A stretch of 64,000 bases of DNA from Anaerocolumna aminovalerica (GTDB taxonomy: Bacteria > Bacillota > Clostridia > Lachnospirales > Lachnospiraceae), in contig NZ_FOWD01000004.1 in the NCBI RefSeq assembly GCF_900115365.1, positions 153,308 through 217,307 of the forward strand, in the 5' to 3' direction. Both the position numbers and the translations under genes were made by a program. This document shows positions 1 to 64,000 of this stretch, one piece after another (position 1 is the first letter of the stretch; each line of letters begins with the position of its first letter). A model generated the notes under the pieces. That model was not told the DNA's origin. It ran no database searches and worked only from the letters and a program-made list of their open reading frames with translations.

Positions 1-2
1 GC

Positions 3-86
3 TGCCCTCATCCGAAACAAAAGATATTTGTTGATTTTGGAATAGAACTGGATATCTACGATATATTGAGAAGAAAAGAAGACTAA
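3..86 (+). CDS. C-terminal end of a gene that starts before the window
   Basis: An open frame runs in from the left edge for 27 codons and stops at TAA 84-86. It ends in a charged tail (IYDILRRKED). A strong terminator follows seven bases later, which is the usual layout for a real 3' end. Too little is visible to assign a family. Confidence 0.5.
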   Translation, partial: CPHPKQKIFVDFGIELDIYDILRRKED

Positions 87-92
87 AATAAT

Positions 93-137
93 AAGGACCC
101 TTTAACCAATTTATTTAATGGTTAAAGGGTCCTTTTG
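93..137 (+). terminator. Rho-independent terminator before the polyamine cluster
   Basis: A 16-bp perfect stem (arms 93-108 and 119-134) with a 10-nt A+T loop runs into a short T-tract. It separates the truncated upstream gene from speD. Confidence 0.85.
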
Positions 138-172
138 TAAACAAAAAATATATTAAAATTTACTATATTTCA

Positions 173-201
173 TTGCATTTTATGTTTAAACGTGCTACAA
201 T
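173..201 (+). promoter_or_regulatory. SigA-type promoter for speD
   Basis: TTGCAT (173-178), a 17-bp spacer and TACAAT (196-201) lie 30 bp upstream of the speD start and after the preceding terminator. Predicted from sequence only. Confidence 0.55.
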
Positions 202-230
202 AAGCCGAATTATTATACAGAAAGGTTGTG

Positions 231-1043
231 ATGTTAGGGTTGGAGAAAAAGCTGACTTTGTATGGCTTTAACAACCTCACAAAAACACTTAGCTTCAACA
301 TTTATGATGTTTGCTATGCAAAAAGTGAGAGAGAGCAAAGGGATTATATTGCATACATTGATGAGCAATATAATTCAGAAAGATTAACAAAAATCTTATG
401 TGACGTAACAGACAAGATTGGTGCACAGGTATTAAATATTTCCAAGCAGGATTATGATCCTCAGGGAGCCTCTGTTAATATTTTAATTGCAGAAGAAAAA
501 CTTTCTCCGGAGAATATTGATGAATCTTGCAATCAGGGAAAATATCACATTGAGCAAGGTAATTTTGTACATGCTCATTTGGATAAGAGTCATGTTACAG
601 TCCACACTTTTCCAGAGTATCATCCGGATAATTCTATTTCCACTTTTCGTGTAGATATTGATGTATCTACCTGTGGTGAGATATCGCCACTGAATACGCT
701 GGATTATTTAATTGGTAGCTTTGATTCTGATATTATTACAATTGATTATAGAGTCAGAGGATTTACCAGAGATGTTGAAGGTAAAAAGTTCTATATTGAT
801 CATGATATTACTTCTATTCAAGATTATATTGACGATAGTACCTTAAAAAAATATGATGCAATTGACGTGAATGTGTATCAATCAAACATTTTTCATACGA
901 AAATGCTCATTAAAGAGATTGAGCTGCAGAATTATCTTTTCAATAAAGATGTCTATGAATTGCCGCCAAAACAAAGGCTGGAGATAACCAATAGCCTTCG
1001 AAAAGAAATGATTGAAATATTTAGCGGCATGAATATATACTAG
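231..1043 (+). CDS. speD: S-adenosylmethionine decarboxylase proenzyme (bacterial class 1)
   Basis: The 270-residue protein has the length of the E. coli-type SpeD. It contains [16 protein letters not shown] around residue 120. In this family the Lys-Ser bond in that motif is cut autocatalytically and the serine becomes the pyruvoyl cofactor. The product is decarboxylated AdoMet, the aminopropyl donor for spermidine synthase, encoded two genes downstream. ATG 231 is preferred over GTG 228 because AAAGG (221-225) is better spaced from it. An imperfect A+T hairpin with arms near 1047-1056 and 1069-1078 follows the stop, and speA starts 250 bp later. Confidence 0.9.
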
Positions 1044-1046
1044 ATA

Positions 1047-1078
1047 ATTTTCAATAATGTTATGTTTACATTGAAAAT
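1047..1078 (+). terminator. Weak terminator-like hairpin after speD
   Basis: AATTTTCAAT and ATTGAAAATT form a 10-bp stem just after the speD stop. There is no clear T-tract after it, so it may attenuate rather than stop transcription. Confidence 0.4.
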
Positions 1079-1240
1079 TTGTGTTTATATTTGAATTTAC
1101 GTAAGAAAAATATTGAATAAATGATTCTAATATTGCAGAGATGAATACCAATAAGAGACAGAGATAGTGTATTCACATATGTTTATTATAGTTAATATAT
1201 GTTGGAATAGATAGTGCTTATATATATTTCCAACTTTTCT

Positions 1241-1268
1241 ATGAGTTTATACCGGAAAATAAACTCAT
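1241..1268 (+). promoter_or_regulatory. Hairpin in the speA leader
   Basis: A perfect 10-bp stem (ATGAGTTTAT / ATAAACTCAT) with loop ACCGGAAA ends 23 bp before the speA start and just before its ribosome site. Control of speA translation by this hairpin is an inference. Confidence 0.4.
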
Positions 1269-1291
1269 GTATTGAAAGGTATGGGTGATAA

Positions 1292-2746
1292 ATGAATATA
1301 CTTTTACAGCAAAAGGCGCCTATACACGAGGCGCTTCAAAGACATAAATTGAATCGTGTAGTCCCATTTGATGTGCCCGGACATAAAGGAGGAAGAGGCA
1401 ATAAAGAATTAACCGATTTCCTGGGAGAAAAGTGTTTAAAATTAGATGTAAACTCTATGAAACCTTTAGACAACCTTACGCATCCTGTTTCAGTAATTAA
1501 AGAAGCTGAAGAAATTGCAGCAGATGCCTTTGGAGCAAAAGCGGCTCTGTTTATTGTAAATGGAACCACTGCTTCCGTACAAGGCATGGTTATGTCAGTC
1601 TGCAAAGCAGGGGACAAAATCATTATGCCTCGAAATGTGCATAGAAGTGCAATTAATGCGCTGGTTGTGTGTGGTGCAGTACCGGTGTATGTGAATCCCG
1701 GTGTGAATAAAAACTTAGGAATCCCTTTGGGCATGTCCGTAATAGAAGTGGAAAAAGCTATCAAAGAGAATCCGGAGGCAAAGGCAATCCTTGTAAACAA
1801 CCCCACTTACTATGGAATCTGTTCAAATTTAAGAGAAATTGTAAGGGTTGCCCATAGACATAATATAAAAGTTCTTGTAGACGAAGCACATGGTACACAC
1901 TTTTATTTTGGTGAGAATATGCCTGTATCGGCAATGGCAGCCGGAGCGGATATGGCGGCTGTAAGTATGCATAAAACAGGTGGGTCTTTAACCCAAAGTT
2001 CCTTCTTATTATGTGGAGAAGGTGTAAATCCTGATTACGTTAGGCAGATAATTAATCTTACCCAAACAACAAGCGGGTCTTATTTGCTTATGGTTTCACT
2101 GGATATAGCCAGAAAGAACCTAAGTCTAAAGGGAAAAGAAATATTTAAAAAAACAGTAGAGCTTGCAAAGTATGCAAGAGGAGAAATTAATAAACTGGGC
2201 GGATATTATGCATTTGCCGAGGAAATCATGGATGGAGATACTACCTATGACTTTGATCCCACCAAATTATCGGTTCATACCAGAAAAGTGGGACTTGCCG
2301 GTGTTGAAGTTTATGACTTGCTGCGGGATGAATACGGTATTCAGGTTGAATTCGGTGATATCAGCAATTTCCTTGCCATTGTATCCGCTGGTGATAGAGA
2401 ATTCGAAATTGAGAGACTAATTGCCTCCTTGTCAGAAATTAAAAGATTATATGGAAAAGATGATATATCGGGAATGTTAGACCATGAATACATCAATCCT
2501 GATGTTGCCATGATTCCGCAAAAAGCCTTCTATAGTGTTAAAAAATCCTTGCCTATACAAGACAGCATTGGTGAAATCTGCGGTGAATTTGTTATGTGTT
2601 ATCCCCCGGGAATACCCATATTAGCCCCAGGTGAAAGAATTACGGAAGAAGTAATACAGTATATTCAATATGCCAAGGAAAAGGGAAGTTTTCTAACAGG
2701 TACAGAGGATATGAATGTTGAAAACATTAATGTTGTTTTGAGATAA
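1292..2746 (+). CDS. speA: PLP-dependent Orn/Lys/Arg decarboxylase, probable arginine decarboxylase
   Basis: The 484-residue protein is a fold-type I decarboxylase of the Bacillus SpeA size. An N-terminal FDVPGHKGG motif is followed by the cofactor site SMHKTGGSLTQSS, with Lys228 as the expected PLP lysine, and preceded by VDEAHGTHFYF. The C-terminal domain has the family motif CYPPGIPILAPGE. The agmatinase gene next door points to arginine as substrate and agmatine as product, but lysine or ornithine decarboxylation cannot be excluded by motif alone. The start is set by the GAAAGG site upstream of ATG 1292. Confidence 0.88.
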   Translation: MNILLQQKAPIHEALQRHKLNRVVPFDVPGHKGGRGNKELTDFLGEKCLKLDVNSMKPLDNLTHPVSVIKEAEEIAADAFGAKAALFIVNGTTASVQGMVMSVCKAGDKIIMPRNVHRSAINALVVCGAVPVYVNPGVNKNLGIPLGMSVIEVEKAIKENPEAKAILVNNPTYYGICSNLREIVRVAHRHNIKVLVDEAHGTHFYFGENMPVSAMAAGADMAAVSMHKTGGSLTQSSFLLCGEGVNPDYVRQIINLTQTTSGSYLLMVSLDIARKNLSLKGKEIFKKTVELAKYARGEINKLGGYYAFAEEIMDGDTTYDFDPTKLSVHTRKVGLAGVEVYDLLRDEYGIQVEFGDISNFLAIVSAGDREFEIERLIASLSEIKRLYGKDDISGMLDHEYINPDVAMIPQKAFYSVKKSLPIQDSIGEICGEFVMCYPPGIPILAPGERITEEVIQYIQYAKEKGSFLTGTEDMNVENINVVLR

Positions 2747-2831
2747 TATTTCTTGTTATTGTAGAGTGAATTGGAGCCATATTGCATGACAAGATAAACT
2801 CACATGACAAAAACATAAAGGAGGATAACCT

Positions 2832-3680
2832 ATGGATCTATGGTATACGGAACAACACTCGAAATATGCCCAGTTCTCTATAAAGATTGACAGGCAGCTA
2901 GCCAGTGTTAAAAGTGATTTTCAAAGAATTGATGTATTTGAATCAAAAGGCTTTGGAAGAATCCTAACCTTAGATGGATATCTAATGGTTACAGAAAAAG
3001 ATGAGTTTATTTACCATGATATGATTACCCATATTCCAATGGCTACAAATCCGAATATCAGAAAGGTATTAGTTATTGGAGCGGGAGATGGAGGGACAGT
3101 GCGTGAGCTCCTCCGTTATGAAACCATAGAACATATTGATATGGTAGAAATAGATGAAGATGTAGTAAAGGTCTGTAAGGAATTTCTGCCCTTTACGGCT
3201 TGTGGACTGGAGGATGAGAGAGTTCATCTGTACTTTGAAGATGGTCTGAAATTCGTCCGAAGAAAAGAAGGAGAGTACGATTTAATCCTTGTCGATTCTA
3301 CAGATCCTTTCGGACCTGGTGAAGGTTTATTCACCAAAGAATTCTACGGCAACTGCTATAAAGCATTAAATGAAACAGGAATTCTGGTAAACCAACATGA
3401 AAGTGTTTATTATGAATCTTATGCAGTTTCCATGAAACGGGCACATCAAAGAATAAAGGAATGCTTTCCGATAGCAAAAGTTTATCAGGCACATATTCCT
3501 ACTTATCCATCAGGACACTGGTTATTTGGGTTCGCATCGAAAAAATACGATCCCATACAGGATTTAGACACCGGAAGGTGGAACGAATTGGGAATAAAAA
3601 CAAAATATTATAATACAGACTTACACATAGGAGCATTCGCCTTACCTAATTATGTAAAGGAGCAATTAGAAGATGAATAA
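2832..3680 (+). CDS. speE: Spermidine synthase (polyamine aminopropyltransferase)
   Basis: The 282-residue protein has the family length. It begins with DLWYTEQHSKYAQFSIK, typical of SpeE, and has the AdoMet-type site VLVIGAGDGGTVRELLRY, the acidic strand MVEIDEDVV and the catalytic loop LVDSTDPFGPGEGLF. It moves an aminopropyl group from decarboxylated AdoMet (made by SpeD) to putrescine. AAAGGAGG lies just before the ATG. Its end overlaps the agmatinase start by 8 bp, so the two are cotranscribed and probably translationally coupled. Another aminopropyl acceptor is possible given the second spermidine pathway in the same cluster. Confidence 0.92.
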   Translation: MDLWYTEQHSKYAQFSIKIDRQLASVKSDFQRIDVFESKGFGRILTLDGYLMVTEKDEFIYHDMITHIPMATNPNIRKVLVIGAGDGGTVRELLRYETIEHIDMVEIDEDVVKVCKEFLPFTACGLEDERVHLYFEDGLKFVRRKEGEYDLILVDSTDPFGPGEGLFTKEFYGNCYKALNETGILVNQHESVYYESYAVSMKRAHQRIKECFPIAKVYQAHIPTYPSGHWLFGFASKKYDPIQDLDTGRWNELGIKTKYYNTDLHIGAFALPNYVKEQLEDE

Positions 3681-4518
3681 AAATGTTCATACCTTTATTG
3701 GCTGTGACAGAGAATATGAAGAAAGTAAAATAGTACTGTTTGGAGCACCTTTTGACAGTACCACTTCCTATCGCCCCGGTACAAGATTTGCAAGTTCAGC
3801 CATACGCAACGAAAGTTTTGGCATTGAAACCTACAGCCCATACCTGGACAAGGATTTAACCGATTATAAGATATTTGATGGCGGTGATTTAGAGCTGACT
3901 TTTGGTAATCCTGGAAGAGCTTTGAAGGATATTGAAGAATTTTCTTCACAGATTATAAAAGACGGTAAGATTCCCTTTATGATTGGGGGAGAACATCTTG
4001 TAACCTTAGGTGCCGTACGTGCTGCAGTAAAGGTATATGAAGATTTGCACATCATTCATTTTGATGCTCATGCTGATTTAAGAGATGATTACTTAGGGGA
4101 AACCCTGTCTCATGCATCCGTTATGAGAAGATGCTGGGATTTAGTAGGAGATAATAAAATCTTTCAATTTGGCATCAGAAGTGGTGACCGAGAAGAGTTT
4201 AGGTGGGGCAAAGACCATGTGAAAACTACCAAGTTTACATTTGAAGGCTTAGAAGAACTTATTGAAAGTCTAAAAGGGAAACCGGTATACTTTACCATTG
4301 ATCTGGATGTTCTGGATCCAAGTGCATTCCCGGGAACAGGAACACCGGAAGCAGGCGGTGTGACTTTCCTTGATTTATTAAGTGCTGTGAGGAAAGTAAG
4401 TAAACTAAATATCGTGGGGCTTGATATGAATGAATTATCGCCTATATATGACCAAAGTGGAGCATCTACTGCACTGGCTTGTAAGCTGGTTAGAGAGATA
4501 CTTTTATTGTTGGTATAA
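3673..4518 (+). CDS. speB: Agmatinase (ureohydrolase family)
   Basis: The 281-residue protein carries the binuclear manganese ligands of the arginase/agmatinase family: GGEH, HFDAHADLRDDY and the late DLDVLDPS motif followed by GTGTPEAGG. It converts agmatine (the product of SpeA) to putrescine and urea, so SpeA plus SpeB supply putrescine for both downstream spermidine routes. It overlaps speE by 8 bp. Confidence 0.92.
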   Translation: MNKNVHTFIGCDREYEESKIVLFGAPFDSTTSYRPGTRFASSAIRNESFGIETYSPYLDKDLTDYKIFDGGDLELTFGNPGRALKDIEEFSSQIIKDGKIPFMIGGEHLVTLGAVRAAVKVYEDLHIIHFDAHADLRDDYLGETLSHASVMRRCWDLVGDNKIFQFGIRSGDREEFRWGKDHVKTTKFTFEGLEELIESLKGKPVYFTIDLDVLDPSAFPGTGTPEAGGVTFLDLLSAVRKVSKLNIVGLDMNELSPIYDQSGASTALACKLVREILLLLV

Positions 4519-4526
4519 AAATATAG

Positions 4527-4564
4527 CTTTTGCAAATATATATTTAATTACTTATTTGCAAAAG
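4527..4564 (+). promoter_or_regulatory. Hairpin between the two halves of the polyamine cluster
   Basis: A perfect 12-bp stem, CTTTTGCAAATA (4527-4538) with TATTTGCAAAAG (4553-4564), lies directly after speB. It has no T-tract, so it could be a partial terminator or an mRNA-stability element. The remaining ~230 bp up to the next gene show no recognisable riboswitch or promoter. Confidence 0.4.
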
Positions 4565-4796
4565 TGGATAGCATCTCAGACAGAAACGAAGATTTTGTCA
4601 GGTTCAATTTAATTTAGGTAAAGGCCTAAAATAAGTAGGGTGTGTCGAGGCAGTGTGTGTGACAGGTAAGTAAGTCAAAGCGCTAAAATCAGATTTAAAA
4701 GTGCTAGAAAGCCATAAAAACTGTATTGATATACTTGAAGCTTATTACATGAAAACCTAATAACATAAAAGAAATAACGTAAAGGAGATAAATTAT

Positions 4797-5996
4797 ATGG
4801 GAAAAGCGTTAATTATTGGTGCTGGCGGAGTTGCCGGTGTTGTTGTTCATAAATGTTGCCAAAATTCTGAGGTATTCGAAGAAATCTGTATTGCAAGCAG
4901 AACCAAATCAAAGTGTGATGAATTAAAAGAAAAATTACAAGGCGGAAAAACAAAAATTACAACTGCCCAGGTAGATGCAGATAAAACAGAAGAAGTAATT
5001 GCATTAATTAACAGTTTTAAACCGGATATCGTTATTAACGTTGCTCTGCCTTATCAAGACTTAACAATTATGGATGCTTGCCTTGCAACAAAAACAGACT
5101 ATGTGGATACTGCTAACTATGAACCGATAGATACTGCAAAGTTTGAATACAAATGGCAGTGGGCATATAGAGATAAATTCAAGGAAGCAGGTATAACCGC
5201 TTTGCTTGGAAGCGGATTTGACCCTGGTGTTACCGGTGTATTCTCAGCCTATGCTATGAAGCATCATTTTGATGAAATACATCAGATAGATATTCTGGAT
5301 GCAAATGCAGGAGACCATGGATATCCATTTGCAACAAACTTTAATCCGGAGATCAATATCAGAGAAGTAACTGCTAACGGAAGTTATTTTGAAAATGGTA
5401 AGTTTATTGAAACAGAGCCTATGTCCATTAAAAGAGTATATAACTTCCCTGAAATCGGTGAAAAAGATATGTATTTATTACATCATGAAGAAATGGAATC
5501 TCTTGCTTTAAATATGAAAGGAATTAAGAAGATTCGTTTCTGGATGACATTTTCGCAAAATTATTTAACTCATTTAAAATGTCTTGAGAACGTGGGAATG
5601 ACTTCTATTGAACCAATTGAATTTGAAGGTCACAAAATTGTACCTTTGCAATTCTTAAAGGCAGTATTGCCAGATCCGGCATCCTTAGGACCAAGAACAA
5701 AAGGAAAGACGAATATCGGATGTATCTTCCAAGGCATCAAAGACGGAAAAGAAAAGACCTACTATGTATATAATGTCTGCGATCACGAAGAGTGTTACAA
5801 GGAAGTGGGTTCCCAGGCAATATCATATACTACCGGTGTTCCTGCCATGATTGGCGCCATGATGGTAATGACTGGTAAGTGGAAGAAACCAGGAGTATTC
5901 AACATTGAAGAATTTGATCCGGATCCATTTATGGAGGCATTGAATAAATTTGGATTACCTTGGCAAGAAAGCTTTAATCCTGATTTAGTAGAATAG
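4797..5996 (+). CDS. Carboxynorspermidine/carboxyspermidine dehydrogenase (saccharopine dehydrogenase family)
   Basis: The 399-residue protein starts with the Rossmann motif ALIIGAGGVAGVV and belongs to the LYS1/saccharopine reductase family. It is followed after a few bases by nspC. In this pathway the enzyme condenses putrescine with aspartate beta-semialdehyde using NADPH to give carboxyspermidine (or carboxynorspermidine from diaminopropane). The substrate is inferred from gene context: putrescine would come from SpeA and SpeB. An AAAGGAG site lies before ATG 4797. Confidence 0.88.
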   Translation: MGKALIIGAGGVAGVVVHKCCQNSEVFEEICIASRTKSKCDELKEKLQGGKTKITTAQVDADKTEEVIALINSFKPDIVINVALPYQDLTIMDACLATKTDYVDTANYEPIDTAKFEYKWQWAYRDKFKEAGITALLGSGFDPGVTGVFSAYAMKHHFDEIHQIDILDANAGDHGYPFATNFNPEINIREVTANGSYFENGKFIETEPMSIKRVYNFPEIGEKDMYLLHHEEMESLALNMKGIKKIRFWMTFSQNYLTHLKCLENVGMTSIEPIEFEGHKIVPLQFLKAVLPDPASLGPRTKGKTNIGCIFQGIKDGKEKTYYVYNVCDHEECYKEVGSQAISYTTGVPAMIGAMMVMTGKWKKPGVFNIEEFDPDPFMEALNKFGLPWQESFNPDLVE

Positions 5997-6005
5997 GAAG
6001 TGACA

Positions 6006-7142
6006 ATGAATATAGATTTTACAAATTTACCTACACCTTCATATATAGTAGATGAAAGACTTCTAAAGAAAAATTTAGAGATATTAAAATACGTATCAGA
6101 TCAGACTGGCTGCAAAATACTGCTGGCACAAAAGGCTTTTTCCATGTTTGCTACTTATCCTTTAATAGGAAAATACCTACAGGGAACAACTGCAAGCTCT
6201 TTATTTGAAGCAAGGCTTGGAAAAGAAGAAATGGAAGGTGAAGTGCATATTTTCTCTCCGGCTTATAAAGAAGAGGAAATGAATGAAATCCTATCTATTT
6301 GTGACCATATTGTATTTAATTCCTTTTCCCAATGGAAAAAGTATAGAAACAAGGTAAAGGAAACAGACAGAAAGCTAGAATGCGGTATCCGAATCAATCC
6401 GGAATACTCTGAAATAGAAACAGACATGTATAATCCATGTTTTACTGGTTCCAGATTAGGTGTCACTCTATCTCAATTTGAACCGGAAGAAATGGAGGGC
6501 ATTGATGGACTTCATTTTCATACCATGTGTGAACAAAATTCCGATGTATTGGAGCGCACCGTTAAGGTGGTAGATGAAAAATTCGGCAAATACATTGCTA
6601 AATGCAAATGGATCAATTTTGGTGGCGGACACCATATTACCAGACCGGATTATGACTTGGATACATTGATTCGCTCTATTAAGTTTATGAAAGAGAAATA
6701 CGGCGTGGAGGTTTATTTAGAGCCCGGTGAGGCAGTAGCCCTAAATTCCGGATATTTGGTTGCTAAAGTATTAGATACCCTGCACAATGACATAGACCTT
6801 GCTATACTGGACACTTCAGCAGCCTGCCACATGCCGGATGTATTAGAGATGCCCTACCGCCCTGATATAATCGATTCAGGCCAACCGGGAGAATATCAAT
6901 ATACCTACAGACTTGGCGGGCCTACCTGCCTAGCAGGTGATATAATAGGAGATTATTCCTTTAAAGAACCATTAAAGCCTGGAGATACTTTGGTTTTTTG
7001 TGATATGGCTATCTATACCATGGTAAAAAACAATACCTTTAATGGAATTGGATTACCTGCAATTGCACTATATAGTGAAGAAAAAGGAATGCAGTTAATC
7101 AAGCAATTCGGCTATGAAGACTTTAAGATGAGGTTATCTTAG
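6006..7142 (+). CDS. nspC: Carboxynorspermidine/carboxyspermidine decarboxylase
   Basis: The 378-residue protein is a fold-type III (alanine-racemase-like) PLP decarboxylase. Lys43 in LLAQKAFSMFA is the expected cofactor lysine. HFHTMCEQ, NFGGGHHI and the later LEPGEAVALNSGYL are typical of NspC. It finishes the AdoMet-independent route by decarboxylating carboxyspermidine to spermidine. An in-frame GTG at 6000 exists, but AGGAAG (5995-6000) is correctly spaced for ATG 6006. It is the last gene of the cluster; no ordinary terminator follows, only the palindromic repeat. Confidence 0.9.
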   Translation: MNIDFTNLPTPSYIVDERLLKKNLEILKYVSDQTGCKILLAQKAFSMFATYPLIGKYLQGTTASSLFEARLGKEEMEGEVHIFSPAYKEEEMNEILSICDHIVFNSFSQWKKYRNKVKETDRKLECGIRINPEYSEIETDMYNPCFTGSRLGVTLSQFEPEEMEGIDGLHFHTMCEQNSDVLERTVKVVDEKFGKYIAKCKWINFGGGHHITRPDYDLDTLIRSIKFMKEKYGVEVYLEPGEAVALNSGYLVAKVLDTLHNDIDLAILDTSAACHMPDVLEMPYRPDIIDSGQPGEYQYTYRLGGPTCLAGDIIGDYSFKEPLKPGDTLVFCDMAIYTMVKNNTFNGIGLPAIALYSEEKGMQLIKQFGYEDFKMRLS

Positions 7143-7173
7143 ATTCTTTTTCCTGTAAGGATAAAAAGTTTTC

Positions 7174-7437
7174 GCAGCAGGACGCTTTGCTTTATAGTTT
7201 GTCTGGAACCCAGAAAATGCTTATTTAAAGCTTTCATAATGACTCAATTTACATGTTCAAGGATAACAGGGTGTATATAATTAATTTTGCTACCTTACCC
7301 TGTCGGCCGGATTACGCAAAATTAATTATATACACCCTGTTATCCTAATTTAGTTTACGTGAGTCATTACTAAAGGCTAATAAGCATTTTCTGATTTTAA
7401 TTTATGCTGTAGAGCAAAGCTGTTGTTACCGAATTAT
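7174..7437. repeat. Long palindromic repeat, copy A
   Basis: A perfect 30-bp inverted repeat (7261-7290 with 7316-7345) begins GGATAACAGGGTG and ends TTTTGC. It encloses a 25-nt loop starting TACCTTACCCTG. Outside it lie partly paired arms containing AATGACTC / GAGTCATTA, CAGAAAATGCTTATT / AATAAGCATTTTCTG and GCTTTGC / GCAAAGC. The edges are set by where similarity to the other two copies fades. There is no open reading frame. It behaves like a non-coding palindromic element (MITE-like) or a structured RNA. Confidence 0.85.
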
Positions 7438-7782
7438 TTTAAAATTACGTAGTGAGGCAAAAGCTGTTTATAAAATAATTATACTCTCTATCAAACAAAT
7501 TTATATAATTTCTCTATTAGACAATAACTTTTCTTTCCATATAATAAACATAATAGGTTCTTCCTTTAAAAATTTCTATATCTATCTACATAAATATCAA
7601 ATATCTTTTCAAGAAGAATTAAAAGCCTTATCGAAACCTTCAAGTTCAATTTATACATTGAGATAAAGTTCCGTATTGAAAATTGTATTTAGTGCCTTAA
7701 TAGTCTTCATTAAATATGACTATTAGCTATAACAGCATAAAATTAAGTATGTTTTATAGCTAAGCTACATACTAGTTTAATA
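7438..7782. other. Non-coding A+T-rich spacer between the inverted repeat copies
   Basis: About 345 bp without a credible reading frame on either strand. The only structure seen is an imperfect hairpin near 7728-7767 (AGCTATAA paired with TTATAGCT). No promoter or gene remnant was recognised. Confidence 0.5.
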
Positions 7783-8040
7783 AATTCGGTAATAACAGCT
7801 TTGCTTCAAAACATAAATTGAACCCAAAAGAACTCATTAAAGCTTTCGTAATGACTCCACAAACTAAATTAGGATAACAGGGTGGACATGATTAATTTGC
7901 GTAATCCCACCGCGAGGGTAAGTTAGCAAAATTAATTATATCCACCCTGTTATCCTTGAATATATAAATTGAGTCATTATGAAGCTTAGTGAGCACTTTC
8001 AGATTTCACAACAAACTTCAGAGCAAAGCATCCTACTGAG
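7783..8040. repeat. Long palindromic repeat, copy B (inverted relative to copy A)
   Basis: This is the same element as copy A in the opposite orientation: AATTCGGTAATAACAGC here corresponds to the reverse of the copy A right end. The central stem (7872-7900 with 7926-7955) is nearly perfect, and GGTGGA / TCCACC replaces GGTGTA / TACACC of copy A, so pairing is kept. The loop is diverged but keeps the GTAATCC and GGGTAAG blocks. It ends ~60 bp before the putative sigK promoter. Confidence 0.85.
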
Positions 8041-8102
8041 ACAAATTTTTATATGGTCTTCAAAAAGTATTAAGAAATATCTTACGAATAAATTGTAGGA
8101 AA

Positions 8103-8132
8103 GGCACTTAATTGGTCCCACTAACATAGATT
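8103..8132 (+). promoter_or_regulatory. SigE/SigK-like (mother-cell) promoter for sigK
   Basis: GGCACTTA (8103-8110), a 14-bp spacer and CATAGATT (8125-8132) resemble the Bacillus/Clostridium SigE consensus (GKCATATT with CATACAMT). It sits 33 bp upstream of the sigK GTG. No good SigA promoter is seen in this gap. Confidence 0.5.
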
Positions 8133-8165
8133 AATAATAAACTCTAATCATGAGGTGCTTATTCA

Positions 8166-8459
8166 GTGAAATCTTTTCCGAAACCACTGAGCGCCAAGGA
8201 AGAAACGGATATCTTGAACCTATGTAAACAAGGTAATAAGGAAGCGAGAGACATCCTAATTGAAAGAAATCTCCGTCTGGTTGCACATATTGTTAAAAAA
8301 TATAATACGGCGGAAAAAGACATAGATGACCTGATATCGATTGGCACAATCGGACTGATCAAAGCAATAGACACCTTTGATTCAGATAAAGGTATAAGAC
8401 TTGCTACTTACGCATCCCGATGTATTGATAATGCACTTTTGCACATTGGCGGTAATTAA
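8166..8459 (+). pseudogene. sigK: sigK 5' half, interrupted by a skin-like element (SpoIVCB-like)
   Basis: Residues 1-89 are the N-terminal half of sporulation sigma factor K: FPKPLSAKEE, NLRLVAHIVKKY, DLISIGTIGLIKAI and LATYASRCIDN of sigma region 2. After Asn89 (codon 8430-8432) homology ends; the last few residues (ALLHIGGN) are read from the inserted element. This is a developmentally split gene rather than a decayed one: joining AATG 8430-8433 to AATG 17302-17305 gives CIDN-ELLMMLRNGK in frame. GAGGTG precedes the GTG start. A stop 15 bp upstream and the lack of any leader before FPKPL show that there is no SigK pro-sequence, as in C. difficile and unlike B. subtilis. Confidence 0.93.
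8430..8457. other. attL: left end of the skin-like element
   Basis: The core AATG (8430-8433) is shared with attR at 17302-17305. On the element side, 12 bp away, lies TTGGCGGTAATT (8446-8457). This is the exact reverse complement of AATTACCGCCAA at 17275-17286. The sigK side of the core is coding sequence for CIDN. Confidence 0.88.
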
Positions 8460-8471
8460 AACTAGTTAGTA

Positions 8472-8516
8472 AAAAAGGTTTCCTTAAAATTTAATGATAA
8501 TAGGGAAGCTTTTTTC
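8472..8516 (+). terminator. Imperfect terminator downstream of the sigK 5' half
   Basis: AAAAAGGTTTCC and GGGAAGCTTTTTT can form an imperfect stem that runs into a T-tract just inside the element. It would stop transcription from the sigK promoter while the element is in place. Confidence 0.5.
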
Positions 8517-8564
8517 TTATATGAGTTATAAATTGGTTTTATGGTAAAATATTCATCAAATTTG

Positions 8565-8593
8565 TTGACACTAACGAAGTATGGAGTTATAAT
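8565..8593 (+). promoter_or_regulatory. Consensus SigA promoter for the peptide transporter operon
   Basis: TTGACA (8565-8570), exactly 17 bp, then TATAAT (8588-8593): both hexamers are perfect consensus. The cargo operon should therefore be expressed in growing cells, independently of sporulation. Confidence 0.8.
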
Positions 8594-8596
8594 CTT

Positions 8597-8628
8597 ATTC
8601 ATACTATTCATATAAACATAGTATGAAT
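8597..8628 (+). promoter_or_regulatory. Inverted repeat at the operon start, candidate operator
   Basis: ATTCATACTAT (8597-8607) and ATAGTATGAAT (8618-8628) are perfect 11-bp inverted repeats with a 10-bp spacer, starting 3 bp after the -10 box. The position over the transcription start fits a repressor site, but a 5' mRNA hairpin is equally possible. Confidence 0.55.
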
Positions 8629-8733
8629 ATAGAAAAATCTTTGAAAATAGAATTTTGAATATGTACTCTAAAAGAATTTTAAATTAAGGAGATAGGCTAT
8701 TAAAAGGCGCTAAAGCGCGGAATCGAGGATTGT

Positions 8734-10398
8734 ATGAAAAAAAATAGTAGTAGAAGAATAGCTTTATTACTAATAACTGCAGCAATGGTTGCATTAACAG
8801 CTTGTGGAAAGAAAAATGCAGATAATTCAGTTGGCAATTTAACTGCAGACCATGACAATGGAGCAAATACAGAGGGAGGAAACTCTGGAAATATTGTGAA
8901 TATAGGAGTAACAGATACTATAGGTTCCCTAAATCCATTACTTCAAGACGGTACAGAAGTCGTAAAATATGCTGCTTCTCTTTCCTTTCTTTCTCTGATA
9001 GAGCTAAATAAAAATCTGGAATTTGAAGCACAAATAGCAAAAGAAATTACAACAGAAGATAATAAGCATTTTACTATCAAACTGGATGAAAATGCAACAT
9101 GGTCTGATGGTACACCAATTACATCAAAGGATGTGTTATTTAGTTTTTTATGCTGGGCAAGTCCGGAAGTGGGTAACACAGGTATGTCCATATATAAGAT
9201 TGAAGGTATTGGAGATGATGGATATGTAGAGACCGGCGCAGAGGAAATCAGTGGAATCAAAGCAATAAATGAAAAAACGGTTGAAATCACAACAAAATCT
9301 GAAATGGCTCTTTATGCATTTAATAATACTTATGGAAGATATATTTTAATTTTACCGGAGCATATACTGGGAAGTGTTCCTAAAGAAGATTTATTGACTT
9401 ATAAATGGTTTAATACACCAAATGTAATAAGCGGACCTTATTTTATTACTGATTTTGATTTGAATCATTATGTAACTTATGTGGCAAATGATAACTATTG
9501 GAAAGGTTCTCCTAAGATTAAAAGCTTAAATATTAAAGTGGTGACTTCCAGCCAGCTTCTTGCAGGACTTCAGTCAGGTGAAATTGATCTGGTTCAACAG
9601 ACAATGGGAGTAATATTACAGGAAGATTATGAATCTGTGGAAGCTTTAAGTAATATAACCGTATTTGAAGGAACTCCGGTTACGAATCAATCAATTTTCA
9701 TTAATACAGATAATATTAGGGATGTTCGAATTCGTCAGGCAATACTTTATGGAATTGATAGAGAAATCATATTGAATGAAATTCTAAAAGGAAATGGAGA
9801 AATCGTGGATGGATTCCTTGCAAGTGCCGGTCCTTTCTATGATAGCAGCTTAAAGCCTACGGAATATAATCCCCAAAAGGCTGCAGCTTTAGTAAAAGAA
9901 GCAGAAGCAGATGGATGGGATCCTTCCACTCAATATACTTTCTATGTAAACAGCGGGGATACTACATTTACCCAGGTTGCCAGTTTTTATACTGCACAGT
10001 TAGCGGAAATAGGAATTAATTTGAAAGTTAATACCGTTGATTTATCAACATTAATGTCAGTAGCAGGTAGCAGAGAATTTGATATTATGGCAGTGCAATA
10101 TACTTTTACTCCAGTAGATCCCTATACAGACGTAGACTGGCTTTTGTCTAAAGATGGCTGGACCGGATATTATAATGAAGAAGTCGCAGCTGCTCTTGTT
10201 AAAACCCAGACAGTTAAGGACAATGAAGAAATAAAAAATTTGTATCTGACGATAGACACTTATGTACAAAAGGAAGTTCCAATGATTTCTGCATATATTA
10301 TCAGCGCTCTTGGTGCAAAAAGCAATCGTCTTCAAAATGCGGTTCCTGATGTATATGGTACGTTTCTCAATGTACATGAATGGGAAATAGCAGAATAA
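8734..10398 (+). CDS. Peptide-binding lipoprotein of an ABC importer (solute-binding family 5)
   Basis: The 554-residue protein begins with a lipoprotein signal (MKKNSSRRIALLL...LTAC) with Cys24 as the acylated residue. A low-complexity linker follows, then a family 5 (DppA/OppA-type) binding domain with WSDGTPITSKDVLFSF and IRQAILYGIDREIIL. It would capture short peptides outside the membrane and deliver them to the two permeases encoded downstream. It is the first gene of the operon inside the skin-like element, 23 bp before the first ATPase gene. The ligand could also be nickel or another family 5 substrate; peptides are the default for this five-gene layout. Confidence 0.85.
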   Translation: MKKNSSRRIALLLITAAMVALTACGKKNADNSVGNLTADHDNGANTEGGNSGNIVNIGVTDTIGSLNPLLQDGTEVVKYAASLSFLSLIELNKNLEFEAQIAKEITTEDNKHFTIKLDENATWSDGTPITSKDVLFSFLCWASPEVGNTGMSIYKIEGIGDDGYVETGAEEISGIKAINEKTVEITTKSEMALYAFNNTYGRYILILPEHILGSVPKEDLLTYKWFNTPNVISGPYFITDFDLNHYVTYVANDNYWKGSPKIKSLNIKVVTSSQLLAGLQSGEIDLVQQTMGVILQEDYESVEALSNITVFEGTPVTNQSIFINTDNIRDVRIRQAILYGIDREIILNEILKGNGEIVDGFLASAGPFYDSSLKPTEYNPQKAAALVKEAEADGWDPSTQYTFYVNSGDTTFTQVASFYTAQLAEIGINLKVNTVDLSTLMSVAGSREFDIMAVQYTFTPVDPYTDVDWLLSKDGWTGYYNEEVAAALVKTQTVKDNEEIKNLYLTIDTYVQKEVPMISAYIISALGAKSNRLQNAVPDVYGTFLNVHEWEIAE

Positions 10399-10420
10399 TA
10401 CAGAAAGGGGCAGGGGGAAG

Positions 10421-11413
10421 ATGATACCATTATTGGAAGTAAAGAAACTGGAAGTTGCATTTATAGAAGATCATAAACAGACAATATGTACGGATAAAGT
10501 AAGTTTTTCGGTAAATCCGGGTGAAATTCTTTGCATAGTAGGAGAATCCGGATGCGGTAAGAGTGTGACCGCGCTGTCAATTATGGGACTTCTAGGTAAT
10601 ACAGCAAAGGTTATTGGTGGTGAAGTGCTCTTTGAAGGAAAAGATTTACTCAAAATGACAGAAAGGGAACTGGATAAAATTAGGGGAAGTGAACTTACCA
10701 TGGTCTTTCAAGATGTAATGAATAGTTTAAATCCGGTATTTACCATAGGAAATCAACTGGAGGAAACCATTCGCATTCATCTGGGATATGATAAAAAAGC
10801 AGCAAGAGAATATGCTATAGAAATACTGGAAAAGGTTGGGCTTCCGGATTCGAAAGCTATATTAAAGAAATATCCCCATATGTTGTCCGGCGGCATGCGC
10901 CAGAGAGTAATGATAGCCATGGCACTTGCCTGTCATCCTAAACTTATCATAGCAGATGAACCTACCACAGCTTTGGATGTAACCATACAGCTGCAGATCA
11001 TGAAACTTTTACTTGAACTTCGTAGGGAATTTAAGTTATCCATTATATTAATTACCCATGACATGGGAGTGGTTGCGGAATTAGCAGACAGGGTAATCGT
11101 AATGTATGCAGGACAATGTGTGGAAGAAGCTGATGTAAATTCTCTTTTTGAAAATCCGGTTCATCCATATACACAGGCGTTACTACAATCAGTTCCGAGT
11201 ATTTATGGCAATAGAAATCAAAAATTAGCATCCATTCCCGGAATAGTACCTGAAAAATACCAGAATATGAAGGGATGTCGCTTTGCCAAACGATGCCCCT
11301 ATGCTTCTCCCGAATGTGCAAACAGGCAATTGTATCAGAAGTTTGATTCAAAACATAAGGTACGATGCCATCTTGCCCGAACCGGAAAGGAGACGATTTC
11401 TAATGTTTCATAA
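10421..11413 (+). CDS. Peptide ABC transporter ATPase (OppD/DppD type)
   Basis: The 330-residue ATPase has Walker A GESGCGKS, signature LSGGMRQRV, Walker B LIIADEPTTALD and the H-loop THDMG. Its C-terminal extension with GCRFAKRCPYASPEC is specific to the OppD/DppD/OppF group. AAGGGGCAGGGGG precedes the ATG. It overlaps the next gene by 11 bp and would pair with that protein to drive the importer. Confidence 0.92.
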   Translation: MIPLLEVKKLEVAFIEDHKQTICTDKVSFSVNPGEILCIVGESGCGKSVTALSIMGLLGNTAKVIGGEVLFEGKDLLKMTERELDKIRGSELTMVFQDVMNSLNPVFTIGNQLEETIRIHLGYDKKAAREYAIEILEKVGLPDSKAILKKYPHMLSGGMRQRVMIAMALACHPKLIIADEPTTALDVTIQLQIMKLLLELRREFKLSIILITHDMGVVAELADRVIVMYAGQCVEEADVNSLFENPVHPYTQALLQSVPSIYGNRNQKLASIPGIVPEKYQNMKGCRFAKRCPYASPECANRQLYQKFDSKHKVRCHLARTGKETISNVS

Positions 11414-12449
11414 AGAAATAAAAGAGCCTCTAATGAGGATAGAGAATCTAAGAAAAGATTATCCGGCTAAGGGAACCGGTCTCATAGGACATAAAAATAT
11501 GATACATTCTGTGGATGGAATTGATTTAACCATTTATGAAGGAGAAACTCTTGGTATTGTAGGGGAATCCGGCTGTGGTAAGTCAACAATGGGACGACAG
11601 ATGGTAGCTTTGGAGCGGCCTACTTCAGGCCGCGTTCTTTATAAAGAGCAGGATATATCCAATATGCCCGCTGGTCAGCTTCAAAAAATACGTACAGAAT
11701 TTCAGATGATATTTCAAGACTCCACTTCTTCTTTGAACCCAAGAAAGCAGATTTATGATATATTGGCTGCTCCTATGCTCTACCATGGAATTGTCAAAAA
11801 GGAAAATATAAGTCATGAAATAAACCGGCTTCTGAATCTGGTGGGATTACCAAGCTCAGTCAGACACAGATATCCTCATGAATTTTCAGGAGGACAAAGA
11901 CAAAGAATTGGAATAGCAAAAGCGCTGTCTTTAAAGCCTAAACTAATTGTATGCGATGAGCCGGTTAGCGCTTTGGATGTTTCTGTTCAGGCTCAGGTAC
12001 TAAATTTATTAAGACAACTACAGGAAGAGCTAAGACTGACATATGTATTTATTGGGCATGGACTGGGAGCTGTTCATTATATAAGTAATCGCATTGCAGT
12101 TATGTATTTGGGAAAAATTGTGGAGGTAGCAGATACAGAAGAACTTTTTAATAATCCCATACATCCATATTCTAAAGCTCTTTTTGATGCCTCTCCTTTG
12201 CCGGATCCAAAGTGTCGTCACCGGGACAGAATAGTCCTAAGTGGAGAGATACCATCTGCAGCAGCACTTCCCGGTGGCTGCAGGTTTCATACTCGATGTC
12301 CTTATGCCGTGGATTCCTGTAGAGAAATGGAACCCAAATTAGAATCAATTAGTGCCGGCAGCAACCACTTATCAGCCTGTCCGGTGATGTCAGATAATTT
12401 ACGCAGAAGAGATTTCTCTAATGGAAGGGAGGAAAATAAAGATAATTAA
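11403..12449 (+). CDS. Peptide ABC transporter ATPase (OppF/DppF type)
   Basis: The 348-residue ATPase has Walker A GESGCGKST, signature FSGGQRQRIGIAKAL, Walker B LIVCDEPVSALD and the tail GGCRFHTRCPYAVDSC. The frame is open further upstream, but ATG 11403 is chosen because MFHKEIKEPLMRIENLRKDY begins the family's usual N-terminus and is preceded by GAAAGGAG inside the end of the previous gene. The usual H-loop THDL is read here as IGHGLG, an uncommon change: the switch histidine appears to be kept but the following Asp is Gly. Confidence 0.9.
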   Translation: MFHKEIKEPLMRIENLRKDYPAKGTGLIGHKNMIHSVDGIDLTIYEGETLGIVGESGCGKSTMGRQMVALERPTSGRVLYKEQDISNMPAGQLQKIRTEFQMIFQDSTSSLNPRKQIYDILAAPMLYHGIVKKENISHEINRLLNLVGLPSSVRHRYPHEFSGGQRQRIGIAKALSLKPKLIVCDEPVSALDVSVQAQVLNLLRQLQEELRLTYVFIGHGLGAVHYISNRIAVMYLGKIVEVADTEELFNNPIHPYSKALFDASPLPDPKCRHRDRIVLSGEIPSAAALPGGCRFHTRCPYAVDSCREMEPKLESISAGSNHLSACPVMSDNLRRRDFSNGREENKDN

Positions 12450-13389
12450 ATATATAATAAAAAGAATATTCACTGCCCTGCCTGTGCTCCTTGGAATCAC
12501 CATTATTGATTTTATAATTATGAGTCTTGCAGGAAGTCCTTTGGAAATGATGGCAGGACCCAGAGTTACAGCTGGGGCAGTAGAAGTGAAGGCGGTCAAA
12601 TTAGGTTTGGATCAGCCGGTATATCAGCAGTATCTTAATTGGTTAAGCCAGCTGCTTAAGGGAAATTTGGGATATTCTATTAAGAATTATCAGCCCGTTA
12701 GTGAAATTATTGGAAGCCATATTGGACCTACTTTTTTATTAATGGGCACATCCATAATCATAGGTTTAATTATAGCGGTACCTTTCGGTATTTATAGTGC
12801 AGTACATCGTTATACTAAGCGTGATTATGCCCTGGTTTCTCTTTCGTTCTTAGGAAGCAGTATTCCAAGTTTTTTTCTTTCGCTGATATTTATTTATGTA
12901 TTTACGGTACGTCTTGGGTGGCTGCCATCAAGCGGTATGACCACTGTAGGTGGTGAAGGGGGAGTTTTAGATATAATAAAACATATGATCATGCCTAGTA
13001 TGATTTTAGCAATCTCAATTGCCGGTTCTAATATTCGGTATATTAGAAGCTCGGTATTGGAGATATTACAGCAGGATTATCTGCGAACGGCAAAATCAAA
13101 AGGAATAGGCCGGTTTTTAACCATTAATAAACATGGACTGCGGAATGCTTTAATTCCTATAGTTACAGTGCTTGGCATGCAGATTCCTATGTTGTTTGGT
13201 GGTGCAGTTATCATTGAACAGGTTTTTAGCTGGCCGGGACTGGGACTGATTACTATGAATGCCATAACAGGACGGGATTATCCTGTTATTATGGGAGTTT
13301 GTCTATTAACTGCGGTGGTGGTTTTAGCAGCTAACTTACTTACAGATATTGTATATGCCTTGGTAGATCCAACAATTAAGTATCAGTAA
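12421..13389 (+). CDS. Peptide ABC transporter permease (OppB/DppB type)
   Basis: The ~322-residue membrane protein begins KYIIKRIFTALPVLLGITIIDF, typical of DppB/OppB. It has about six membrane segments and the BPD_transp coupling region (RTAKSKGIGRF...HGLRNALIPI). ATG 12421 overlaps the ATPase gene by 29 bp and has a poor upstream ribosome site. A good GGGAGG (12426-12431) lies after it with no ATG/GTG/TTG at the right distance, so the exact start is unsure. Confidence 0.9.
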   Translation: MEGRKIKIIKYIIKRIFTALPVLLGITIIDFIIMSLAGSPLEMMAGPRVTAGAVEVKAVKLGLDQPVYQQYLNWLSQLLKGNLGYSIKNYQPVSEIIGSHIGPTFLLMGTSIIIGLIIAVPFGIYSAVHRYTKRDYALVSLSFLGSSIPSFFLSLIFIYVFTVRLGWLPSSGMTTVGGEGGVLDIIKHMIMPSMILAISIAGSNIRYIRSSVLEILQQDYLRTAKSKGIGRFLTINKHGLRNALIPIVTVLGMQIPMLFGGAVIIEQVFSWPGLGLITMNAITGRDYPVIMGVCLLTAVVVLAANLLTDIVYALVDPTIKYQ

Positions 13390-13409
13390 TTATGGAGGAA
13401 CAACTGTAA

Positions 13410-14279
13410 ATGAAAAAGATATTAGAAGAAAATCTATACGGTCAGAGCGGTTGGAGGATGATAATCAAACGATTTAAAAAACATAAACTTGCAGTTGTCA
13501 GTCTTTGGTTTTTATGTATAGTGGTAGTTCTTGCAATATTTGCACCGGTTATAGCTCCATATGATCCAAATAAAGTGACAGGTTCATTTGGAAGACCACC
13601 CACTTTGGAACATTGGCTTGGAACTGATCAGATAGGCAGAGATATGTTAAGCAGACTTCTTTATGCTACCCGCTGTTCTCTGCTGGTAGGATTTGCAGCT
13701 ACTATTATTTCAACAATAATCGGAGTGATATTAGGACTGGTATCAGGATATTTCGGCGGTTTTGTGGATAATATTATTATGCGTATTACCGATACCATTA
13801 TGTCCTTTCCATATATATTATTAGTTTTGGTTGCAGCAGCTATTTTTGAACCTGGTTTATGGAATATTATATTAATCCTTGGCCTTGTAGACTGGCCGGG
13901 CGTTGCAAGGCTTGTTAGAGGCAGTGTGTTATCCCTAAGGGAAACGGATTTTATAAAAGGAGATATGGTGGCGGGTATGCCAAGGAGATATATTTTATTC
14001 TCTGAGATCTTACCTAATACAATTGCTCCTGTATTGGTATATGCTACCACAGTCTTTGCCATATCCATTCTGGATGAAGCTGCATTAAGTTTCCTGGGGA
14101 TGGGTGTACAGCCTCCAACAGCCAGTCTTGGGAATATTTTAAATGGAGCGGAATCCATTACTATTCTTACGAGTAAGTTCTGGCTATGGATTCCTGCGGG
14201 ACTTATTGTTATACTATTGGTTATCAGTATTAATTTTATAGGAGATGCATTACGTGATGCAGTTGATCCTACCGCATGA
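13410..14279 (+). CDS. Peptide ABC transporter permease (OppC/DppC type)
   Basis: The 289-residue protein has the OppC N-terminal segment before membrane helix 1 (WRMIIKRFKKHKLAVVSLWFL), then APYDPN...HWLGTDQIGRDMLSRLLYATR, the hallmark of this family. The coupling-loop region follows at GDMVAGMPRRYILFSEILPN, and the end is INFIGDALRDAVDPT. It is the last gene of the transporter operon and completes the importer. Confidence 0.92.
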   Translation: MKKILEENLYGQSGWRMIIKRFKKHKLAVVSLWFLCIVVVLAIFAPVIAPYDPNKVTGSFGRPPTLEHWLGTDQIGRDMLSRLLYATRCSLLVGFAATIISTIIGVILGLVSGYFGGFVDNIIMRITDTIMSFPYILLVLVAAAIFEPGLWNIILILGLVDWPGVARLVRGSVLSLRETDFIKGDMVAGMPRRYILFSEILPNTIAPVLVYATTVFAISILDEAALSFLGMGVQPPTASLGNILNGAESITILTSKFWLWIPAGLIVILLVISINFIGDALRDAVDPTA

Positions 14280-14337
14280 ATTGGATATAATTCACATGTA
14301 GAATGAATAATACATCACAAATGGGAATGGAGAGGAA

Positions 14338-14430
14338 GAGTGAAAGAAAATATAATTTATGAAAGGCTGCCACCAACAGATTCTTTCACTCATTTTTATT
14401 TATGGCAGTATCCCAGGCTCACCTGGGATA
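14338..14430 (+). promoter_or_regulatory. Leader with competing hairpins before the C39-like gene
   Basis: GAGTGAAAGAA (14338-14348) pairs perfectly with TTCTTTCACTC (14381-14391). An alternative CTGCCA / TGGCAG pairing overlaps this region. A compact 9-bp hairpin TATCCCAGG-CTCA-CCTGGGATA follows at 14409-14430, 21 bp before the start codon. No T-tract follows. Control of the downstream gene is an inference. Confidence 0.4.
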
Positions 14431-14451
14431 TGCAACGGGTGTAAAATATAA

Positions 14452-15075
14452 ATGAAAAACATATTAAATTATCAGACATCAGAATATGATTGCGGCCCTA
14501 CCACACTAATAAATGCCTTCCGCTATTTATTTGAGAGAGAGCAGCTGACACCGGAACTGCTAAAGACCATTTCGATGTATACACTAGATGCGTATGATGA
14601 AAAAGGAGAATCCGGAAAAAACGGAACCTCTAAAATGGCAATGAAATTTATCTCCAGTTGGCTGAATCAATATGGAATAACCAAGAATTTTCCTGTCTTT
14701 TCTGAATTTTTAGAAGGGGAGCAGGTATACATCGGACAAAATAGCGGAATTATAGGATGTCTTCAACAACGTGGAGTAGTGGTTGCAAGAGTTTGGCTGG
14801 AGGATGTTGGACATTATGTTCTGCTAAATGATGTTGCGGGAGATGTAATTGAAGTATTTGATCCATATTATATAGAGAACTTTCCTGATAACCATGAAGT
14901 TTCTGTTGTGGAAGGACTGCCAGGTAAATTGAACCGCAGAGTAAAGGCGGAATTAATGAATCGGAAAGAACCGGTTTCTTATGCTTTCGGACCTGTAGAG
15001 ATTAGAGAAGCAATGCTTATCTATAATACAACAACCCGAAAAACGGAAGAAAATTCAATTGAATATATTATATAG
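14452..15075 (+). CDS. C39-like papain-fold cysteine peptidase, cytosolic
   Basis: The 207-residue protein has YDCGPTTLINAF near the start, with Cys14 as the expected nucleophile, GHYVLLND with His121, and FDPY with Asp137. This is the catalytic triad order of peptidase C39/BtrH-like cysteine proteases. It has no signal peptide, no membrane segment and no ABC domain. It follows the peptide importer, so cutting imported peptides or an element-borne substrate is plausible, but the substrate is unknown. The ribosome site (ACGGGTG) is weak. Confidence 0.65.
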   Translation: MKNILNYQTSEYDCGPTTLINAFRYLFEREQLTPELLKTISMYTLDAYDEKGESGKNGTSKMAMKFISSWLNQYGITKNFPVFSEFLEGEQVYIGQNSGIIGCLQQRGVVVARVWLEDVGHYVLLNDVAGDVIEVFDPYYIENFPDNHEVSVVEGLPGKLNRRVKAELMNRKEPVSYAFGPVEIREAMLIYNTTTRKTEENSIEYII

Positions 15076-15240
15076 TTAAATAAAAAAGTAACTTATTATC
15101 CTAACGCTGAAAACCAGGATATTTATGAAAAGCTGTATGCAGAATTTAAAATTCTTCATGAATATTTTGGAAATGGACAAAATGATGTTATGAAACGTTT
15201 AAAAGATATAAAATCAGAAGTCAGAAGAAGTGATTTTTAG
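15076..15240 (+). pseudogene. Remnant of the L-ribulokinase (araB) C-terminus
   Basis: A 54-codon open stretch with no start codon reads [18 protein letters not shown], then [20 protein letters not shown]. This matches the C-terminal end of FGGY-family L-ribulokinases. It lies in the same frame directly after the stop codon of the C39-like gene. The rest of the kinase is absent, so this is debris from an earlier cargo or insertion. Confidence 0.65.
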
Positions 15241-15272
15241 GATACCTATAAAATTTAACAGTATAATAATTG

Positions 15273-15303
15273 AGCCAGCATCAGAATACAGGTGCTGGCT
15301 TTT
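15273..15303 (+). terminator. Rho-independent terminator inside the element
   Basis: AGCCAGCATC (15273-15282) pairs with GGTGCTGGCT (15291-15300) and is followed by TTT. It closes off the cargo region from the recombinase unit. Confidence 0.7.
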
Positions 15304-15316
15304 AACATTACTTGAA

Positions 15317-15344
15317 ATAAGACAAACCGCACAAGTCATATGAT
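15317..15344 (+). promoter_or_regulatory. SigE-like promoter for the recombinase unit
   Basis: An ATA core (15317-15319), 17 bp, then CATATGAT (15337-15344) fits the SigE pattern ATA-N16-18-CATANNNT. It is the only promoter-like signal between the terminator and the 66-residue gene. If real, it would limit excision to the sporulating mother cell. Confidence 0.5.
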
Positions 15345-15371
15345 ATATAAATAGACAACGGAGTTGTTCAT

Positions 15372-15572
15372 ATGGCAAGAAAACCGGCAGAATTTGAAGT
15401 TATTTTTCATTTACCTAAAGATGAAAAAGGAAAACAATTATTAGCAAAGACATTAGGTGAAGTTCATACTAAAATGATAAAAGAAATCATGAACCGGAAA
15501 ATAAATGATGCAGTACAGAGGAATAAAATGATGGCGGAAATACAAAAAAAATTATGTAATCAATCGGAATAG
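15372..15572 (+). CDS. Small protein upstream of the recombinase, candidate recombination directionality factor
   Basis: The 66-residue, lysine-rich, mostly helical protein (MARKPAEFEVIFHLPKDEKG at its start) has a good ribosome site (GGAG, 8 bp upstream). It lies 24 bp before the recombinase and is cotranscribed with it from a SigE-like promoter. I do not recognise its family. Excision of the C. difficile skin needs a small element-encoded directionality factor made under SigE. The position of this gene makes it the best candidate here; that role is an inference. Confidence 0.6.
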   Translation: MARKPAEFEVIFHLPKDEKGKQLLAKTLGEVHTKMIKEIMNRKINDAVQRNKMMAEIQKKLCNQSE

Positions 15573-15596
15573 AATTGTTTAAGTCAGGGGATCAAA

Positions 15597-17270
15597 ATGG
15601 AGAAAAAAGTGATTGCCATTTATGCAAGAAAAAGTAAAGCAACGGATAAAGGTGAAAGCCTTCAGGTACAAATAGAAAAGTGCAAACAACTTGCCAGGTT
15701 TAAATACTCCGATTTTAAAACGGAATTTATTATATATGAGGAACAAGAGGGAAAAACAGGAGCCAACTTAGACAGGGAAAAATTTAAAGAATTGATGGGG
15801 GATATTACCAGTGGAAGTAAGCCTATACATATATTATTGGTATATAAATTAGATCGCTTAACACGTTCTGTTCAAGATTTTACTGAAATCTATGAAATAC
15901 TAAATGCCCATGGAACGGAGTTCATCAGTGTAAAGGAAGATTTTGATACCACAACACCAATGGGAAGAGCAATGTTGACTATTACCGTAGTTTTTGCTCA
16001 ATTAGAAAGAGAAGTCATCGCAGAACGTATTCAAGACTCTATGCTGGAACTGGCAAAGCGGGGAAGATGGTTGGGAGGAAAAACTCCTTTTGCTTATGAA
16101 TCAAAACTTACGTCATATATTAATCATGGAGGGCAGGAAAAAAAGAAAAATTATTTAGAAATCGTTCCTGGAGAAGCAGAAATAATTGAAAAAATATTTG
16201 CAAATTATTTAGAGTTGGGCTCTTTATCCAAGGTAGAAGCATATTTATTAAAACACTTATACAAAACCCGTTCTGACTCAGATTTTAGAAGATACAGCAT
16301 TAAATTTATACTGGCAAATCCTGTTTACTGCAAAGCTGATTTGAATGCCTATGAGTACTTTATAAAAAACGGCTATTCTATATATTCTCCTAAAGAAACA
16401 TTTGACGGTGAACATGGAATAATGGCCTATAATAAGACTTTATCGGTAAAATATAATGACACTAATCTGGATATGAAAGAATCAAGATGGAGAAAGAAAG
16501 AAGACTGGGTTATTGCAGTGGGTGAGCATAAGCCATTAGTTGAAAGCGGTGACTGGATTAAAGTACAAAAAATGCTGGATAAAAATAAAGAAAAATCCTA
16601 TCGTGCTTCAAGAACAACGGATGCCTTACTTTCCGGTGTATTAAAATGTAAATGCGGCCATCCAATGAGACCAAAAACATCCGGTACTCGGAATTCTGAA
16701 GGTGAAAAGTCTTTTTATTATCTGTGCGAAATGAAAGAAAGAAGTAAAGGAGCACGTTGCAAAGAGTGTAATCTAGCAGGTAATATTTTAGATAAAATTA
16801 TTATAAAAAAAATAACAGAATTAGAAAAAGAGATTGCACCTATATTTAATAAAGCACTATTCAGATGCCATAAAAGAAAAGAAGATAATCGTATATTCAG
16901 TACTGCCAGAGATAGTTATATAAGAAATCAGATTGATAAAACTAAGAGATATATAAATAATATTAAAAAAGCAATTCTGAAAGCCACAACGGAAGAAGCT
17001 ATTGCTGATTTTATAGAAGAATATCAGGTTTATCTGGAGGAATTAAAACAGTTGGAAATTTCATTAGAAGATACAATTGAGGAAGAAGTCATGGAATATG
17101 GGGAAGAAGAATGGGTTGAATTATTAACCGTATTTGATAAAATAATGTGGAAAGAGTTGAGTTATGAACAAAGGAAATATGCTGTGAAAGAATTAATTGA
17201 AGAAATTTATTGGAATGGTGGAAAAGTAGAAGTGTTTTTTAAAGGCAGCAACCTGTCAGAGAAGTGTTAG
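15597..17270 (+). CDS. Large serine recombinase of the skin-like element (SpoIVCA-like)
   Basis: The 557-residue protein has an N-terminal resolvase domain with AIYARKSKATDKGES (Ser13 is the expected nucleophile), KLDRLTRSVQD and FAQLEREVIAERIQ. A recombinase domain follows. The zinc ribbon (LLSGVLKCKCGHPM near residue 350, then YYLCEMK and RCKEC) leads into a coiled-coil C-terminal part (about residues 430-510). This is the architecture of large serine recombinases such as B. subtilis SpoIVCA, which rebuilds sigK during sporulation. The stop codon lies 4 bp before the right inverted arm of the attachment site. AGGGG precedes ATG 15597. Confidence 0.93.
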   Translation: MEKKVIAIYARKSKATDKGESLQVQIEKCKQLARFKYSDFKTEFIIYEEQEGKTGANLDREKFKELMGDITSGSKPIHILLVYKLDRLTRSVQDFTEIYEILNAHGTEFISVKEDFDTTTPMGRAMLTITVVFAQLEREVIAERIQDSMLELAKRGRWLGGKTPFAYESKLTSYINHGGQEKKKNYLEIVPGEAEIIEKIFANYLELGSLSKVEAYLLKHLYKTRSDSDFRRYSIKFILANPVYCKADLNAYEYFIKNGYSIYSPKETFDGEHGIMAYNKTLSVKYNDTNLDMKESRWRKKEDWVIAVGEHKPLVESGDWIKVQKMLDKNKEKSYRASRTTDALLSGVLKCKCGHPMRPKTSGTRNSEGEKSFYYLCEMKERSKGARCKECNLAGNILDKIIIKKITELEKEIAPIFNKALFRCHKRKEDNRIFSTARDSYIRNQIDKTKRYINNIKKAILKATTEEAIADFIEEYQVYLEELKQLEISLEDTIEEEVMEYGEEEWVELLTVFDKIMWKELSYEQRKYAVKELIEEIYWNGGKVEVFFKGSNLSEKC

Positions 17271-17274
17271 CTGC

Positions 17275-17305
17275 AATTACCGCCAAACATGAGAAAGAGC
17301 AAATG
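17275..17305. other. attR: right end of the skin-like element
   Basis: AATTACCGCCAA (17275-17286) lies 15 bp from the AATG core (17302-17305). The sequence after the core resumes sigK coding in frame (GAA TTG TTA ATG ATG). Joined to the left end on an excised circle it gives an attP with inverted 12-bp arms around the core. Confidence 0.88.
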
Positions 17306-17664
17306 AATTGTTAATGATGCTAAGAAATGGGAAGCGGCAGGCAAAAGAAGTATACCTTTATGAACCTATCGGTTCTGATAAAGAAGGTCATGAAATAAAT
17401 CTACTGGACATTATTGAAAGTGCAGACACGGATATTGTGGATGAGCTGGAGTTACAAGGTAATATCAAGCGTTTATATACATTAGTGGATAAAGTATTAA
17501 CAAAACGGGAACGACAAATTATTGAAATGCGGTATGGATTAAATTCAAACAATGAAGTTACCCAAAGAGAAATTGCCAATATTATAGGTATATCCAGATC
17601 CTATGTATCAAGAATTGAGAAAAAAGCGTTGAAGAAATTACGAGAAGGATTTGAAAAAGGATAA
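17306..17664 (+). pseudogene. sigK: sigK 3' half (SpoIIIC-like)
   Basis: This is the C-terminal half of SigK: LRNGKRQAKEV, EPIGSDKEGHEINLLDI, then region 4 with LTKRERQIIEMRYGL, TQREIANIIGISRSYVSRIEKKAL. It has no ribosome site or credible start codon of its own and is expected to be expressed only after excision joins it to the 5' half. The junction codon is GAA at 17305-17307. The joined protein is 89 + 119 = 208 residues. A strong terminator follows at 17772. Confidence 0.93.
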
Positions 17665-17771
17665 GACGAGAATAAAAAAGAAATTAAAAAAGAAAAAAGT
17701 TAAACTGGTTTGTGGAAAGAATAGTAACGGATATGAATTAATGATGCAAAGAAAAATAATTTACAAATTTG

Positions 17772-17828
17772 ATATCACATTTTACTAAAGGCATTGAAAT
17801 AGTTAGTAAAATGTGATATTCTTATTTT
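17772..17828 (+). terminator. sigK terminator
   Basis: A perfect 17-bp stem (17772-17788 with 17803-17819) is followed by a T-rich tract. Confidence 0.8.
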
Positions 17829-17907
17829 AAGCTTAAGAAGCTTAAAAATTTGAAGGACTTTGTTAAAAAAATATCAATTTCTAAGAAGTTCTTCATTTTT
17901 AGAACAG

Positions 17908-17988
17908 GTAATAATCTTTTATTACATAAATCAGTGTAATAATCTTTATTACATAAATCAGTGTAATAATATTTTTATTACATAACTA
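17908..17988. repeat. Three tandem ~27-bp repeats
   Basis: Three consecutive units start at 17908, 17936 and 17963. Each begins GTAATAAT and contains TTATTACATAA, and the first two end ATCAGT. Each unit has an internal GTAATAA / TTATTAC inverted repeat. They lie in the sigK-gtrA intergenic region between two terminators. Confidence 0.75.
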
Positions 17989-17998
17989 CTCCTAAGAA

Positions 17999-18036
17999 AA
18001 GAGGATGCTGCAATATTAGTAGCGTCCTCTTTTTTG
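17999..18036 (+). terminator. Rho-independent terminator
   Basis: GAGGATGCT (18001-18009) pairs with AGCGTCCTC (18021-18029 region), then a run of T. It lies downstream of the tandem repeats, about 110 bp before the gtrA-like gene. Confidence 0.75.
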
Positions 18037-18147
18037 CCTTTACAGTATGTTCCAACTGATGTAGAATTAAATAAGGTGACAAGCCTATCTAAAATATAAT
18101 TCTCATTTAACATAAATTATATAAAATAACAAAGGAGAGAGTTCCTT

Positions 18148-18594
18148 ATGTATAAAAATCACATGTCATATAAAAAATATTGGAGCAAGTTTGTAAACCG
18201 TGAAACCATTACATATACCTTTGCAGGTATTATGACAACCATTGTAAACTTCATATTCTACTATATTCTGTGCAATATATTAGAAGTAGAAAATTTAATG
18301 GCCAATACCATTGCGTGGTTGGCTGCAGTTTCATTTGCTTATATTGTGAATGCTTTATGGGTATTTCAATCGGAAAAAGAAGATATATTGAAAGAATGCA
18401 TAAAAATAACTAAATTTTTTGGAGCCAGAATACTTTCCTTTCTTGTGGAACAAATGGGAATGTTTCTTTTTGTTGATAAATTAAAATGTAATAATTTAGT
18501 TGTAAAAGCACTCTTAATGGTTGTTGTAATTGTATTGAATTATTTGTTCAGTAAAATTTATATATTTAGAAAGCAGGACAAATGCGCGGATTAA
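18148..18594 (+). CDS. GtrA-like membrane protein
   Basis: The 148-residue protein has four predicted membrane segments in the GtrA pattern: ITYTFAGIMTTIVNFIFYYIL, a second at NTIAWLAAVSFAYIVNALWVF, then two more, with a KIYIFRK end. GtrA-family proteins are thought to help move lipid-linked sugars across the membrane for wall or surface glycan decoration. No glycosyltransferase partner is nearby. AAAGGAGAG lies before the ATG. Confidence 0.8.
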   Translation: MYKNHMSYKKYWSKFVNRETITYTFAGIMTTIVNFIFYYILCNILEVENLMANTIAWLAAVSFAYIVNALWVFQSEKEDILKECIKITKFFGARILSFLVEQMGMFLFVDKLKCNNLVVKALLMVVVIVLNYLFSKIYIFRKQDKCAD

Positions 18595-18703
18595 AAAATA
18601 TAATACTATTTAATGTAATTATTATTAGTGTAGGATATATGTAATGTATGTTGTGTTATAGCAAACCGTTGAATCATTGGGGAAACACAAGGGGGATAGG
18701 GGT

Positions 18704-19618
18704 ATGAATCATAGCACTGAAGAAATTGTTCCTTATATTCGCGAAGTGGGATTGCAAAAAAGAGATTCCTGGAAAAATCTTTATCGGAGAATCTATGATC
18801 ATCAGTTCTTATATTGTTTTTGCGGCATTATACATATTCAAATTGAAGAACGGAATTATGAAGTGAAACAAGGGGATTTGGTTATTATTAAACCCAATGT
18901 TCCTCATAAGTTATGGTTAGATGAAGATGTTCAAGGGGAGCTTTATTGGTTTCATTGTGATTTGTTTTCATACCAGGATAAGAAATGGCACTATACATTT
19001 TATAATACCATTGAAACATACGTAACTCTATTTGGAAATGAATTACAGTACAAGGAGCATATACGCATAGATCCGGTGTTCGAAAATGATATAAGATTTC
19101 CAGAATATATGACTATGAAGGATCAAGAGACTACAGAGTATCTGTTTCGTAAAATGTATAAAGCATATACATATGAACAGAAGAACTGGCAGCTCCTTGT
19201 TCGTGGATATTGTTACGAGTTACTTTATTCAATCCTTCGTCAAATGGGAGATACAAAGAAGAGAGATCTTTCGAAAGTATATGAAGTAAATAGGATGAAA
19301 TCTTATATTGCCAAGAATTATTATAAACCAATTTCTGTCCAGGAGATTTGCAATGTAACAGGATTTAATGTGGATTATGCAAGTCGGTTTTTTTATAAAA
19401 TGACAGGAAAAAAGTTAAAGGAGTATTTAAACGGATATCGTGTGGAACAAGCCAAAAAATTAATGATAGATCGTGACTTGAAATTTGCAGATATTGCAGA
19501 AATGGTGGGATTTAAGAACGAAAATTATTTTAGTACTATAATTAAGCGATATGAAGGTAAAACACCAGCAAAGTTAAGAGAATCCTTGATAGAATTGCTG
19601 CTGTTAGATGATAAGTAA
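18704..19618 (+). CDS. AraC-family regulator with N-terminal cupin-like sensor domain
   Basis: The 304-residue protein has a cupin-like N-terminal half (YEVKQGDLVIIKPNVPHKLW) and a C-terminal pair of helix-turn-helix motifs (SVQEICNVTGFNVDYASRFF and FADIAEMVGFKNENYFSTI). ATG 18704, after AGGGGT, is preferred over an upstream in-frame TTG at 18677. It sits on the same strand before a sugar ABC importer, which it probably activates in response to a sugar. Confidence 0.88.
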   Translation: MNHSTEEIVPYIREVGLQKRDSWKNLYRRIYDHQFLYCFCGIIHIQIEERNYEVKQGDLVIIKPNVPHKLWLDEDVQGELYWFHCDLFSYQDKKWHYTFYNTIETYVTLFGNELQYKEHIRIDPVFENDIRFPEYMTMKDQETTEYLFRKMYKAYTYEQKNWQLLVRGYCYELLYSILRQMGDTKKRDLSKVYEVNRMKSYIAKNYYKPISVQEICNVTGFNVDYASRFFYKMTGKKLKEYLNGYRVEQAKKLMIDRDLKFADIAEMVGFKNENYFSTIIKRYEGKTPAKLRESLIELLLLDDK

Positions 19619-19776
19619 ATATAAGAAAGTACATAAGGTTAGGGAAGTTACTTTAGTGTTAAAGAATGGTAATAGAATATTCAAGAATGTACAAGATGGG
19701 AACATAAGAGATGCTTTAAAATGAAAGTCATTTAGACAGTCCCATGAAAAATACAAAATACATATAAATATTAATA

Positions 19777-19815
19777 CAGAAAAGTCGGAAAACTATAAGT
19801 TTTTCGGCTTTTCTG
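19777..19815 (+). terminator. Terminator between the AraC gene and the importer operon
   Basis: CAGAAAAGTCGGAAAAACT-like left arm (from 19777) pairs, with G-T wobbles, with AGTTTTTCGGCTTTTCTG (ending 19815). It ends the regulator transcript. Confidence 0.65.
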
Positions 19816-19817
19816 CA

Positions 19818-19846
19818 TTTACAGGGTAAAGGCAACTGTATATAAT
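19818..19846 (+). promoter_or_regulatory. SigA-type promoter for the sugar importer
   Basis: TTTACA (19818-19823), 17 bp, TATAAT (19841-19846), directly after the terminator. The weak -35 fits an activator-dependent promoter. Confidence 0.6.
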
Positions 19847-19964
19847 GTATGAAAAGATTAAAAAAACATTAAAGCAATTAGCCAATATGTACATACTGCG
19901 CAGAAAAAGAAATATATAGTAAAACATCTAAAGAAGTACACTTTACATAATAGGAGATTAATTC

Positions 19965-20903
19965 ATGAAAATGAAAATGGAAAAAAGTCAAAGAATGCGT
20001 ACTTTTAAGAGGCAGTTGCCTTTACATGGTTTTGTTTTTGCAGGACTAATCTTTCTGCTGTTATTCTCACTTATACCTATGGCCGGAGTTATTATTGCAT
20101 TTGAAGATTATGACATTAAAGCAGGACTTACAGGGATATTTACAAGCCAATTTGTAGGATTAAAGCATTTTAAAGCATTTTTAACAGACCGAAAGTTTCC
20201 AATACTAATGAGAAATACATTGTGTATCAGTGTTTTGAAACTCATTTTTTCGTTTCCACTTCCGATTATTTTTGCAATTATGATATCGGAGATGGGAGGA
20301 AAAGTTTATAAGAGGGTAGTGCAAACCGTAAGTTATTTGCCACATTTTTTCTCATGGATTATTGTATCAGGAATCTTGTTTACGTTTTTCTCAACAAATA
20401 CAGGTGTGGTTAATGAAGTCTTGTTGAAACTTGGGGCTATAGATAAACCAATTCCTATTCTAATGGATCCAAAATATTATTATGGCCTGGCAGTATTCAG
20501 TGAGATATGGAAAGAGACCGGTTGGGGAGCCATTATTTATTTGGCTGCCATTGCAGGTATCAGTCCAACACTATATGAAAGTGCAAGAATTGATGGTGCA
20601 GGAAGAATGCAATGTATTCGGCATATTACACTTCCATCCATCAAGGGAACGGTAGCAATTCTTTTAATTTTAGCAATTGGTGGTTTATTCGGGTCTAACT
20701 TTGACCAAGCAATGTTATTAGGAAATACAATGAACCTTTCACGTTCAGAAATCTTAGAAGTATTTATTTATAAGATAGGTTTAGGGCAAGGCAGATATTC
20801 ATTTGCCGCTGCTGCCGGTTTATTTCAGTCGGTGATCTCCTTTATTTTAGTGTTGAGTGCAAATGCAGTATCCAAGAAGGTATCAGGGTCTTCCTTATTC
20901 TAA
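19965..20903 (+). CDS. Carbohydrate ABC transporter permease (LplB/YtcP-partner type)
   Basis: The 312-residue membrane protein has the LplB-type features: a long first loop (VIIAFEDYDIKAGLTGIF, then FVGLKHFKAFL), and the coupling motif YESARIDGAGRMQCIRHITLP. It is first in a permease-permease-binding protein operon with no ATPase gene, as in Lpl/Ytc systems that share an MsmX-like ATPase. Likely cargo is an oligosaccharide; which one cannot be read. The start follows TAGGAGA. Confidence 0.88.
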   Translation: MKMKMEKSQRMRTFKRQLPLHGFVFAGLIFLLLFSLIPMAGVIIAFEDYDIKAGLTGIFTSQFVGLKHFKAFLTDRKFPILMRNTLCISVLKLIFSFPLPIIFAIMISEMGGKVYKRVVQTVSYLPHFFSWIIVSGILFTFFSTNTGVVNEVLLKLGAIDKPIPILMDPKYYYGLAVFSEIWKETGWGAIIYLAAIAGISPTLYESARIDGAGRMQCIRHITLPSIKGTVAILLILAIGGLFGSNFDQAMLLGNTMNLSRSEILEVFIYKIGLGQGRYSFAAAAGLFQSVISFILVLSANAVSKKVSGSSLF

Positions 20904-20960
20904 CTCTTTAATAAAATAAGTTTATAAGCCTAGGTAGAAAATTAGAAAGGGGCAATTGTG

Positions 20961-21866
20961 ATGAAGCATCAACGAAGAAAAATTAGGAGAACGGCGGAAG
21001 ACAAAGTAATGGATACCGTAATTTTTATCCTTATGACATTGATCTTACTTGTAACGTTATATCCATTTTATTATGTTATTATTATCTCTTTTAATGATGG
21101 GGTAGATGCACTGAACGGAGGTATTTATTTTTGGCCGCGAAAATTTACCTTAGCTAATTATCAACAGTTTTTAAGTGATGCAAAATGGTTACATGCGCTT
21201 TTGATTTCCATTTTAAAGACAGTGGCAGGAACCACCCTTACAATATTATTTACTTGTATGGTGGGGTATGGGCTATCAGCGCCGAACTTAATGTTTCGGA
21301 AGTTTTACAATGTTGTGTTATTGGTCTGTATGTATTTTAGCGGAGGGCTCATTCCCTATTATTTAGTATTGAATTCTTATGGACTTTTGAATACCTTCTG
21401 GGTTTATGTCATACCCACAATGTTTAGTACATATTATTGCATTCTTGCAATTTCCTTCTTTCGGGAAATACCATATGAGTTATATGAATCGGCACGACTG
21501 GATGGTGCAAAAGAGATACGCATCTATACATCCATTGTATTACCTTTGTCTAAGCCATTAATTGCTACATTGGGGTTATTTGCAGCAGTTGGTCAATGGA
21601 ATGCTTGGAGTGATACTGCATTCTTTGCACCAGGAAAGAAATCACTGCGTACTTTGGCATTCTTGATGAGAGATGTCATTACGAAAAATCAAGTTGATGT
21701 TACCTCAAAAGCAGCAATGATGCAAGCATCACGTTATGGTCAAGTAACTACAACATCTGTTCAAATGGCAGCAATGATTATCACTATTTTACCAATTGTT
21801 TTAGTGTATCCATTTCTTCAGAAGCACTTTGTAAAAGGAATTATGTTGGGAGCTGTAAAGGGTTAA
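20961..21866 (+). CDS. Carbohydrate ABC transporter permease (LplC/YtcP type)
   Basis: The 301-residue protein has six membrane segments and the typical LplC motifs: LVTLYPFYYVIIISFNDG, GGIYFWPRKFTLANYQ, and coupling motif LYESARLDGAKEIRIYTSIVLPLSKP. It ends HFVKGIMLGAVKG, the standard C-terminus of this family. ATG 20961 is preferred to GTG 20958 because AAAGGGG is better spaced. Confidence 0.9.
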   Translation: MKHQRRKIRRTAEDKVMDTVIFILMTLILLVTLYPFYYVIIISFNDGVDALNGGIYFWPRKFTLANYQQFLSDAKWLHALLISILKTVAGTTLTILFTCMVGYGLSAPNLMFRKFYNVVLLVCMYFSGGLIPYYLVLNSYGLLNTFWVYVIPTMFSTYYCILAISFFREIPYELYESARLDGAKEIRIYTSIVLPLSKPLIATLGLFAAVGQWNAWSDTAFFAPGKKSLRTLAFLMRDVITKNQVDVTSKAAMMQASRYGQVTTTSVQMAAMIITILPIVLVYPFLQKHFVKGIMLGAVKG

Positions 21867-21894
21867 AATAAAAAAGGCTGAAGGAGAGTTATTT

Positions 21895-23484
21895 ATGATT
21901 AAAATGAAGAAACTTATTAGTGTTTTATGTATTGGTCTACTTGTAATCTCATGTACAGCGTGTGGTAAAAGCGCAAAAACAGGAAGTAATTCCGTGTTAA
22001 TGGAAGCCAAAGACAGTGAAAATCAATTTCCAAACCCAGAAAACAAAGTTACTTTTGATATGTTCGTTGATTGTACTTGGCTGCCATATGATACTATGGA
22101 AGATGGAATTATAGAACAATTAATTGAAGAACAAACTGGAATTAAAATCAACATAGTGAAAGCCACGGATGCAGAACAGTTGAATCTGCTGATTGCATCG
22201 GATGATTTACCAGACCTAGTTATGACATCAAGTTCTTCAAAACTAAATAAATTGTCCAGTGATGATCGTTGTTGGCCATTACAGGAACTTATTGATAAAT
22301 ATACTCCGGATTTTAAAATTCCGGAAATCGAACAGAAGTTAAATGCATTGAGTTCAGAAAATGGAAAGTATTATATGTTAAAAAATGAATTTAATACAAT
22401 TGAAGAAATTCAGAATGCAAAGAATATTGGTCCAAACTTTGGACAATTAATTATGCGGGAAGATATCTATAAAGAATTAGGTTCACCAGCATTACAGACA
22501 AAAGATGATTTTTTTGCGCTGATGCAGATGGTAAAAGAGAACTATCCCGACATGGTGCCATTGACGATCAATATGAGACAATATGGGGGATTGGCGCAAC
22601 TGGTAGGTTACGATCCTGTGAAACCTGAGGATGAAAATGGAAATTATGTTTGCGATATCTCGGATCCTAAATACCGTGAGTTATGTAAGGTAATCAATGA
22701 TTTATACCGGATGGGTTATGTTACAGAGGAAAACTTCACATTTACTTCTGATGAGCAGACTTTCCAAAATATTGGTACTGGAAAAGCATTTATGGTAACA
22801 CATTTTGCTGGAAACGATGAGCAAAACTTTACAGCCAGAGTAAAAGAGGAGGTTCCCGGAGCAAAATATGTTCAGGTACCTCTCATGAAAGACTGGAATT
22901 ATACGATGCCTGTTTCAGGCTGGTCTGCTATGTTTATTACAAAGAATTGCAAAGATCCGGAAACTGCAATTAAGTTCTTAAATTGGGCAAAACAAAAAGA
23001 TAATTCTATTGCATTAAGTACTGGATACAAGGGAATTGATTGGGATTATGATGAGAGCGGAAACATTATATTATTAGAGCGGCGCCAGAAGTCGGTAGAT
23101 GCTGGTACAAAAGATGCAGATTATAAAGGGGATGGATTTATCTTTTCTGCAGATAATTATATTACCATTTCCAATGGTTTTTATGCAGTAGCAACACCAG
23201 AGACACGTAGAATCTATGACGATGCAGTAAAACGTGCAAATTGGTCCAATGCCTTAGATTTGGCATATCCTAAGTCAGGTACAGACATTCGTATTAAATT
23301 TGATGATATTTCCACATTGTCAAGTGAGTCATTTACAAAGATCTGTACAGCAAAGTCAGATGAGGAATTCAATACCTTATATGATGATATGGTGAAAGAA
23401 GCAGAAAAAATCGGACTTCAGGAAGTAAATGAATATCTGACCACCAATTATAACAAATTATGTGAAGACTTGGGCGTTAAGTAA
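21895..23484 (+). CDS. Extracellular sugar-binding lipoprotein (LipO/YtcQ type)
   Basis: The 529-residue protein has a lipoprotein signal (MIKMKKLISVLCIGLLVISC, lipobox near Cys20-23, followed by ACGKS). Then comes a large type-1 binding domain with VTFDMFVDCTWLPYD, LIEEQTGIKINIVKA and LLIASDDLPDLVM. It supplies substrate to the two permeases encoded upstream. The family binds plant or microbial oligosaccharides. The operon ends at the terminator at 23518. Confidence 0.88.
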   Translation: MIKMKKLISVLCIGLLVISCTACGKSAKTGSNSVLMEAKDSENQFPNPENKVTFDMFVDCTWLPYDTMEDGIIEQLIEEQTGIKINIVKATDAEQLNLLIASDDLPDLVMTSSSSKLNKLSSDDRCWPLQELIDKYTPDFKIPEIEQKLNALSSENGKYYMLKNEFNTIEEIQNAKNIGPNFGQLIMREDIYKELGSPALQTKDDFFALMQMVKENYPDMVPLTINMRQYGGLAQLVGYDPVKPEDENGNYVCDISDPKYRELCKVINDLYRMGYVTEENFTFTSDEQTFQNIGTGKAFMVTHFAGNDEQNFTARVKEEVPGAKYVQVPLMKDWNYTMPVSGWSAMFITKNCKDPETAIKFLNWAKQKDNSIALSTGYKGIDWDYDESGNIILLERRQKSVDAGTKDADYKGDGFIFSADNYITISNGFYAVATPETRRIYDDAVKRANWSNALDLAYPKSGTDIRIKFDDISTLSSESFTKICTAKSDEEFNTLYDDMVKEAEKIGLQEVNEYLTTNYNKLCEDLGVK

Positions 23485-23517
23485 GTTTAAAGAGTAAACT
23501 GAACTAAATAGTGAAGC

Positions 23518-23561
23518 GGAGCAACCTTGCTGATTTATCAGCTCGTTGCTCCACTTTTTTT
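23518..23561 (+). terminator. Terminator of the sugar importer operon
   Basis: GGAGCAAC (23518-23525) pairs with GTTGCTCC (23545-23552), with an inner GCTGAT / ATCAGC stem, followed by a run of seven or more T. Confidence 0.85.
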
Positions 23562-23710
23562 CATAAGCTTAGAATAGTCCGGTTAATACTTGCAATTTTA
23601 AACCACCAGTTTAATGATATATTTTTCTCTTACGAATATAATGAATTATAGTAAAGAGCATGGCAATATAATTATAAGTGTAATGACGAATACGAAAAGG
23701 GGATATTAGT

Positions 23711-24217
23711 ATGATAAAAATAACATCAGCAGGAGCAAACAAATTAATTAGAACTTTAGAGGATGAAAAGAGTTATATTTTGTCTATTGAAAATAATTCT
23801 AAGACCTATATTCGTGGGGAAGGTGAAGAAGCCGAAATACCTCAATATGATTATGAGGAAACCAGCAAAAAGTTAAATGAAATTGATGAAAAGGTTTGCA
23901 AAATAAAGCATGCAATTAATGTATTTAATTCAACAACATATTTGCCGCAACTCCACATAACAATAGATACGGCATTAGTAAAAATGGCCCAGTTAAACAT
24001 TCGGAAATCAATACTGGACAATATGCGAAAACACTTACCTAAAGTACGTATTACAGATTTTATGGGACGAATGAATCGTGGTGTGGAATACGAATTTGTA
24101 AATTATGATTTAGATAAAGTGAATAACGACTACAAAGAAATATGTGAGCAGATTATTGAGATTCAATTGGCTTTAGATACTTGCAATCAGACCATTACAT
24201 TCGAAATAAAGTGGTGA
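23711..24217 (+). CDS. Helical hypothetical protein, DIP1984-like
   Basis: The 168-residue protein looks like two long antiparallel helices. EGEEAEIPQYDYEETSKKLNEI is followed by KIKHAINVFNSTT and, at the end, IIEIQLALDTCNQTITF. The spacing of the E-P segment and the two I-N / C-N-x-T segments resembles DIP1984-type (DUF6847) proteins, whose role is not established. It is a lone gene with AAGGGG upstream. The family link is tentative. Confidence 0.5.
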   Translation: MIKITSAGANKLIRTLEDEKSYILSIENNSKTYIRGEGEEAEIPQYDYEETSKKLNEIDEKVCKIKHAINVFNSTTYLPQLHITIDTALVKMAQLNIRKSILDNMRKHLPKVRITDFMGRMNRGVEYEFVNYDLDKVNNDYKEICEQIIEIQLALDTCNQTITFEIKW

Positions 24218-24644
24218 ACTTAAAGGGTATTTAAATATACTTAATCAAATTTCCTTGTACGTATCTCAAATATTTTTCAAGTTAGGTGGTTATTGCTATT
24301 GAGTGTTATTGTTAGCTGTTATTCTGTTATATTTTTATAAGTTTAAGTTTAAGGTTAAATAAAAGAGGCTAAATAATATCATAATGATGCGTACTAAAAA
24401 CTTGATAGAAATATCAGAGCATGGAAGTATAGGTTATATATGCTAATTTTCTATAAATCTTTAAATTAGATTACACACATTTCAATCGGTATTAATTATA
24501 GTTTCAAAAATCTTCCATATTGTTAAAAAGAAGAAAAGTAGTAAGTTTAATATTGTAAAAATAATGAAACTATCTTATAATAACTCTTGTATGTTTATTA
24601 TGTGTTCGGGATAATACATAGTTCACTGAGGAGGTATGATTTTA
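24218..24644. other. A+T-rich intergenic region with one promoter
   Basis: About 430 bp without a gene. A SigA-type promoter (TTGTAA 24553-24558, 17 bp, TATAAT 24576-24581) serves the small HTH gene. Nothing else was recognised. Confidence 0.5.
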
Positions 24645-24935
24645 ATGGCAACATTGTGTACATCTGCAACAACATTTCCAACAATCAATCTCAAGGAAAC
24701 AGGAAAAAACATATTAAGAATCCGGAAATCGAAAGATATTTCGGTTAAGGATTTGCAGCACTATTTTGGATTTGAACAGCCGCAAGCTATTTATAAATGG
24801 CAATGGGGTGAGTGTTTACCAACCGTTGATAATTTATATGCATTAAGCAAATTATTTAATATGACAATAAACGAAATCTTGGTCTCTTCAGACCAAGATT
24901 TTGTTCATATATGCTTATTGAATTTAATCAATTAA
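24645..24935 (+). CDS. Small helix-turn-helix (XRE-type) DNA-binding protein
   Basis: The ~96-residue protein has one XRE/Cro helix-turn-helix: GKNILRIRKSKDISVKDLQHYF, then FEQPQAIYKWQWGECLPTVDNLYALSKLF and MTINEILV. It has no sensor domain. ATG 24645 is used because GAGGAGG is ~10 bp upstream; ATG 24636 is too close to it. The last codons overlap a terminator-grade hairpin (24874-24901). The C-terminal residues after LVSSDQD lie beyond the HTH domain. Confidence 0.8.
   Translation: MATLCTSATTFPTINLKETGKNILRIRKSKDISVKDLQHYFGFEQPQAIYKWQWGECLPTVDNLYALSKLFNMTINEILVSSDQDFVHICLLNLIN
24874..24904 (+). terminator. Terminator-like hairpin inside the 3' end of the HTH gene
   Basis: A perfect 12-bp stem (AAATCTTGGTCT 24874-24885 with AGACCAAGATTT 24890-24901) has a CTTC tetraloop and is followed by TTG. 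It lies before the stop codon of the HTH gene and could also terminate leftward transcripts from the ABC-F gene. Confidence 0.5.
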
Positions 24936-24957
24936 ATTTTATTTAAATGCTCTTACA

Positions 24958-26511
24958 TTATAATTTTGTTGTCCAGTTAGAACAATCCCAAACCTTAGTA
25001 GCAAAATCTTCATAGAAATCCGGTTCATGACAGATTAGAAGGATACTTCCCTTATATGCTTTTAAAGCACGGTGTAATTCCTCTTTTGCCTCAACATCTA
25101 AGTGGTTGGTAGGCTCATCTAATAATAAGAGATTGGTTTCTTTATTAATTAATTTACACAGGCGGACTTTTGCCTGCTCACCGCCGCTTAGTACTCTTAC
25201 CTGGCTTTCAATGTGTTTTGTTGTAAGACCACATTTGGCCAGGGCAGAGCGGGCTTCGTATTGGGAAAAGGAAGGGAATTCTCGCCATAATTCTTCAATG
25301 CAGGTATTGTTCTTGGCACCGGTCATTTCCTGCTCAAAATATCCCTGGTACAGGTAATCCCCCAAAATTACTTTACCTTGTAATGAAGGAATTAATCCCA
25401 TAATACTTTTTAAAAGAGTGGTTTTACCGATGCCATTGGCTCCTTTTAATACGATTTTATCTCCACGTTCCATAGTTAAAGTTAGTGGTTTGGAGAGAGG
25501 TTCCTCATAGCCAATAACTAAATGCTCTGTTTGAAAGATATATCTTCCTGCTGCCCGGGCTTCTTTAAAATTGAACTCCGGCTTTGGTTTTTCTTTTGCA
25601 AGTTCGATGATATCCATCTTGTCTAATTTCTTCTGTCTGGACATAGCCATATTTCTGGTAGAAACCCTTGCTTTATTTCTGGCAACAAAATCTTGCAGCT
25701 CAGCAATTTCTTGCTGCTGTCTTTTATAAGCGGATTCTAATTGTGCTTTTTTCATTTCGTAGACTTCTAAGAACTTATCATAATCACCTACATAACGGTT
25801 TAATTCACCATTTTCCATGTGATAAATAAGATTTACCACACTGTTTATAAAAGGAATGTCGTGAGAGATTAGTATAAAGGCATTCTCATACTCCTGAAGA
25901 TAGCGTTTTAACCATTCAATGTGTATGGTATCCAGATAGTTGGTAGGCTCATCTAATAATAGAATATCCGGTTTTTCCAACAAGAGCTTTCCAAGGAGTA
26001 CTTTAGTTCGCTGGCCGCCGCTTAATTCGGTAACATCCTGATCCAGGCCAATCGCATCCAATCCTAAAGCCCGTCCGATTTCTTCTACTTTGGAATCAAT
26101 AATATAAAAGTCATGGGAATCCAGCATGTCTTGCAGTGTACCAAACTCTTCCATAATGGTCATAAGTGCATCCGGTTCCGCATCAGCCATTTCATTACAA
26201 AGAGCGTTCATTTTGGCTTCAATCTCATATAAATAAGTAAAAGCAGATTTTAGTACTTTTCGTATGGTCATTCCTTTTTCCAATACGGAATGCTGATCTA
26301 AATAACCGACCCTCACATTCTTAGCCCATTCAATATTTCCTTCATCAGGCATTAATTTTCCGGTTACTATATTTAAAAAGGTAGATTTGCCTTCTCCATT
26401 GGCACCTACCAGTCCTATATGTTCTCCCTTTAGAAGACGAAAAGACACATCGTGAAAGATTGCTCTGTCTCCAAAACCATGAGTAAGATTCGTTACATTT
26501 AAAATGCTCAT
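24958..26511 (-). CDS. ABC-F family ATPase
   Basis: The 517-residue protein has two ATPase domains and no membrane segments. First: GANGEGKST, LSGGQRTKVLLGKLL, LLLDEPTNYLD. Second: KGANGIGKTTLL, LSGGEQAKVRLCKLI, LLLDEPTNHLD. A charged linker between them holds the ABC-F arm region. Such proteins act on the ribosome (translation factors or antibiotic-protection proteins). Lack of a C-terminal extension makes a housekeeping or uncertain role as likely as resistance. GAGGAGC lies before the start. Confidence 0.88.
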   Translation of the reverse strand: MSILNVTNLTHGFGDRAIFHDVSFRLLKGEHIGLVGANGEGKSTFLNIVTGKLMPDEGNIEWAKNVRVGYLDQHSVLEKGMTIRKVLKSAFTYLYEIEAKMNALCNEMADAEPDALMTIMEEFGTLQDMLDSHDFYIIDSKVEEIGRALGLDAIGLDQDVTELSGGQRTKVLLGKLLLEKPDILLLDEPTNYLDTIHIEWLKRYLQEYENAFILISHDIPFINSVVNLIYHMENGELNRYVGDYDKFLEVYEMKKAQLESAYKRQQQEIAELQDFVARNKARVSTRNMAMSRQKKLDKMDIIELAKEKPKPEFNFKEARAAGRYIFQTEHLVIGYEEPLSKPLTLTMERGDKIVLKGANGIGKTTLLKSIMGLIPSLQGKVILGDYLYQGYFEQEMTGAKNNTCIEELWREFPSFSQYEARSALAKCGLTTKHIESQVRVLSGGEQAKVRLCKLINKETNLLLLDEPTNHLDVEAKEELHRALKAYKGSILLICHEPDFYEDFATKVWDCSNWTTKL

Positions 26512-26775
26512 AAAAAGCTCCTCTTTGAAGTAATATGGTAACTCAAAAGCTACCTTATAGATTATACATGAAAAACGTATTAATTCAAGAAAAAATTTTT
26601 ATCAGTTTATTAGGATATGTTATAGTGCTGAATATAATTTCGATAAAATAGGACAAAAATCAACGAATTATGTAAAATTCATGTAACTTTATATGTATAG
26701 ATTGATATATTTATCCTATTTTGTTATAATATGGTATACATATGTTGTAACTATTCTACAAAAAGGGGGAACGCG

Positions 26776-29319
26776 ATGCATAAGGGAATGAAATATTTTA
26801 GAGTAGGATTTATACTTCTTGTGTTACTATTGTTTATTAGTTGGCAACCATGGAATAAAACTGTAGTTTTTGGTGAGAGTACAGCGAAAAGGGTTTTATT
26901 CATTAGTTCTTATGACGGAAATTTCCTTAGTGTTCCTGATCAGATTGCAGGTGTCAAAAGCGTATTTGATTCTGAGAATATATATCTTGATATTGAATAT
27001 ATGGATACGAAACGATTTGATACCAAAGAAAATGTCCGTTTATTTTATAATACCCTAAAATACAAATTGACCCATCTTGATCCATATGATGCGGTTATAG
27101 CTGGTGACGATAATGCTTTGCAGTTTGTTATGGATTATCAGGAAGAACTATTTAATAGAACGCCTGTTGTTTTTCTTGGAATCAATGATTTAGCAAGAGC
27201 AAAAGAAGCTGCACAAAATAATTTCATTACAGGTATCGTAGAAGAAACCTCAATAAAAGATAACATTGAGTTAGGATTAAAACTGAATCAGCAAGCTTCC
27301 AAAATAGTGGCTATTGTTGATAATACATTAACCGGAGTGGGAAATAAGGAACAATTTTATTCTTATGAGGATGACTATGATAATTTAATTTTTGATGATA
27401 TTAATACTTCCCAATATACTTTTAAAGAATTAGAGGAGGTATTGGATCATATAGATCAGGATACCATTGTACTGTATTTTAGTATGTATTCTGATATAAC
27501 CGGAAAATATTTAACTATAGAAGAAGCTTGTGAAATTTTAGCAGCCCATACCAAGGTACCCATTTTACGTGCGGAAGTAGGGGGTATTGGTTTGGGGATA
27601 TTGGGCGGCAAGATGATTTCTTATTACGATGCTGGAAAAATCGCAGGAAATATGGTTCTCACAGTATTTCAAGGAACACCTGTACAAGAAATTAAAATGA
27701 TAGAAGAAAGCCCCAATCGTTATATGTTTGACTATGAGATTCTGCGAAAATATAATATTGACGAAAGTGTGCTTCCGGAAGATTCTATTATATTAAACAG
27801 GCCTTTTACTTATTTAGAAGAGAATAAAGATTTTATAATAAAAGGTATATTTGTTATCACAGTTTTATTTGTGATTATAGCAATTCTTCTTTATGATAAT
27901 AGAAAACAAAGAAGGATGGAAAGAAAGCTACAGGAAAGCCATGAGGAACTATCACAGACCTTTGAAGAATTGACAGCTACGGAAGAAGAATTAAGGGCAC
28001 AATATGAAACCATTGAAAAACATGCCAGAGATATTGAATATCTGGCACAGCATGATTATTTGACAGACCTTCCCAATAGACTCAGTTTTAATGAAAAATT
28101 ACGAAACGAGATAGATTCCGGTAATCCGGGAGCGATTCTACTCTTGGATATTGATAATTTTAAAGAAGTAAATGATACTTTAGGACATGTTTACGGTGAT
28201 AAGTTGTTACAAAGCATATCGGAAAGATTATTAAACCTTTCCGACGATACGGTCTTTGTATCCAGATTTGGGGGAGATGAATTCTTAATACTGATTGCTA
28301 ATGAAGAGAATCAAGAAAGAATTGAAGACTATATCCGTAAAATTTTAATGCAGTTTCAAAGGGCTCTGGTTCTTGATTATAAAGAATACTTTGTTAATTT
28401 CAGTATTGGTGTATCTATGTACCCTAAAGACAGTTCCAGCGTAGACCGTTTGATTATGAATGTGGATACGGCTATGTATACAGCTAAAAGGGAAGGAAGA
28501 AACAAATATAAGTTTTACTGTGAAAGTATGCAGGATGAATTGATGGATAAAAAAGAAGTGGAAGCCATCTTAAGAAATGCAGTAAAAAATGATGGATTTA
28601 TACTGTTATACCAGCCCCAGGTTGATGTTGATACTGGTTTTATTGAGGGATTTGAAGCACTCTTACGTATCAAAGGCTATAATATTTCACCATTGAAATT
28701 TATACCGGTTGCAGAAGACACCGGATTAATTACTGAAATAGGACGCTGGGTAACAAGAAAAGCGGTAGAACAAATAGCAGAATGGAAAGAGAAAGGGTAC
28801 GATACAAAACCTATCTCTGTGAATTTCTCAAGTAAACAGCTTCAGGATACCGCATATGCAGATTTCCTTCGCAAAATATTATTGGAAAAAGGTGTGGAAG
28901 CGGAATATTTCGAATTGGAGATTACGGAAAGTATTTTGTTAGAAAAGTCGTCAAATACGCTGGAATTCTTGAATACTCTTAAGGATATGGGTATAAGAAT
29001 TGCTTTAGACGATTTTGGAACGGGATATTCATCTTTGAATTATTTAACCTTTATTCCAGTTAATAAGATTAAATTAGATAAATCCTTATGTGAAAAGTTT
29101 TTAGAACTAAGTAATATTAAGGTGATGAATAGTATTATAGGTCTTGCACATAGCCTGGGTCTTGTCATTACCGCAGAGGGAATCGAAGATATGGAACAAT
29201 ATAAAAGGTTAAAAAAAGGCGGATGTGATTATATTCAAGGATACTTATTTAGCAGGCCTGTAAAAAGTGATGAAATAGAAAAAATTTATCATATCAATAT
29301 GTTAGATAATATATTGTAA
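26776..29319 (+). CDS. Membrane-bound GGDEF-EAL protein with periplasmic-binding-like sensor
   Basis: The 847-residue protein has an N-terminal signal anchor, then an extracellular ABC_sub_bind-like sensor (VLFISSYDGNFLSVPDQIAG). A second membrane segment lies near residue 360 (GIFVITVLFVIIAILLY), followed by a coiled coil. The GGDEF domain (HDYLTDLPNR, RFGGDEFLIL near residue 497) and EAL domain (FEALLRI near 625, LEITES, DDFGTGYSS near 745) complete it. Both catalytic signatures are intact, so it could make and break c-di-GMP. ATG 26776 follows AAGGGGGA; the frame is open further upstream. Confidence 0.88.
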   Translation: MHKGMKYFRVGFILLVLLLFISWQPWNKTVVFGESTAKRVLFISSYDGNFLSVPDQIAGVKSVFDSENIYLDIEYMDTKRFDTKENVRLFYNTLKYKLTHLDPYDAVIAGDDNALQFVMDYQEELFNRTPVVFLGINDLARAKEAAQNNFITGIVEETSIKDNIELGLKLNQQASKIVAIVDNTLTGVGNKEQFYSYEDDYDNLIFDDINTSQYTFKELEEVLDHIDQDTIVLYFSMYSDITGKYLTIEEACEILAAHTKVPILRAEVGGIGLGILGGKMISYYDAGKIAGNMVLTVFQGTPVQEIKMIEESPNRYMFDYEILRKYNIDESVLPEDSIILNRPFTYLEENKDFIIKGIFVITVLFVIIAILLYDNRKQRRMERKLQESHEELSQTFEELTATEEELRAQYETIEKHARDIEYLAQHDYLTDLPNRLSFNEKLRNEIDSGNPGAILLLDIDNFKEVNDTLGHVYGDKLLQSISERLLNLSDDTVFVSRFGGDEFLILIANEENQERIEDYIRKILMQFQRALVLDYKEYFVNFSIGVSMYPKDSSSVDRLIMNVDTAMYTAKREGRNKYKFYCESMQDELMDKKEVEAILRNAVKNDGFILLYQPQVDVDTGFIEGFEALLRIKGYNISPLKFIPVAEDTGLITEIGRWVTRKAVEQIAEWKEKGYDTKPISVNFSSKQLQDTAYADFLRKILLEKGVEAEYFELEITESILLEKSSNTLEFLNTLKDMGIRIALDDFGTGYSSLNYLTFIPVNKIKLDKSLCEKFLELSNIKVMNSIIGLAHSLGLVITAEGIEDMEQYKRLKKGGCDYIQGYLFSRPVKSDEIEKIYHINMLDNIL

Positions 29320-29397
29320 ATACATTGGCATGGTATTCTTGACGAATTACGCCGAAGCTCAACGGACTGCATGGATTGGGAACTCCATGCAGTTCTC

Positions 29398-30216
29398 TTA
29401 TATATCAAACCAATAAACTTCATTCTCTTTATAGAATTTAAATCCAGCTTTTTTGGCTGTTTTTTGAGAATTAGGATTTGATTCCATGCAATCCCATTGA
29501 GCCATCAGACCATTTTTAATACATGCATTAACAAATTCAATAGTTAATGAGTAAGCCAAGCCTTTATGTCTAAATTTTTCCTCTGTCTCAATATCTATTG
29601 GAATAACATTTTTGAATCTTGCAGTTCCTACAATAACAGAAGCAATGCTATCTGAATATGTAATACAGTATGCAACACTTCTTTTTTTGAAATTTTCAAA
29701 GCTTTCCCATGATTCTAAAATTCTCTTTGTTAAGAATGTTTCATTTTTAAAATCTCCATTTAATATTTTATCCCAAAAGTCAGAATCGACTTTTTGCATT
29801 CTAAAATCATCTGGTAAATAATAATTTTTATCAATGTGTTCTGTTTTCCTAAATGAATATTCTTTTTCCCTTTGAATGGTCTTATCCTTAAACATTTTAA
29901 AAATATATGGTCTTAACTCAGCATTTTCTATAGTAAATTCAAAATAATTAATTCCCTGTTGTTTCAGATAATAAAAAATATCCTTTTTAATGAAATTATC
30001 TAACTCTATATATGTATTATCATTAACGATGTTTCCTAAAAAAGCAAAACTACCAACTGCATAAGAATTTGCCAGTGCAATTGTTGGTTTATCAATAGTA
30101 TCGACCCATAACTCCCCTTTGCATTCGCCGGCTATAATTCCCGAAAAGCTTGGACAGTCTTCATTTACAACATTTTCAAAGTTACTAACTGTCTGCAAAT
30201 TATTTATTTTAATCAT
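29398..30216 (-). CDS. GNAT acetyltransferase (GNAT_acetyltran family)
   Basis: The 272-residue protein starts with a region (SFSGIIAGECKGELWVDTID, then ALANSYAVGSFAFLGNI) typical of the longer GNAT_acetyltran group. It ends with a GNAT core: PIDIETEEKFRHKGLAYSLTIEFVNACI, with WDCMESNPNSQKTAKKAGF. The RHKGLA segment replaces the canonical R/QxxGxG/A acetyl-CoA loop. Substrate unknown. GGGAGGA lies before the start. Confidence 0.78.
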   Translation of the reverse strand: MIKINNLQTVSNFENVVNEDCPSFSGIIAGECKGELWVDTIDKPTIALANSYAVGSFAFLGNIVNDNTYIELDNFIKKDIFYYLKQQGINYFEFTIENAELRPYIFKMFKDKTIQREKEYSFRKTEHIDKNYYLPDDFRMQKVDSDFWDKILNGDFKNETFLTKRILESWESFENFKKRSVAYCITYSDSIASVIVGTARFKNVIPIDIETEEKFRHKGLAYSLTIEFVNACIKNGLMAQWDCMESNPNSQKTAKKAGFKFYKENEVYWFDI

Positions 30217-30515
30217 TTTTATCCTCCCAAAACTTAGAAACTAATTCTTTCATTTGAAGAGCTCCGATTTCATTAGTTGAGAATATTGTATATTAATTAA
30301 GTTGAAATGGCAATGAGCGGAATCAACAACTGAATAATTGGAGATCATGGTGGAGAGAAGACATTTTTCCGATTTTTACCTGCATAAAATTATAAATATA
30401 ATTTTATGCATCTTGGAAACATTTGAATAATTACTATAGAGAATGGAGATTTTAATAGTAGCTAAGGCTATCGTTAGATATTTTAAATTAATTTAGAAGG
30501 AGGATTTTTCGACTT
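30217..30515. other. Intergenic region with a perfect palindrome
   Basis: About 300 bp between divergent genes. It contains a perfect 14-bp inverted repeat (30381-30394 with 30397-30410, two-base centre AA) beginning TGCATAAAATTATA. It could be an operator or cruciform. No gene was found. Confidence 0.5.
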
Positions 30516-30707
30516 ATGGAGAAAGATAAAAATGTACTGAGCGGTGAAAATAATAGCAGGCTTGATAAAACTTCCCCAACCAATAAGGAAGTAACTGCAG
30601 CTTGGGCAAATATTGAGAAACTGCAGGAGGTAAGCCAGGTAACCATACCTTCTGAATATGAAGTAGGAAAAGCGAAAAATTGGGTTGATAACGGAAGTCA
30701 ATTATAA
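30516..30707 (+). CDS. Small DUF3787-like protein, possible spore-surface protein
   Basis: The 63-residue acidic protein has TAAWANIEKLQEVSQVTIPS followed by EVGKAKNWVDNG. This W-A-N-I-E-K-L ... I-P-S ... A-K-x-W-V pattern is that of small clostridial DUF3787 proteins, one of which is known as a spore surface protein. AAGGAGG is well placed. Function is inferred from the family only. Confidence 0.65.
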   Translation: MEKDKNVLSGENNSRLDKTSPTNKEVTAAWANIEKLQEVSQVTIPSEYEVGKAKNWVDNGSQL

Positions 30708-30742
30708 GTTTATATTTTTAAACATCATAGTTCTATTACATT

Positions 30743-30762
30743 TTAGTATACGAATATACTAA
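30743..30762. promoter_or_regulatory. Inverted repeat upstream of PFOR
   Basis: TTAGTATA and TATACTAA form a perfect 8-bp inverted repeat around CGAA. It may be an operator for the pyruvate oxidoreductase gene or the end of the upstream transcript. Confidence 0.35.
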
Positions 30763-30910
30763 TCTTCGTTTAATATAGATAAAATATTTGCAAAAGGCAT
30801 AAATTCAAAGCGTATAAACACGTTTTGCTTTTCTGCTGGATTTTAACATTTCTTTAACGAATCTTAGTATAAGATGTATTACAAATTTTTAAGAAAGAGG
30901 AAAGAGATAT

Positions 30911-33900
30911 ATGGCAAAAATTCAAATGACAGTAGATGGTAATACCGCAGCTGCCTATGCGGCATATGCCTTTACCGATGTTGCAGCTATTTATCCTATA
31001 ACACCATCTTCTCCAATGGCTGAAACTATGGATGAATGGGCAGCAAAAGGTCAGAAAAATATTTTTAATCAGGAAGTAAGTGTAATTGAAATGCAGTCCG
31101 AAGCAGGTGCTTCCGGTACATTCCATGGTTCCTTACAAGCAGGAGCCTTAACAACTACATTTACATCTTCCCAAGGTTTATTATTAATGATTCCTAACAT
31201 GTATAAAGTAGCCGGTGAATTATTGCCCGGTGTATTTCATGTTAGTGCCAGGGCAATTGCTGCTCATGCTCTTAGTATATTTGGTGATCATCAGGACGTT
31301 ATGGCTGCAAGACAGACAGGATGTGCATTTCTTGCTTCCGGTTCTGTACAGGAAGTAATAGATTTGGCACCTGTTGCTCATTTATCAGCTATTAAGGGAA
31401 GATTACCATTCGTACATTTCTTTGACGGATTCCGAACATCTCATGAAATCCAGAAGGTAGATGCTTTAGAATATAGTGATTATGAAGAATTATTGGACAA
31501 ACAGGCATTGCTGGAATTTAGAAAACGTGCCTTATCACCGAATCATCCGGTTATAAGAGGTACCGCACAAAATCCGGATATTTATTTTCAAGGAAGAGAA
31601 GCCAGCAATCCATTTTACACTGATCTTATTCCAATTGTTGAAGATTATATGAATAAGATGGGCGAAAAGACAGGACGTAAATATGGTTTATTTGATTATT
31701 ATGGGGCACCTGATGCCAGGTATCTGATTGTTGCAATGGGTTCTGTAACGCCTACAATTGAGGAAACCATTGATTATTACAATAGCAAGGGTGAAAAGTA
31801 TGGTTTGATAAAAGTACATTTGTTCAGGCCGTTTTCATTAAAGCATTTTATGGACTGTATACCACATACAGTAGAAAAAATTGCGGTTTTAGACCGTACA
31901 AAGGAACCCGGTTCCATTGGCGAGCCATTATTTGAAGATGTATGTACTTGTTTTCATGATGCAGGGAAGAAACCGGTAATCATTGGAGGACGTTATGGTT
32001 TAGGTTCGAAAGATACCACACCAAATCAAATAGCAGCTGTATATGAGAACCTGAAACAAGATGAACCTAAGAATCATTTTACCATTGGCATTGTGGATGA
32101 TGTTACTCATCATTCCCTTCAGGTGGGCTCTTATGTATCTATAGAACCGGAAGACAGAATCAGCTGTAAATTCTGGGGCTTAGGTTCTGACGGTACAGTG
32201 GGTGCCAACAAGCAGGCAATTAAAGTAATTGGCAATAACACTTCTTTAAATGTGCAGGCATATTTTGACTACGATTCAAAGAAATCCGGCGGCATAACTA
32301 TGTCCCACCTTCGTTTTGGCAAGGAGCCAATTAAAGCCACATATTTAGTTAGTAACGCAAATTATGTTGCCTGCCATAACCACTCTTATGTTACAAAATA
32401 CGATTTAACAGCTGATTTAAAAGAAGGCGGTACTTTCGTACTTAACTGTCCGTGGACCGATGAAGAATTAGAAAAGCATCTCCCTGCAAAGATTAAAAAG
32501 GATCTGGCTGAGAAACAGGCTAAATTCTATACAATTAATGCAGTAAAGATTGCAGGTGAAATAGGACTTGGCAACCGTATTAACATGATTATGCAGGGGG
32601 CATTCTTTAAATTAGCTAATATATTACCGGAAGATGTATTTGTGAAAGAGTTAAAAGATGCAGCTACTAAGTCCTACTCCAGAAAAGGTGAAAATGTAGT
32701 TAAGATGAATCATGAAGCCATTGATCGGGGTATTAGGGATATTCATGAAGTAAAAATACCGAAAGAATGGATAAATAGTATTGATGAAGAAACGGATACC
32801 ATAAAAGAGCCAGAATTCGTACGCAATATTATGCGTCCAATGGAAGCACAACAAGGACACAAATTACCGGTTAGTGCATTTAAAGACCGTGAGGATGGTA
32901 CTTACCCATCTGGGTCCACCCAGTATGAAAAACGTGGCATTGCAGTATATGTTCCTGAATGGGTAGAAGAAAGATGTATACAATGTAACCAATGTTCCTA
33001 TGTATGTCCCCATGCAGTAATCAGGCCATTTTTATTAAACGACGAAGAAGTACAAAAGGCTCCGGAATCTTTTGTTACAAAAAAAGCTACTGGTAGAAAT
33101 CTGGAAGGTTATCATTATAAAATCCAAATCAGCCCAATGGATTGTACCGGATGTGGTAACTGTGCCGATGTATGTCCTGCAAAAGGTAAAGCTTTGATCA
33201 TGAAACCAATAGAGACTCAATTACCAGAGCAGGTGGACAATTGGATATTTGCAGTGAATCAGGTGGGTTATAAGAAAGATATAGAGCTCAGCGCGACTTA
33301 TAAAGACAGCCAGTTCAAGAAACCTCTTATGGAATTCTCAGGAGCCTGTGCAGGATGTGGTGAAACACCTTATATTAAATTAGTTACCCAGTTATTTGGC
33401 GAACGAATGATGATTGCCAATGCTACCGGTTGCTCTTCTATTTGGGCAGCATCTGCTCCAAGTACGGCATACACTTCCAATCACGAAGGTAAGGGACCGG
33501 CTTGGGCAAATTCTTTATTCGAAGATAATGCGGAATTTGGATTCGGTATGTATATTGGTGTTAAACAAATGAGAAAAAAAATAGAAGAGAACATGAAGAA
33601 ATTAATTGACATGGATGTGGATACTCATGTAAAAGAAGTATTCTCAGTCTGGATTGAATATAAAGAAGATGGAGAGTTATCCCAGATGATAAGTGCAAAA
33701 GTACAGGATATCATAAGGGATTATAATTCTTCAGATAAGAATATTCAGTGCCTTATTGATGAAATCAAACAGCGCAGTGAATATTTAGTAAAACGTTCCC
33801 AGTGGATTGTTGGGGGTGACGGATGGGCATATGACATTGGTTTTGGCGGCTTAGATCAGGTTTTATCTACCGGTGAAGACGTCAATGTACTTGTATTTGA

Positions 33901-34441
33901 TACAGAAATATATTCCAATACAGGTGGTCAGGCATCTAAATCCACTCCTACAGGTGCTATTGCAAAATTTGCAGCTTCCGGTAAAAAGTCTGGTAAAAAG
34001 GATTTAGGCAGAATGATGATGACTTATGGCAATGTATATGTTGCCCAGGTTGGTATTCATGCAGATAATAACCAGCTCATTAAAGCCCTGCGTGAAGCAG
34101 AAAGTTATAAGGGCCCATCTATTGTTATATGCTATGCACCTTGTATCAGCCATGGTATCAAAGACGGTATGGGCAGAAGTATGGCAAACATTAAGAGTGC
34201 AGTGCAAGCAGGTTACTGGCATTTGTATCGATACAATCCTGATTTAAAGAAAGAAGGAAAAAATCCATTCACTCTAGATTCTAAAGAACCAACCGGTAAC
34301 TTCAGAGAATTCTTAATGAATCAAGTACGCTATAGCTCATTGGCAAAAATGTATCCGGAACAGGCAGAGGAACTGTTTAACAAGGCAGAAGAGCTGGCAA
34401 AAGAAAGGTATGAGACTTATAAGACGCTGGCGTCGCTGTAG
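30911..34441 (+). CDS. nifJ: Pyruvate:ferredoxin (flavodoxin) oxidoreductase, single-chain
   Basis: The 1176-residue protein matches the single-chain PFOR length. In order: N-terminal domain with AIYPITPSSPMAE; two [4Fe-4S] ferredoxin motifs (RCIQCNQCSYVCPHAVIRP and DCTGCGNCADVCPAKGK); the proximal-cluster cysteines (GACAGCGETPY); and the thiamine diphosphate site (GGDGWAYDIGFGG, then YSNTGGQASKSTPTGA). It oxidises pyruvate to acetyl-CoA and CO2 with reduced ferredoxin, central to clostridial fermentation. It is a single-gene unit with a terminator at 34619. Confidence 0.96.
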   Translation: MAKIQMTVDGNTAAAYAAYAFTDVAAIYPITPSSPMAETMDEWAAKGQKNIFNQEVSVIEMQSEAGASGTFHGSLQAGALTTTFTSSQGLLLMIPNMYKVAGELLPGVFHVSARAIAAHALSIFGDHQDVMAARQTGCAFLASGSVQEVIDLAPVAHLSAIKGRLPFVHFFDGFRTSHEIQKVDALEYSDYEELLDKQALLEFRKRALSPNHPVIRGTAQNPDIYFQGREASNPFYTDLIPIVEDYMNKMGEKTGRKYGLFDYYGAPDARYLIVAMGSVTPTIEETIDYYNSKGEKYGLIKVHLFRPFSLKHFMDCIPHTVEKIAVLDRTKEPGSIGEPLFEDVCTCFHDAGKKPVIIGGRYGLGSKDTTPNQIAAVYENLKQDEPKNHFTIGIVDDVTHHSLQVGSYVSIEPEDRISCKFWGLGSDGTVGANKQAIKVIGNNTSLNVQAYFDYDSKKSGGITMSHLRFGKEPIKATYLVSNANYVACHNHSYVTKYDLTADLKEGGTFVLNCPWTDEELEKHLPAKIKKDLAEKQAKFYTINAVKIAGEIGLGNRINMIMQGAFFKLANILPEDVFVKELKDAATKSYSRKGENVVKMNHEAIDRGIRDIHEVKIPKEWINSIDEETDTIKEPEFVRNIMRPMEAQQGHKLPVSAFKDREDGTYPSGSTQYEKRGIAVYVPEWVEERCIQCNQCSYVCPHAVIRPFLLNDEEVQKAPESFVTKKATGRNLEGYHYKIQISPMDCTGCGNCADVCPAKGKALIMKPIETQLPEQVDNWIFAVNQVGYKKDIELSATYKDSQFKKPLMEFSGACAGCGETPYIKLVTQLFGERMMIANATGCSSIWAASAPSTAYTSNHEGKGPAWANSLFEDNAEFGFGMYIGVKQMRKKIEENMKKLIDMDVDTHVKEVFSVWIEYKEDGELSQMISAKVQDIIRDYNSSDKNIQCLIDEIKQRSEYLVKRSQWIVGGDGWAYDIGFGGLDQVLSTGEDVNVLVFDTEIYSNTGGQASKSTPTGAIAKFAASGKKSGKKDLGRMMMTYGNVYVAQVGIHADNNQLIKALREAESYKGPSIVICYAPCISHGIKDGMGRSMANIKSAVQAGYWHLYRYNPDLKKEGKNPFTLDSKEPTGNFREFLMNQVRYSSLAKMYPEQAEELFNKAEELAKERYETYKTLASL

Positions 34442-34618
34442 AGATAATATAGTTAGCGCTTAACACACTCTTGCCAAGTAAGTTTAAGGAAGAACTTTGA
34501 GAGTAAGGATATGGTTTTTTGGGTATGGAAATGCAATGATTATATTTGCTGTTAATCTCAAAAGGATAATCAGACCTCAAGGTTAAATGATAAAAAAATA
34601 AATCAAATATCAGTGAAA

Positions 34619-34660
34619 AACGGTTAAATGCCCATAGTCGGACATTTAATCGTTTTTTTA
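34619..34660 (+). terminator. Terminator of the PFOR gene
   Basis: AACGGTTAAATGCC (34619-34632) pairs with GACATTTAATCGTT (34641-34654) and is followed by a T run. Confidence 0.8.
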
Positions 34661-34809
34661 TACTGATTAATGGCGTATGAACCGTTCCGGGCTTAAGCAT
34701 GGCTCAAATAAGGGTTTCATGTGTAAGTATAATACATGAATTGCTTGACGTTTGTAACAAAGGCCGTGATTCCCTACAAAAACATCATGAAAATAATGGA
34801 GTTTCCTCC

Positions 34810-34838
34810 TTGACAAAACTGTTATATCTGAATATACT
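34810..34838 (+). promoter_or_regulatory. SigA promoter for the GntR/ABC operon
   Basis: TTGACA (34810-34815), 17 bp, TATACT (34833-34838). ATATACTGTATAT overlapping the -10 region is a short near-palindrome that may be the site of the GntR protein encoded next. The ~150 bp before it, after the PFOR terminator, show nothing else. Confidence 0.65.
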
Positions 34839-34874
34839 GTATATGTAGTTAACATTACAGTTAGGGGTGATGAT

Positions 34875-35255
34875 TTGGAAATTGTAATATCGAATAGTTC
34901 CAGTCTGCCGATTTATGAGCAAATAAAAGAACAGGTAAAGGTTCAAATACTGTCGGGGGAATTAAAGGAAAATGAAATGCTCCCCTCATTGCGACAGTTG
35001 GCAAAAGACTTGAAAATTAGTGTACTGACTACTACAAGAGCATACAATGAACTTGAGCAAGAGGGGTTTATTGCAAGCCGACAAGGTAAAGGCTTCTTTG
35101 TTATGTCCAGCAGTTCTAACCTTATCCGTGAACAGCTAATTAAGGAAGTTGAAAGTAATCTAAATAATGCAATACAGGCGGCTCAAAGAGCGTCCATGTC
35201 TGATGATGAGATCATCAGCCTTTTACAGCTTTTATTGGAGGTTAAAAATGATTGA
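34875..35255 (+). CDS. GntR-family repressor, YtrA type
   Basis: The 126-residue protein has a GntR winged helix (LPIYEQIKEQVKVQILSGEL, MLPSLRQLAKDLKISVLTTT, GFIASRQGKGFFV) and the short C-terminal dimerisation helices of the YtrA group. Such repressors control the ABC transporter in their own operon. The start is TTG 34875 after AGGGGTGA; a nearer ATG is out of frame. Its end overlaps the ATPase start by 8 bp. Confidence 0.9.
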   Translation: MEIVISNSSSLPIYEQIKEQVKVQILSGELKENEMLPSLRQLAKDLKISVLTTTRAYNELEQEGFIASRQGKGFFVMSSSSNLIREQLIKEVESNLNNAIQAAQRASMSDDEIISLLQLLLEVKND

Positions 35256-36105
35256 TAATGCTTTAGAATTAAAGGGAATAAGCAAAGACTTTCCCGGTTT
35301 CAAGTTAAACAATATCAGTTTTTCCTTGCCCAAAGGGTATATCATGGGGCTTGTTGGTCCGAATGGAGCCGGAAAAACAACTACTATACAGCTTATTCTT
35401 AATATGCTAGAAAAGGATGCCGGGGAGATATTAGTTTTTGGCAAGGACAACGTAGAAAGTGAAAATGCCATAAAGCAGGATATTGGGGTTGTATTTGACA
35501 GTATATTTTATGTGGATAGCTGGACGATCAAAGATACGGAAAAGGCCGTTTCTCTCTTTTATGAGGATTGGAAACATGATGTTTTTAACGAAATGATAAA
35601 ACGGTTTGACTTACCACAAAATAAAAAAATTGGAGAGTTATCCCGTGGTATGCAAATGAAGCTGATGCTTGCTTGTGCTTTTTCACATAATGCTAAGCTT
35701 CTTATACTAGACGAGCCAACAAGCGGGCTTGATCCTGCTATCCGGGATGAGTTTTTAGAAATTCTACAAGAATATATAAAGGATGGTGAAAGGAGTGTCT
35801 TATTCTCTACCCACATTACAACGGATTTAGAACGGGTAGCAGATTATATTACGTTTATAAATCGAGGTGAATTAGTTTATACCGGTAGTATAGATGAACT
35901 TTTAGGCAGTTACCGACTTATTAAAGGCAGGGCGAGGGATTTAACTGCAGAGCTTAAAAAAAGCATTGTTGGTTTAAGGAAAACCGACATGGGCTTTGAA
36001 GGTCTTATGGAAGCAAAAAAAGCTACGCAGTTTAAGAATTGTGTCATTGATGGTGCAACAATTGACGATATTGTTATCTGTATGAGCAAAGGGGGTACAA
36101 GATAA
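35248..36105 (+). CDS. ABC transporter ATPase (YtrB-like)
   Basis: The 285-residue ATPase has GPNGAGKTTTIQLIL, a shortened signature LSRGMQMKLMLACA (Ser-Arg-Gly in place of SGG), and LLILDEPTSGLDP. ATG 35248 follows GGAGG within the end of the GntR gene; the frame is open upstream but without a ribosome site. It works with the permease encoded next. Substrate unknown; such modules often respond to wall-active antibiotics. Confidence 0.88.
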   Translation: MIDNALELKGISKDFPGFKLNNISFSLPKGYIMGLVGPNGAGKTTTIQLILNMLEKDAGEILVFGKDNVESENAIKQDIGVVFDSIFYVDSWTIKDTEKAVSLFYEDWKHDVFNEMIKRFDLPQNKKIGELSRGMQMKLMLACAFSHNAKLLILDEPTSGLDPAIRDEFLEILQEYIKDGERSVLFSTHITTDLERVADYITFINRGELVYTGSIDELLGSYRLIKGRARDLTAELKKSIVGLRKTDMGFEGLMEAKKATQFKNCVIDGATIDDIVICMSKGGTR

Positions 36106-36755
36106 TGACAGGCTTTTTAAGGATTACAAAATTGGACTTTTTTACAATGAAGGCACAGCTTGTTTCGTATTTATCATTGGTTCTAATCGTGATAATGTAT
36201 GCTTTCATGGATTCATCAGTTACTATATTGTGCATAACCGGTGCATGGTTCGTAGCGTTATTATCAACAAATATTTTCGCCATACAGGAAAAGAACAATC
36301 TTGACCGCCTATACGGTTCAGTTTCTGTTAGTTTGAAAGACATTGTGCTTGGGCGATATGTTTACGTATTTCTGAACTACCTTACAGCATTTCTTGTGAT
36401 TATTGTATTACACTCTTGCTTCACACTTTTTCAAAATAAAGCATTGGAATTCAACGATATTATGCTTGGTTTTAGTTTATCATTTTTAGTGTTTTCCGCT
36501 ATTACAGGAATACAAATGCCCTTGTTCTTCAAGATGGGCTACACAAAAGCAAAATTTTGGTCTATGGTTCCATTTATAGTTGTAATGGTCTTAGTGGCTG
36601 CCCCAGCTTTTGTATCTGCGTTATACGGTGTAGTTGAGTTTATGCAATCCAATGAAACTGTTTTAATTATAAGTGCCTTACTAGCAAGCTGTCTTATTCA
36701 ATTCTTTTCATATCTGATAGCCATTGTTCTTTATCGCAAACGAAAAAGAGGGTGA
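36105..36755 (+). CDS. ABC-2 type permease
   Basis: The 216-residue protein has six hydrophobic segments and no other domain. It starts on the A of the ATPase stop codon (TAATG), so the two are translationally coupled. It is the membrane partner of the ATPase encoded upstream. Confidence 0.8.
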   Translation: MTGFLRITKLDFFTMKAQLVSYLSLVLIVIMYAFMDSSVTILCITGAWFVALLSTNIFAIQEKNNLDRLYGSVSVSLKDIVLGRYVYVFLNYLTAFLVIIVLHSCFTLFQNKALEFNDIMLGFSLSFLVFSAITGIQMPLFFKMGYTKAKFWSMVPFIVVMVLVAAPAFVSALYGVVEFMQSNETVLIISALLASCLIQFFSYLIAIVLYRKRKRG

Positions 36756-37089
36756 TTATATGAGGTGCAAAGCCTTCATTCACAGCTTTGCCTCATAAAC
36801 CTACCTTGACCTTCGTGAGGATGGAAAACCACATGGCTTTCCATCCTCACGAAGGTATGAATAACCTCTATTGGGCAAAGCGTACGTCCTTAAATACACT
36901 AATTTTTATAGCACTTAATTCGTCCAAATGGATAAAAACGTCCCGATTGGATAAGAATTATGCTCTACAATTTGTTATTGTAAAAAATGAAATGTCTTCG
37001 GACATTTTTCTTTATGAATGGCGGTTAGTTAAATCTAACCAAATATTAGAAGGATTTATTTCTTTTTTAAGAAAGGAGTGGGAGGGCTT
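36756..37089. other. Structured intergenic region with three hairpins
   Basis: Hairpin 1: TGAGGTGCAAAGC (36761-36773) with GCTTTGCCTCA (36785-36795). Hairpin 2: a perfect 18-bp stem (36810-36827 with 36838-36855, arm CCTTCGTGAGGATGGAAA). Hairpin 3: AAATGTC-TTCG-GACATTT near 36989-37008 followed by TTC, a likely terminator. An open frame spans part of this (36788-37135) but runs through the hairpins and overlaps the next gene, so it is not called. Confidence 0.6.
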
Positions 37090-37812
37090 GTGGAACAAAA
37101 ATTCAGAGCAGCAAAACCTGACCCTAGGATATTGATTTTACAGATTATTGTTATGTCTGTGCTTAGTTTTTCTTTTGGTAACTGGACTGCGGTAATACTT
37201 TTATTTGTGGCAGTGGATGTGCTGATATGGATTTTCTTTGATTGGCGGACAAGTGCAAAATTTCTTTTGGGTTATTTTTTTGTGTTTTTTCTCCAACAAC
37301 TGCTTCAAAAGATTTATATTCCGGTATTGTCTTTTCTGTTTCCTATGTTTCTCATGGTAATTATCCGGGCAATGCCGGTGTATATGACTTGCGGTATATT
37401 GATACGGAAGACACCAATGAATGAATTGATGACAGCGTTGAGAAAATTTCGTATCCCCATGATTGTATTAATCCCCATGGCAGTTATGTACCGGTATATC
37501 CCAACGATTCGTCAGGAAATTGTTTATGTCCATGAGAGTTTGGTAATGCGTGGATTGCATTCTTCTGTCTGGAAGATAATGCGTCATCCTGTAAGAAGTA
37601 TAGAGCATTTCATAATTCCATTGTTATTTAGAAGTGAAAAGATAACGGAGGAATTGTCAGCGGCAACCCTTTGTAAAGGTCTTAGCTTGGAGAGGGAAAG
37701 AACTTGCTGTACGGATGTGAGGCTGGAGAAAGAAGATTTTCTGTATCTGTTCATACTTTTCATAGCGGTTGGAGTATTGATTTATGTTAATACCAAACTG
37801 TATCTGTTTTAG
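37090..37812 (+). CDS. ECF-type transporter transmembrane subunit (EcfT-like)
   Basis: The ~240-residue protein has several membrane segments and the EcfT/CbiQ coupling signature in its C-terminal half (AVMYRYIPTIRQEIVYVHESLVMRG). It sits directly before the two-domain ATPase and an S-component-like protein, completing an energy-coupling-factor importer. Start is uncertain between GTG 37078 and GTG 37090; GGAGGG and AAAGGAG favour the latter. Confidence 0.85.
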   Translation: MEQKFRAAKPDPRILILQIIVMSVLSFSFGNWTAVILLFVAVDVLIWIFFDWRTSAKFLLGYFFVFFLQQLLQKIYIPVLSFLFPMFLMVIIRAMPVYMTCGILIRKTPMNELMTALRKFRIPMIVLIPMAVMYRYIPTIRQEIVYVHESLVMRGLHSSVWKIMRHPVRSIEHFIIPLLFRSEKITEELSAATLCKGLSLERERTCCTDVRLEKEDFLYLFILFIAVGVLIYVNTKLYLF

Positions 37813-37823
37813 GAGGTGATGAT

Positions 37824-39329
37824 TTGGAAAAGAATATGGAATACCCTGTATTGAAAATGGAACATTTTTGTTTTACATATGCCGGTTCAGAAAGTCCCAG
37901 TCTTTCTGATGTAACGCTGACAATTAAACAAGGGGAATTTGTTTTACTTACCGGAAAAAGCGGGTGTGGCAAAACGACTTTTACAAGATGTTTAAATGGC
38001 CTAATCCCGGATTTCTTTGAAGGAAATCTATATGGGAACTGTTGTGTATGGGGAATGGATATTAAGAACCATGAAGCAGGCGACTATTCCCAATTTATCG
38101 GTTCTGTGTTTCAAGACCCACGTTCACAGTTTTTTACCCTCCATGTAAAAACAGAAATTCCTTTTACCAGTGAGAATTTGGGTGTGCCAAGAGAACAGAT
38201 ACAAAAGGGGTGTCAGGAAGCTGTCAATGTTTTAGAGATAAAACATCTTTTAAGTAAAAGTATCTTTCATTTGTCCAGTGGAGAAAAACAGAAAGTAGCT
38301 GTTGCATCAGCCTATGCAGCAGGAGTTCATGTGTTTGTTTTAGACGAACCCTCAGCCAACTTAGATGAAGAGGGAACAAAACAGCTTTTTGAAGTATTAA
38401 AAAAGCTAAAAGAACAGGGACACACTATAATTATATCGGAACATAAAATTCATTATCTGAAAGAGTTAGTGGATCGTATAATACTTGTGCAAGACGGAAA
38501 AATCAAGGAGGATATGACTGGAAAAGAATTTTCATTAAAGCCTTCACAATGGTTTTTCGAGAATGGATTACGCCAAATTGATTTATCTGCTATTATGCCA
38601 ACTCTTCCATATAAAGATTGCTTTCAAAATGCCATCCAGATAAGAGCAGAAGACATCTCATTTTACTATGATAAAAAGATATCTCTGTGGAAAAATGTTT
38701 CTTTTGAAGCTGGTAGCGGAGATATTGTTGGAGTGATCGGAAAAAATGGAGCGGGAAAAAGCACCCTATTCCGGGTTTTGATGGGGCTGGAAAAATCAAA
38801 ATCCGGAAAGATTTATATTAATCAAAAGTATGCTGCAAAAGGGCGCAGAAAAAAGCACTCTTTCTATGTGATGCAGGATGTGGATTATCAACTCTTTGCT
38901 CCTAGCGTTTTAGAAGAAATGCTGCTTGGAACCTCCAAAACTGAAGAAGAAAAGAAAAAAGCACTGCACCTTCTGGAGTATTTTGGTCTCAATCCTTATG
39001 TTAGCACACATCCATCGGAACTCTCCGGTGGACAAAAGCAGCGGCTGTCTATTGCTTTGGCTTATATGAGTAATGCAGATTTTCTATACTTAGATGAACC
39101 AACCAGCGGGCTTGACGGACAAAATATGTTGTTAGTGAGGGACGCAATTTGTGACCTAGCGAAAAAGGGATGTTGCATATTTGTGATAACACATGATTAT
39201 GAGTTTGCAGCGCAGACCTTCCGTTCACTTCTTATATTCAAACAACGAGAACAGGTGGTTCGAGTCCCGCCAGAGCAATATGATCCCAAATCGCTATATC
39301 AAATTTTTCAAATTAATAAAGGAGAATGA
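37824..39329 (+). CDS. ECF transporter ATPase with two fused ATPase domains
   Basis: The 501-residue protein joins two ABC ATPases. First: GKSGCGKTTFTRCLNGLIP, LSSGEKQKVAVASA, FVLDEPSANLD. Second: GKNGAGKSTLFRVLMGL, LSGGQKQRLSIALAY, LYLDEPTSGLD. It replaces the EcfA/EcfA' pair. It starts with TTG 37824 after a perfect AGGAGGTG. It overlaps nothing but is only 11 bp from the EcfT gene and 3 bp from the next. Confidence 0.9.
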   Translation: MEKNMEYPVLKMEHFCFTYAGSESPSLSDVTLTIKQGEFVLLTGKSGCGKTTFTRCLNGLIPDFFEGNLYGNCCVWGMDIKNHEAGDYSQFIGSVFQDPRSQFFTLHVKTEIPFTSENLGVPREQIQKGCQEAVNVLEIKHLLSKSIFHLSSGEKQKVAVASAYAAGVHVFVLDEPSANLDEEGTKQLFEVLKKLKEQGHTIIISEHKIHYLKELVDRIILVQDGKIKEDMTGKEFSLKPSQWFFENGLRQIDLSAIMPTLPYKDCFQNAIQIRAEDISFYYDKKISLWKNVSFEAGSGDIVGVIGKNGAGKSTLFRVLMGLEKSKSGKIYINQKYAAKGRRKKHSFYVMQDVDYQLFAPSVLEEMLLGTSKTEEEKKKALHLLEYFGLNPYVSTHPSELSGGQKQRLSIALAYMSNADFLYLDEPTSGLDGQNMLLVRDAICDLAKKGCCIFVITHDYEFAAQTFRSLLIFKQREQVVRVPPEQYDPKSLYQIFQINKGE

Positions 39330-39332
39330 AAA

Positions 39333-39938
39333 ATGAATACAAAGAGCAAAAACAGCCGAGTATTAAGAGATTTAATACGTATTGGTGTATTTAGTGCATT
39401 ATGGATTGTTGTTTCATTCCTAATAGCTTGTACAATGGGGTTTTTCCTGCCTTTGCTAATGGTAATGCCTTGTATTCTTGGGGTTGTAGGCGGAATTATT
39501 TACATAGTAATGTTGTCAAAGCTGACCATTAGCGGCGGTATGGTGATTAGTTCAGGACTGTTAGGGGTATGCCTGTTTACCATGGCACCCTATGGGATGA
39601 TGTTTTTTTGTACTTTGGCTGGAGGAATAATAGGAGAAATCATTTACCGTATTATCGGTAAGGATAGTCTCCTAGGGAAAATAACCGGCACTTGCATAAC
39701 TTTACTTGGCCTTGCTATTGGTGAGTATATACCATTTATCTGGATGCAGGATGCCTACTTGGAATTATATTCAGCTAATACCTTTGGCTCTCTGCCCGTA
39801 CTGCAATATGCTATCAATGTAACCTCGGTTCCGGTTATGTTCATTCTTTTGGCTGCTACAGTTGCCTGCACAATACTTGGCTGCTTCTGGGGAAAAAGGA
39901 TTGTAGAGAGGAACTTCAAAAAATCTGTTGCCAAATAG
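39333..39938 (+). CDS. MptD/Trep_Strep-type membrane protein, probable S component
   Basis: The 201-residue protein has five or six membrane segments (LIRIGVFSALWIVVSFLIA at the start, then GMMFFCTLAGGIIGEIIYRI). This is the pattern of the MptD/Trep_Strep family, proposed substrate-binding components of ECF importers. It follows the ATPase by 3 bp. Substrate unknown; the next genes suggest a metal chelate. Confidence 0.78.
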   Translation: MNTKSKNSRVLRDLIRIGVFSALWIVVSFLIACTMGFFLPLLMVMPCILGVVGGIIYIVMLSKLTISGGMVISSGLLGVCLFTMAPYGMMFFCTLAGGIIGEIIYRIIGKDSLLGKITGTCITLLGLAIGEYIPFIWMQDAYLELYSANTFGSLPVLQYAINVTSVPVMFILLAATVACTILGCFWGKRIVERNFKKSVAK

Positions 39939-40043
39939 CTCTGCTTTTCTTTTTTTACAGATTATGTTACCATGTAAAAATGTGATAAGTTCGGGAACTT
40001 TATTAACTTAATAAGCTAATGCAATTACTTTGAGGATAATGTG

Positions 40044-41063
40044 ATGAGTAAATCTGTTATGAATATAGAGGCTTTAAGTCAAAATCTATTCCACGATACG
40101 AAAGTTTATACCCTTGCGGAGGATGAAACAAGCCAGATCATACAAGTGCAAAATGATACCGGAGACGGCCTTATGAGTTCTTATATGGTCTTTCCGGGTG
40201 TCTATCTTATGTTTAATGACTTCCATATGGAACAATGTGAATCTCAATTCCAAGCAGAAGTGGACATGTTATGTATTGACCATTGCAGAGAAGGGCGTAT
40301 TGAGCAGGAAATCAAGAACGGTGCGTATATTTATTTAGGAGCCGGTGATCTTTGTGTGGATCGCCGAATGAACAGCGGCAGACATGTGGAATTTCCATTG
40401 GGACATTATCATGGAGTCAGCATATCCTTTGTCCTAAAGGATGCAAATGAGGGAATCAACTCTTACATTAAGGATTTTCCTGTTGATATTGCCAGACTGA
40501 AAAAGAAATATTGTGATGGCAGAATTAATCTTGTTTTACAAAACGAACAGGGATTAGAAGGTATACTTGCTGACTTATATGCCGTTCCGGCACAAATTCG
40601 TTTACCTTATTTTCGTGTTAAGATACAGGAGCTTTTATTATATCTTGATGCCCTGGAGATTCCGGCTACTCAAATGGAACGTCCATACTTTTTCAAGACA
40701 CAGGTAGAAAAAACAAAGGCGATTCACACCCTGATGACTAACAATATGGAGCAGCATTTTACCTTGCAGGAGTTATCGGAACGCTTTGATTTCCCTATGA
40801 CTGCCATGAAGAATTGCTTTAAAAATATTTATGGCGATTCGATTTTCTCCTATATGCGTGTGTATCGAATCAACCAGGCAGCGGTATTACTACGCCGTAA
40901 CAGAGAAAAGAGCGTATTGGAAATCGCTGCACAGATGGGATATGACAGTCCGGGCAAATTCTCCACCGCATTTAAGAAAATCATGGGAGTATCCCCTTTA
41001 ACTTATCGAAAAAGTTCTGTCGGGTTGGATAAAAAACACCCGGACGGAAAAGAAAGAAATTAA
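40044..41063 (+). CDS. AraC-family regulator (YbtA-like position)
   Basis: The 339-residue protein has an effector-binding N-terminal part and a C-terminal double helix-turn-helix (FTLQELSERFDFPMTAMKNCF and VLEIAAQMGYDSPGKFSTAF, then GVSPLTYRK). ATG 40044 is chosen after GAGG rather than GTG 40041. In siderophore loci such as ybt, an AraC-type sensor sits beside a pair of half ABC transporters exactly as here. A terminator follows at 41080. Confidence 0.85.
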   Translation: MSKSVMNIEALSQNLFHDTKVYTLAEDETSQIIQVQNDTGDGLMSSYMVFPGVYLMFNDFHMEQCESQFQAEVDMLCIDHCREGRIEQEIKNGAYIYLGAGDLCVDRRMNSGRHVEFPLGHYHGVSISFVLKDANEGINSYIKDFPVDIARLKKKYCDGRINLVLQNEQGLEGILADLYAVPAQIRLPYFRVKIQELLLYLDALEIPATQMERPYFFKTQVEKTKAIHTLMTNNMEQHFTLQELSERFDFPMTAMKNCFKNIYGDSIFSYMRVYRINQAAVLLRRNREKSVLEIAAQMGYDSPGKFSTAFKKIMGVSPLTYRKSSVGLDKKHPDGKERN

Positions 41064-41079
41064 ATAAATTGATACACTT

Positions 41080-41112
41080 GGATTGGTTAAGCATTTAACC
41101 AATCCATTTTTT
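41080..41112 (+). terminator. Terminator after the AraC gene
   Basis: Perfect 11-bp stem GGATTGGTTAA-GCAT-TTAACCAATCC (41080-41105) followed by a T run. Confidence 0.88.
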
Positions 41113-41189
41113 ATGAAAGATAAATAAAGGGCTAGGTTTATAGGTTCCCTATTGAATAACCTAAAATTTTATACAAGGAGAAAAGTTTA

Positions 41190-42974
41190 ATGAAGAAAAA
41201 GAACTGGTTAAGCATACTGATGTCCTTTGCATCTATCTGCAAAGTAAAAATGATATTGGCTGTGATGTTTGCGATCCTCAGTGTTTTTGGCGGCATGATT
41301 CCGTATTTTGGTGTCTATGCACTGATTCGGCTCGCAATATTAAATGAACTGACACCTGGAAGTCTTTTGCTATGGTGCTCCGTTTGCGGGGGAGGGTTTA
41401 TATTGCAAATTGTTTGCTATGCAATTTCGACTACCTTTGCCCATGTCTCTGCATATACGATTTTAGAACAAATCCGGATAAATATGGCACAGCGCCTGTT
41501 ACAAGCTCCACTTGGTGAAATTACAAGCCAACAGGCGGGGAAGCTTAAGGATATTTTTTTAGATAAAGTGGGAACGATCGAGCTTCCTCTGGCTCATGTA
41601 ATTCCGGAAGTGGGTTCCAGTTTACTATTACCTTTAGCGATGTTTATTTACTTGATTAGTATCGATTGGCGGATGGCACTTGCAACCCTTGCCACATTGC
41701 CCCTTTGTATAATTCCCATGCTGTCTGGGAAAGCACGGGAGAACTTTAACAAGAATTACACTGCCTATATGGAGGCCAACGACCATGTAAACAACGTTAT
41801 TGTAGAGTATATAGAGGGGATTGAGGTGGTCAAAACCTTTAACCAAGGGGCAACTTCTTATGAAAAATATGCAGGGGCAGTCAGTTCATTTAAAGATTTT
41901 ACCATGGCATGGTTTTTAAGCAGTTGGAAAACACTTACCCTAATGTCCTCGGTTCTGCCTACCACGCTGTTAGCCACAGTTCCAGTAGGACTGATGCTTT
42001 TCATCAATGGAAGTCTGAATGTGTCTGAACTGACCATCTGCTGCATTCTAGCTCTTGGTCTGGTTACACCTCTTATCAAATTCACAACCTATATTAACTT
42101 GGGAAAAACTATGGAATATGCAATTCTCTCCGCCAGTGAGCTGCTGGATTTGCCTGAATTGCCGGATGGTAAGATTCCCCAAATCCCCAGGGAATATTCG
42201 ATTTCCCTGAAAAATGTTTCTTTTTCCTATACAGGGCAGAAAAGTGGCAATGTGCTTCATCAGATTAATTTGGAGATACTCCAAGACAAAGTGACTGCAT
42301 TAGTGGGACCGTCAGGGGGCGGAAAATCCACCGTTGCCAAACTGATTGACCGCTTTTGGGATGTCAGCAGCGGTTCCATAAGTATTGGTGGAATTGATAT
42401 CAGAGAAATTCCTCTTGCTGAACTTTCTAAAATAGTTAGCTTTGTGACACAGGATAATTTTTTATTCAACTGTTCATTAAAAGAAAATATCCGGCTTGGT
42501 AATCCTACTGCAACAGACGAAGAGGTATTCCAGGCGGCACGGGCTGCAAGATGTGAGGAGTTTATCAGTAAACTGGAAAAAGGATGGGATACCTCCGCCG
42601 GAGAAGCCGGCAAATATCTTTCAGGCGGTGAAAAACAGAGGATTTCCATTGCTCGTGCCATACTGAAAAATGCCCCCATCGTCATTCTTGACGAGGCTAC
42701 AGCATTTACAGACCCGGAAAATGAAGATAAAATTCAACAGTCTATTATGCAGCTTGCTAGAGGTAAAACCCTATTAGTTATTGCTCATCGGCTTTCAACA
42801 ATAAAAAATGCGGATCAAATTGCTGTTATAGAGAAAGGTCGTATTGTTGCTGTAGGCAGACAGGGAGAATTGCTAAAAACCTGCCCGCTATACGAGCGGC
42901 TCTGGAATGCTCATGTTGGAGCCAAACAGTGGGCTGTTACAGTTAGAGGAAAGGAGGTTAGTGGGGATGTTTAA
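41190..42974 (+). CDS. Half-size ABC transporter, YbtP/IrtA-like (membrane + ATPase)
   Basis: The 594-residue protein has an exporter-fold membrane domain (five to six segments, about residues 15-290). A C-terminal ATPase follows with GPSGGGKST, LSGGEKQRISIARAIL, IVILDEATAFTD and AHRLST. The Walker B stretch reads ATAFTDPENE where most members have ATASVDPE. The same AFTDPENE change is a known feature of the YbtP-like siderophore importers. It overlaps the next gene by 8 bp, and the two would form a heterodimer. Confidence 0.85.
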   Translation: MKKKNWLSILMSFASICKVKMILAVMFAILSVFGGMIPYFGVYALIRLAILNELTPGSLLLWCSVCGGGFILQIVCYAISTTFAHVSAYTILEQIRINMAQRLLQAPLGEITSQQAGKLKDIFLDKVGTIELPLAHVIPEVGSSLLLPLAMFIYLISIDWRMALATLATLPLCIIPMLSGKARENFNKNYTAYMEANDHVNNVIVEYIEGIEVVKTFNQGATSYEKYAGAVSSFKDFTMAWFLSSWKTLTLMSSVLPTTLLATVPVGLMLFINGSLNVSELTICCILALGLVTPLIKFTTYINLGKTMEYAILSASELLDLPELPDGKIPQIPREYSISLKNVSFSYTGQKSGNVLHQINLEILQDKVTALVGPSGGGKSTVAKLIDRFWDVSSGSISIGGIDIREIPLAELSKIVSFVTQDNFLFNCSLKENIRLGNPTATDEEVFQAARAARCEEFISKLEKGWDTSAGEAGKYLSGGEKQRISIARAILKNAPIVILDEATAFTDPENEDKIQQSIMQLARGKTLLVIAHRLSTIKNADQIAVIEKGRIVAVGRQGELLKTCPLYERLWNAHVGAKQWAVTVRGKEVSGDV

Positions 42975-44715
42975 GACTATAAAAAGAATTATCTCCTGGA
43001 TAGGACCTTATAAAAAAAGACTGTATCTTGGTACACTTTGCGCTTTTTTATCGTCATGGTGTACGGCTGTTCCGGTCATAACCGCGGCCTGGGCCCTTAA
43101 TAAAGCTATCTCTAATATGGAGGAGGGCACAGACTTGACTTATACTATTGTATGGCAATCCTTACTTATTATCTCCGTATCGGTTTTTCTTAGATTTTTG
43201 CTTTCCTATACACGTGCAAGATTGCAGGATAGCATTGGTACTGAACGGGCCGCAGAGGAAAGACTACGCATTGGAGATATGCTAAAACGTGTTTCCCTTG
43301 GGTACTTTTCTAAAAATAGTACCGGGGAAATTTTGGCTGACCTTACCAGTGAATTTTCTCAGCTTGAACTAAATGGCATGAGTATGATTAACAACGTATT
43401 GAATGGATATATCAATTTTCTGGCTATTGCAATTTGCCTTTGCTTATTTAGCTGGCAAGCGGCGATTACTGCCATCGTAGGTGTGCTATTATCTGCCCTT
43501 GCATTACAGGGGATTAACCATCAAAGTAAAAAAAACTCTCCTGATAATCAAAAGGCAAGCGAAATGCTTGCAGGTACGGTACTTGAGTATGTCAGGGGTA
43601 TTCCGGTAGTGAAATCCTTTGGGCAGGAAGGTCCTGCTTTTGAAGGGTTCCGTAAAGCCTGCCGCGAAAGCAGAAAAATCAACATTGGTATTGAAAAATC
43701 CTATATTCCTTGGAACACGCTGCATCTTCTTGCGCTAAAGCTGGCATCAGTCATAATTGTATTAATTACAGCATGGCACACAATGGATGGAACTATGACC
43801 CTCCCGGTCTTACTGCTAATGGCGATGTTCTCCTTCTCCATGTTTGGAAACATAGAAGCTATTAATGATTCTGCCCATGTACTTGGTATGATAGGTGCAG
43901 CTATGGATAAAATCGACAAATTAGAGCAGACAGATTTTATTGATCAGGATGGTACTGATATAAAGATTGATTCTTTTGATATTTGCTTTAACCACGTATC
44001 ATTTGGCTATGGCAGCAAAGAAATCATACATAATGCGAGTTTTACTGCTCGCCAGAATACCACAATAGCCATAGTGGGGCCGTCAGGAAGCGGAAAAACC
44101 ACCCTTTGCAATCTTATGACACGTTTTTATGATGTGGATAGTGGAGAGATTACCGTCGGCGGACACGATGTCCGGGAATTCACCTGTGACAGTCTGATGA
44201 AGAACTTCAGTATGGTATTTCAAAATGTCTATCTATTCCGGGACACCATAGGGAATAATATCCGCTTTGGTAAACAGGATGCCACAAAAGAGGAAATCAT
44301 TGCAGCCGCAAAAGCAGCCTGCTGTCATGAGTTTATTTCAACTTTGCCCGAAGGATATGACACCATGGTGGGGGAAGGAGGATCTTCCCTTTCTGGCGGT
44401 GAAAAGCAGAGGATTTCTATTGCACGGGCGATTCTAAAAAATGCCCCAATTGTAATTTTAGATGAAGCAACTGCAAGCATCGACCCAGAAAATGAACATC
44501 TGATCCAACAGGCGATTTCAGCACTTACTCAGGGTAAAACGATTATAACCATAGCCCATCGCCTTGCTACCATTGAACAGGCGGATCAAATAATTGTCCT
44601 TGATAATGGCCGTATTGCTCAAAAGGGAAATCATCAGGAATTGATAATGCAAGATGGTATTTACAAGAATTTCGTTTCTATCCGTCAACGTGCTGAAGGG
44701 TGGAGCATTACTTAA
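42967..44715 (+). CDS. Half-size ABC transporter, YbtQ/IrtB-like (membrane + ATPase)
   Basis: The 582-residue protein has the same build as its neighbour: membrane domain, then GPSGSGKTTLCNLM, LSGGEKQRISIARAIL, IVILDEATASIDPENEH and AHRLAT. Here the ATPase site keeps the canonical ASIDPE. ATG 42967 after GGAGG...GGGG starts the family's usual N-terminus; an open frame upstream lacks a ribosome site. Partner of the preceding protein. Confidence 0.85.
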   Translation: MFKTIKRIISWIGPYKKRLYLGTLCAFLSSWCTAVPVITAAWALNKAISNMEEGTDLTYTIVWQSLLIISVSVFLRFLLSYTRARLQDSIGTERAAEERLRIGDMLKRVSLGYFSKNSTGEILADLTSEFSQLELNGMSMINNVLNGYINFLAIAICLCLFSWQAAITAIVGVLLSALALQGINHQSKKNSPDNQKASEMLAGTVLEYVRGIPVVKSFGQEGPAFEGFRKACRESRKINIGIEKSYIPWNTLHLLALKLASVIIVLITAWHTMDGTMTLPVLLLMAMFSFSMFGNIEAINDSAHVLGMIGAAMDKIDKLEQTDFIDQDGTDIKIDSFDICFNHVSFGYGSKEIIHNASFTARQNTTIAIVGPSGSGKTTLCNLMTRFYDVDSGEITVGGHDVREFTCDSLMKNFSMVFQNVYLFRDTIGNNIRFGKQDATKEEIIAAAKAACCHEFISTLPEGYDTMVGEGGSSLSGGEKQRISIARAILKNAPIVILDEATASIDPENEHLIQQAISALTQGKTIITIAHRLATIEQADQIIVLDNGRIAQKGNHQELIMQDGIYKNFVSIRQRAEGWSIT

Positions 44716-44772
44716 CCGATACGGAGAATAGAATATACCATGCAGACTACTGCTCATCAGATTTTAGTCTAA

Positions 44773-45099
44773 TTATATATTATTGATTTCATCTTCAGAA
44801 TGTTTATCCGGCTGACGGGTTTTGTTGGGGTTACTTGGAAACCATCCTTTTTTTACTCTTTGTGTTTGTTCAAATAGTTCCCGGATGGCCCATAAAAAGG
44901 AAAAGCCCAACACAGATAAAAGTATTGATAACACGGATAATTCTATAAAAAGAGATAAGGAAATAAAAAGCAGCCCCATTATCAAAAACAATGGCCATAC
45001 CTTTGAGCCAAGATAATATTCCGTTTTTATAACAACAGGATGCATAATACCGATTATCAAGAACACACCAATACCAATCATTAATCCATCATAATTCAT
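44773..45099 (-). CDS. DUF4491 membrane protein
   Basis: The 108-residue protein has three hydrophobic segments and the conserved DUF4491 layout: GLMIGIGVFLIIGIMHPVVI, KTEYYLGSKVWPLFLIMGL, then GFSFLWAIRELFEQTQRVKKGWFPSNP split across the end. The family is common in Lachnospiraceae-type clostridia and has no known function. It is convergent with the ABC transporter genes. Confidence 0.85.
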   Translation of the reverse strand: MNYDGLMIGIGVFLIIGIMHPVVIKTEYYLGSKVWPLFLIMGLLFISLSLFIELSVLSILLSVLGFSFLWAIRELFEQTQRVKKGWFPSNPNKTRQPDKHSEDEINNI

Positions 45100-45239
45100 A
45101 TATGATACACTCCATTCGATAAGTTTTATGTAATTATATTATATCATTCTTTTGTTAAAATAGTTGTATTTTATAAGTTAAACTGCCGGATTTTCGATAA
45201 TTATCACAATTATATCATAGAAGTATTTAATTTAATGAA

Positions 45240-45283
45240 AAAGAAGTCAACCCTTTGTCTAAGTAAACAAAGTGCTGACTTCT
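45240..45283 (-). terminator. Terminator of the peroxide-stress operon
   Basis: AAGAAGTCA...CTTTGT pairs with ACAAAG...TGACTTCTT. Read on the minus strand, the T-rich tail after it fits the end of the cupin gene. Confidence 0.7.
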
Positions 45284-45294
45284 TATATTTTTAT

Positions 45295-45630
45295 TTAAAA
45301 TACAACAATTAAGAACATTTTAAATTGTTCCGGTGCATATACAGCATGGGGAACTTCAGACGGCATAACAATGGTCTGTCCTTCTGAAAGGGTGTAAGTT
45401 TCATCACCTATGGTAAACTGACCGGTTCCATCTATTACATATACCATAGCATCACCATGTGAGGAATGAGTGCTTATTTCTTCTTCTTTATCGAAAGCAA
45501 ATAATGTTAAACTCACATTATTATTCTGGGCTAAGGTCTTGCTTACCACTTGTCCCGGTTGATAATTTACTAAATCCTTTAAGGTTAAAATTGTTGATAA
45601 ATCAATATTTTTTAATATTTTTTTAGACAT
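45295..45630 (-). CDS. Single-domain cupin protein
   Basis: The 111-residue protein is one cupin barrel: EISTHSSHGDAMVYVIDGTGQFTI is motif 1 and MPSEVPHAVYAPEQFKM motif 2, with likely metal ligands His, His, (Asp/Glu) and the later His. The start is placed at MSKKILKN, which has AAAGGAAG upstream; the open frame before it lacks a ribosome site. It lies 100 bp after the OhrR-like gene on the same strand. Confidence 0.85.
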   Translation of the reverse strand: MSKKILKNIDLSTILTLKDLVNYQPGQVVSKTLAQNNNVSLTLFAFDKEEEISTHSSHGDAMVYVIDGTGQFTIGDETYTLSEGQTIVMPSEVPHAVYAPEQFKMFLIVVF

Positions 45631-45730
45631 TTTATATCTTCCTTTCCTGAATATGATAACAGATTTATTTGTTGTTATTACTAGTATAGATAAATGCCTG
45701 AAATTAGTATGTTGCAAATGCAACATAAAA

Positions 45731-46162
45731 TTATTTATTTATATTATTTAAAAATTTATGAAGTATATCATGGAGAATGGCCGCTTCTTCTAAGCTGATT
45801 GGAAGGCATGATCCCATCTGTTCCGGAATGTGAACAGCTTTATTTTGCAGTTCAATACCTTTTTGGGTTAAATTAATATAAACAGTTCTTTCGTCTGTAG
45901 TACTCCTATCTCTGGTAACAAACCCCTGCCGTTCCATTTTTTTAAGAAGAGGGGTTAAAGTTCCGGAATCCAGAAATAACTTATGTCCTAGTTCCTTAAT
46001 GGATATATGGTCTTTCTCCCATAGTGCCATAAAGGCAATATATTCCGTATATGTGATTTCTAAAGGATCCAAAAAGGGTTTATATTTCTTAATTATTTCT
46101 TTAGAGCATACATACAAAGGAAAGCAAAGCTGACATTCAAGTCTTAAATTTTCATAATTCAT
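45731..46162 (-). CDS. MarR/OhrR-family peroxide-sensing repressor
   Basis: The 143-residue protein has the MarR winged helix (ISIKELGHKLFLDSGTLTPLLKKM, GFVTRDRSTTDERTVYINLT). Its start, LECQLCFPLYVCSKEI, matches the OhrR sensor segment; Cys13 aligns with the reactive cysteine of B. subtilis OhrR. Tyr in FPLY follows as in OhrR. It sits between glutathione peroxidase and cupin genes on the same strand, with a matching operator upstream of the operon. Confidence 0.85.
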   Translation of the reverse strand: MNYENLRLECQLCFPLYVCSKEIIKKYKPFLDPLEITYTEYIAFMALWEKDHISIKELGHKLFLDSGTLTPLLKKMERQGFVTRDRSTTDERTVYINLTQKGIELQNKAVHIPEQMGSCLPISLEEAAILHDILHKFLNNINK

Positions 46163-46249
46163 TAATTATTTCCTCCCAATAACCAAAAGCTTCAGCCTTA
46201 TTTTAAGCCTTTACAGGCAACTGCGTAAAAACTGGTACTTTCTAAGATA

Positions 46250-46789
46250 TTATTTATTTAAAAGTTCTTCAATTTTTTCTCCTATATCTTCTGGTTTGGC
46301 AGTAGGAGCAAATCGTGCAATGACATTACCATTCTTATCAATTAAGAACTTTGTAAAGTTCCATTTAATATCTGAATCAGAGAAAGTTTGATTTAAGCTC
46401 TCTAATTTTTTAATAAATGCAGCAAGTTCTTCATCTTCTAAATCATTAGGTGCTTCTGCTTTTAAGAATTTGTATAATGGATCTGCATTTTCGCCATTTA
46501 CATTTATTTTTGAAAAGGTCCTGAAAGAAACACCATATTTTGTCTGGCAGAAAGTTACGATTTCCTCGTTAGTACCGGGAGCCTGACCTAAAAATTGATT
46601 GCATGGGAAATCAAGAATCTCAAGTCCTTTATCCTTATATTGCTTATATAGTTTTTCTAAACCTTCATATTGGGGAGTAAAACCACATCCCGTTGCTGTA
46701 TTCACGATTAATAAAACTTTTCCTTTATATTCATCTAAAGAAACATCGTTATTTTTGGCATCTTTTACTGTAAAATCATAAATATTCAT
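46250..46789 (-). CDS. Glutathione peroxidase-like thiol peroxidase (cysteine form)
   Basis: The 179-residue protein has the GPx motifs NTATGCGFTPQY (Cys35 peroxidatic), LDFPCNQFLGQAPG (Gln and a possible resolving Cys) and KWNFTKFLID. The active site codon is TGT, so it is the cysteine form rather than a selenoprotein. It would reduce peroxides with thioredoxin-type partners. It is first in the operon with the OhrR-like regulator and cupin. Confidence 0.92.
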   Translation of the reverse strand: MNIYDFTVKDAKNNDVSLDEYKGKVLLIVNTATGCGFTPQYEGLEKLYKQYKDKGLEILDFPCNQFLGQAPGTNEEIVTFCQTKYGVSFRTFSKINVNGENADPLYKFLKAEAPNDLEDEELAAFIKKLESLNQTFSDSDIKWNFTKFLIDKNGNVIARFAPTAKPEDIGEKIEELLNK

Positions 46790-46833
46790 ATTTTTTTCTC
46801 CTTTACTTTATTATTATTTTATGATATATTATA

Positions 46834-46848
46834 CTCAATTAAATTGTA
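46834..46848. promoter_or_regulatory. OhrR-box-like operator
   Basis: On the minus strand the site reads TACAATT-T-AATTGAG, 13 of 15 bases of the B. subtilis OhrR consensus TACAATT-N-AATTGTA. It lies about 15-30 bp downstream of the expected transcription start of the gpx operon. Confidence 0.65.
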
Positions 46849-46868
46849 TACAATGCATTTATATTACT

Positions 46869-46897
46869 ATAATATATAATAATGGTTTCAGTGTCAA
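46869..46897 (-). promoter_or_regulatory. SigA promoter of the peroxide-stress operon
   Basis: On the minus strand TTGACA (46897-46892), 17 bp, TATTAT (46874-46869), upstream of glutathione peroxidase. Confidence 0.65.
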
Positions 46898-47073
46898 TTG
46901 TTTTTTATAATACTTAGTATAAATGATTTTGTGAATTATATGAAGGCTTCTTATACATTTCAAAAAATATTAAAAGTTTGTAAATAATGTGATACTTCCA
47001 TTGTTAAAAATAATATAATCATGTAATATAGAAACGTTGTAAGAAAAAAGGATAAAGGAATTGGAGATTACTT

Positions 47074-47970
47074 ATGTTAAATTTTAAACCGATCTCTTTA
47101 GAAAGTTTGGATGAGATTAAGGAATATTTACCCTGTAAGAATAATAGAACCTGTGATAGTACAGTAGGTACATTATTCATGTGGAGGGAATTCTATAAAA
47201 GCGAATATACAATATATAATGAAACACTTTTTATGAAAGTACAGATATTTAATGGAAAGACTTCCTTTACTTTACCGGTAGGAAAGAGACCAATGGAGGA
47301 AGGACTTCAGACACTGGTGGAATATACGGATCAAATGAATATGCCCCTTACATTTTGTGCAATACCGGAAGAGGCCCTAGAACCTATTAAAGTCTTTTTC
47401 AAAAATAAAGTAGAATTTCAATTTGACCGGGATATGTCAGACTATCTATACTTATCAGAGGATTTAAGCCAGTTAAAAGGCAGAAGATATAGCGGCCAAA
47501 GAAATCATATGAACAAGTTCAAAAAACTATACCCTGATTATCAATATATTAGAATGAATAAAGATAATTTAGACCGGGTTATTGATTTTTATGATGATTT
47601 TTCCAAGAACATGGTAAAAGCAATGGAGACGGCTATTGAAGAGAATAAAAGAACGGAAGAGATATTGCCTCTAATCGGTGATATAGGCTTATTTGGGGGA
47701 TTTATTGAAGTGGACGGTGAGATTATTGCCTTATCCGTTGGTGAAATAATTAATGATACTCTTTATGTTCATATAGAGAAAGCCTTAAAAGAATACCCAG
47801 GTTCTTATCAGATGATTATGAATGAATTTGCTAAGGACAGTGTAAATGATTCTGTTCTTTATATTAATAGAGAAGATGATGCCGGGGATTTGGGACTTAG
47901 AACTTCGAAATTGTCTTATCATCCTCATAAATTATTAGATAAGTATTATATTAAAGTTATTAGTAATTAA
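47074..47970 (+). CDS. DUF2156 (phosphatidylglycerol lysyltransferase C-terminal-like) protein
   Basis: The 298-residue protein is a stand-alone DUF2156 domain, a tandem GNAT-like fold related to the catalytic part of MprF. Visible segments: NRTCDSTVGTLFMWREFY, GRRYSGQRNHMNKFKK and LYVHIEKALKEYPGSYQMI. It has no membrane segments. The family may transfer amino acids to lipids or peptides; the substrate is unknown. A diverged copy of its last 45 codons lies at 53721-53858. Confidence 0.85.
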   Translation: MLNFKPISLESLDEIKEYLPCKNNRTCDSTVGTLFMWREFYKSEYTIYNETLFMKVQIFNGKTSFTLPVGKRPMEEGLQTLVEYTDQMNMPLTFCAIPEEALEPIKVFFKNKVEFQFDRDMSDYLYLSEDLSQLKGRRYSGQRNHMNKFKKLYPDYQYIRMNKDNLDRVIDFYDDFSKNMVKAMETAIEENKRTEEILPLIGDIGLFGGFIEVDGEIIALSVGEIINDTLYVHIEKALKEYPGSYQMIMNEFAKDSVNDSVLYINREDDAGDLGLRTSKLSYHPHKLLDKYYIKVISN

Positions 47971-47989
47971 AAATATTTTTGAAAAATGT

Positions 47990-48040
47990 AAAATAAGCCA
48001 CAGGTGAAAATAAAATATTTTTCACTATGGCTTATTTTTA
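47990..48040 (+). terminator. Terminator after the DUF2156 gene
   Basis: AAATAAGCCA...GGTGAAAATA pairs with TATTTTTCACTATGGCTTATTT, followed by TT. The same terminator plus ~50 bp of flanking sequence recurs at 52927-53034. Confidence 0.8.
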
Positions 48041-48151
48041 TGAATATATAAAAAATATAATTTTCTTATTCACTCTATAGCACACTTAAAAGCTATTCAA
48101 AACTTCTGGGATATAACCAAATGTATATGTAAGTATCACATTTTTATAATG

Positions 48152-48913
48152 CTATCCTCGTTTTTCGTTACGATATTCGATGGGAGAAACTCCGGTATGG
48201 TTTTTAAAAACCCGGGAAAAATAATGTTGGCTGGAATAACCAACAAGTTCCGCAATTTGAGCGATTAATAAATCTTCTCTGGAAGATAGAAGAAAGATTG
48301 CTTGCTGGATCCGTAGTTTATTCAGATATTCTGTAAAACTTAAATCGGTACTTTTTTTAATCATTCGGGTCAGATAAGATTGACTGATATGAAATTTATC
48401 TGCAATGAAATTAAGACTCATATTACTATCGCAGTGATGATCGTTGATATAAGCCAATGCCTTTTTACACACCGTACCGTTCACTGCTTCTGACACAGAA
48501 GTTATATCAGTATCCGTTAAAACTAAATCTTTTTCTTTTTCTTCAAGTGTTTCTAAAGCATGTTCCACCACGGATAACAGCTGGTTTCGCTTGATGGGTT
48601 TTAAAAGATAATGAAAGGCACCCAATTCGATTGCTTTTTGAGCAAATGGAAAGCTGTCGTGCCCAGAGATGATAATGAATTTCGAAGCCGGTAGAAATTC
48701 TTTGGCTTGTTCAATTACATCGAGTCCGGTAATGGCTGGCATTGTGATATCAATGATGACAAGCTCCGGATGTGTTGAATGCATCATCTCCAGGGCTTGC
48801 TGTCCATTTGCGGCCTGGCCAACGATAGTAACAGGTAAATCAGAGGTTTGAATGAGTTTGGCTATGCCTTCGCGTATTATCTTTTCATCATCTGCAATTA
48901 ATAATTGTCTCAT
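48152..48913 (-). CDS. Response regulator, YesN type (receiver + AraC DNA-binding domain)
   Basis: The 253-residue protein has a receiver domain (LLIADDEKIIREG; phosphoacceptor Asp in PELVIIDITMPAITG; Lys in YLLKPIKR). A C-terminal AraC double HTH follows (MSLNFIADKFHISQSYLTRMI, IAQIAELVGYSSQHYFSRVF, GVSPIEYRN). It overlaps the sensor kinase gene by 26 bp and pairs with it. The likely target is the divergent reductase gene. Confidence 0.92.
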   Translation of the reverse strand: MRQLLIADDEKIIREGIAKLIQTSDLPVTIVGQAANGQQALEMMHSTHPELVIIDITMPAITGLDVIEQAKEFLPASKFIIISGHDSFPFAQKAIELGAFHYLLKPIKRNQLLSVVEHALETLEEKEKDLVLTDTDITSVSEAVNGTVCKKALAYINDHHCDSNMSLNFIADKFHISQSYLTRMIKKSTDLSFTEYLNKLRIQQAIFLLSSREDLLIAQIAELVGYSSQHYFSRVFKNHTGVSPIEYRNEKRG

Positions 48914-50630
48914 TGTTCTGTAACTCCTTTACTGCTGGAATAGTAATCATAGCGGTTGTCCCAATCTGCTCTTCACTGGTAATGGAAATACCATACTCTT
49001 TTCCATACACCATTTGTATTCTACGGTGAATGTTATATAGGCCATATCCCCTACCAGGAGAGTCCTGTTCCAATGAACTGAGTAATGTTTCAAGTTCAGC
49101 AGGTGACATACCAACGCCATCATCCTGTACTATGATTTGAATGGTATCCTCCTTGTTGGTTACTATGACAGTAATCGTACCAGGAGAAAGCTTCGGTTTA
49201 ATTCCGTGATATAGCGCATTTTCCACCAATGGCTGTACAATCAGTTTGATTGTAACATATTCTAAGACCTCAGGGTCATAGGAAATGGTAAAGTTTAAAA
49301 TATCTTCATACCGTTTTTGCTGAATGAACAGGTAGCTCCTGACATGCTCAATTTCTTTTATTACCGGAATAAATTCTTTGCCGTCACTGAGTGAAATTCG
49401 GAAAAAATCGGACAACGCCTCAATCATTTCAGAAAGCTCAATGGCATTATAATCATAGGCCCTCCATTGAAGGTTATCCAGTGTATTGTATAAAAAATGA
49501 GGGTTGATCTGTGATTGTAATACCTGAAATTCAGCAGTACGTTTTGCTTCTTCTTCTTCCTTGATTCGTTCCATTAGAAAGGAAATCTGTTCCGTCATTG
49601 TATAAAAATTGTTGGCAAGGAATGCAAGTTCATCCTTTTTGTTGCTGATTACCTGTTTTGGTAAGACAAAATTTCCGTCCTTTACGAATTGCATTGCTTT
49701 CGAAAGCTTATGAATGGGGGCCGTAATGGTACGGGAAAATAAGGAACAAGTTATGATAGATATGGCAAGCATAAGGATCCATATCACTAATATGGTATAG
49801 ATTAAATGCTGAGTATGTAAATTTAATTCCTTCAAAGAAGTCATGGTACATAAGGACCAACCATTGGAGTATGGTATTGGAGAATAAAATATCACTTGTT
49901 CTTCCTTTTTTTCATTTTTAAACGAATATATTCCAACCTTTTTTGAGATTGGTTCTTTGATATGAGACACTAAATTTGTCAATTCAGTTACGCTTATCCC
50001 CTGAATTGGATTGCTGGAGTAAAGATTTCCCTTGGCATCCATGATCCATGAAGTGCCATTATAAAAATCAATACCTTCTGTAATTTCAGATAATTTATTC
50101 AGAGAAATCGCTCCATTAATAAATCCAATTTTTTCATTTCCATCATTGTAAATAGGATAACAAATGAGTGTGATTGGTAAATTATCTGTTCTGGAAAATA
50201 CGGGAGTACTAATGACGTATTCTTCATCCGTTAACATGGCACGTTTAAAATAAGCACGATTGGATACGTCAATGGTCTGTTCATCACTGACATAACCAAG
50301 TCCATTTGTGGTTCCGGCAGCAAATGTTCCGTATTCATTTCCATAATGTTCTCCCACATTTTGATTTAGCCGTTTTATAAAAGTTTGTAAACTTTTTGTT
50401 TCCATTGTTCGAAGTGCTTCCGTCTGACTAATCACTCGGATTTCACTAATTCGCTGATTCAACCAGGAGCCGATTTCGTTTGCCTTTGACTCAACAATTT
50501 GTGTATTCAGATCTTCTAAACTTGTCTGATTGGAAGTTAATATACGATCTCTTACCATAAGCAAAAGGCAGGAGAAAGCAAATGAAATACAGATACTAAA
50601 TAGTAATGCAATTTTTGTATGTAATTTCAT
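48888..50630 (-). CDS. Sensor histidine kinase, YesM type
   Basis: The 580-residue protein has membrane segment 1 near residue 15, an extracellular Cache-type sensor (roughly 35-285) and membrane segment 2 (LIYTILVIWILMLAISIIT). HAMP, a His_kinase domain (QSQINPHFLYNTLDNLQW with the phospho-His) and an HATPase domain (QPLVENALYHGIKP, DDGVGM, GRGYGLYNIHRR) follow. MKLHTK is taken as the start after GGGGA; the frame is open further upstream. The extracellular sensor likely reads a metabolite, possibly the electron acceptor of the neighbouring reductase. Confidence 0.9.
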   Translation of the reverse strand: MKLHTKIALLFSICISFAFSCLLLMVRDRILTSNQTSLEDLNTQIVESKANEIGSWLNQRISEIRVISQTEALRTMETKSLQTFIKRLNQNVGEHYGNEYGTFAAGTTNGLGYVSDEQTIDVSNRAYFKRAMLTDEEYVISTPVFSRTDNLPITLICYPIYNDGNEKIGFINGAISLNKLSEITEGIDFYNGTSWIMDAKGNLYSSNPIQGISVTELTNLVSHIKEPISKKVGIYSFKNEKKEEQVIFYSPIPYSNGWSLCTMTSLKELNLHTQHLIYTILVIWILMLAISIITCSLFSRTITAPIHKLSKAMQFVKDGNFVLPKQVISNKKDELAFLANNFYTMTEQISFLMERIKEEEEAKRTAEFQVLQSQINPHFLYNTLDNLQWRAYDYNAIELSEMIEALSDFFRISLSDGKEFIPVIKEIEHVRSYLFIQQKRYEDILNFTISYDPEVLEYVTIKLIVQPLVENALYHGIKPKLSPGTITVIVTNKEDTIQIIVQDDGVGMSPAELETLLSSLEQDSPGRGYGLYNIHRRIQMVYGKEYGISITSEEQIGTTAMITIPAVKELQNNETIINCR

Positions 50631-50667
50631 AAAGTCCCCATTCCTGCGCACGTTGTTTGCGCGTAAC

Positions 50668-50723
50668 AAGTTTGTGGTGCGCAAGCACAAACTTGCGTGT
50701 GAAAATTGATTTCTATTTTCACA
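50668..50723. promoter_or_regulatory. Two hairpins in the yesM-reductase divergent region
   Basis: CAAGTTTGTG pairs with CACAAACTTG around 50668-50694. TGTGAAAAT pairs with ATTTTCACA around 50697-50723. They lie upstream of the kinase gene and may be regulator sites or mRNA leader structures. Confidence 0.4.
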
Positions 50724-50964
50724 TTATCCCTCTTTTAAGTAATGAATGTTCGTTAAAGTGCAAAAATACGAAAATTAATGTAAATACAAATCGTTGTCAG
50801 TATACTATAATCTAATATGTATGATAAGTATTTAACAAACTTTTTGACAAAAGATAATTAATTTGAATGAGAAACCTTTGATTGGACAACAATAAATGGA
50901 AGAAATTCAAATTTGTTTTCAATTGTTGACAGGTCTTAACACAATGGGAAAGAGGAGAAATGAG

Positions 50965-52773
50965 ATGAAAAAGTTAAAATTATTAGCTCTTGGGTTAATT
51001 GCGGCTCTTGCTATAACCGGCTGCAGCTCAAAGCCAAAAGAAGAACCAAAAACATCACCAGATACAGGTGCAAACACAACAGGTATTCCAAATGGAACTT
51101 ATACAGGTGTTGGTGAAGGTAAAGGTGGAAAAATCAAAGTTGAATTAACATTGGAAAATGGAGAAATCAAAAAAATTGATGTTCTTGAAAATAATGAAAC
51201 TCCAGGATACGCAGATGCAATGAAAACGATAACAGATGCAATGATTTCAACAAATTCATTTGACGTAGATTCTGTAAGTGGTGCTACCTTAACATCCACA
51301 GGATTTAAAACAGCAGTAGAAAATGCATTTGAACAAACAGGTGCTTCCAAAGATCAATTGGCTGCAAAAGAAGCAGCTGGAACAAGTAATAAAGAAGAAA
51401 GAGAAGCAGCATATACTTCTGATGTAGTTATAGTTGGTGCAGGCGGAGCTGGTCTAACAGCGGCAATTGAAGCAGCTAACAACGGAGCTTCTGTTATCTT
51501 ACTAGAAAAGATGCCAATGGAAGGTGGTAACACATTGATTTCCGGTGGTGAATATGCAGCACCAGGCAACTGGCTTCAAAAAGAAGAAGGTATTGAGGAT
51601 AGTAAAGATACTTTTTATGAAGACATCTTAAAAGGTGGAGACTATGAAAATGATCCGGAACTGGTTCGTATCTTAGCGGACAATGCATTAGAATCTGCAG
51701 AATGGTTAAGAGATGAAGTAAATGTAACATTTGAAGATTACTTGCTTTTCTTTGGCGGACATTCTGTAAAACGTAGTTTAGTTCCTAAAGATGCAAGTGG
51801 TGTAGAATTAATTGGTAAATTGACAAAAAAAGCACAAGAAGTTGGTGTAATTACTCACTTAAATACAACTGCAAAAGAACTTATTGTAGAAAATGATAAA
51901 GTGGTTGCAGTAAAAGCAGAGTTTGACGGAAAAGAAATCACTTATAATGCAAACAATGGTGTAATTCTTGCAACTGGTGGATTTGGTTCCAATCTTGAAA
52001 TGAGAGTAAAATATAACCCGGAAATGAATGAAAAAATTCTTTCTACAAACTCCGTAGGTAGTACCGGAGATGGTATTACAATGGCAGAAAACGTTGGAGC
52101 AGAACTTGTAGATATGCAATACATTCAAACCTATCCAACATGTGATCCTGAATTAGGAACACTTCTCTATGTTGGTGATGTTCGAATGGAAGGACGTTCT
52201 ATCCTTGTAAATAAAGAAGGAAAACGTTTCGTAGAAGAATTAGAACGTCGTGATGTTATTTCCAAAGCAGTAGTAGAACAAACCGGTGGAGTATCTTACA
52301 TGTTCTGGGATGAAGCTTCCATGAAAGCAAGCGGCGTTAATGTAAAACACAAAAGAGAATATGATTACTTAATTGAAAATGGTATCCTTGTAAAAGCAGA
52401 TACAATCGAAGAAGCAGCTGCATTCTTTGATATTGATGCCAAAGAGTTAAAGAAAACAGTAGAAAAATATAATGAATACGCAAAGAATGGTAAAGATGAA
52501 GAATTCAATAAGAGAGGTACATTAACAGCATTTACAGATGGACCTTACTATATCATGAAATCCAAGCCAGCAATCCATCATACAATGGGTGGTATTAAAA
52601 TCAACAAAGATGCAAATGTAATCGATACAGAGGGAAATGTAATCAAAGGTTTATTTGCTGCTGGTGAAGTAACTGGAGATATCCATGGAACAAACCGTTT
52701 AGGCAGTGATGCAATTGCAGATATTACAGTATTTGGTCGTATTGCAGGCAGAAACGCTGCAAAAGCGGAATAG
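50965..52773 (+). CDS. Secreted flavinylated fumarate-reductase-like lipoprotein (FMN_bind + FAD reductase)
   Basis: The 602-residue protein has a lipoprotein signal (MKKLKLLALGLIAALAITGC). An FMN-binding domain (about residues 45-125) follows, with DSVSGATLTSTG, the serine/threonine site to which ApbE links FMN covalently. Then comes a fumarate-reductase/flavocytochrome c domain (VVIVGAGGAGLTAAIEAANNG, LLEKMPMEGGNT, AIHHTMGGIKI, FAAGEVTGDIHGTNRLGSDA). Such exported enzymes use extracellular electron flow to reduce fumarate, urocanate, cinnamates or similar acceptors; which one is not clear. ATG 50965 has AGGAG upstream. It is divergent from YesM/YesN. Confidence 0.9.
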   Translation: MKKLKLLALGLIAALAITGCSSKPKEEPKTSPDTGANTTGIPNGTYTGVGEGKGGKIKVELTLENGEIKKIDVLENNETPGYADAMKTITDAMISTNSFDVDSVSGATLTSTGFKTAVENAFEQTGASKDQLAAKEAAGTSNKEEREAAYTSDVVIVGAGGAGLTAAIEAANNGASVILLEKMPMEGGNTLISGGEYAAPGNWLQKEEGIEDSKDTFYEDILKGGDYENDPELVRILADNALESAEWLRDEVNVTFEDYLLFFGGHSVKRSLVPKDASGVELIGKLTKKAQEVGVITHLNTTAKELIVENDKVVAVKAEFDGKEITYNANNGVILATGGFGSNLEMRVKYNPEMNEKILSTNSVGSTGDGITMAENVGAELVDMQYIQTYPTCDPELGTLLYVGDVRMEGRSILVNKEGKRFVEELERRDVISKAVVEQTGGVSYMFWDEASMKASGVNVKHKREYDYLIENGILVKADTIEEAAAFFDIDAKELKKTVEKYNEYAKNGKDEEFNKRGTLTAFTDGPYYIMKSKPAIHHTMGGIKINKDANVIDTEGNVIKGLFAAGEVTGDIHGTNRLGSDAIADITVFGRIAGRNAAKAE

Positions 52774-52798
52774 TTAAAAAAAGATCCCATAGAAAAAT

Positions 52799-52846
52799 AA
52801 GCTGCTGTCAAACTAACGTAAGATTAGTCTGACAGCAGCTTATTTC
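52799..52846 (+). terminator. Terminator of the reductase gene
   Basis: AAGCTGCTGTCA (52799-52810) pairs with TGACAGCAGCTT (52830-52841), with an inner ACTAA / TTAGT stem, then TATTT. Confidence 0.8.
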
Positions 52847-52926
52847 ACAAAGCGTCTGGAGTAAAGCTTTCAGAAATGGGTTATACATATCGATCGAATA
52901 CTCCACTTGAGGGAAAACAGTAAACT

Positions 52927-53034
52927 AAGCCAAGGTGAAAATAACAGATAAATATAATTTTCACTATGGCTTAATTTTTATGAATATATTAAAAGTGTAG
53001 TTTTCTTATTCAATCTATAGTATACTTATAAAAA
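52927..53034 (+). repeat. Second copy of the DUF2156 downstream region
   Basis: This ~108-bp stretch (TCACTATGGCTTAATTTTTA, TGAATATATTAAAAGTGTAG, TTTTCTTATTCAATCTATAG) is a diverged duplicate of 47996-48093. It includes the same terminator hairpin but has no DUF2156 gene before it. Confidence 0.75.
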
Positions 53035-53053
53035 TTAACTGGAGGGGAAGTAG

Positions 53054-53614
53054 ATGAAATTAATTATTATCTTTGGACCACATGCAGTAGGTAAAATGAC
53101 AGTAGGACAAGAACTTGCTAAAATCACAGGTTTGAAGCTGTTTCATAACCATATGACAATTGATATTGTTTCAGATTTATTTACTAACATGCCTCAGGAG
53201 AGAGGGAGACTAACAGAGTTATTCAGGAAAGAAATCTTTGAAGCATATTCAAAGAGCGATGAATATGGTATGATTTTTACTTTTATGTGGGCTTTTGATT
53301 CTCAGGACGATTGGAATTACATAAACGGTTTGGAGGAAATTTTTCGCTCAAGAAATGCAGAAGTTTATTACGTGGAATTAGAAGCAGATTATGAATTGCG
53401 TATAGAAAGAAACAAAACAGAGAATCGATTATTTAATAAACCATCAAAAAGGAACATCAAAAAGTCTGAAGAACTTTTTAGAATATTGGAAGATAAATAC
53501 CGTCTGAATTCATTTGAGGGAGAAATTCAAAAAGAAAATTATATAAGAATTAATAATTCGGATATTAATCCGGATATAGTGGCAGAAATGATAAAGAGTA
53601 GATTTTCATTATAA
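53054..53614 (+). CDS. P-loop kinase-like protein (AAA/shikimate-kinase-like)
   Basis: The 186-residue protein starts LIIIFGPHAVGKMTVGQEL, a Walker A of the small-kinase kind with Met where Ser/Thr is usual before Thr. FTFMWAFDS and VYYVELEADYELRIERNKTE follow, the latter with the lid-like arginine. The best guess is a small-molecule kinase; substrate unknown. GGAGGGG lies before the ATG. It lies alone, bordered by repeat debris on both sides. Confidence 0.65.
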   Translation: MKLIIIFGPHAVGKMTVGQELAKITGLKLFHNHMTIDIVSDLFTNMPQERGRLTELFRKEIFEAYSKSDEYGMIFTFMWAFDSQDDWNYINGLEEIFRSRNAEVYYVELEADYELRIERNKTENRLFNKPSKRNIKKSEELFRILEDKYRLNSFEGEIQKENYIRINNSDINPDIVAEMIKSRFSL

Positions 53615-53621
53615 GGTAAAT

Positions 53622-53658
53622 AAAATAGCCGCCCTTACCAAGGTTACGGCTATTTTTA
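53622..53658 (+). terminator. Terminator of the kinase-like gene
   Basis: AAAATAGCCG (53622-53631) pairs with CGGCTATTTT (53647-53656) and continues into T. Confidence 0.85.
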
Positions 53659-53669
53659 TATCAATCCCA

Positions 53670-53720
53670 TATAGTTCAAATAATTATTTCAATATTATAT
53701 TTCTCACCAATAATTCACCT
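53670..53720 (-). pseudogene. Fragment of an asnB 3' end
   Basis: ATTTCAATATTATATTTCTC followed by CCAATAATTCACCT matches the end of the asnB gene at 59952-60003 with a 2-base deletion. It covers only about the last dozen codons and non-coding sequence. Confidence 0.7.
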
Positions 53721-53858
53721 CAGATGATTATGAATGAATTTTCTAAGGAAAGTGTAAATGAATCTGTTCTTTATATTAATAGAGAGGACTATGCCGGAGA
53801 TTTGGGACTTAGAACTTCGAAAATGTCTTATTATCCGCATCAACTATTAAATAAGTAG
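53721..53858 (+). pseudogene. Fragment of a DUF2156 gene (C-terminal ~45 codons)
   Basis: The frame reads QMIMNEFSKESVNESVLYIN, then DLGLRTSKMSYYPHQLL, close to the C-terminus of the intact DUF2156 protein encoded at 47074-47970. It has no start or N-terminal part and ends at TAG 53856. The rest of the gap up to 54007 shows only a short GATGCC / GGCATC hairpin near 53946. Confidence 0.8.
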
Positions 53859-54007
53859 ATATGTCATTAAGTAATAAAAATAGTAGAAGTTCTCTCTCGT
53901 CAAGCATGATTTTGAAGCAGACACCGGAGTATAAAATCAGTCAATGATGCCCAAATGGGTATGGCATCTATTCGACTTTCTGCATTACAACACTTGCCGC
54001 TTAATTT

Positions 54008-54766
54008 TTACGAAATCGCCTTGCGGTATACCCTTGTAGCCCAAAAAAGAGTTACTATAACCAATGGTACAATAACGGCAAAAGCTTTGAAAACCTCAGT
54101 GTCTCCAATTGTACCTGTGCCCAATACACGGGAGGCCTCAACCACATAATAAAGTGGGTTAATATGAGCTATGGCCTGCAGCCATTTTGGACCTAAAGAG
54201 ATTGGAAGTAACACACCTGAAAGAAGTGTCAACGGTAATTCAAGCCCTGCCACCAGCGCAGCCATACTGCTGGCTTGCTTTAATATCAATCCAAGGCTTC
54301 CTGACCAAGCAGATACGATTGCTGTCAATAGGCTCAAAAGCACAAGCATGACAAGCAAGCCTCCGGCGTGTGCTTTGAATCCAAACAAATGGGCAATGAA
54401 TATAACCAAAACGGATGGCACAAGAAACGCGACGATATCTCTTAAAATTGTACCCATAAGCAGTGAAAAACGAGATACAGGGGAAACGCGCAAACGCTCA
54501 ATAACTCCAGTCTGTAGTTCGCCAATGACTCCATATCCGGCACCTGTGCCTCCGATAAAAGCCAATAGTGTCAGCACACCGGGAACAAATGCATCTAAAA
54601 CTTTACCGGTGCTTAGTGGCGGATTGCTCAGATTTTTTAATAACGGAGAGAATAGAGAGATATACAAAAGCGGCGTTGTAAGTGCCATAAACACCCATAC
54701 CGGTTGTCGAATCGTTTCTAACATTTTACGTTTGAATAATAACCAAATTTCTAATAAAATCCTCAT
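54008..54766 (-). CDS. ABC-2 type permease of a drug/antibiotic exporter
   Basis: The 252-residue protein has six membrane segments and the ABC-2 features of DrrB-like permeases (FVPGVLTLLAFIGGTGAGYG, ERLRVSPVSRFSLLMG, LPLTLLSGVLLPIS, INPLYYVVEASR). It overlaps the ATPase gene by 4 bp. Confidence 0.88.
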   Translation of the reverse strand: MRILLEIWLLFKRKMLETIRQPVWVFMALTTPLLYISLFSPLLKNLSNPPLSTGKVLDAFVPGVLTLLAFIGGTGAGYGVIGELQTGVIERLRVSPVSRFSLLMGTILRDIVAFLVPSVLVIFIAHLFGFKAHAGGLLVMLVLLSLLTAIVSAWSGSLGLILKQASSMAALVAGLELPLTLLSGVLLPISLGPKWLQAIAHINPLYYVVEASRVLGTGTIGDTEVFKAFAVIVPLVIVTLFWATRVYRKAIS

Positions 54767-55734
54767 AGAGATGCCTCCATTCCCGTATCGCGCAGGGATT
54801 TGCCTGTTTGCTTTAAAAATACGTCATCCAGTGATGGCTGTGAAAGGGAAACTGATTCCAATTCAACGCCCCTCCCTTTAAGGACATTGAATATTTTAGG
54901 CATAGCTATTGCACCGTCCTTGACATATAGGCTTGTTTTTCCACCTTCTATACGTATGTCAAGTACATCTTCCTCGTCGTCAAACATGTATGCAAGATCC
55001 CCTTGATTGTTTTTTGGCTTTATTGAAACTACGTCGCCGGAAATCTCCCTTTTTAATATCTGTGGAGTTCCTTCTGCCACAATAATACCCTTATCCATAA
55101 TACAAAGGCGGTCACAAAGTTCGTCTGCTTCCTCAAGGTAATGGGTGGTTAAAAAGACGGTCATTCCCGCAGATTTCAATCTTCGGATATGCTCCCAGAG
55201 GTTAGCGCGGTTTTGGGGGTCAAGCCCGGTTGTCGGCTCATCTAAAAATAAAACATCAGGTTTATGTAGAATTCCCAGTGCTATTTCAAGCCGTCTGCGT
55301 TGACCTCCCGAATAGGTTTTTACCAATCTGTCAATGATATCTCGTAAGTCCAGTAAATCCATTAATAATTCCGATTGTTTCTGTGCAGCCTTCTTAGCTA
55401 TACCATAAAGTCGTCCGGATAACATCAAATTTTCACGCCCCGTAGCTTCAATGTCCGCACCTCCAAGCTGCCCCACATAGCCAATATGCTTGCGAACTTC
55501 CCTGGGGTTTCTCTTTACGTCATATTCACCGATTTTAGCCTCTCCCTCATCAATGGGCAGTAATGTTGTAAGCATACGCAGGCTGGTGGTTTTCCCTGCG
55601 CCGTTTGGTCCTAAAAAACCGAAAATTTCACCTGGTTTTACCGATAGGCTTATTCCTTTTACAGCTTCCACGGTTTTCTGATTTCGTTTTCCTTGGAAAC
55701 TTTTCTTTACATTCCTAATTTCAATCGCATTCAT
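54763..55734 (-). CDS. ABC exporter ATPase, DrrA type
   Basis: The 323-residue ATPase has GPNGAGKTTSLRML, YSGGQRRRLEIALGI, LFLDEPTTGLDP and TTHYLEEADELCDRL. A C-terminal DrrA-type extension ends with LESVSLSQPSLDDVFL. It forms an exporter with the ABC-2 permease. AAAGGAGG precedes the start. Regulation probably comes from the divergent AraC/GyrI gene. Confidence 0.92.
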   Translation of the reverse strand: MNAIEIRNVKKSFQGKRNQKTVEAVKGISLSVKPGEIFGFLGPNGAGKTTSLRMLTTLLPIDEGEAKIGEYDVKRNPREVRKHIGYVGQLGGADIEATGRENLMLSGRLYGIAKKAAQKQSELLMDLLDLRDIIDRLVKTYSGGQRRRLEIALGILHKPDVLFLDEPTTGLDPQNRANLWEHIRRLKSAGMTVFLTTHYLEEADELCDRLCIMDKGIIVAEGTPQILKREISGDVVSIKPKNNQGDLAYMFDDEEDVLDIRIEGGKTSLYVKDGAIAMPKIFNVLKGRGVELESVSLSQPSLDDVFLKQTGKSLRDTGMEASL

Positions 55735-55875
55735 AAAAATTCCTCCTTTTCTGAAATAGTGGTACTAATCAATGGTAACAAATCAGGCCCTGCCATTCAT
55801 GATAATTTTTGCGAATTTTAATGCCCTGTTTGCCACTATTATGGTATAATAATAGTTCGGACTGGAGGGGTGAGC

Positions 55876-56748
55876 ATGGATTATATCGTATCACTTGAAA
55901 AAGCAATTGAATATATAGAACAACATTTAGATGAGGAATTATTTCCAGAAGACATTGCGAAAGCCGGGGGGTATTCTCTTTACCACCTCACGCACATTTT
56001 TACTGCTGTTATTGGAGAGCCAATCGGCAGTTACATTCAAAAGCGCAGATTGTCAAATTCCTGTAAAAAACTACTGTATTCCAATAAGCGTATCATTGAT
56101 ATCGCAATGGAGAGTGGCTTTGGTTCGTCAGAAGCATTCAGCCGTGCATTTAAGTCTGCATATGATGTTAGCCCATCTGCTTATCGAAAAAACAATTCAG
56201 ATTTGTATACTGGTTCAAAAAAGATGCTAGACCGGGAATCATTACTGCATCTTGCAGAAGGAATAACAATTAGGCCACGTATTGTTGAATTGGATAAAAT
56301 TTTTGTTGCTGGTATCCGTGGGGAAACATCCACTCTGCATAATATATTGCCTGAACTTTGGAACAGTCTGCTTGAAATATGCAGTCAAATACCTGCCTCA
56401 TCTGATGCACGTCGTTTTGGTATATGTGAAACAGACAGGACAGAAGTAAGTATATCAAAAGATGGTAATGTAACTTTTTCAGAGATTGTAGGTATAGAAG
56501 TAGATAGTTTTGGGTGTTTGCCTAAAGGTGTAGATGTAAAAATAATTCCAGGAGGGCGGTATGCTGTTTTTACACACAAAGGCACCGTGGCAACTCTGCT
56601 AAAAACCTATGACTACATTTGGGGTAGTTGGGTTTTGTTTACTAAGGAAAAGCTGGATGAGCGTGAGGATTTTGAGATTTATGACAAACGTTTCCTTGGA
56701 GCTGACAATGTAGATTCACAAATAGATATTTATATTCCAGTAAAATAA
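55876..56748 (+). CDS. AraC-family regulator with GyrI-like effector domain
   Basis: The 290-residue protein has an N-terminal AraC double HTH (LFPEDIAKAGGYSLYHLTHIF, IIDIAMESGFGSSEAFSRAF, DVSPSAYRK). A C-terminal GyrI-like small-molecule domain (about residues 130-290) follows, as in Rob/BmrR-type multidrug sensors. ATG 55876 follows GGAGGGG by 5 bp and is preferred to GTG 55870. It is divergent from the DrrAB-type exporter, which it probably controls. Confidence 0.9.
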   Translation: MDYIVSLEKAIEYIEQHLDEELFPEDIAKAGGYSLYHLTHIFTAVIGEPIGSYIQKRRLSNSCKKLLYSNKRIIDIAMESGFGSSEAFSRAFKSAYDVSPSAYRKNNSDLYTGSKKMLDRESLLHLAEGITIRPRIVELDKIFVAGIRGETSTLHNILPELWNSLLEICSQIPASSDARRFGICETDRTEVSISKDGNVTFSEIVGIEVDSFGCLPKGVDVKIIPGGRYAVFTHKGTVATLLKTYDYIWGSWVLFTKEKLDEREDFEIYDKRFLGADNVDSQIDIYIPVK

Positions 56749-56780
56749 ACCAAAAATTATAGAGAGACAAACTTCCTCTA

Positions 56781-56842
56781 TTGACAAATAGGTCGGGATA
56801 AATTAGACTAATCTAAAGGTCTAATTTATCCCGACCTATTTG
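56781..56842. promoter_or_regulatory. Promoter inside a perfect 24-bp inverted repeat, BlaI-type operator
   Basis: Arms 56785-56808 and 56819-56842 (starting CAAATAGGTCGGGATAAATT) are exact inverted repeats around a 10-bp centre. TTGACA (56781-56786), 17 bp, TAGACT (56804-56809) makes a SigA promoter within the left arm. TTAGACTAATCTAA spans the centre. Binding of the BlaI protein encoded just downstream would block the promoter. Confidence 0.7.
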
Positions 56843-56858
56843 CAAAGGGGGAACCAAC

Positions 56859-57233
56859 ATGAAAATTGTGTACAAACTGACGAATGCTGAGGCTAAGCTG
56901 GCAGAACTTCTCTGGAATATTGCGCCGATTGCGTCAATGGAGTTGATAAAAATTGCCCAACAGGAATTTGGATGGAAGAAGTCCACAACGTTTAGCGTAC
57001 TGAAAATACTTATTGAGAAAGGTATTGCACAAAACGAAAAATCCACTGTGACCATGCTTTGTACGCGAGAACAGTTTATCTCGGGACAAAGCCGCAGTTA
57101 TGTGGAGGACACATTCGGTGGATCGCTTCCCAAATTTATAACATCATTCATCGGTGGCAAGAAGCTCACGTCGAAACAAGCCGAGGAACTTCGGCGGTTG
57201 ATAGACGAGCACGAGGGGGGCAGCAATGGATAA
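56859..57233 (+). CDS. BlaI/MecI/CopY-family repressor
   Basis: The 124-residue protein has the family's winged helix (LTNAEAKLAELLWNIAPIAS, QEFGWKKSTTFSVLKILIEKG) and C-terminal dimerisation helices. In BlaI the C-terminal part is cut by the BlaR1 protease to release DNA. AAAGGGGG precedes the ATG. It overlaps the blaR1-like gene by 8 bp. Confidence 0.9.
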   Translation: MKIVYKLTNAEAKLAELLWNIAPIASMELIKIAQQEFGWKKSTTFSVLKILIEKGIAQNEKSTVTMLCTREQFISGQSRSYVEDTFGGSLPKFITSFIGGKKLTSKQAEELRRLIDEHEGGSNG

Positions 57234-59760
57234 AGTATTCCTTACAATCTTGAATATGAGCTTAACCGGGGCATTCGTAATAGCAGCCATATGTCTTGTC
57301 CGACTACCGTTGAAAAAAGCCCCAAAAATCATTTCATATTGCCTGTGGGCCATGGCGGGCTTTAGGCTTGTGTTCCCATTTTCAATTGAGAGCGTCTTTA
57401 GCTTGATACCGTTTAAAGCCCAGACTATACCACTTGATATTACAATGCAGCCCATACCGCGAATTGACAGCGGTGTAACGATTGTAGACAATATCATCAG
57501 CGGTTCGCTCCCTGCTCCAACACTTGGAGCCAGCGTAAGTCCGTTGCAGATTTGGACAGCAATCGGTACATATGTCTGGCTGATGGGCGTTTCCATTATG
57601 GTGATTTACGGCATTGTATCATATGTCTTGCTCAAAGGAAAGATGGGGATGGCAGTCCACGTAGACGATAATATTTATGAGGCTGGCAACATTCAATCGC
57701 CCTTTGTTCTTGGCATAATCGAACCCAAAATATATATTCCCCCTTCTTTGAAGGCAAGTGAGCGGAAATATATTATTTTGCATGAACGGACCCACATACG
57801 ACGTAAGGATTATATTATTAAATTTGCCGCGTATTTCATTCTGTGTCTGCACTGGTTTAACCCGCTGGCATGGGTCGCGTTCCTGCTGATGGGAGTGGAC
57901 ATGGAAATGTCCTGCGATGAACGTGTATTGAAAGAACTTGGCGGCGGCACAAAGAAGGATTATTCAATGTTACTCCTGTCGATGGCCACGGACAGGGGTA
58001 CTATCAGCGGTTCACCACTGGCCTTTGGGGAGGGTGGCGTAAAAGAACGGATAAAGAACATTTTGAACTTTAAAAAAACCTCTCGAGTGGTCATTGCTGC
58101 GGCAGTGGTGTTGGCGGTAGTGGTTAGTGTGGGGTTCGCGGTGAATAAGGTAAACAGCATAGGCAAAGAAGATAATACAAGGAACGAAATACCGATTGTA
58201 TACGCCAACTTGGATAACAATACGCAAGTTGAACTTGTACGTTTTGGGTATTCATGGAATTACGGGGATTTGTCAAAGTCCGAACAGCAAATTGTGGAGG
58301 CCGATGCCCTGGCGCCGTTTCAATATGAAGAATACGGCCCGGAGAACACTATTACTGTCAGCGACCAAGCTACATTGAGACTATCCACAGATAAGGAAAA
58401 ATTGGTAAAGGGATACGTGGAGGCCTTATCCTATACGATTTGGAAGCCAGACGGTACAGTTTATGATGATGGGCATCGTGAGATTTACAGTTCTCTTTCT
58501 AAGCGTTTAGGAACAGACAATAATGGAAATATCATTTTGCTTGGGCCTTTTGAAGAGGGTGAGTATATCTACGGTGTGAATTTGAAGTTCCAGCGGGGCA
58601 CGGTCAATTATGGATTTAAGATTGTGGTTTCTTATATGAATGTTCCCGAAGCACAGGAACTTGTAGGCGTGCACTATCCGGAAGCAACAGAAATCCGCTA
58701 TAGGGGTGAAAAAGATATTAGCTATACCAACCCACCTGCCCCTGTTGATGTGTACACCTTCGAGGTTGACATAAATGATGAAACGATCATTTGTGCCGTG
58801 TCAAAGGAACGGGGCATATTCTTTATTTACAGCGACGGTACGTGGTTTGCGTTCACAGGGGTGGGCCAGAAAGAAACGGATAAAAAGCAAATCCTTACGC
58901 TGGACGATGTGCGAGCCATGGCACAAAAAATCGGGACGGATCTGACAATGGGGGATTTGGAAGATTTTGCCGGGCAGGATGCTGGTAGTGGAATTTACAT
59001 TATGCAATACTATGTAGATGATGGCCCATATTTGCTTGTGGTGGGTTCAATAGACGGGGAGAACATTTTGTATGCCAATTTGATTCATGCTACTGAAGGT
59101 GGGGAAAATGAATCTATAGATATTCGTTATTACGATGTTGATAAGTTTATCGAGAATGAAACAATGGAGCTTGTACGGGAGTTACCGTCCGGTTTAATTG
59201 ATTTGCCCGACTTCAAGCCTGGAAATCCCATAGGTGTCTATGACGGTAAGATTGACGACAGAGCATATGGAGGAATCTTCAACTCGGCTATTTTAAAACA
59301 ATATGGCGGTTCCGATAAAGGGTTTCTTGTTTACGCGCCTACTATTCATGGTGTTTATGAGGAATCCGGTAAGATGAAAGCCCTTGTTACGGTACACTAT
59401 GAACATTACCGTTTGGAAGGTAAGACATTAACATCAACCTCCGGTGGTATTATCGTAGCCGCTATAACCTTTAGACAAGATGATTTCAGTGACGGTTGGA
59501 TCCTGGAGGAATACACAGAGGTAGGTTCCAAAGACTTCCCAGACGGTGCTTACTTTGCCGATTCTATCCGCAAATTATGTGTTTTACCCCCATCAGGAAA
59601 GGAAAACAGCGGGTTAGCGCAAAAGATCATCAATGATTATACTGACCACACCACCCGGAGCGAGCTACTTAGGGAAAGCCTTATAGAACATCTATTGCTA
59701 TATGGTCAGACAGATGTATATTTACAAAAACCGGATGGGAATTTGGAAAAATTAACATAG
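57226..59760 (+). CDS. BlaR1/MecR1-like M56 metallopeptidase with large extracellular domain
   Basis: The 844-residue protein has N-terminal membrane helices, then an M56 peptidase domain with HERTH at 186-190 (HExxH) and MEMSCDERVL. A further membrane segment follows near residue 290 (VVIAAAVVLAVVVSVGFAVN). About 540 extracellular residues come after it. These show no penicillin-binding SxxK-type domain that I can recognise, so the signal may not be a beta-lactam. It would signal through cleavage of the BlaI-type repressor. No beta-lactamase gene is nearby. Confidence 0.82.
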   Translation: MDKVFLTILNMSLTGAFVIAAICLVRLPLKKAPKIISYCLWAMAGFRLVFPFSIESVFSLIPFKAQTIPLDITMQPIPRIDSGVTIVDNIISGSLPAPTLGASVSPLQIWTAIGTYVWLMGVSIMVIYGIVSYVLLKGKMGMAVHVDDNIYEAGNIQSPFVLGIIEPKIYIPPSLKASERKYIILHERTHIRRKDYIIKFAAYFILCLHWFNPLAWVAFLLMGVDMEMSCDERVLKELGGGTKKDYSMLLLSMATDRGTISGSPLAFGEGGVKERIKNILNFKKTSRVVIAAAVVLAVVVSVGFAVNKVNSIGKEDNTRNEIPIVYANLDNNTQVELVRFGYSWNYGDLSKSEQQIVEADALAPFQYEEYGPENTITVSDQATLRLSTDKEKLVKGYVEALSYTIWKPDGTVYDDGHREIYSSLSKRLGTDNNGNIILLGPFEEGEYIYGVNLKFQRGTVNYGFKIVVSYMNVPEAQELVGVHYPEATEIRYRGEKDISYTNPPAPVDVYTFEVDINDETIICAVSKERGIFFIYSDGTWFAFTGVGQKETDKKQILTLDDVRAMAQKIGTDLTMGDLEDFAGQDAGSGIYIMQYYVDDGPYLLVVGSIDGENILYANLIHATEGGENESIDIRYYDVDKFIENETMELVRELPSGLIDLPDFKPGNPIGVYDGKIDDRAYGGIFNSAILKQYGGSDKGFLVYAPTIHGVYEESGKMKALVTVHYEHYRLEGKTLTSTSGGIIVAAITFRQDDFSDGWILEEYTEVGSKDFPDGAYFADSIRKLCVLPPSGKENSGLAQKIINDYTDHTTRSELLRESLIEHLLLYGQTDVYLQKPDGNLEKLT

Positions 59761-59783
59761 CAGGCGATAAGATTCAATAAACA

Positions 59784-59835
59784 GGATGCAGGAAGGGGAG
59801 GTTAATCAAAACCTATCACTTCCTGCATTCCATTT
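59784..59835 (+). terminator. Terminator of the BlaI/BlaR1 operon
   Basis: GGATGCAGGAAG pairs with CTTCCTGCATTCC (end near 59831), followed by ATTTTTC. The remaining ~120 bp to asnB hold nothing recognisable. Confidence 0.75.
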
Positions 59836-59957
59836 TTCTTCCTGATAGTTATGCTATATTTTATGAATAATAACCCTATAAAGATAGAACTTTGACTTTC
59901 ATATAAAAATTAGCATACTAAGAATAAATAATCGTTTGGTTTTTCCATCCAGTATAG

Positions 59958-61811
59958 TTAAATTATTATTTCAATATTATATTTCTCAAGCCAATAATTC
60001 ACCTGCAACATGTATGCAAGCATCTGGGGACCTGCCATCAACTGGCCATACCATGGCTTTCCATAATCAGAAGGGGTGTTAATAAAATTCTGTACCTTCT
60101 TTTTATCCAATAATTTATTAATAGGAGAGGAACTGTCTTCTAAAACAGTCAGTAATCTGTCACCAAGGAGTTTTTCATATCCGGGATTATAAGTTTTTGG
60201 ATAGGGACTTTTTCTTCTATATAATATTTCCTCCGGTAATAAACCTTTTACTGATTCCCTGAGAAGGTGTTTCACCTCACCATCTTTGCATTTGATATCC
60301 CAGGGTACATTCCATACATATTCTAAAATTCGATGATCTGCCAGTGGAACCCGGGCTTCCAAACCGGAATACATGCTTGTTCGGTCTAAGCGGTCAAGGA
60401 GGGTAACCATGAACCATTTTATATTAAGATAGGCAATTTCCCTTCGTCTTTTTTCGGTGAGGTTTTCCCCTTCCAGATAAGGAGTTTCAGAAACTGATTT
60501 TTCATAGGTCCCAATTACATATCTATCAAGATCGATTTCTTTTAATAGTTCATCGGACAGAAGCAGCTTTCTGGGCTCCATGTTCTTTGACCAGGGAAAA
60601 GTATGCAGCTGAAAAGATTCTTCCTTATGAAACCATGGGTAACCGCCAAATATTTCGTCAGCACATTCCCCGGTTAAGGTAACATTATTATGCTTTTTCA
60701 CAAGAGAACAAAAATAAAGTAGAGAGGATTCCACGTCTGCCATATTTGGCAAATCTCTGGCATCCACCGCTTCGTATAAATAATCTGCCAATCTTTCGTT
60801 ACTGCATTCCAGATAAGTATGATTGGTCTTAAAATGTTTAACCATAATATCCACATAAGGCCGGTCTTGAGAAGGTTGAAAAGCATTTGACTTAAAGTAT
60901 TTTTCATTGTCCACAAAATCAAAGGAGAAGGTATTCAGTTGTTCTCCATTCTTTGCTAATTCATTTGCACATACAGCAGTTACGATGCTGCTATCCACAC
61001 CGCCAGATAAAAAAGTACAGATAGGTATATCGGATACCATCTGGCGTTTGATAGAATCCATTACTAAATAAGAAGTTTTGTCGATTGTTTCAGAATAGGA
61101 GTCTGTATGAGGTCTACTGATTAATTTCCAATAAGGAACTTCCTTTAAGCCATCAGGATTATATACGGTATAATGTCCCGGCAATACTTCGTAACAATCT
61201 TTAAATACGCCGCTTCCGTAGGTCTTTGCAGGACCTAAGCCAAATATTTCACATAATCCGTTCTTATCTATCTGAGGTTTAATCTGTGGATATTCGAATA
61301 GTACTTTTAATTCGGAGCCAAAGACTAAAGTACCGGACTGGACGGTATAAAACAATGGCTTTATGCCTAATCTGTCTCTGAAAAGATATACATGGTCCTT
61401 ACTTTCATCCAGTATAGCATAAGCAAATATACCATTTAGCATTTTAACGGATTCCGGACCATATTCCATAAAGCCGACCAAAATAACTTCCGTATCACTG
61501 TTTGTTTGAAAAGACCATCCTTTTTGCTCCAAGTCTTTTCTTACTTCATCGGTATTATATAGTTCACCATTATAGATAATAGTAAAGACATGGTCGTCTA
61601 TTTTACGTGACATAGGCTGTTTCCCATTTGCCAGGTCAATAATGGATAGCCTTACATGAGAAAAACCAACATGCTTTGTCAGATATGCCCCCTCATCATC
61701 GGGACCTCTATGTTTAATCTTATTTTTCATGTTATCAAGAACCTGAGTCCATAGAGATGTTTCTGTCGTATAATCTTTATTGTAATTACAAAATCCTGCT
61801 ATTCCACACAA
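59958..61811 (-). CDS. asnB: Asparagine synthetase, glutamine-hydrolysing
   Basis: The 617-residue protein has an N-terminal class II glutaminase domain (CGIAGFCNY, HRGPDDEGAY, HVRLSIIDL, YNGELYN) and a C-terminal synthetase domain (FLSGGVDSSIVTAV pyrophosphatase loop, GECADEIFGGYPW). It makes asparagine from aspartate, ATP and glutamine. The glutaminase needs Cys directly after the initiator Met. TTG 61811 gives Met-Cys-Gly-Ile with AAAGGAAAGGG upstream, so it is preferred to ATG 61832, which would leave seven extra residues. Confidence 0.92.
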   Translation of the reverse strand: MCGIAGFCNYNKDYTTETSLWTQVLDNMKNKIKHRGPDDEGAYLTKHVGFSHVRLSIIDLANGKQPMSRKIDDHVFTIIYNGELYNTDEVRKDLEQKGWSFQTNSDTEVILVGFMEYGPESVKMLNGIFAYAILDESKDHVYLFRDRLGIKPLFYTVQSGTLVFGSELKVLFEYPQIKPQIDKNGLCEIFGLGPAKTYGSGVFKDCYEVLPGHYTVYNPDGLKEVPYWKLISRPHTDSYSETIDKTSYLVMDSIKRQMVSDIPICTFLSGGVDSSIVTAVCANELAKNGEQLNTFSFDFVDNEKYFKSNAFQPSQDRPYVDIMVKHFKTNHTYLECSNERLADYLYEAVDARDLPNMADVESSLLYFCSLVKKHNNVTLTGECADEIFGGYPWFHKEESFQLHTFPWSKNMEPRKLLLSDELLKEIDLDRYVIGTYEKSVSETPYLEGENLTEKRRREIAYLNIKWFMVTLLDRLDRTSMYSGLEARVPLADHRILEYVWNVPWDIKCKDGEVKHLLRESVKGLLPEEILYRRKSPYPKTYNPGYEKLLGDRLLTVLEDSSSPINKLLDKKKVQNFINTPSDYGKPWYGQLMAGPQMLAYMLQVNYWLEKYNIEIII

Positions 61812-61932
61812 TTTATTACCCTTTCCTTTCATAATAGTAATCTTATGCAGTAGTTTATAAGCAAATGCATAAAATTTTCATAGTATTTTGTCTTATTTAG
61901 GATTATTTTTCATGCTTTACAATTAGTATGTC

Positions 61933-61961
61933 TTGAATTTAAAAAATAATTGAACTATAAT
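61933..61961 (+). promoter_or_regulatory. SigA promoter for the H-NOX chemoreceptor
   Basis: TTGAAT (61933-61938), 17 bp, TATAAT (61956-61961), about 60 bp upstream of the start codon. Confidence 0.65.
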
Positions 61962-62023
61962 TAATATAAGTAAAAAAGTTAGTATTCTACTGACATATAC
62001 TATATTACAAAGGAGAAATGATT

Positions 62024-63817
62024 ATGAAAGGAACTGTAGTATCGACCTGGGTAGAATCTTGCAGAAAATTATTCGGAGATTCTGTGGTGGATGAAGTACT
62101 GAAAGGGAATGGAATAGATACGGATCATATTTTTAGCCCATTTGAAGATGTTCCGGATGTAACTGCAAAAGGGATAGTTGATCAAGTGGGAAAAAAAGTA
62201 GGAAAAAACCATAAAGAAATATGGTTTGTTATGGGAGAAGAAAACATAAAGACTTTTAGCAAGGCATATCCCGGTTTCTTTCGTCATGAATCTGCTTATC
62301 AATTTTTAAAATCCATGAATGATGTTCATGTTATTGTGATGAAACGTTTTAAGGGAGCCGTTCCGCCTATACTGGATGTAACGCCTATATCTTCCCATGA
62401 AATTATATTTACCTATCGTTCGAAAAGAGAAATGGAAGATTATTTGACCGGCTTGATCAGCGGAGTTGCACATTATTTTAAGGAAGATATTAAAGTGGAA
62501 ACCCTCAGTAAAAATGAAGGAGAAACACAATTAAAACTTAAGTTTGAAAAAGAAATTCAATATACTAAGAAATATGGTATCAACCGATTTTTCTCATTTG
62601 GAATATTTAAAAAGGTAGCAGTAAAATGTGCCATTCCTAATGCGTTAATTGCTGCTTTAGTTACATTAGCATTATCAAAAGATATTGCCCACACCTTAAT
62701 ATTAGCGGGAGTTACTTTATTAACTACTTTAGCATCCAGTTTTGTGTTTAATCAACCAAGAAAATTAATTCTAAAAGAGCTGGATAAGTTAAGTGAACGT
62801 AATTTTGTAGAATCTGTAGTACTAAAATCCAATGATGAATATGAAGATTTTATGAATAAAATTAACATGGTGAAAAAGAACGTACAAAAAGATTTCATTG
62901 GATTCAATGCCATTGTGGATGAATTATATACCTTTAATAAATCTGTTTCAGAAATTGCAGGTACTATGGAAACTACCTCCAATGATATAACCAATGTATT
63001 AGAACAGGTAGCAGAAGCAGCAATTACTCAGGCAGAAGATACAGAGAAAGCTATAACAGTTCTTGACGGAAGTATACATAATGTAAATTCAATATCTGAT
63101 GATGGACAATATAACAAGGGTCAAATTGAGGAAGCAGTAGTTGGAATCGAAGAGAGTTTTCATAATGTTGAAGCCACTGCTTCACAGATTACGGATATAT
63201 TAACAAGATTTAGTGATATTAGAAAACGCAGCAATGAGATGAAAGAAAATGCGGATAATATGACGCAAATTGTATTAATTGTATCCTCTATTGCAAAGCA
63301 AATTAATTTACTTGCATTAAATGCTTCTATTGAAGCTGCGAGAGCCGGAGAAGCAGGAAGAGGTTTTACTGTAGTTGCAGAAGAAGTCAGAAAACTTTCG
63401 GAAGAAACCAATAGTGCCGTAGAGCAAATCAACGAAAGTCTGAGCTATTTCGTTTCCAACATCAATCATGTTGGAGAAGGCATTGAACAAGAATACAGCG
63501 TCCTTGAAAATGAGAACAATAAATTATCAGAAGCAGTAGATACCTCCAATCAGTCCAATAAGAGGCTAAAAGAAGTATCTAAGTTATTAATAAAGAATTC
63601 TCAGGATTTAAAACTGGAAGCGGATAATATATCAAAATTATTTGATGGTGTTAAGAATCTTGCAGATATTGCAGAAGAGAATTCGGCATCTACTCAGGAA
63701 GCAAATTCTAATGTTGCAGTTTACGTAGAGCAAATTAATGAATTGTCACATCAGATTAAGGTATTTGATGGGATGATTAAGAATTTCCAGGAAGATTTGG
63801 GCAATTATGAAATATAA
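62024..63817 (+). CDS. Methyl-accepting chemotaxis protein with N-terminal H-NOX heme sensor
   Basis: The 597-residue protein starts with an H-NOX domain (1-~185): [11 protein letters not shown], His102 ([11 protein letters not shown]) as the heme ligand, Pro115, and the Y131-x-S133-x-R135 propionate motif (TYRSKRE). Two membrane segments follow near 200-240. A long cytoplasmic MCP signalling domain has the hairpin tip [20 protein letters not shown]. Trp9, Asn74 and Tyr140 sit at the same positions as the O2-binding network of the Caldanaerobacter H-NOX. It would steer motility by O2 or NO. ATG 62024 has AGGAG at 8 bp; ATG 62018 is too close. Confidence 0.93.
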
Positions 63818-63836
63818 TTAAAATTTAGTTTATTAA

Positions 63837-64000
63837 TGCACGTACGCTTTGCCCTGAAGTTTGTGAAGAACTCAGAAAGTGCTAACTAAGCTTTATAATG
63901 ACTCTATTTATATTGTTCAAGGATAACAGGGTGTATAGGATTGATTTTGCTACCTTACCCTGTCGGCCGGATTACGCAAAATCAATCCTATACACCCTGT
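63837..64000. repeat. Long palindromic repeat, copy C (cut by the window edge)
   Basis: Same orientation as copy A. Left stem 63921-63950, a 25-nt loop identical to copy A, right stem from 63976 to the edge. Three bases of the stem differ from copy A, and each is matched by its partner in the opposite arm. It lies right after the H-NOX gene stop. Confidence 0.85.

What the first reader, a model, noticed from the sequence alone, without database searches (positions are those of the whole stretch)
8166..17664. sigK is split by an 8.87-kb skin-like element, and precise excision restores an in-frame SigK
The N-terminal (8166-) and C-terminal (-17664) halves of sporulation SigK are 8.9 kb apart on the same strand, with a large serine recombinase at the right end. 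Joining AATG 8430-8433 to AATG 17302-17305 gives CIDN-ELLMMLRNGK, the conserved SigK junction, and a 208-residue protein. Known knowledge: B. subtilis and C. difficile use skin excision to time SigK activity in the mother cell. Inference: this organism uses the same developmental rearrangement with an unrelated cargo.
Basis: partly seen in the sequence, partly recalled or inferred. Interest (0 to 1): 0.93.

Follow-up and report, generated by a model that had tools for sequence, protein, structure and literature searches.

The report
Transporter operon hidden inside split sigK

Summary
sigK is split at AATG (8430-8433 / 17302-17305) by an 8872-bp element. The joined 208-residue protein passes the SigK cut-off, and the genome has no other SigK. 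Eleven of 14 congeners have an intact sigK that is collinear through the junction. Both halves are under purifying selection.

The element holds a large serine recombinase (LSR), a 66-aa gene just upstream (candidate recombination directionality factor, RDF), a 12-bp inverted repeat at its ends, and as cargo an Opp/Dpp-type ABC-transporter operon with a C39-like gene. No phage structural or replication family was found. The sister genome G014 has the same left end with other cargo.

Thirty family and order genomes have an LSR in or beside sigK, at the same Asn codon in every junction read, with swapped cargo (PTS, GH94/GH3 with ABC permeases, two-component systems). RDF-like genes occur in 10 of 12 family elements; 9 of these 10 have an upstream ATA-N17-CATA (sigma-E-like) motif, against 1 of 10 LSR genes. 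They were not found in two reversed elements read in full. Excision was not observed.

Outside the window a spoIIID gene is also split by an LSR element. Verdict: a real skin-type element of a non-phage, cargo-carrying variant.

The parts
8091..8165 (+). sigK upstream region, conserved in the congeners (GGAAAGGCACT...CATAGA...)
   Evidence: upstream sequences of 11 intact congener genes printed beside the window's
8166..8433 (+). sigK N-terminal half (89 codons plus one base, up to the AATG core; the ORF runs on to 8459)
8430..8433 (+). AATG core of attL
   Evidence: same position in other genomes
8446..8457 (.). left arm of the 12-bp perfect inverted repeat TTGGCGGTAATT
   Evidence: G014 has TTTGGCGGTAA at the same place
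8734..10398 (+). solute-binding protein of an Opp/Dpp-type ABC transporter (SBP_bac_5)
10421..11413 (+). ABC transporter ATPase 1 (ABC_tran, oligo_HPY)
11403..12449 (+). ABC transporter ATPase 2 (ABC_tran, oligo_HPY)
12421..13389 (+). ABC permease 1
13410..14279 (+). ABC permease 2 (Opp4C equivalog, over cut-off)
14452..15075 (+). 207-aa C39-like protein (the name is my reading of the sequence; no Pfam, NCBIfam or PHROG match), conserved at the end of this operon in relatives
15076..15240 (+). remnant of a ribulokinase C-terminus (54 codons and a stop)
   Evidence: 63% identical over 49 residues to the genome's own ribulokinase
15317..15340 (+). sigma-E-like promoter motif ATA-N17-CATA with AGACA inside
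15372..15572 (+). 66-aa basic protein (pI 9.6), candidate recombination directionality factor
   Evidence: homologs in other sigK elements
15597..17270 (+). large serine recombinase, 557 aa
17275..17286 (.). right arm of the 12-bp perfect inverted repeat
17302..17305 (+). AATG core of attR
17306..17664 (+). sigK C-terminal half

Best explanation
An 8872-bp element with a serine recombinase, a small conserved partner gene and a peptide-transport operon splits sigK at one AATG, and the recombinase likely removes it in the mother cell to give an intact 208-residue SigK. Predicted steps: sigma-E, helped by SpoIIID, would switch on the 66-aa gene and the recombinase from the ATA-N17-CATA promoter; the 66-aa protein would act as the directionality factor that lets the recombinase join attL to attR; the circle would be lost with the mother cell, while the forespore keeps the element and its cargo. 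Shown by sequence: the split, the in-frame junction, purifying selection on both halves, the element ends, the recurring partner gene and promoter motif, and the use of the same codon by elements with different cargo. Inferred: excision, its timing, its cell type and the role of the 66-aa protein.
For: Joined protein over the SigK cut-off and no other SigK. Empty site in 11 of 14 congeners. dN/dS 0.061 for the N-half and 0.050 for the C-half against congeners; window against G014, both with the element's left end, dN 0.0098 and dS 0.169. Full-length LSR of the usual domain order; catalytic-motif residues (YARKS) invariant or nearly so in its relatives. 12-bp inverted repeat. Same left end with other cargo in G014. 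Thirty genomes with an LSR in or beside sigK, same codon in each junction read. RDF-like gene in 10 of 12 family elements and promoter motif before 9 of these 10, against 1 of 10 LSR genes; 4 of 4 RDF-like genes found later have it. SigE and SpoIIID are encoded.
Against: No excision product, reads or transcripts. dN/dS of the window's halves is higher than among intact congeners (0.061 vs 0.035; 0.050 vs 0.014, the C values from 3 of 11 and 10 of 55 pairs). No RDF-like gene was found in G260, in the G042 fragment, in G481 and G573 (both sigK halves in hand) or in 19.9 kb of G460, G483 and G601. The promoter motif was drawn from the same alignment that was then counted, and one match alone is weak: the window has 28, with 21 expected. 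G260 shows that such elements can lose their LSR.
Confidence: 0.82

Rival explanations
1. A dead insertion: sigK has been knocked out and the lineage no longer completes sporulation.
For: No excision was observed. G260, with the same kind of split, has a truncated LSR of 324 aa, so locked elements exist. dN/dS is somewhat raised in the window's halves.
Against: dN/dS stays near 0.05-0.06, also between the window and G014, which shares the element's left end. The LSR is full length and the element ends are preserved. The same split recurs in about thirty genomes.
Confidence: 0.07
2. A mobile island that excises at random or on some other signal; sigK is only a safe landing site and the excision is not tied to the mother cell.
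For: Elements with the same arms sit at other sites in G182 and G130; G045 and G235 carry RepA_N and MobA/MobL genes; cargo is exchanged.
Against: The sigma-E-like motif precedes the RDF-like gene and not the LSR. Frequent excision in growing cells would lose the island.
Confidence: 0.12
3. Excision is programmed, but the 66-aa protein is not the directionality factor (for example a regulator of the LSR).
For: No family or fold match; the model is one long helix after an N-terminal coil. It was not found in G481 and G573.
Against: It is the only gene besides the LSR that I found shared by elements with unrelated cargo. Its size is like that of known RDFs (CD1234 72 aa, GirX 42 aa; passages). 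It was not found in the stretches fetched for 4 LSR loci away from sigK.
Confidence: 0.2

Closest known systems
skin element of Bacillus subtilis (spoIVCB / spoIVCA / spoIIIC)
   Same: sigK split, LSR in the element, in-frame joining in the mother cell (here predicted); recombination sequence AATGA (PMC10745906, passages), which contains the AATG used here. That it is the same codon is recalled, not tested.
   Different: 48 kb with mostly phage genes there, 8.9 kb with a transporter operon here. B. subtilis SigK has a pro-sequence; the intact congener genes here leave no room for one (frames of 212-224 codons stop to stop).
skinCd of Clostridioides difficile with LSR CD1231 and RDF CD1234
   Same: no pro-sequence; small RDF under sigma-E and SpoIIID, LSR not sporulation-specific there (PMC5025042, passages), like the motif distribution found here
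   Different: Prophage-like 14.6 kb, other site and opposite orientation compared with B. subtilis. CD1234 was not compared by sequence here. In the window the 66-aa gene and the LSR lie 24 bp apart and would share a promoter.
gin element in gerE of Bacillus cereus (GirC, GirX)
   Same: non-phage gene-intervening element; RDF recognised by conservation while other genes vary (PMC5595907, passages)
   Different: other target gene; no nutrient-uptake cargo in the passages read
island IV in sigK of Bacillus cereus biovar anthracis
   Same: non-phage island in sigK, excised during sporulation, with cargo (type I restriction-modification; PMC10745906, passages)
   Different: position 195 of sigK with another recombination sequence; cargo is defence, not uptake
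sigK prophages of Clostridium tetani and C. perfringens
   Same: sigK interrupted by an element with a serine recombinase (PMC5553647, passages)
   Different: prophages with structural modules

Membership tests
skin-type sigK intervening element | sigK split into two segments that join in frame to a full SigK | tested here: met
skin-type sigK intervening element | own site-specific large serine recombinase | tested here: met
skin-type sigK intervening element | precise excision during sporulation, in the mother cell only | not testable with these tools
   inferred from empty sites, selection and promoter motif
skin-type sigK intervening element | short direct repeat at both ends of the element | tested here: met
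   AATG, 4 bp
Prophage | phage structural or replication genes | tested here: not met
   Pfam and PHROGs on the 8 element proteins: integrase and ABC-transporter families only, or unknown-function families matching the transporter proteins
Integrative mobilizable element | relaxase | tested here: not met
   none in the window's element; MobA/MobL in the elements of G045 and G235
Recombination directionality factor (66-aa protein) | needed with the LSR for attL x attR recombination | not testable with these tools
   only conservation, size and promoter motif

The most novel reading that the evidence does not exclude
One codon of sigK is a standing docking port across a whole bacterial order: several LSR lineages carry swappable nutrient-uptake and regulatory operons there and pay for the seat with a sigma-E-driven directionality factor that clears the gene in the doomed mother cell, so metabolic islands ride in the germ line under the protection of a developmental gene. 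In the window's genus the regulator one step above, spoIIID, is split in the same way, which makes the late mother-cell programme a two-lock DNA-rearrangement cascade.
Probability: 0.55. Interest if true: 0.88.

Novelty: new variant of a known kind. Interest (0 to 1): 0.82.

Why it matters
A 2016 paper calls a skin element an exception in clostridia (PMC5025042, passage). Here such splits are seen in thirty genomes of the family and order samples, at one codon, with uptake and regulatory operons in place of phage genes in the elements read. If the mechanism holds, this gives a natural comparative set for the old question of why sigK is interrupted at all, a testable new family of directionality factors with its promoter, and new LSR/RDF/att sets. 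The pair window and G014 suggests cargo replacement between fixed ends.

Tried and rejected
Vertical descent of the cargo from an arrangement like G001's, where the same six-gene operon lies directly upstream of an intact sigK: not supported, because the window's operon is about equally far from all seven congener copies (62-65%), on a long branch of its own and not next to G001's (unrooted tree); no sigK remnant was found upstream of G001's operon. Whole prophage: no structural or replication family. Fold of the 66-aa protein: one-helix model, no PDB match. The genome-contig scan with the LSR gave one distant locus (33%) and viral contigs only relatives of at most 41%, so the 12 closest other LSRs (P0009-P0020, 58-94%) could not be placed in a context. 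A single origin of sigK-targeting LSRs: the quick tree forces at least 8 changes of the sigK label (SH-aLRT only, several long branches). Screening by open-frame length was partial, because its list of matches was cut.
Full report
Check of the observation. The two sigK halves are ORFs 8166-8459 and 17308-17664, both on the + strand. Joined at AATG 8430-8433 / 17302-17305 they give 208 residues. Each half alone is a partial spore_sigmaK match (151.4 and 143.6 bits); the joined protein passes the equivalog cut-off (306.9 against 298.65), and the genome's best intact candidate is SigE. The search of the whole genome (4.62 Mb, 83 contigs, 99.86% complete) shows no other SigK. The direct repeat is only 4 bp, but the element side carries a 12-bp perfect inverted repeat, TTGGCGGTAATT at 8446-8457 against 17275-17286.

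Empty sites. Of 14 congeners, 11 have an intact sigK of 85-91% identity, G014 shows only the N-half, and G006 and G009 (both 63% complete) show no SigK. The window's flanks align collinearly across the junction in all 11 loci. The 11 intact frames are 212-224 codons from stop to stop, which leaves no room for a pro-sequence of the B. subtilis kind. dN/dS of the window's halves is 0.061 (N, median of 11 pairs) and 0.050 (C, the 3 of 11 pairs with usable dS), against 0.035 (55 pairs) and 0.014 (10 of 55 pairs) among intact congeners: higher, but far from neutral. Window against G014, N-half only, gives dN 0.0098 and dS 0.169. The split gene is therefore still selected.

Content. The element holds a five-gene Opp/Dpp-type transporter, a 207-aa C39-like gene, a 54-codon ribulokinase remnant, the 66-aa gene and the LSR. 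PHROGs finds the integrase family for the LSR, ABC-transporter or unknown-function families for the transporter proteins, and nothing for the other two. The six-gene operon occurs in the same order outside sigK in 7 congeners and 2 other genera. The window's C39-like gene is the only match in its genome. The window's operon is 62-65% identical to the congeners' copies and sits on a long branch, so it was either brought in or evolves fast. In the sister G014 (93% DNA identity over the 400 bp up to the junction) the same attL is followed by other genes: a ROK regulator, a permease, hydantoinase A, a 204-aa protein and a ribulokinase that runs off the contig. The remnant in the window matches the C-terminal part of ribulokinases, beginning about 18 residues past where G014's contig ends. 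This points to a cargo swap between fixed ends; G014's right end is not assembled, and no LSR or sigK C-half was found in G014.

Not a one-off. A profile of the window's LSR clade (A1) was run on 397 family genomes: 15 matched at E <= 1e-120. In 11 of these 15 the LSR lies inside a split sigK or beside a sigK half: G000, G042 (C-half only, contig edge), G045, G046, G080, G185, G207, G215, G230, G235 and G334; the other 4 are G130, G137, G182 and G358. G260 was found through its short C-half frame and has a truncated LSR. A second profile (A3) was run on 392 order genomes: 41 matched at E <= 1e-150 and 30 loci were returned; a sigK half lies next to the LSR in 23 of these 30 (21 C-half, 2 N-half with the LSR reversed). 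Together these are 30 genomes: 12 from the family sample and 18 more from the order sample. G014 makes 31. At most three candidates per genome were scored in these searches, so the counts are lower bounds. G588 and G646 are of G334's genus, and G481 and G573 share a genus.

Same codon. Left junctions were read in 17 genomes (11, 5, G014) and right junctions in 29 (10, G230, 18). All lie at the Asn codon of C-[IV]-[DE]-N-E. The core is AATG, with AACG on the right side in G207, G215, G465, G483 and G618, and AAAC (G080) and AATA (G481) on the left side. Most family elements share AATGCTATCC[TA][CA]TC or close to it on the left and GAGGATAGCAAA[TC]G or close to it on the right, which would make a palindrome in the circle. 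The window's arms differ. Elements with similar arms sit at other places in G182 and G130. In the LSR tree sigK-residing LSRs are clustered but fall in several lineages.

Cargo elsewhere (Pfam): G080 a PTS IIABC, a GH1 glycosidase and a PRD/CAT antiterminator; G045 GH3, GH16, two GH94, two ABC permeases, RepA_N and MobA/MobL; G235 RepA_N, MobA/MobL, BlaR1-type and penicillinase-repressor-type regulators; G230 two two-component systems and an ABC-2 permease; G046 a two-component system; G207 and G215 AAA_14-DUF4143; G334 melibiase and a cytochrome-b5 domain; G185 two proteins without a match. Sizes run from about 3.6 to 25 kb. Pfam, not PHROGs, was used there, and not every ORF was scanned.

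Candidate RDF and promoter. The 66-aa protein has 7 homologs in the large protein set (72-98% identical) and one in G080's element (32%, single-comparison E 2e-10). RDF-like genes are present in 10 of 12 family elements: 9 by tblastn besides the window's own. They are missing in G260 and in the G042 fragment, and were not found in the stretches of the 4 non-sigK LSR loci (its profile was built from the ten). In 18 regions fetched later that profile found it in G515, G588, G646 and G455. It was not found in G481 and G573 (both halves in hand), nor in G460, G483 and G601 (19.9 kb each, N-half not reached or unclear); the other 9 stretches are only 3.5-6.3 kb. Upstream, AT[AT]-N17-CATA stands in 9 of 10 (0.23 expected from shuffles), against 1 of 10 before the LSRs (0.28 expected). 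The pattern was taken from the same alignment, and five of the ten elements are close kin. Of the four later genes 4 have it, of which only G515 and G455 are independent of G334's genus. In the window as a whole the motif occurs 28 times with 21 expected, so a single match means little. A GGACA or AGACA lies inside in most; the sigma-E and SpoIIID consensus sequences are recalled, not from a call. In the window the 66-aa gene and the LSR are 24 bp apart and would share the promoter. SpoIIID and SigE are encoded. The pattern resembles C. difficile, where the RDF CD1234 and not the LSR is under sigma-E and SpoIIID (PMC5025042, passages).

Outside the window. A spoIIID gene on contig C52 is split too: its halves lie 16.6 kb apart with an LSR before the C-half, next to an intact divergent spoIIID paralog. 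The joined protein scores 127.5 against a cut-off of 111.5. In the genus 14 of 15 genomes match the SpoIIID family, and each of the 14 shows an intact copy plus separate N and C pieces (the C piece is weak in G009; in G009, G010 and G014 the pieces are on different contigs). In the 7 regions read in full (G000, G001, G002, G004, G007, G012, G013) an LSR lies between the halves, 51-56% identical to G000's in the other six. One search for a split spoIIID gave no such title or abstract (listing only).

Literature. Searches for sigK with skin element, intervening element, Lachnospiraceae, integrase, AATGA or spoIVCA (listings, plus passages of the papers named) showed no report of such elements in this family; most subscription papers are not held. 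That the family is Lachnospiraceae is my inference, not from a call.

Noticed in passing
own genome contig C52:25602-42865 (L247), outside the window; congeners L276-L282: A spoIIID gene is split by an LSR-bearing stretch of 16.6 kb, next to an intact divergent paralog; the same split, with an LSR between the halves, was read in full in six congeners.
   Followed up: partly
L047 (G001): The same six-gene transporter operon lies directly upstream of an intact sigK, with no LSR found there, although the window's copy is not its close ortholog.
   Followed up: partly
L191 (G182), L192 (G130): LSRs of the same family with similar att arms sit away from sigK, which looks like secondary-site insertion.
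   Followed up: partly
L241 (G573), L242 (G481): sigK is split at the same codon by an element whose LSR points the other way and lies next to the N-half; no RDF-like gene was found.
   Followed up: no
L176 (G260): sigK is split by a 4.35-kb stretch with a truncated LSR (324 aa), a possible locked element.
   Followed up: no
L059-L064, L066, L067: Congeners hold an LSR 37-40% identical to the window's, away from sigK; eight of these loci show an ABC ATPase gene nearby.
   Followed up: no
L001, L002, L003, L005 (own genome, C50, C54, C29): Four further LSR genes in the window's genome; whether they interrupt other genes was not examined.
   Followed up: no
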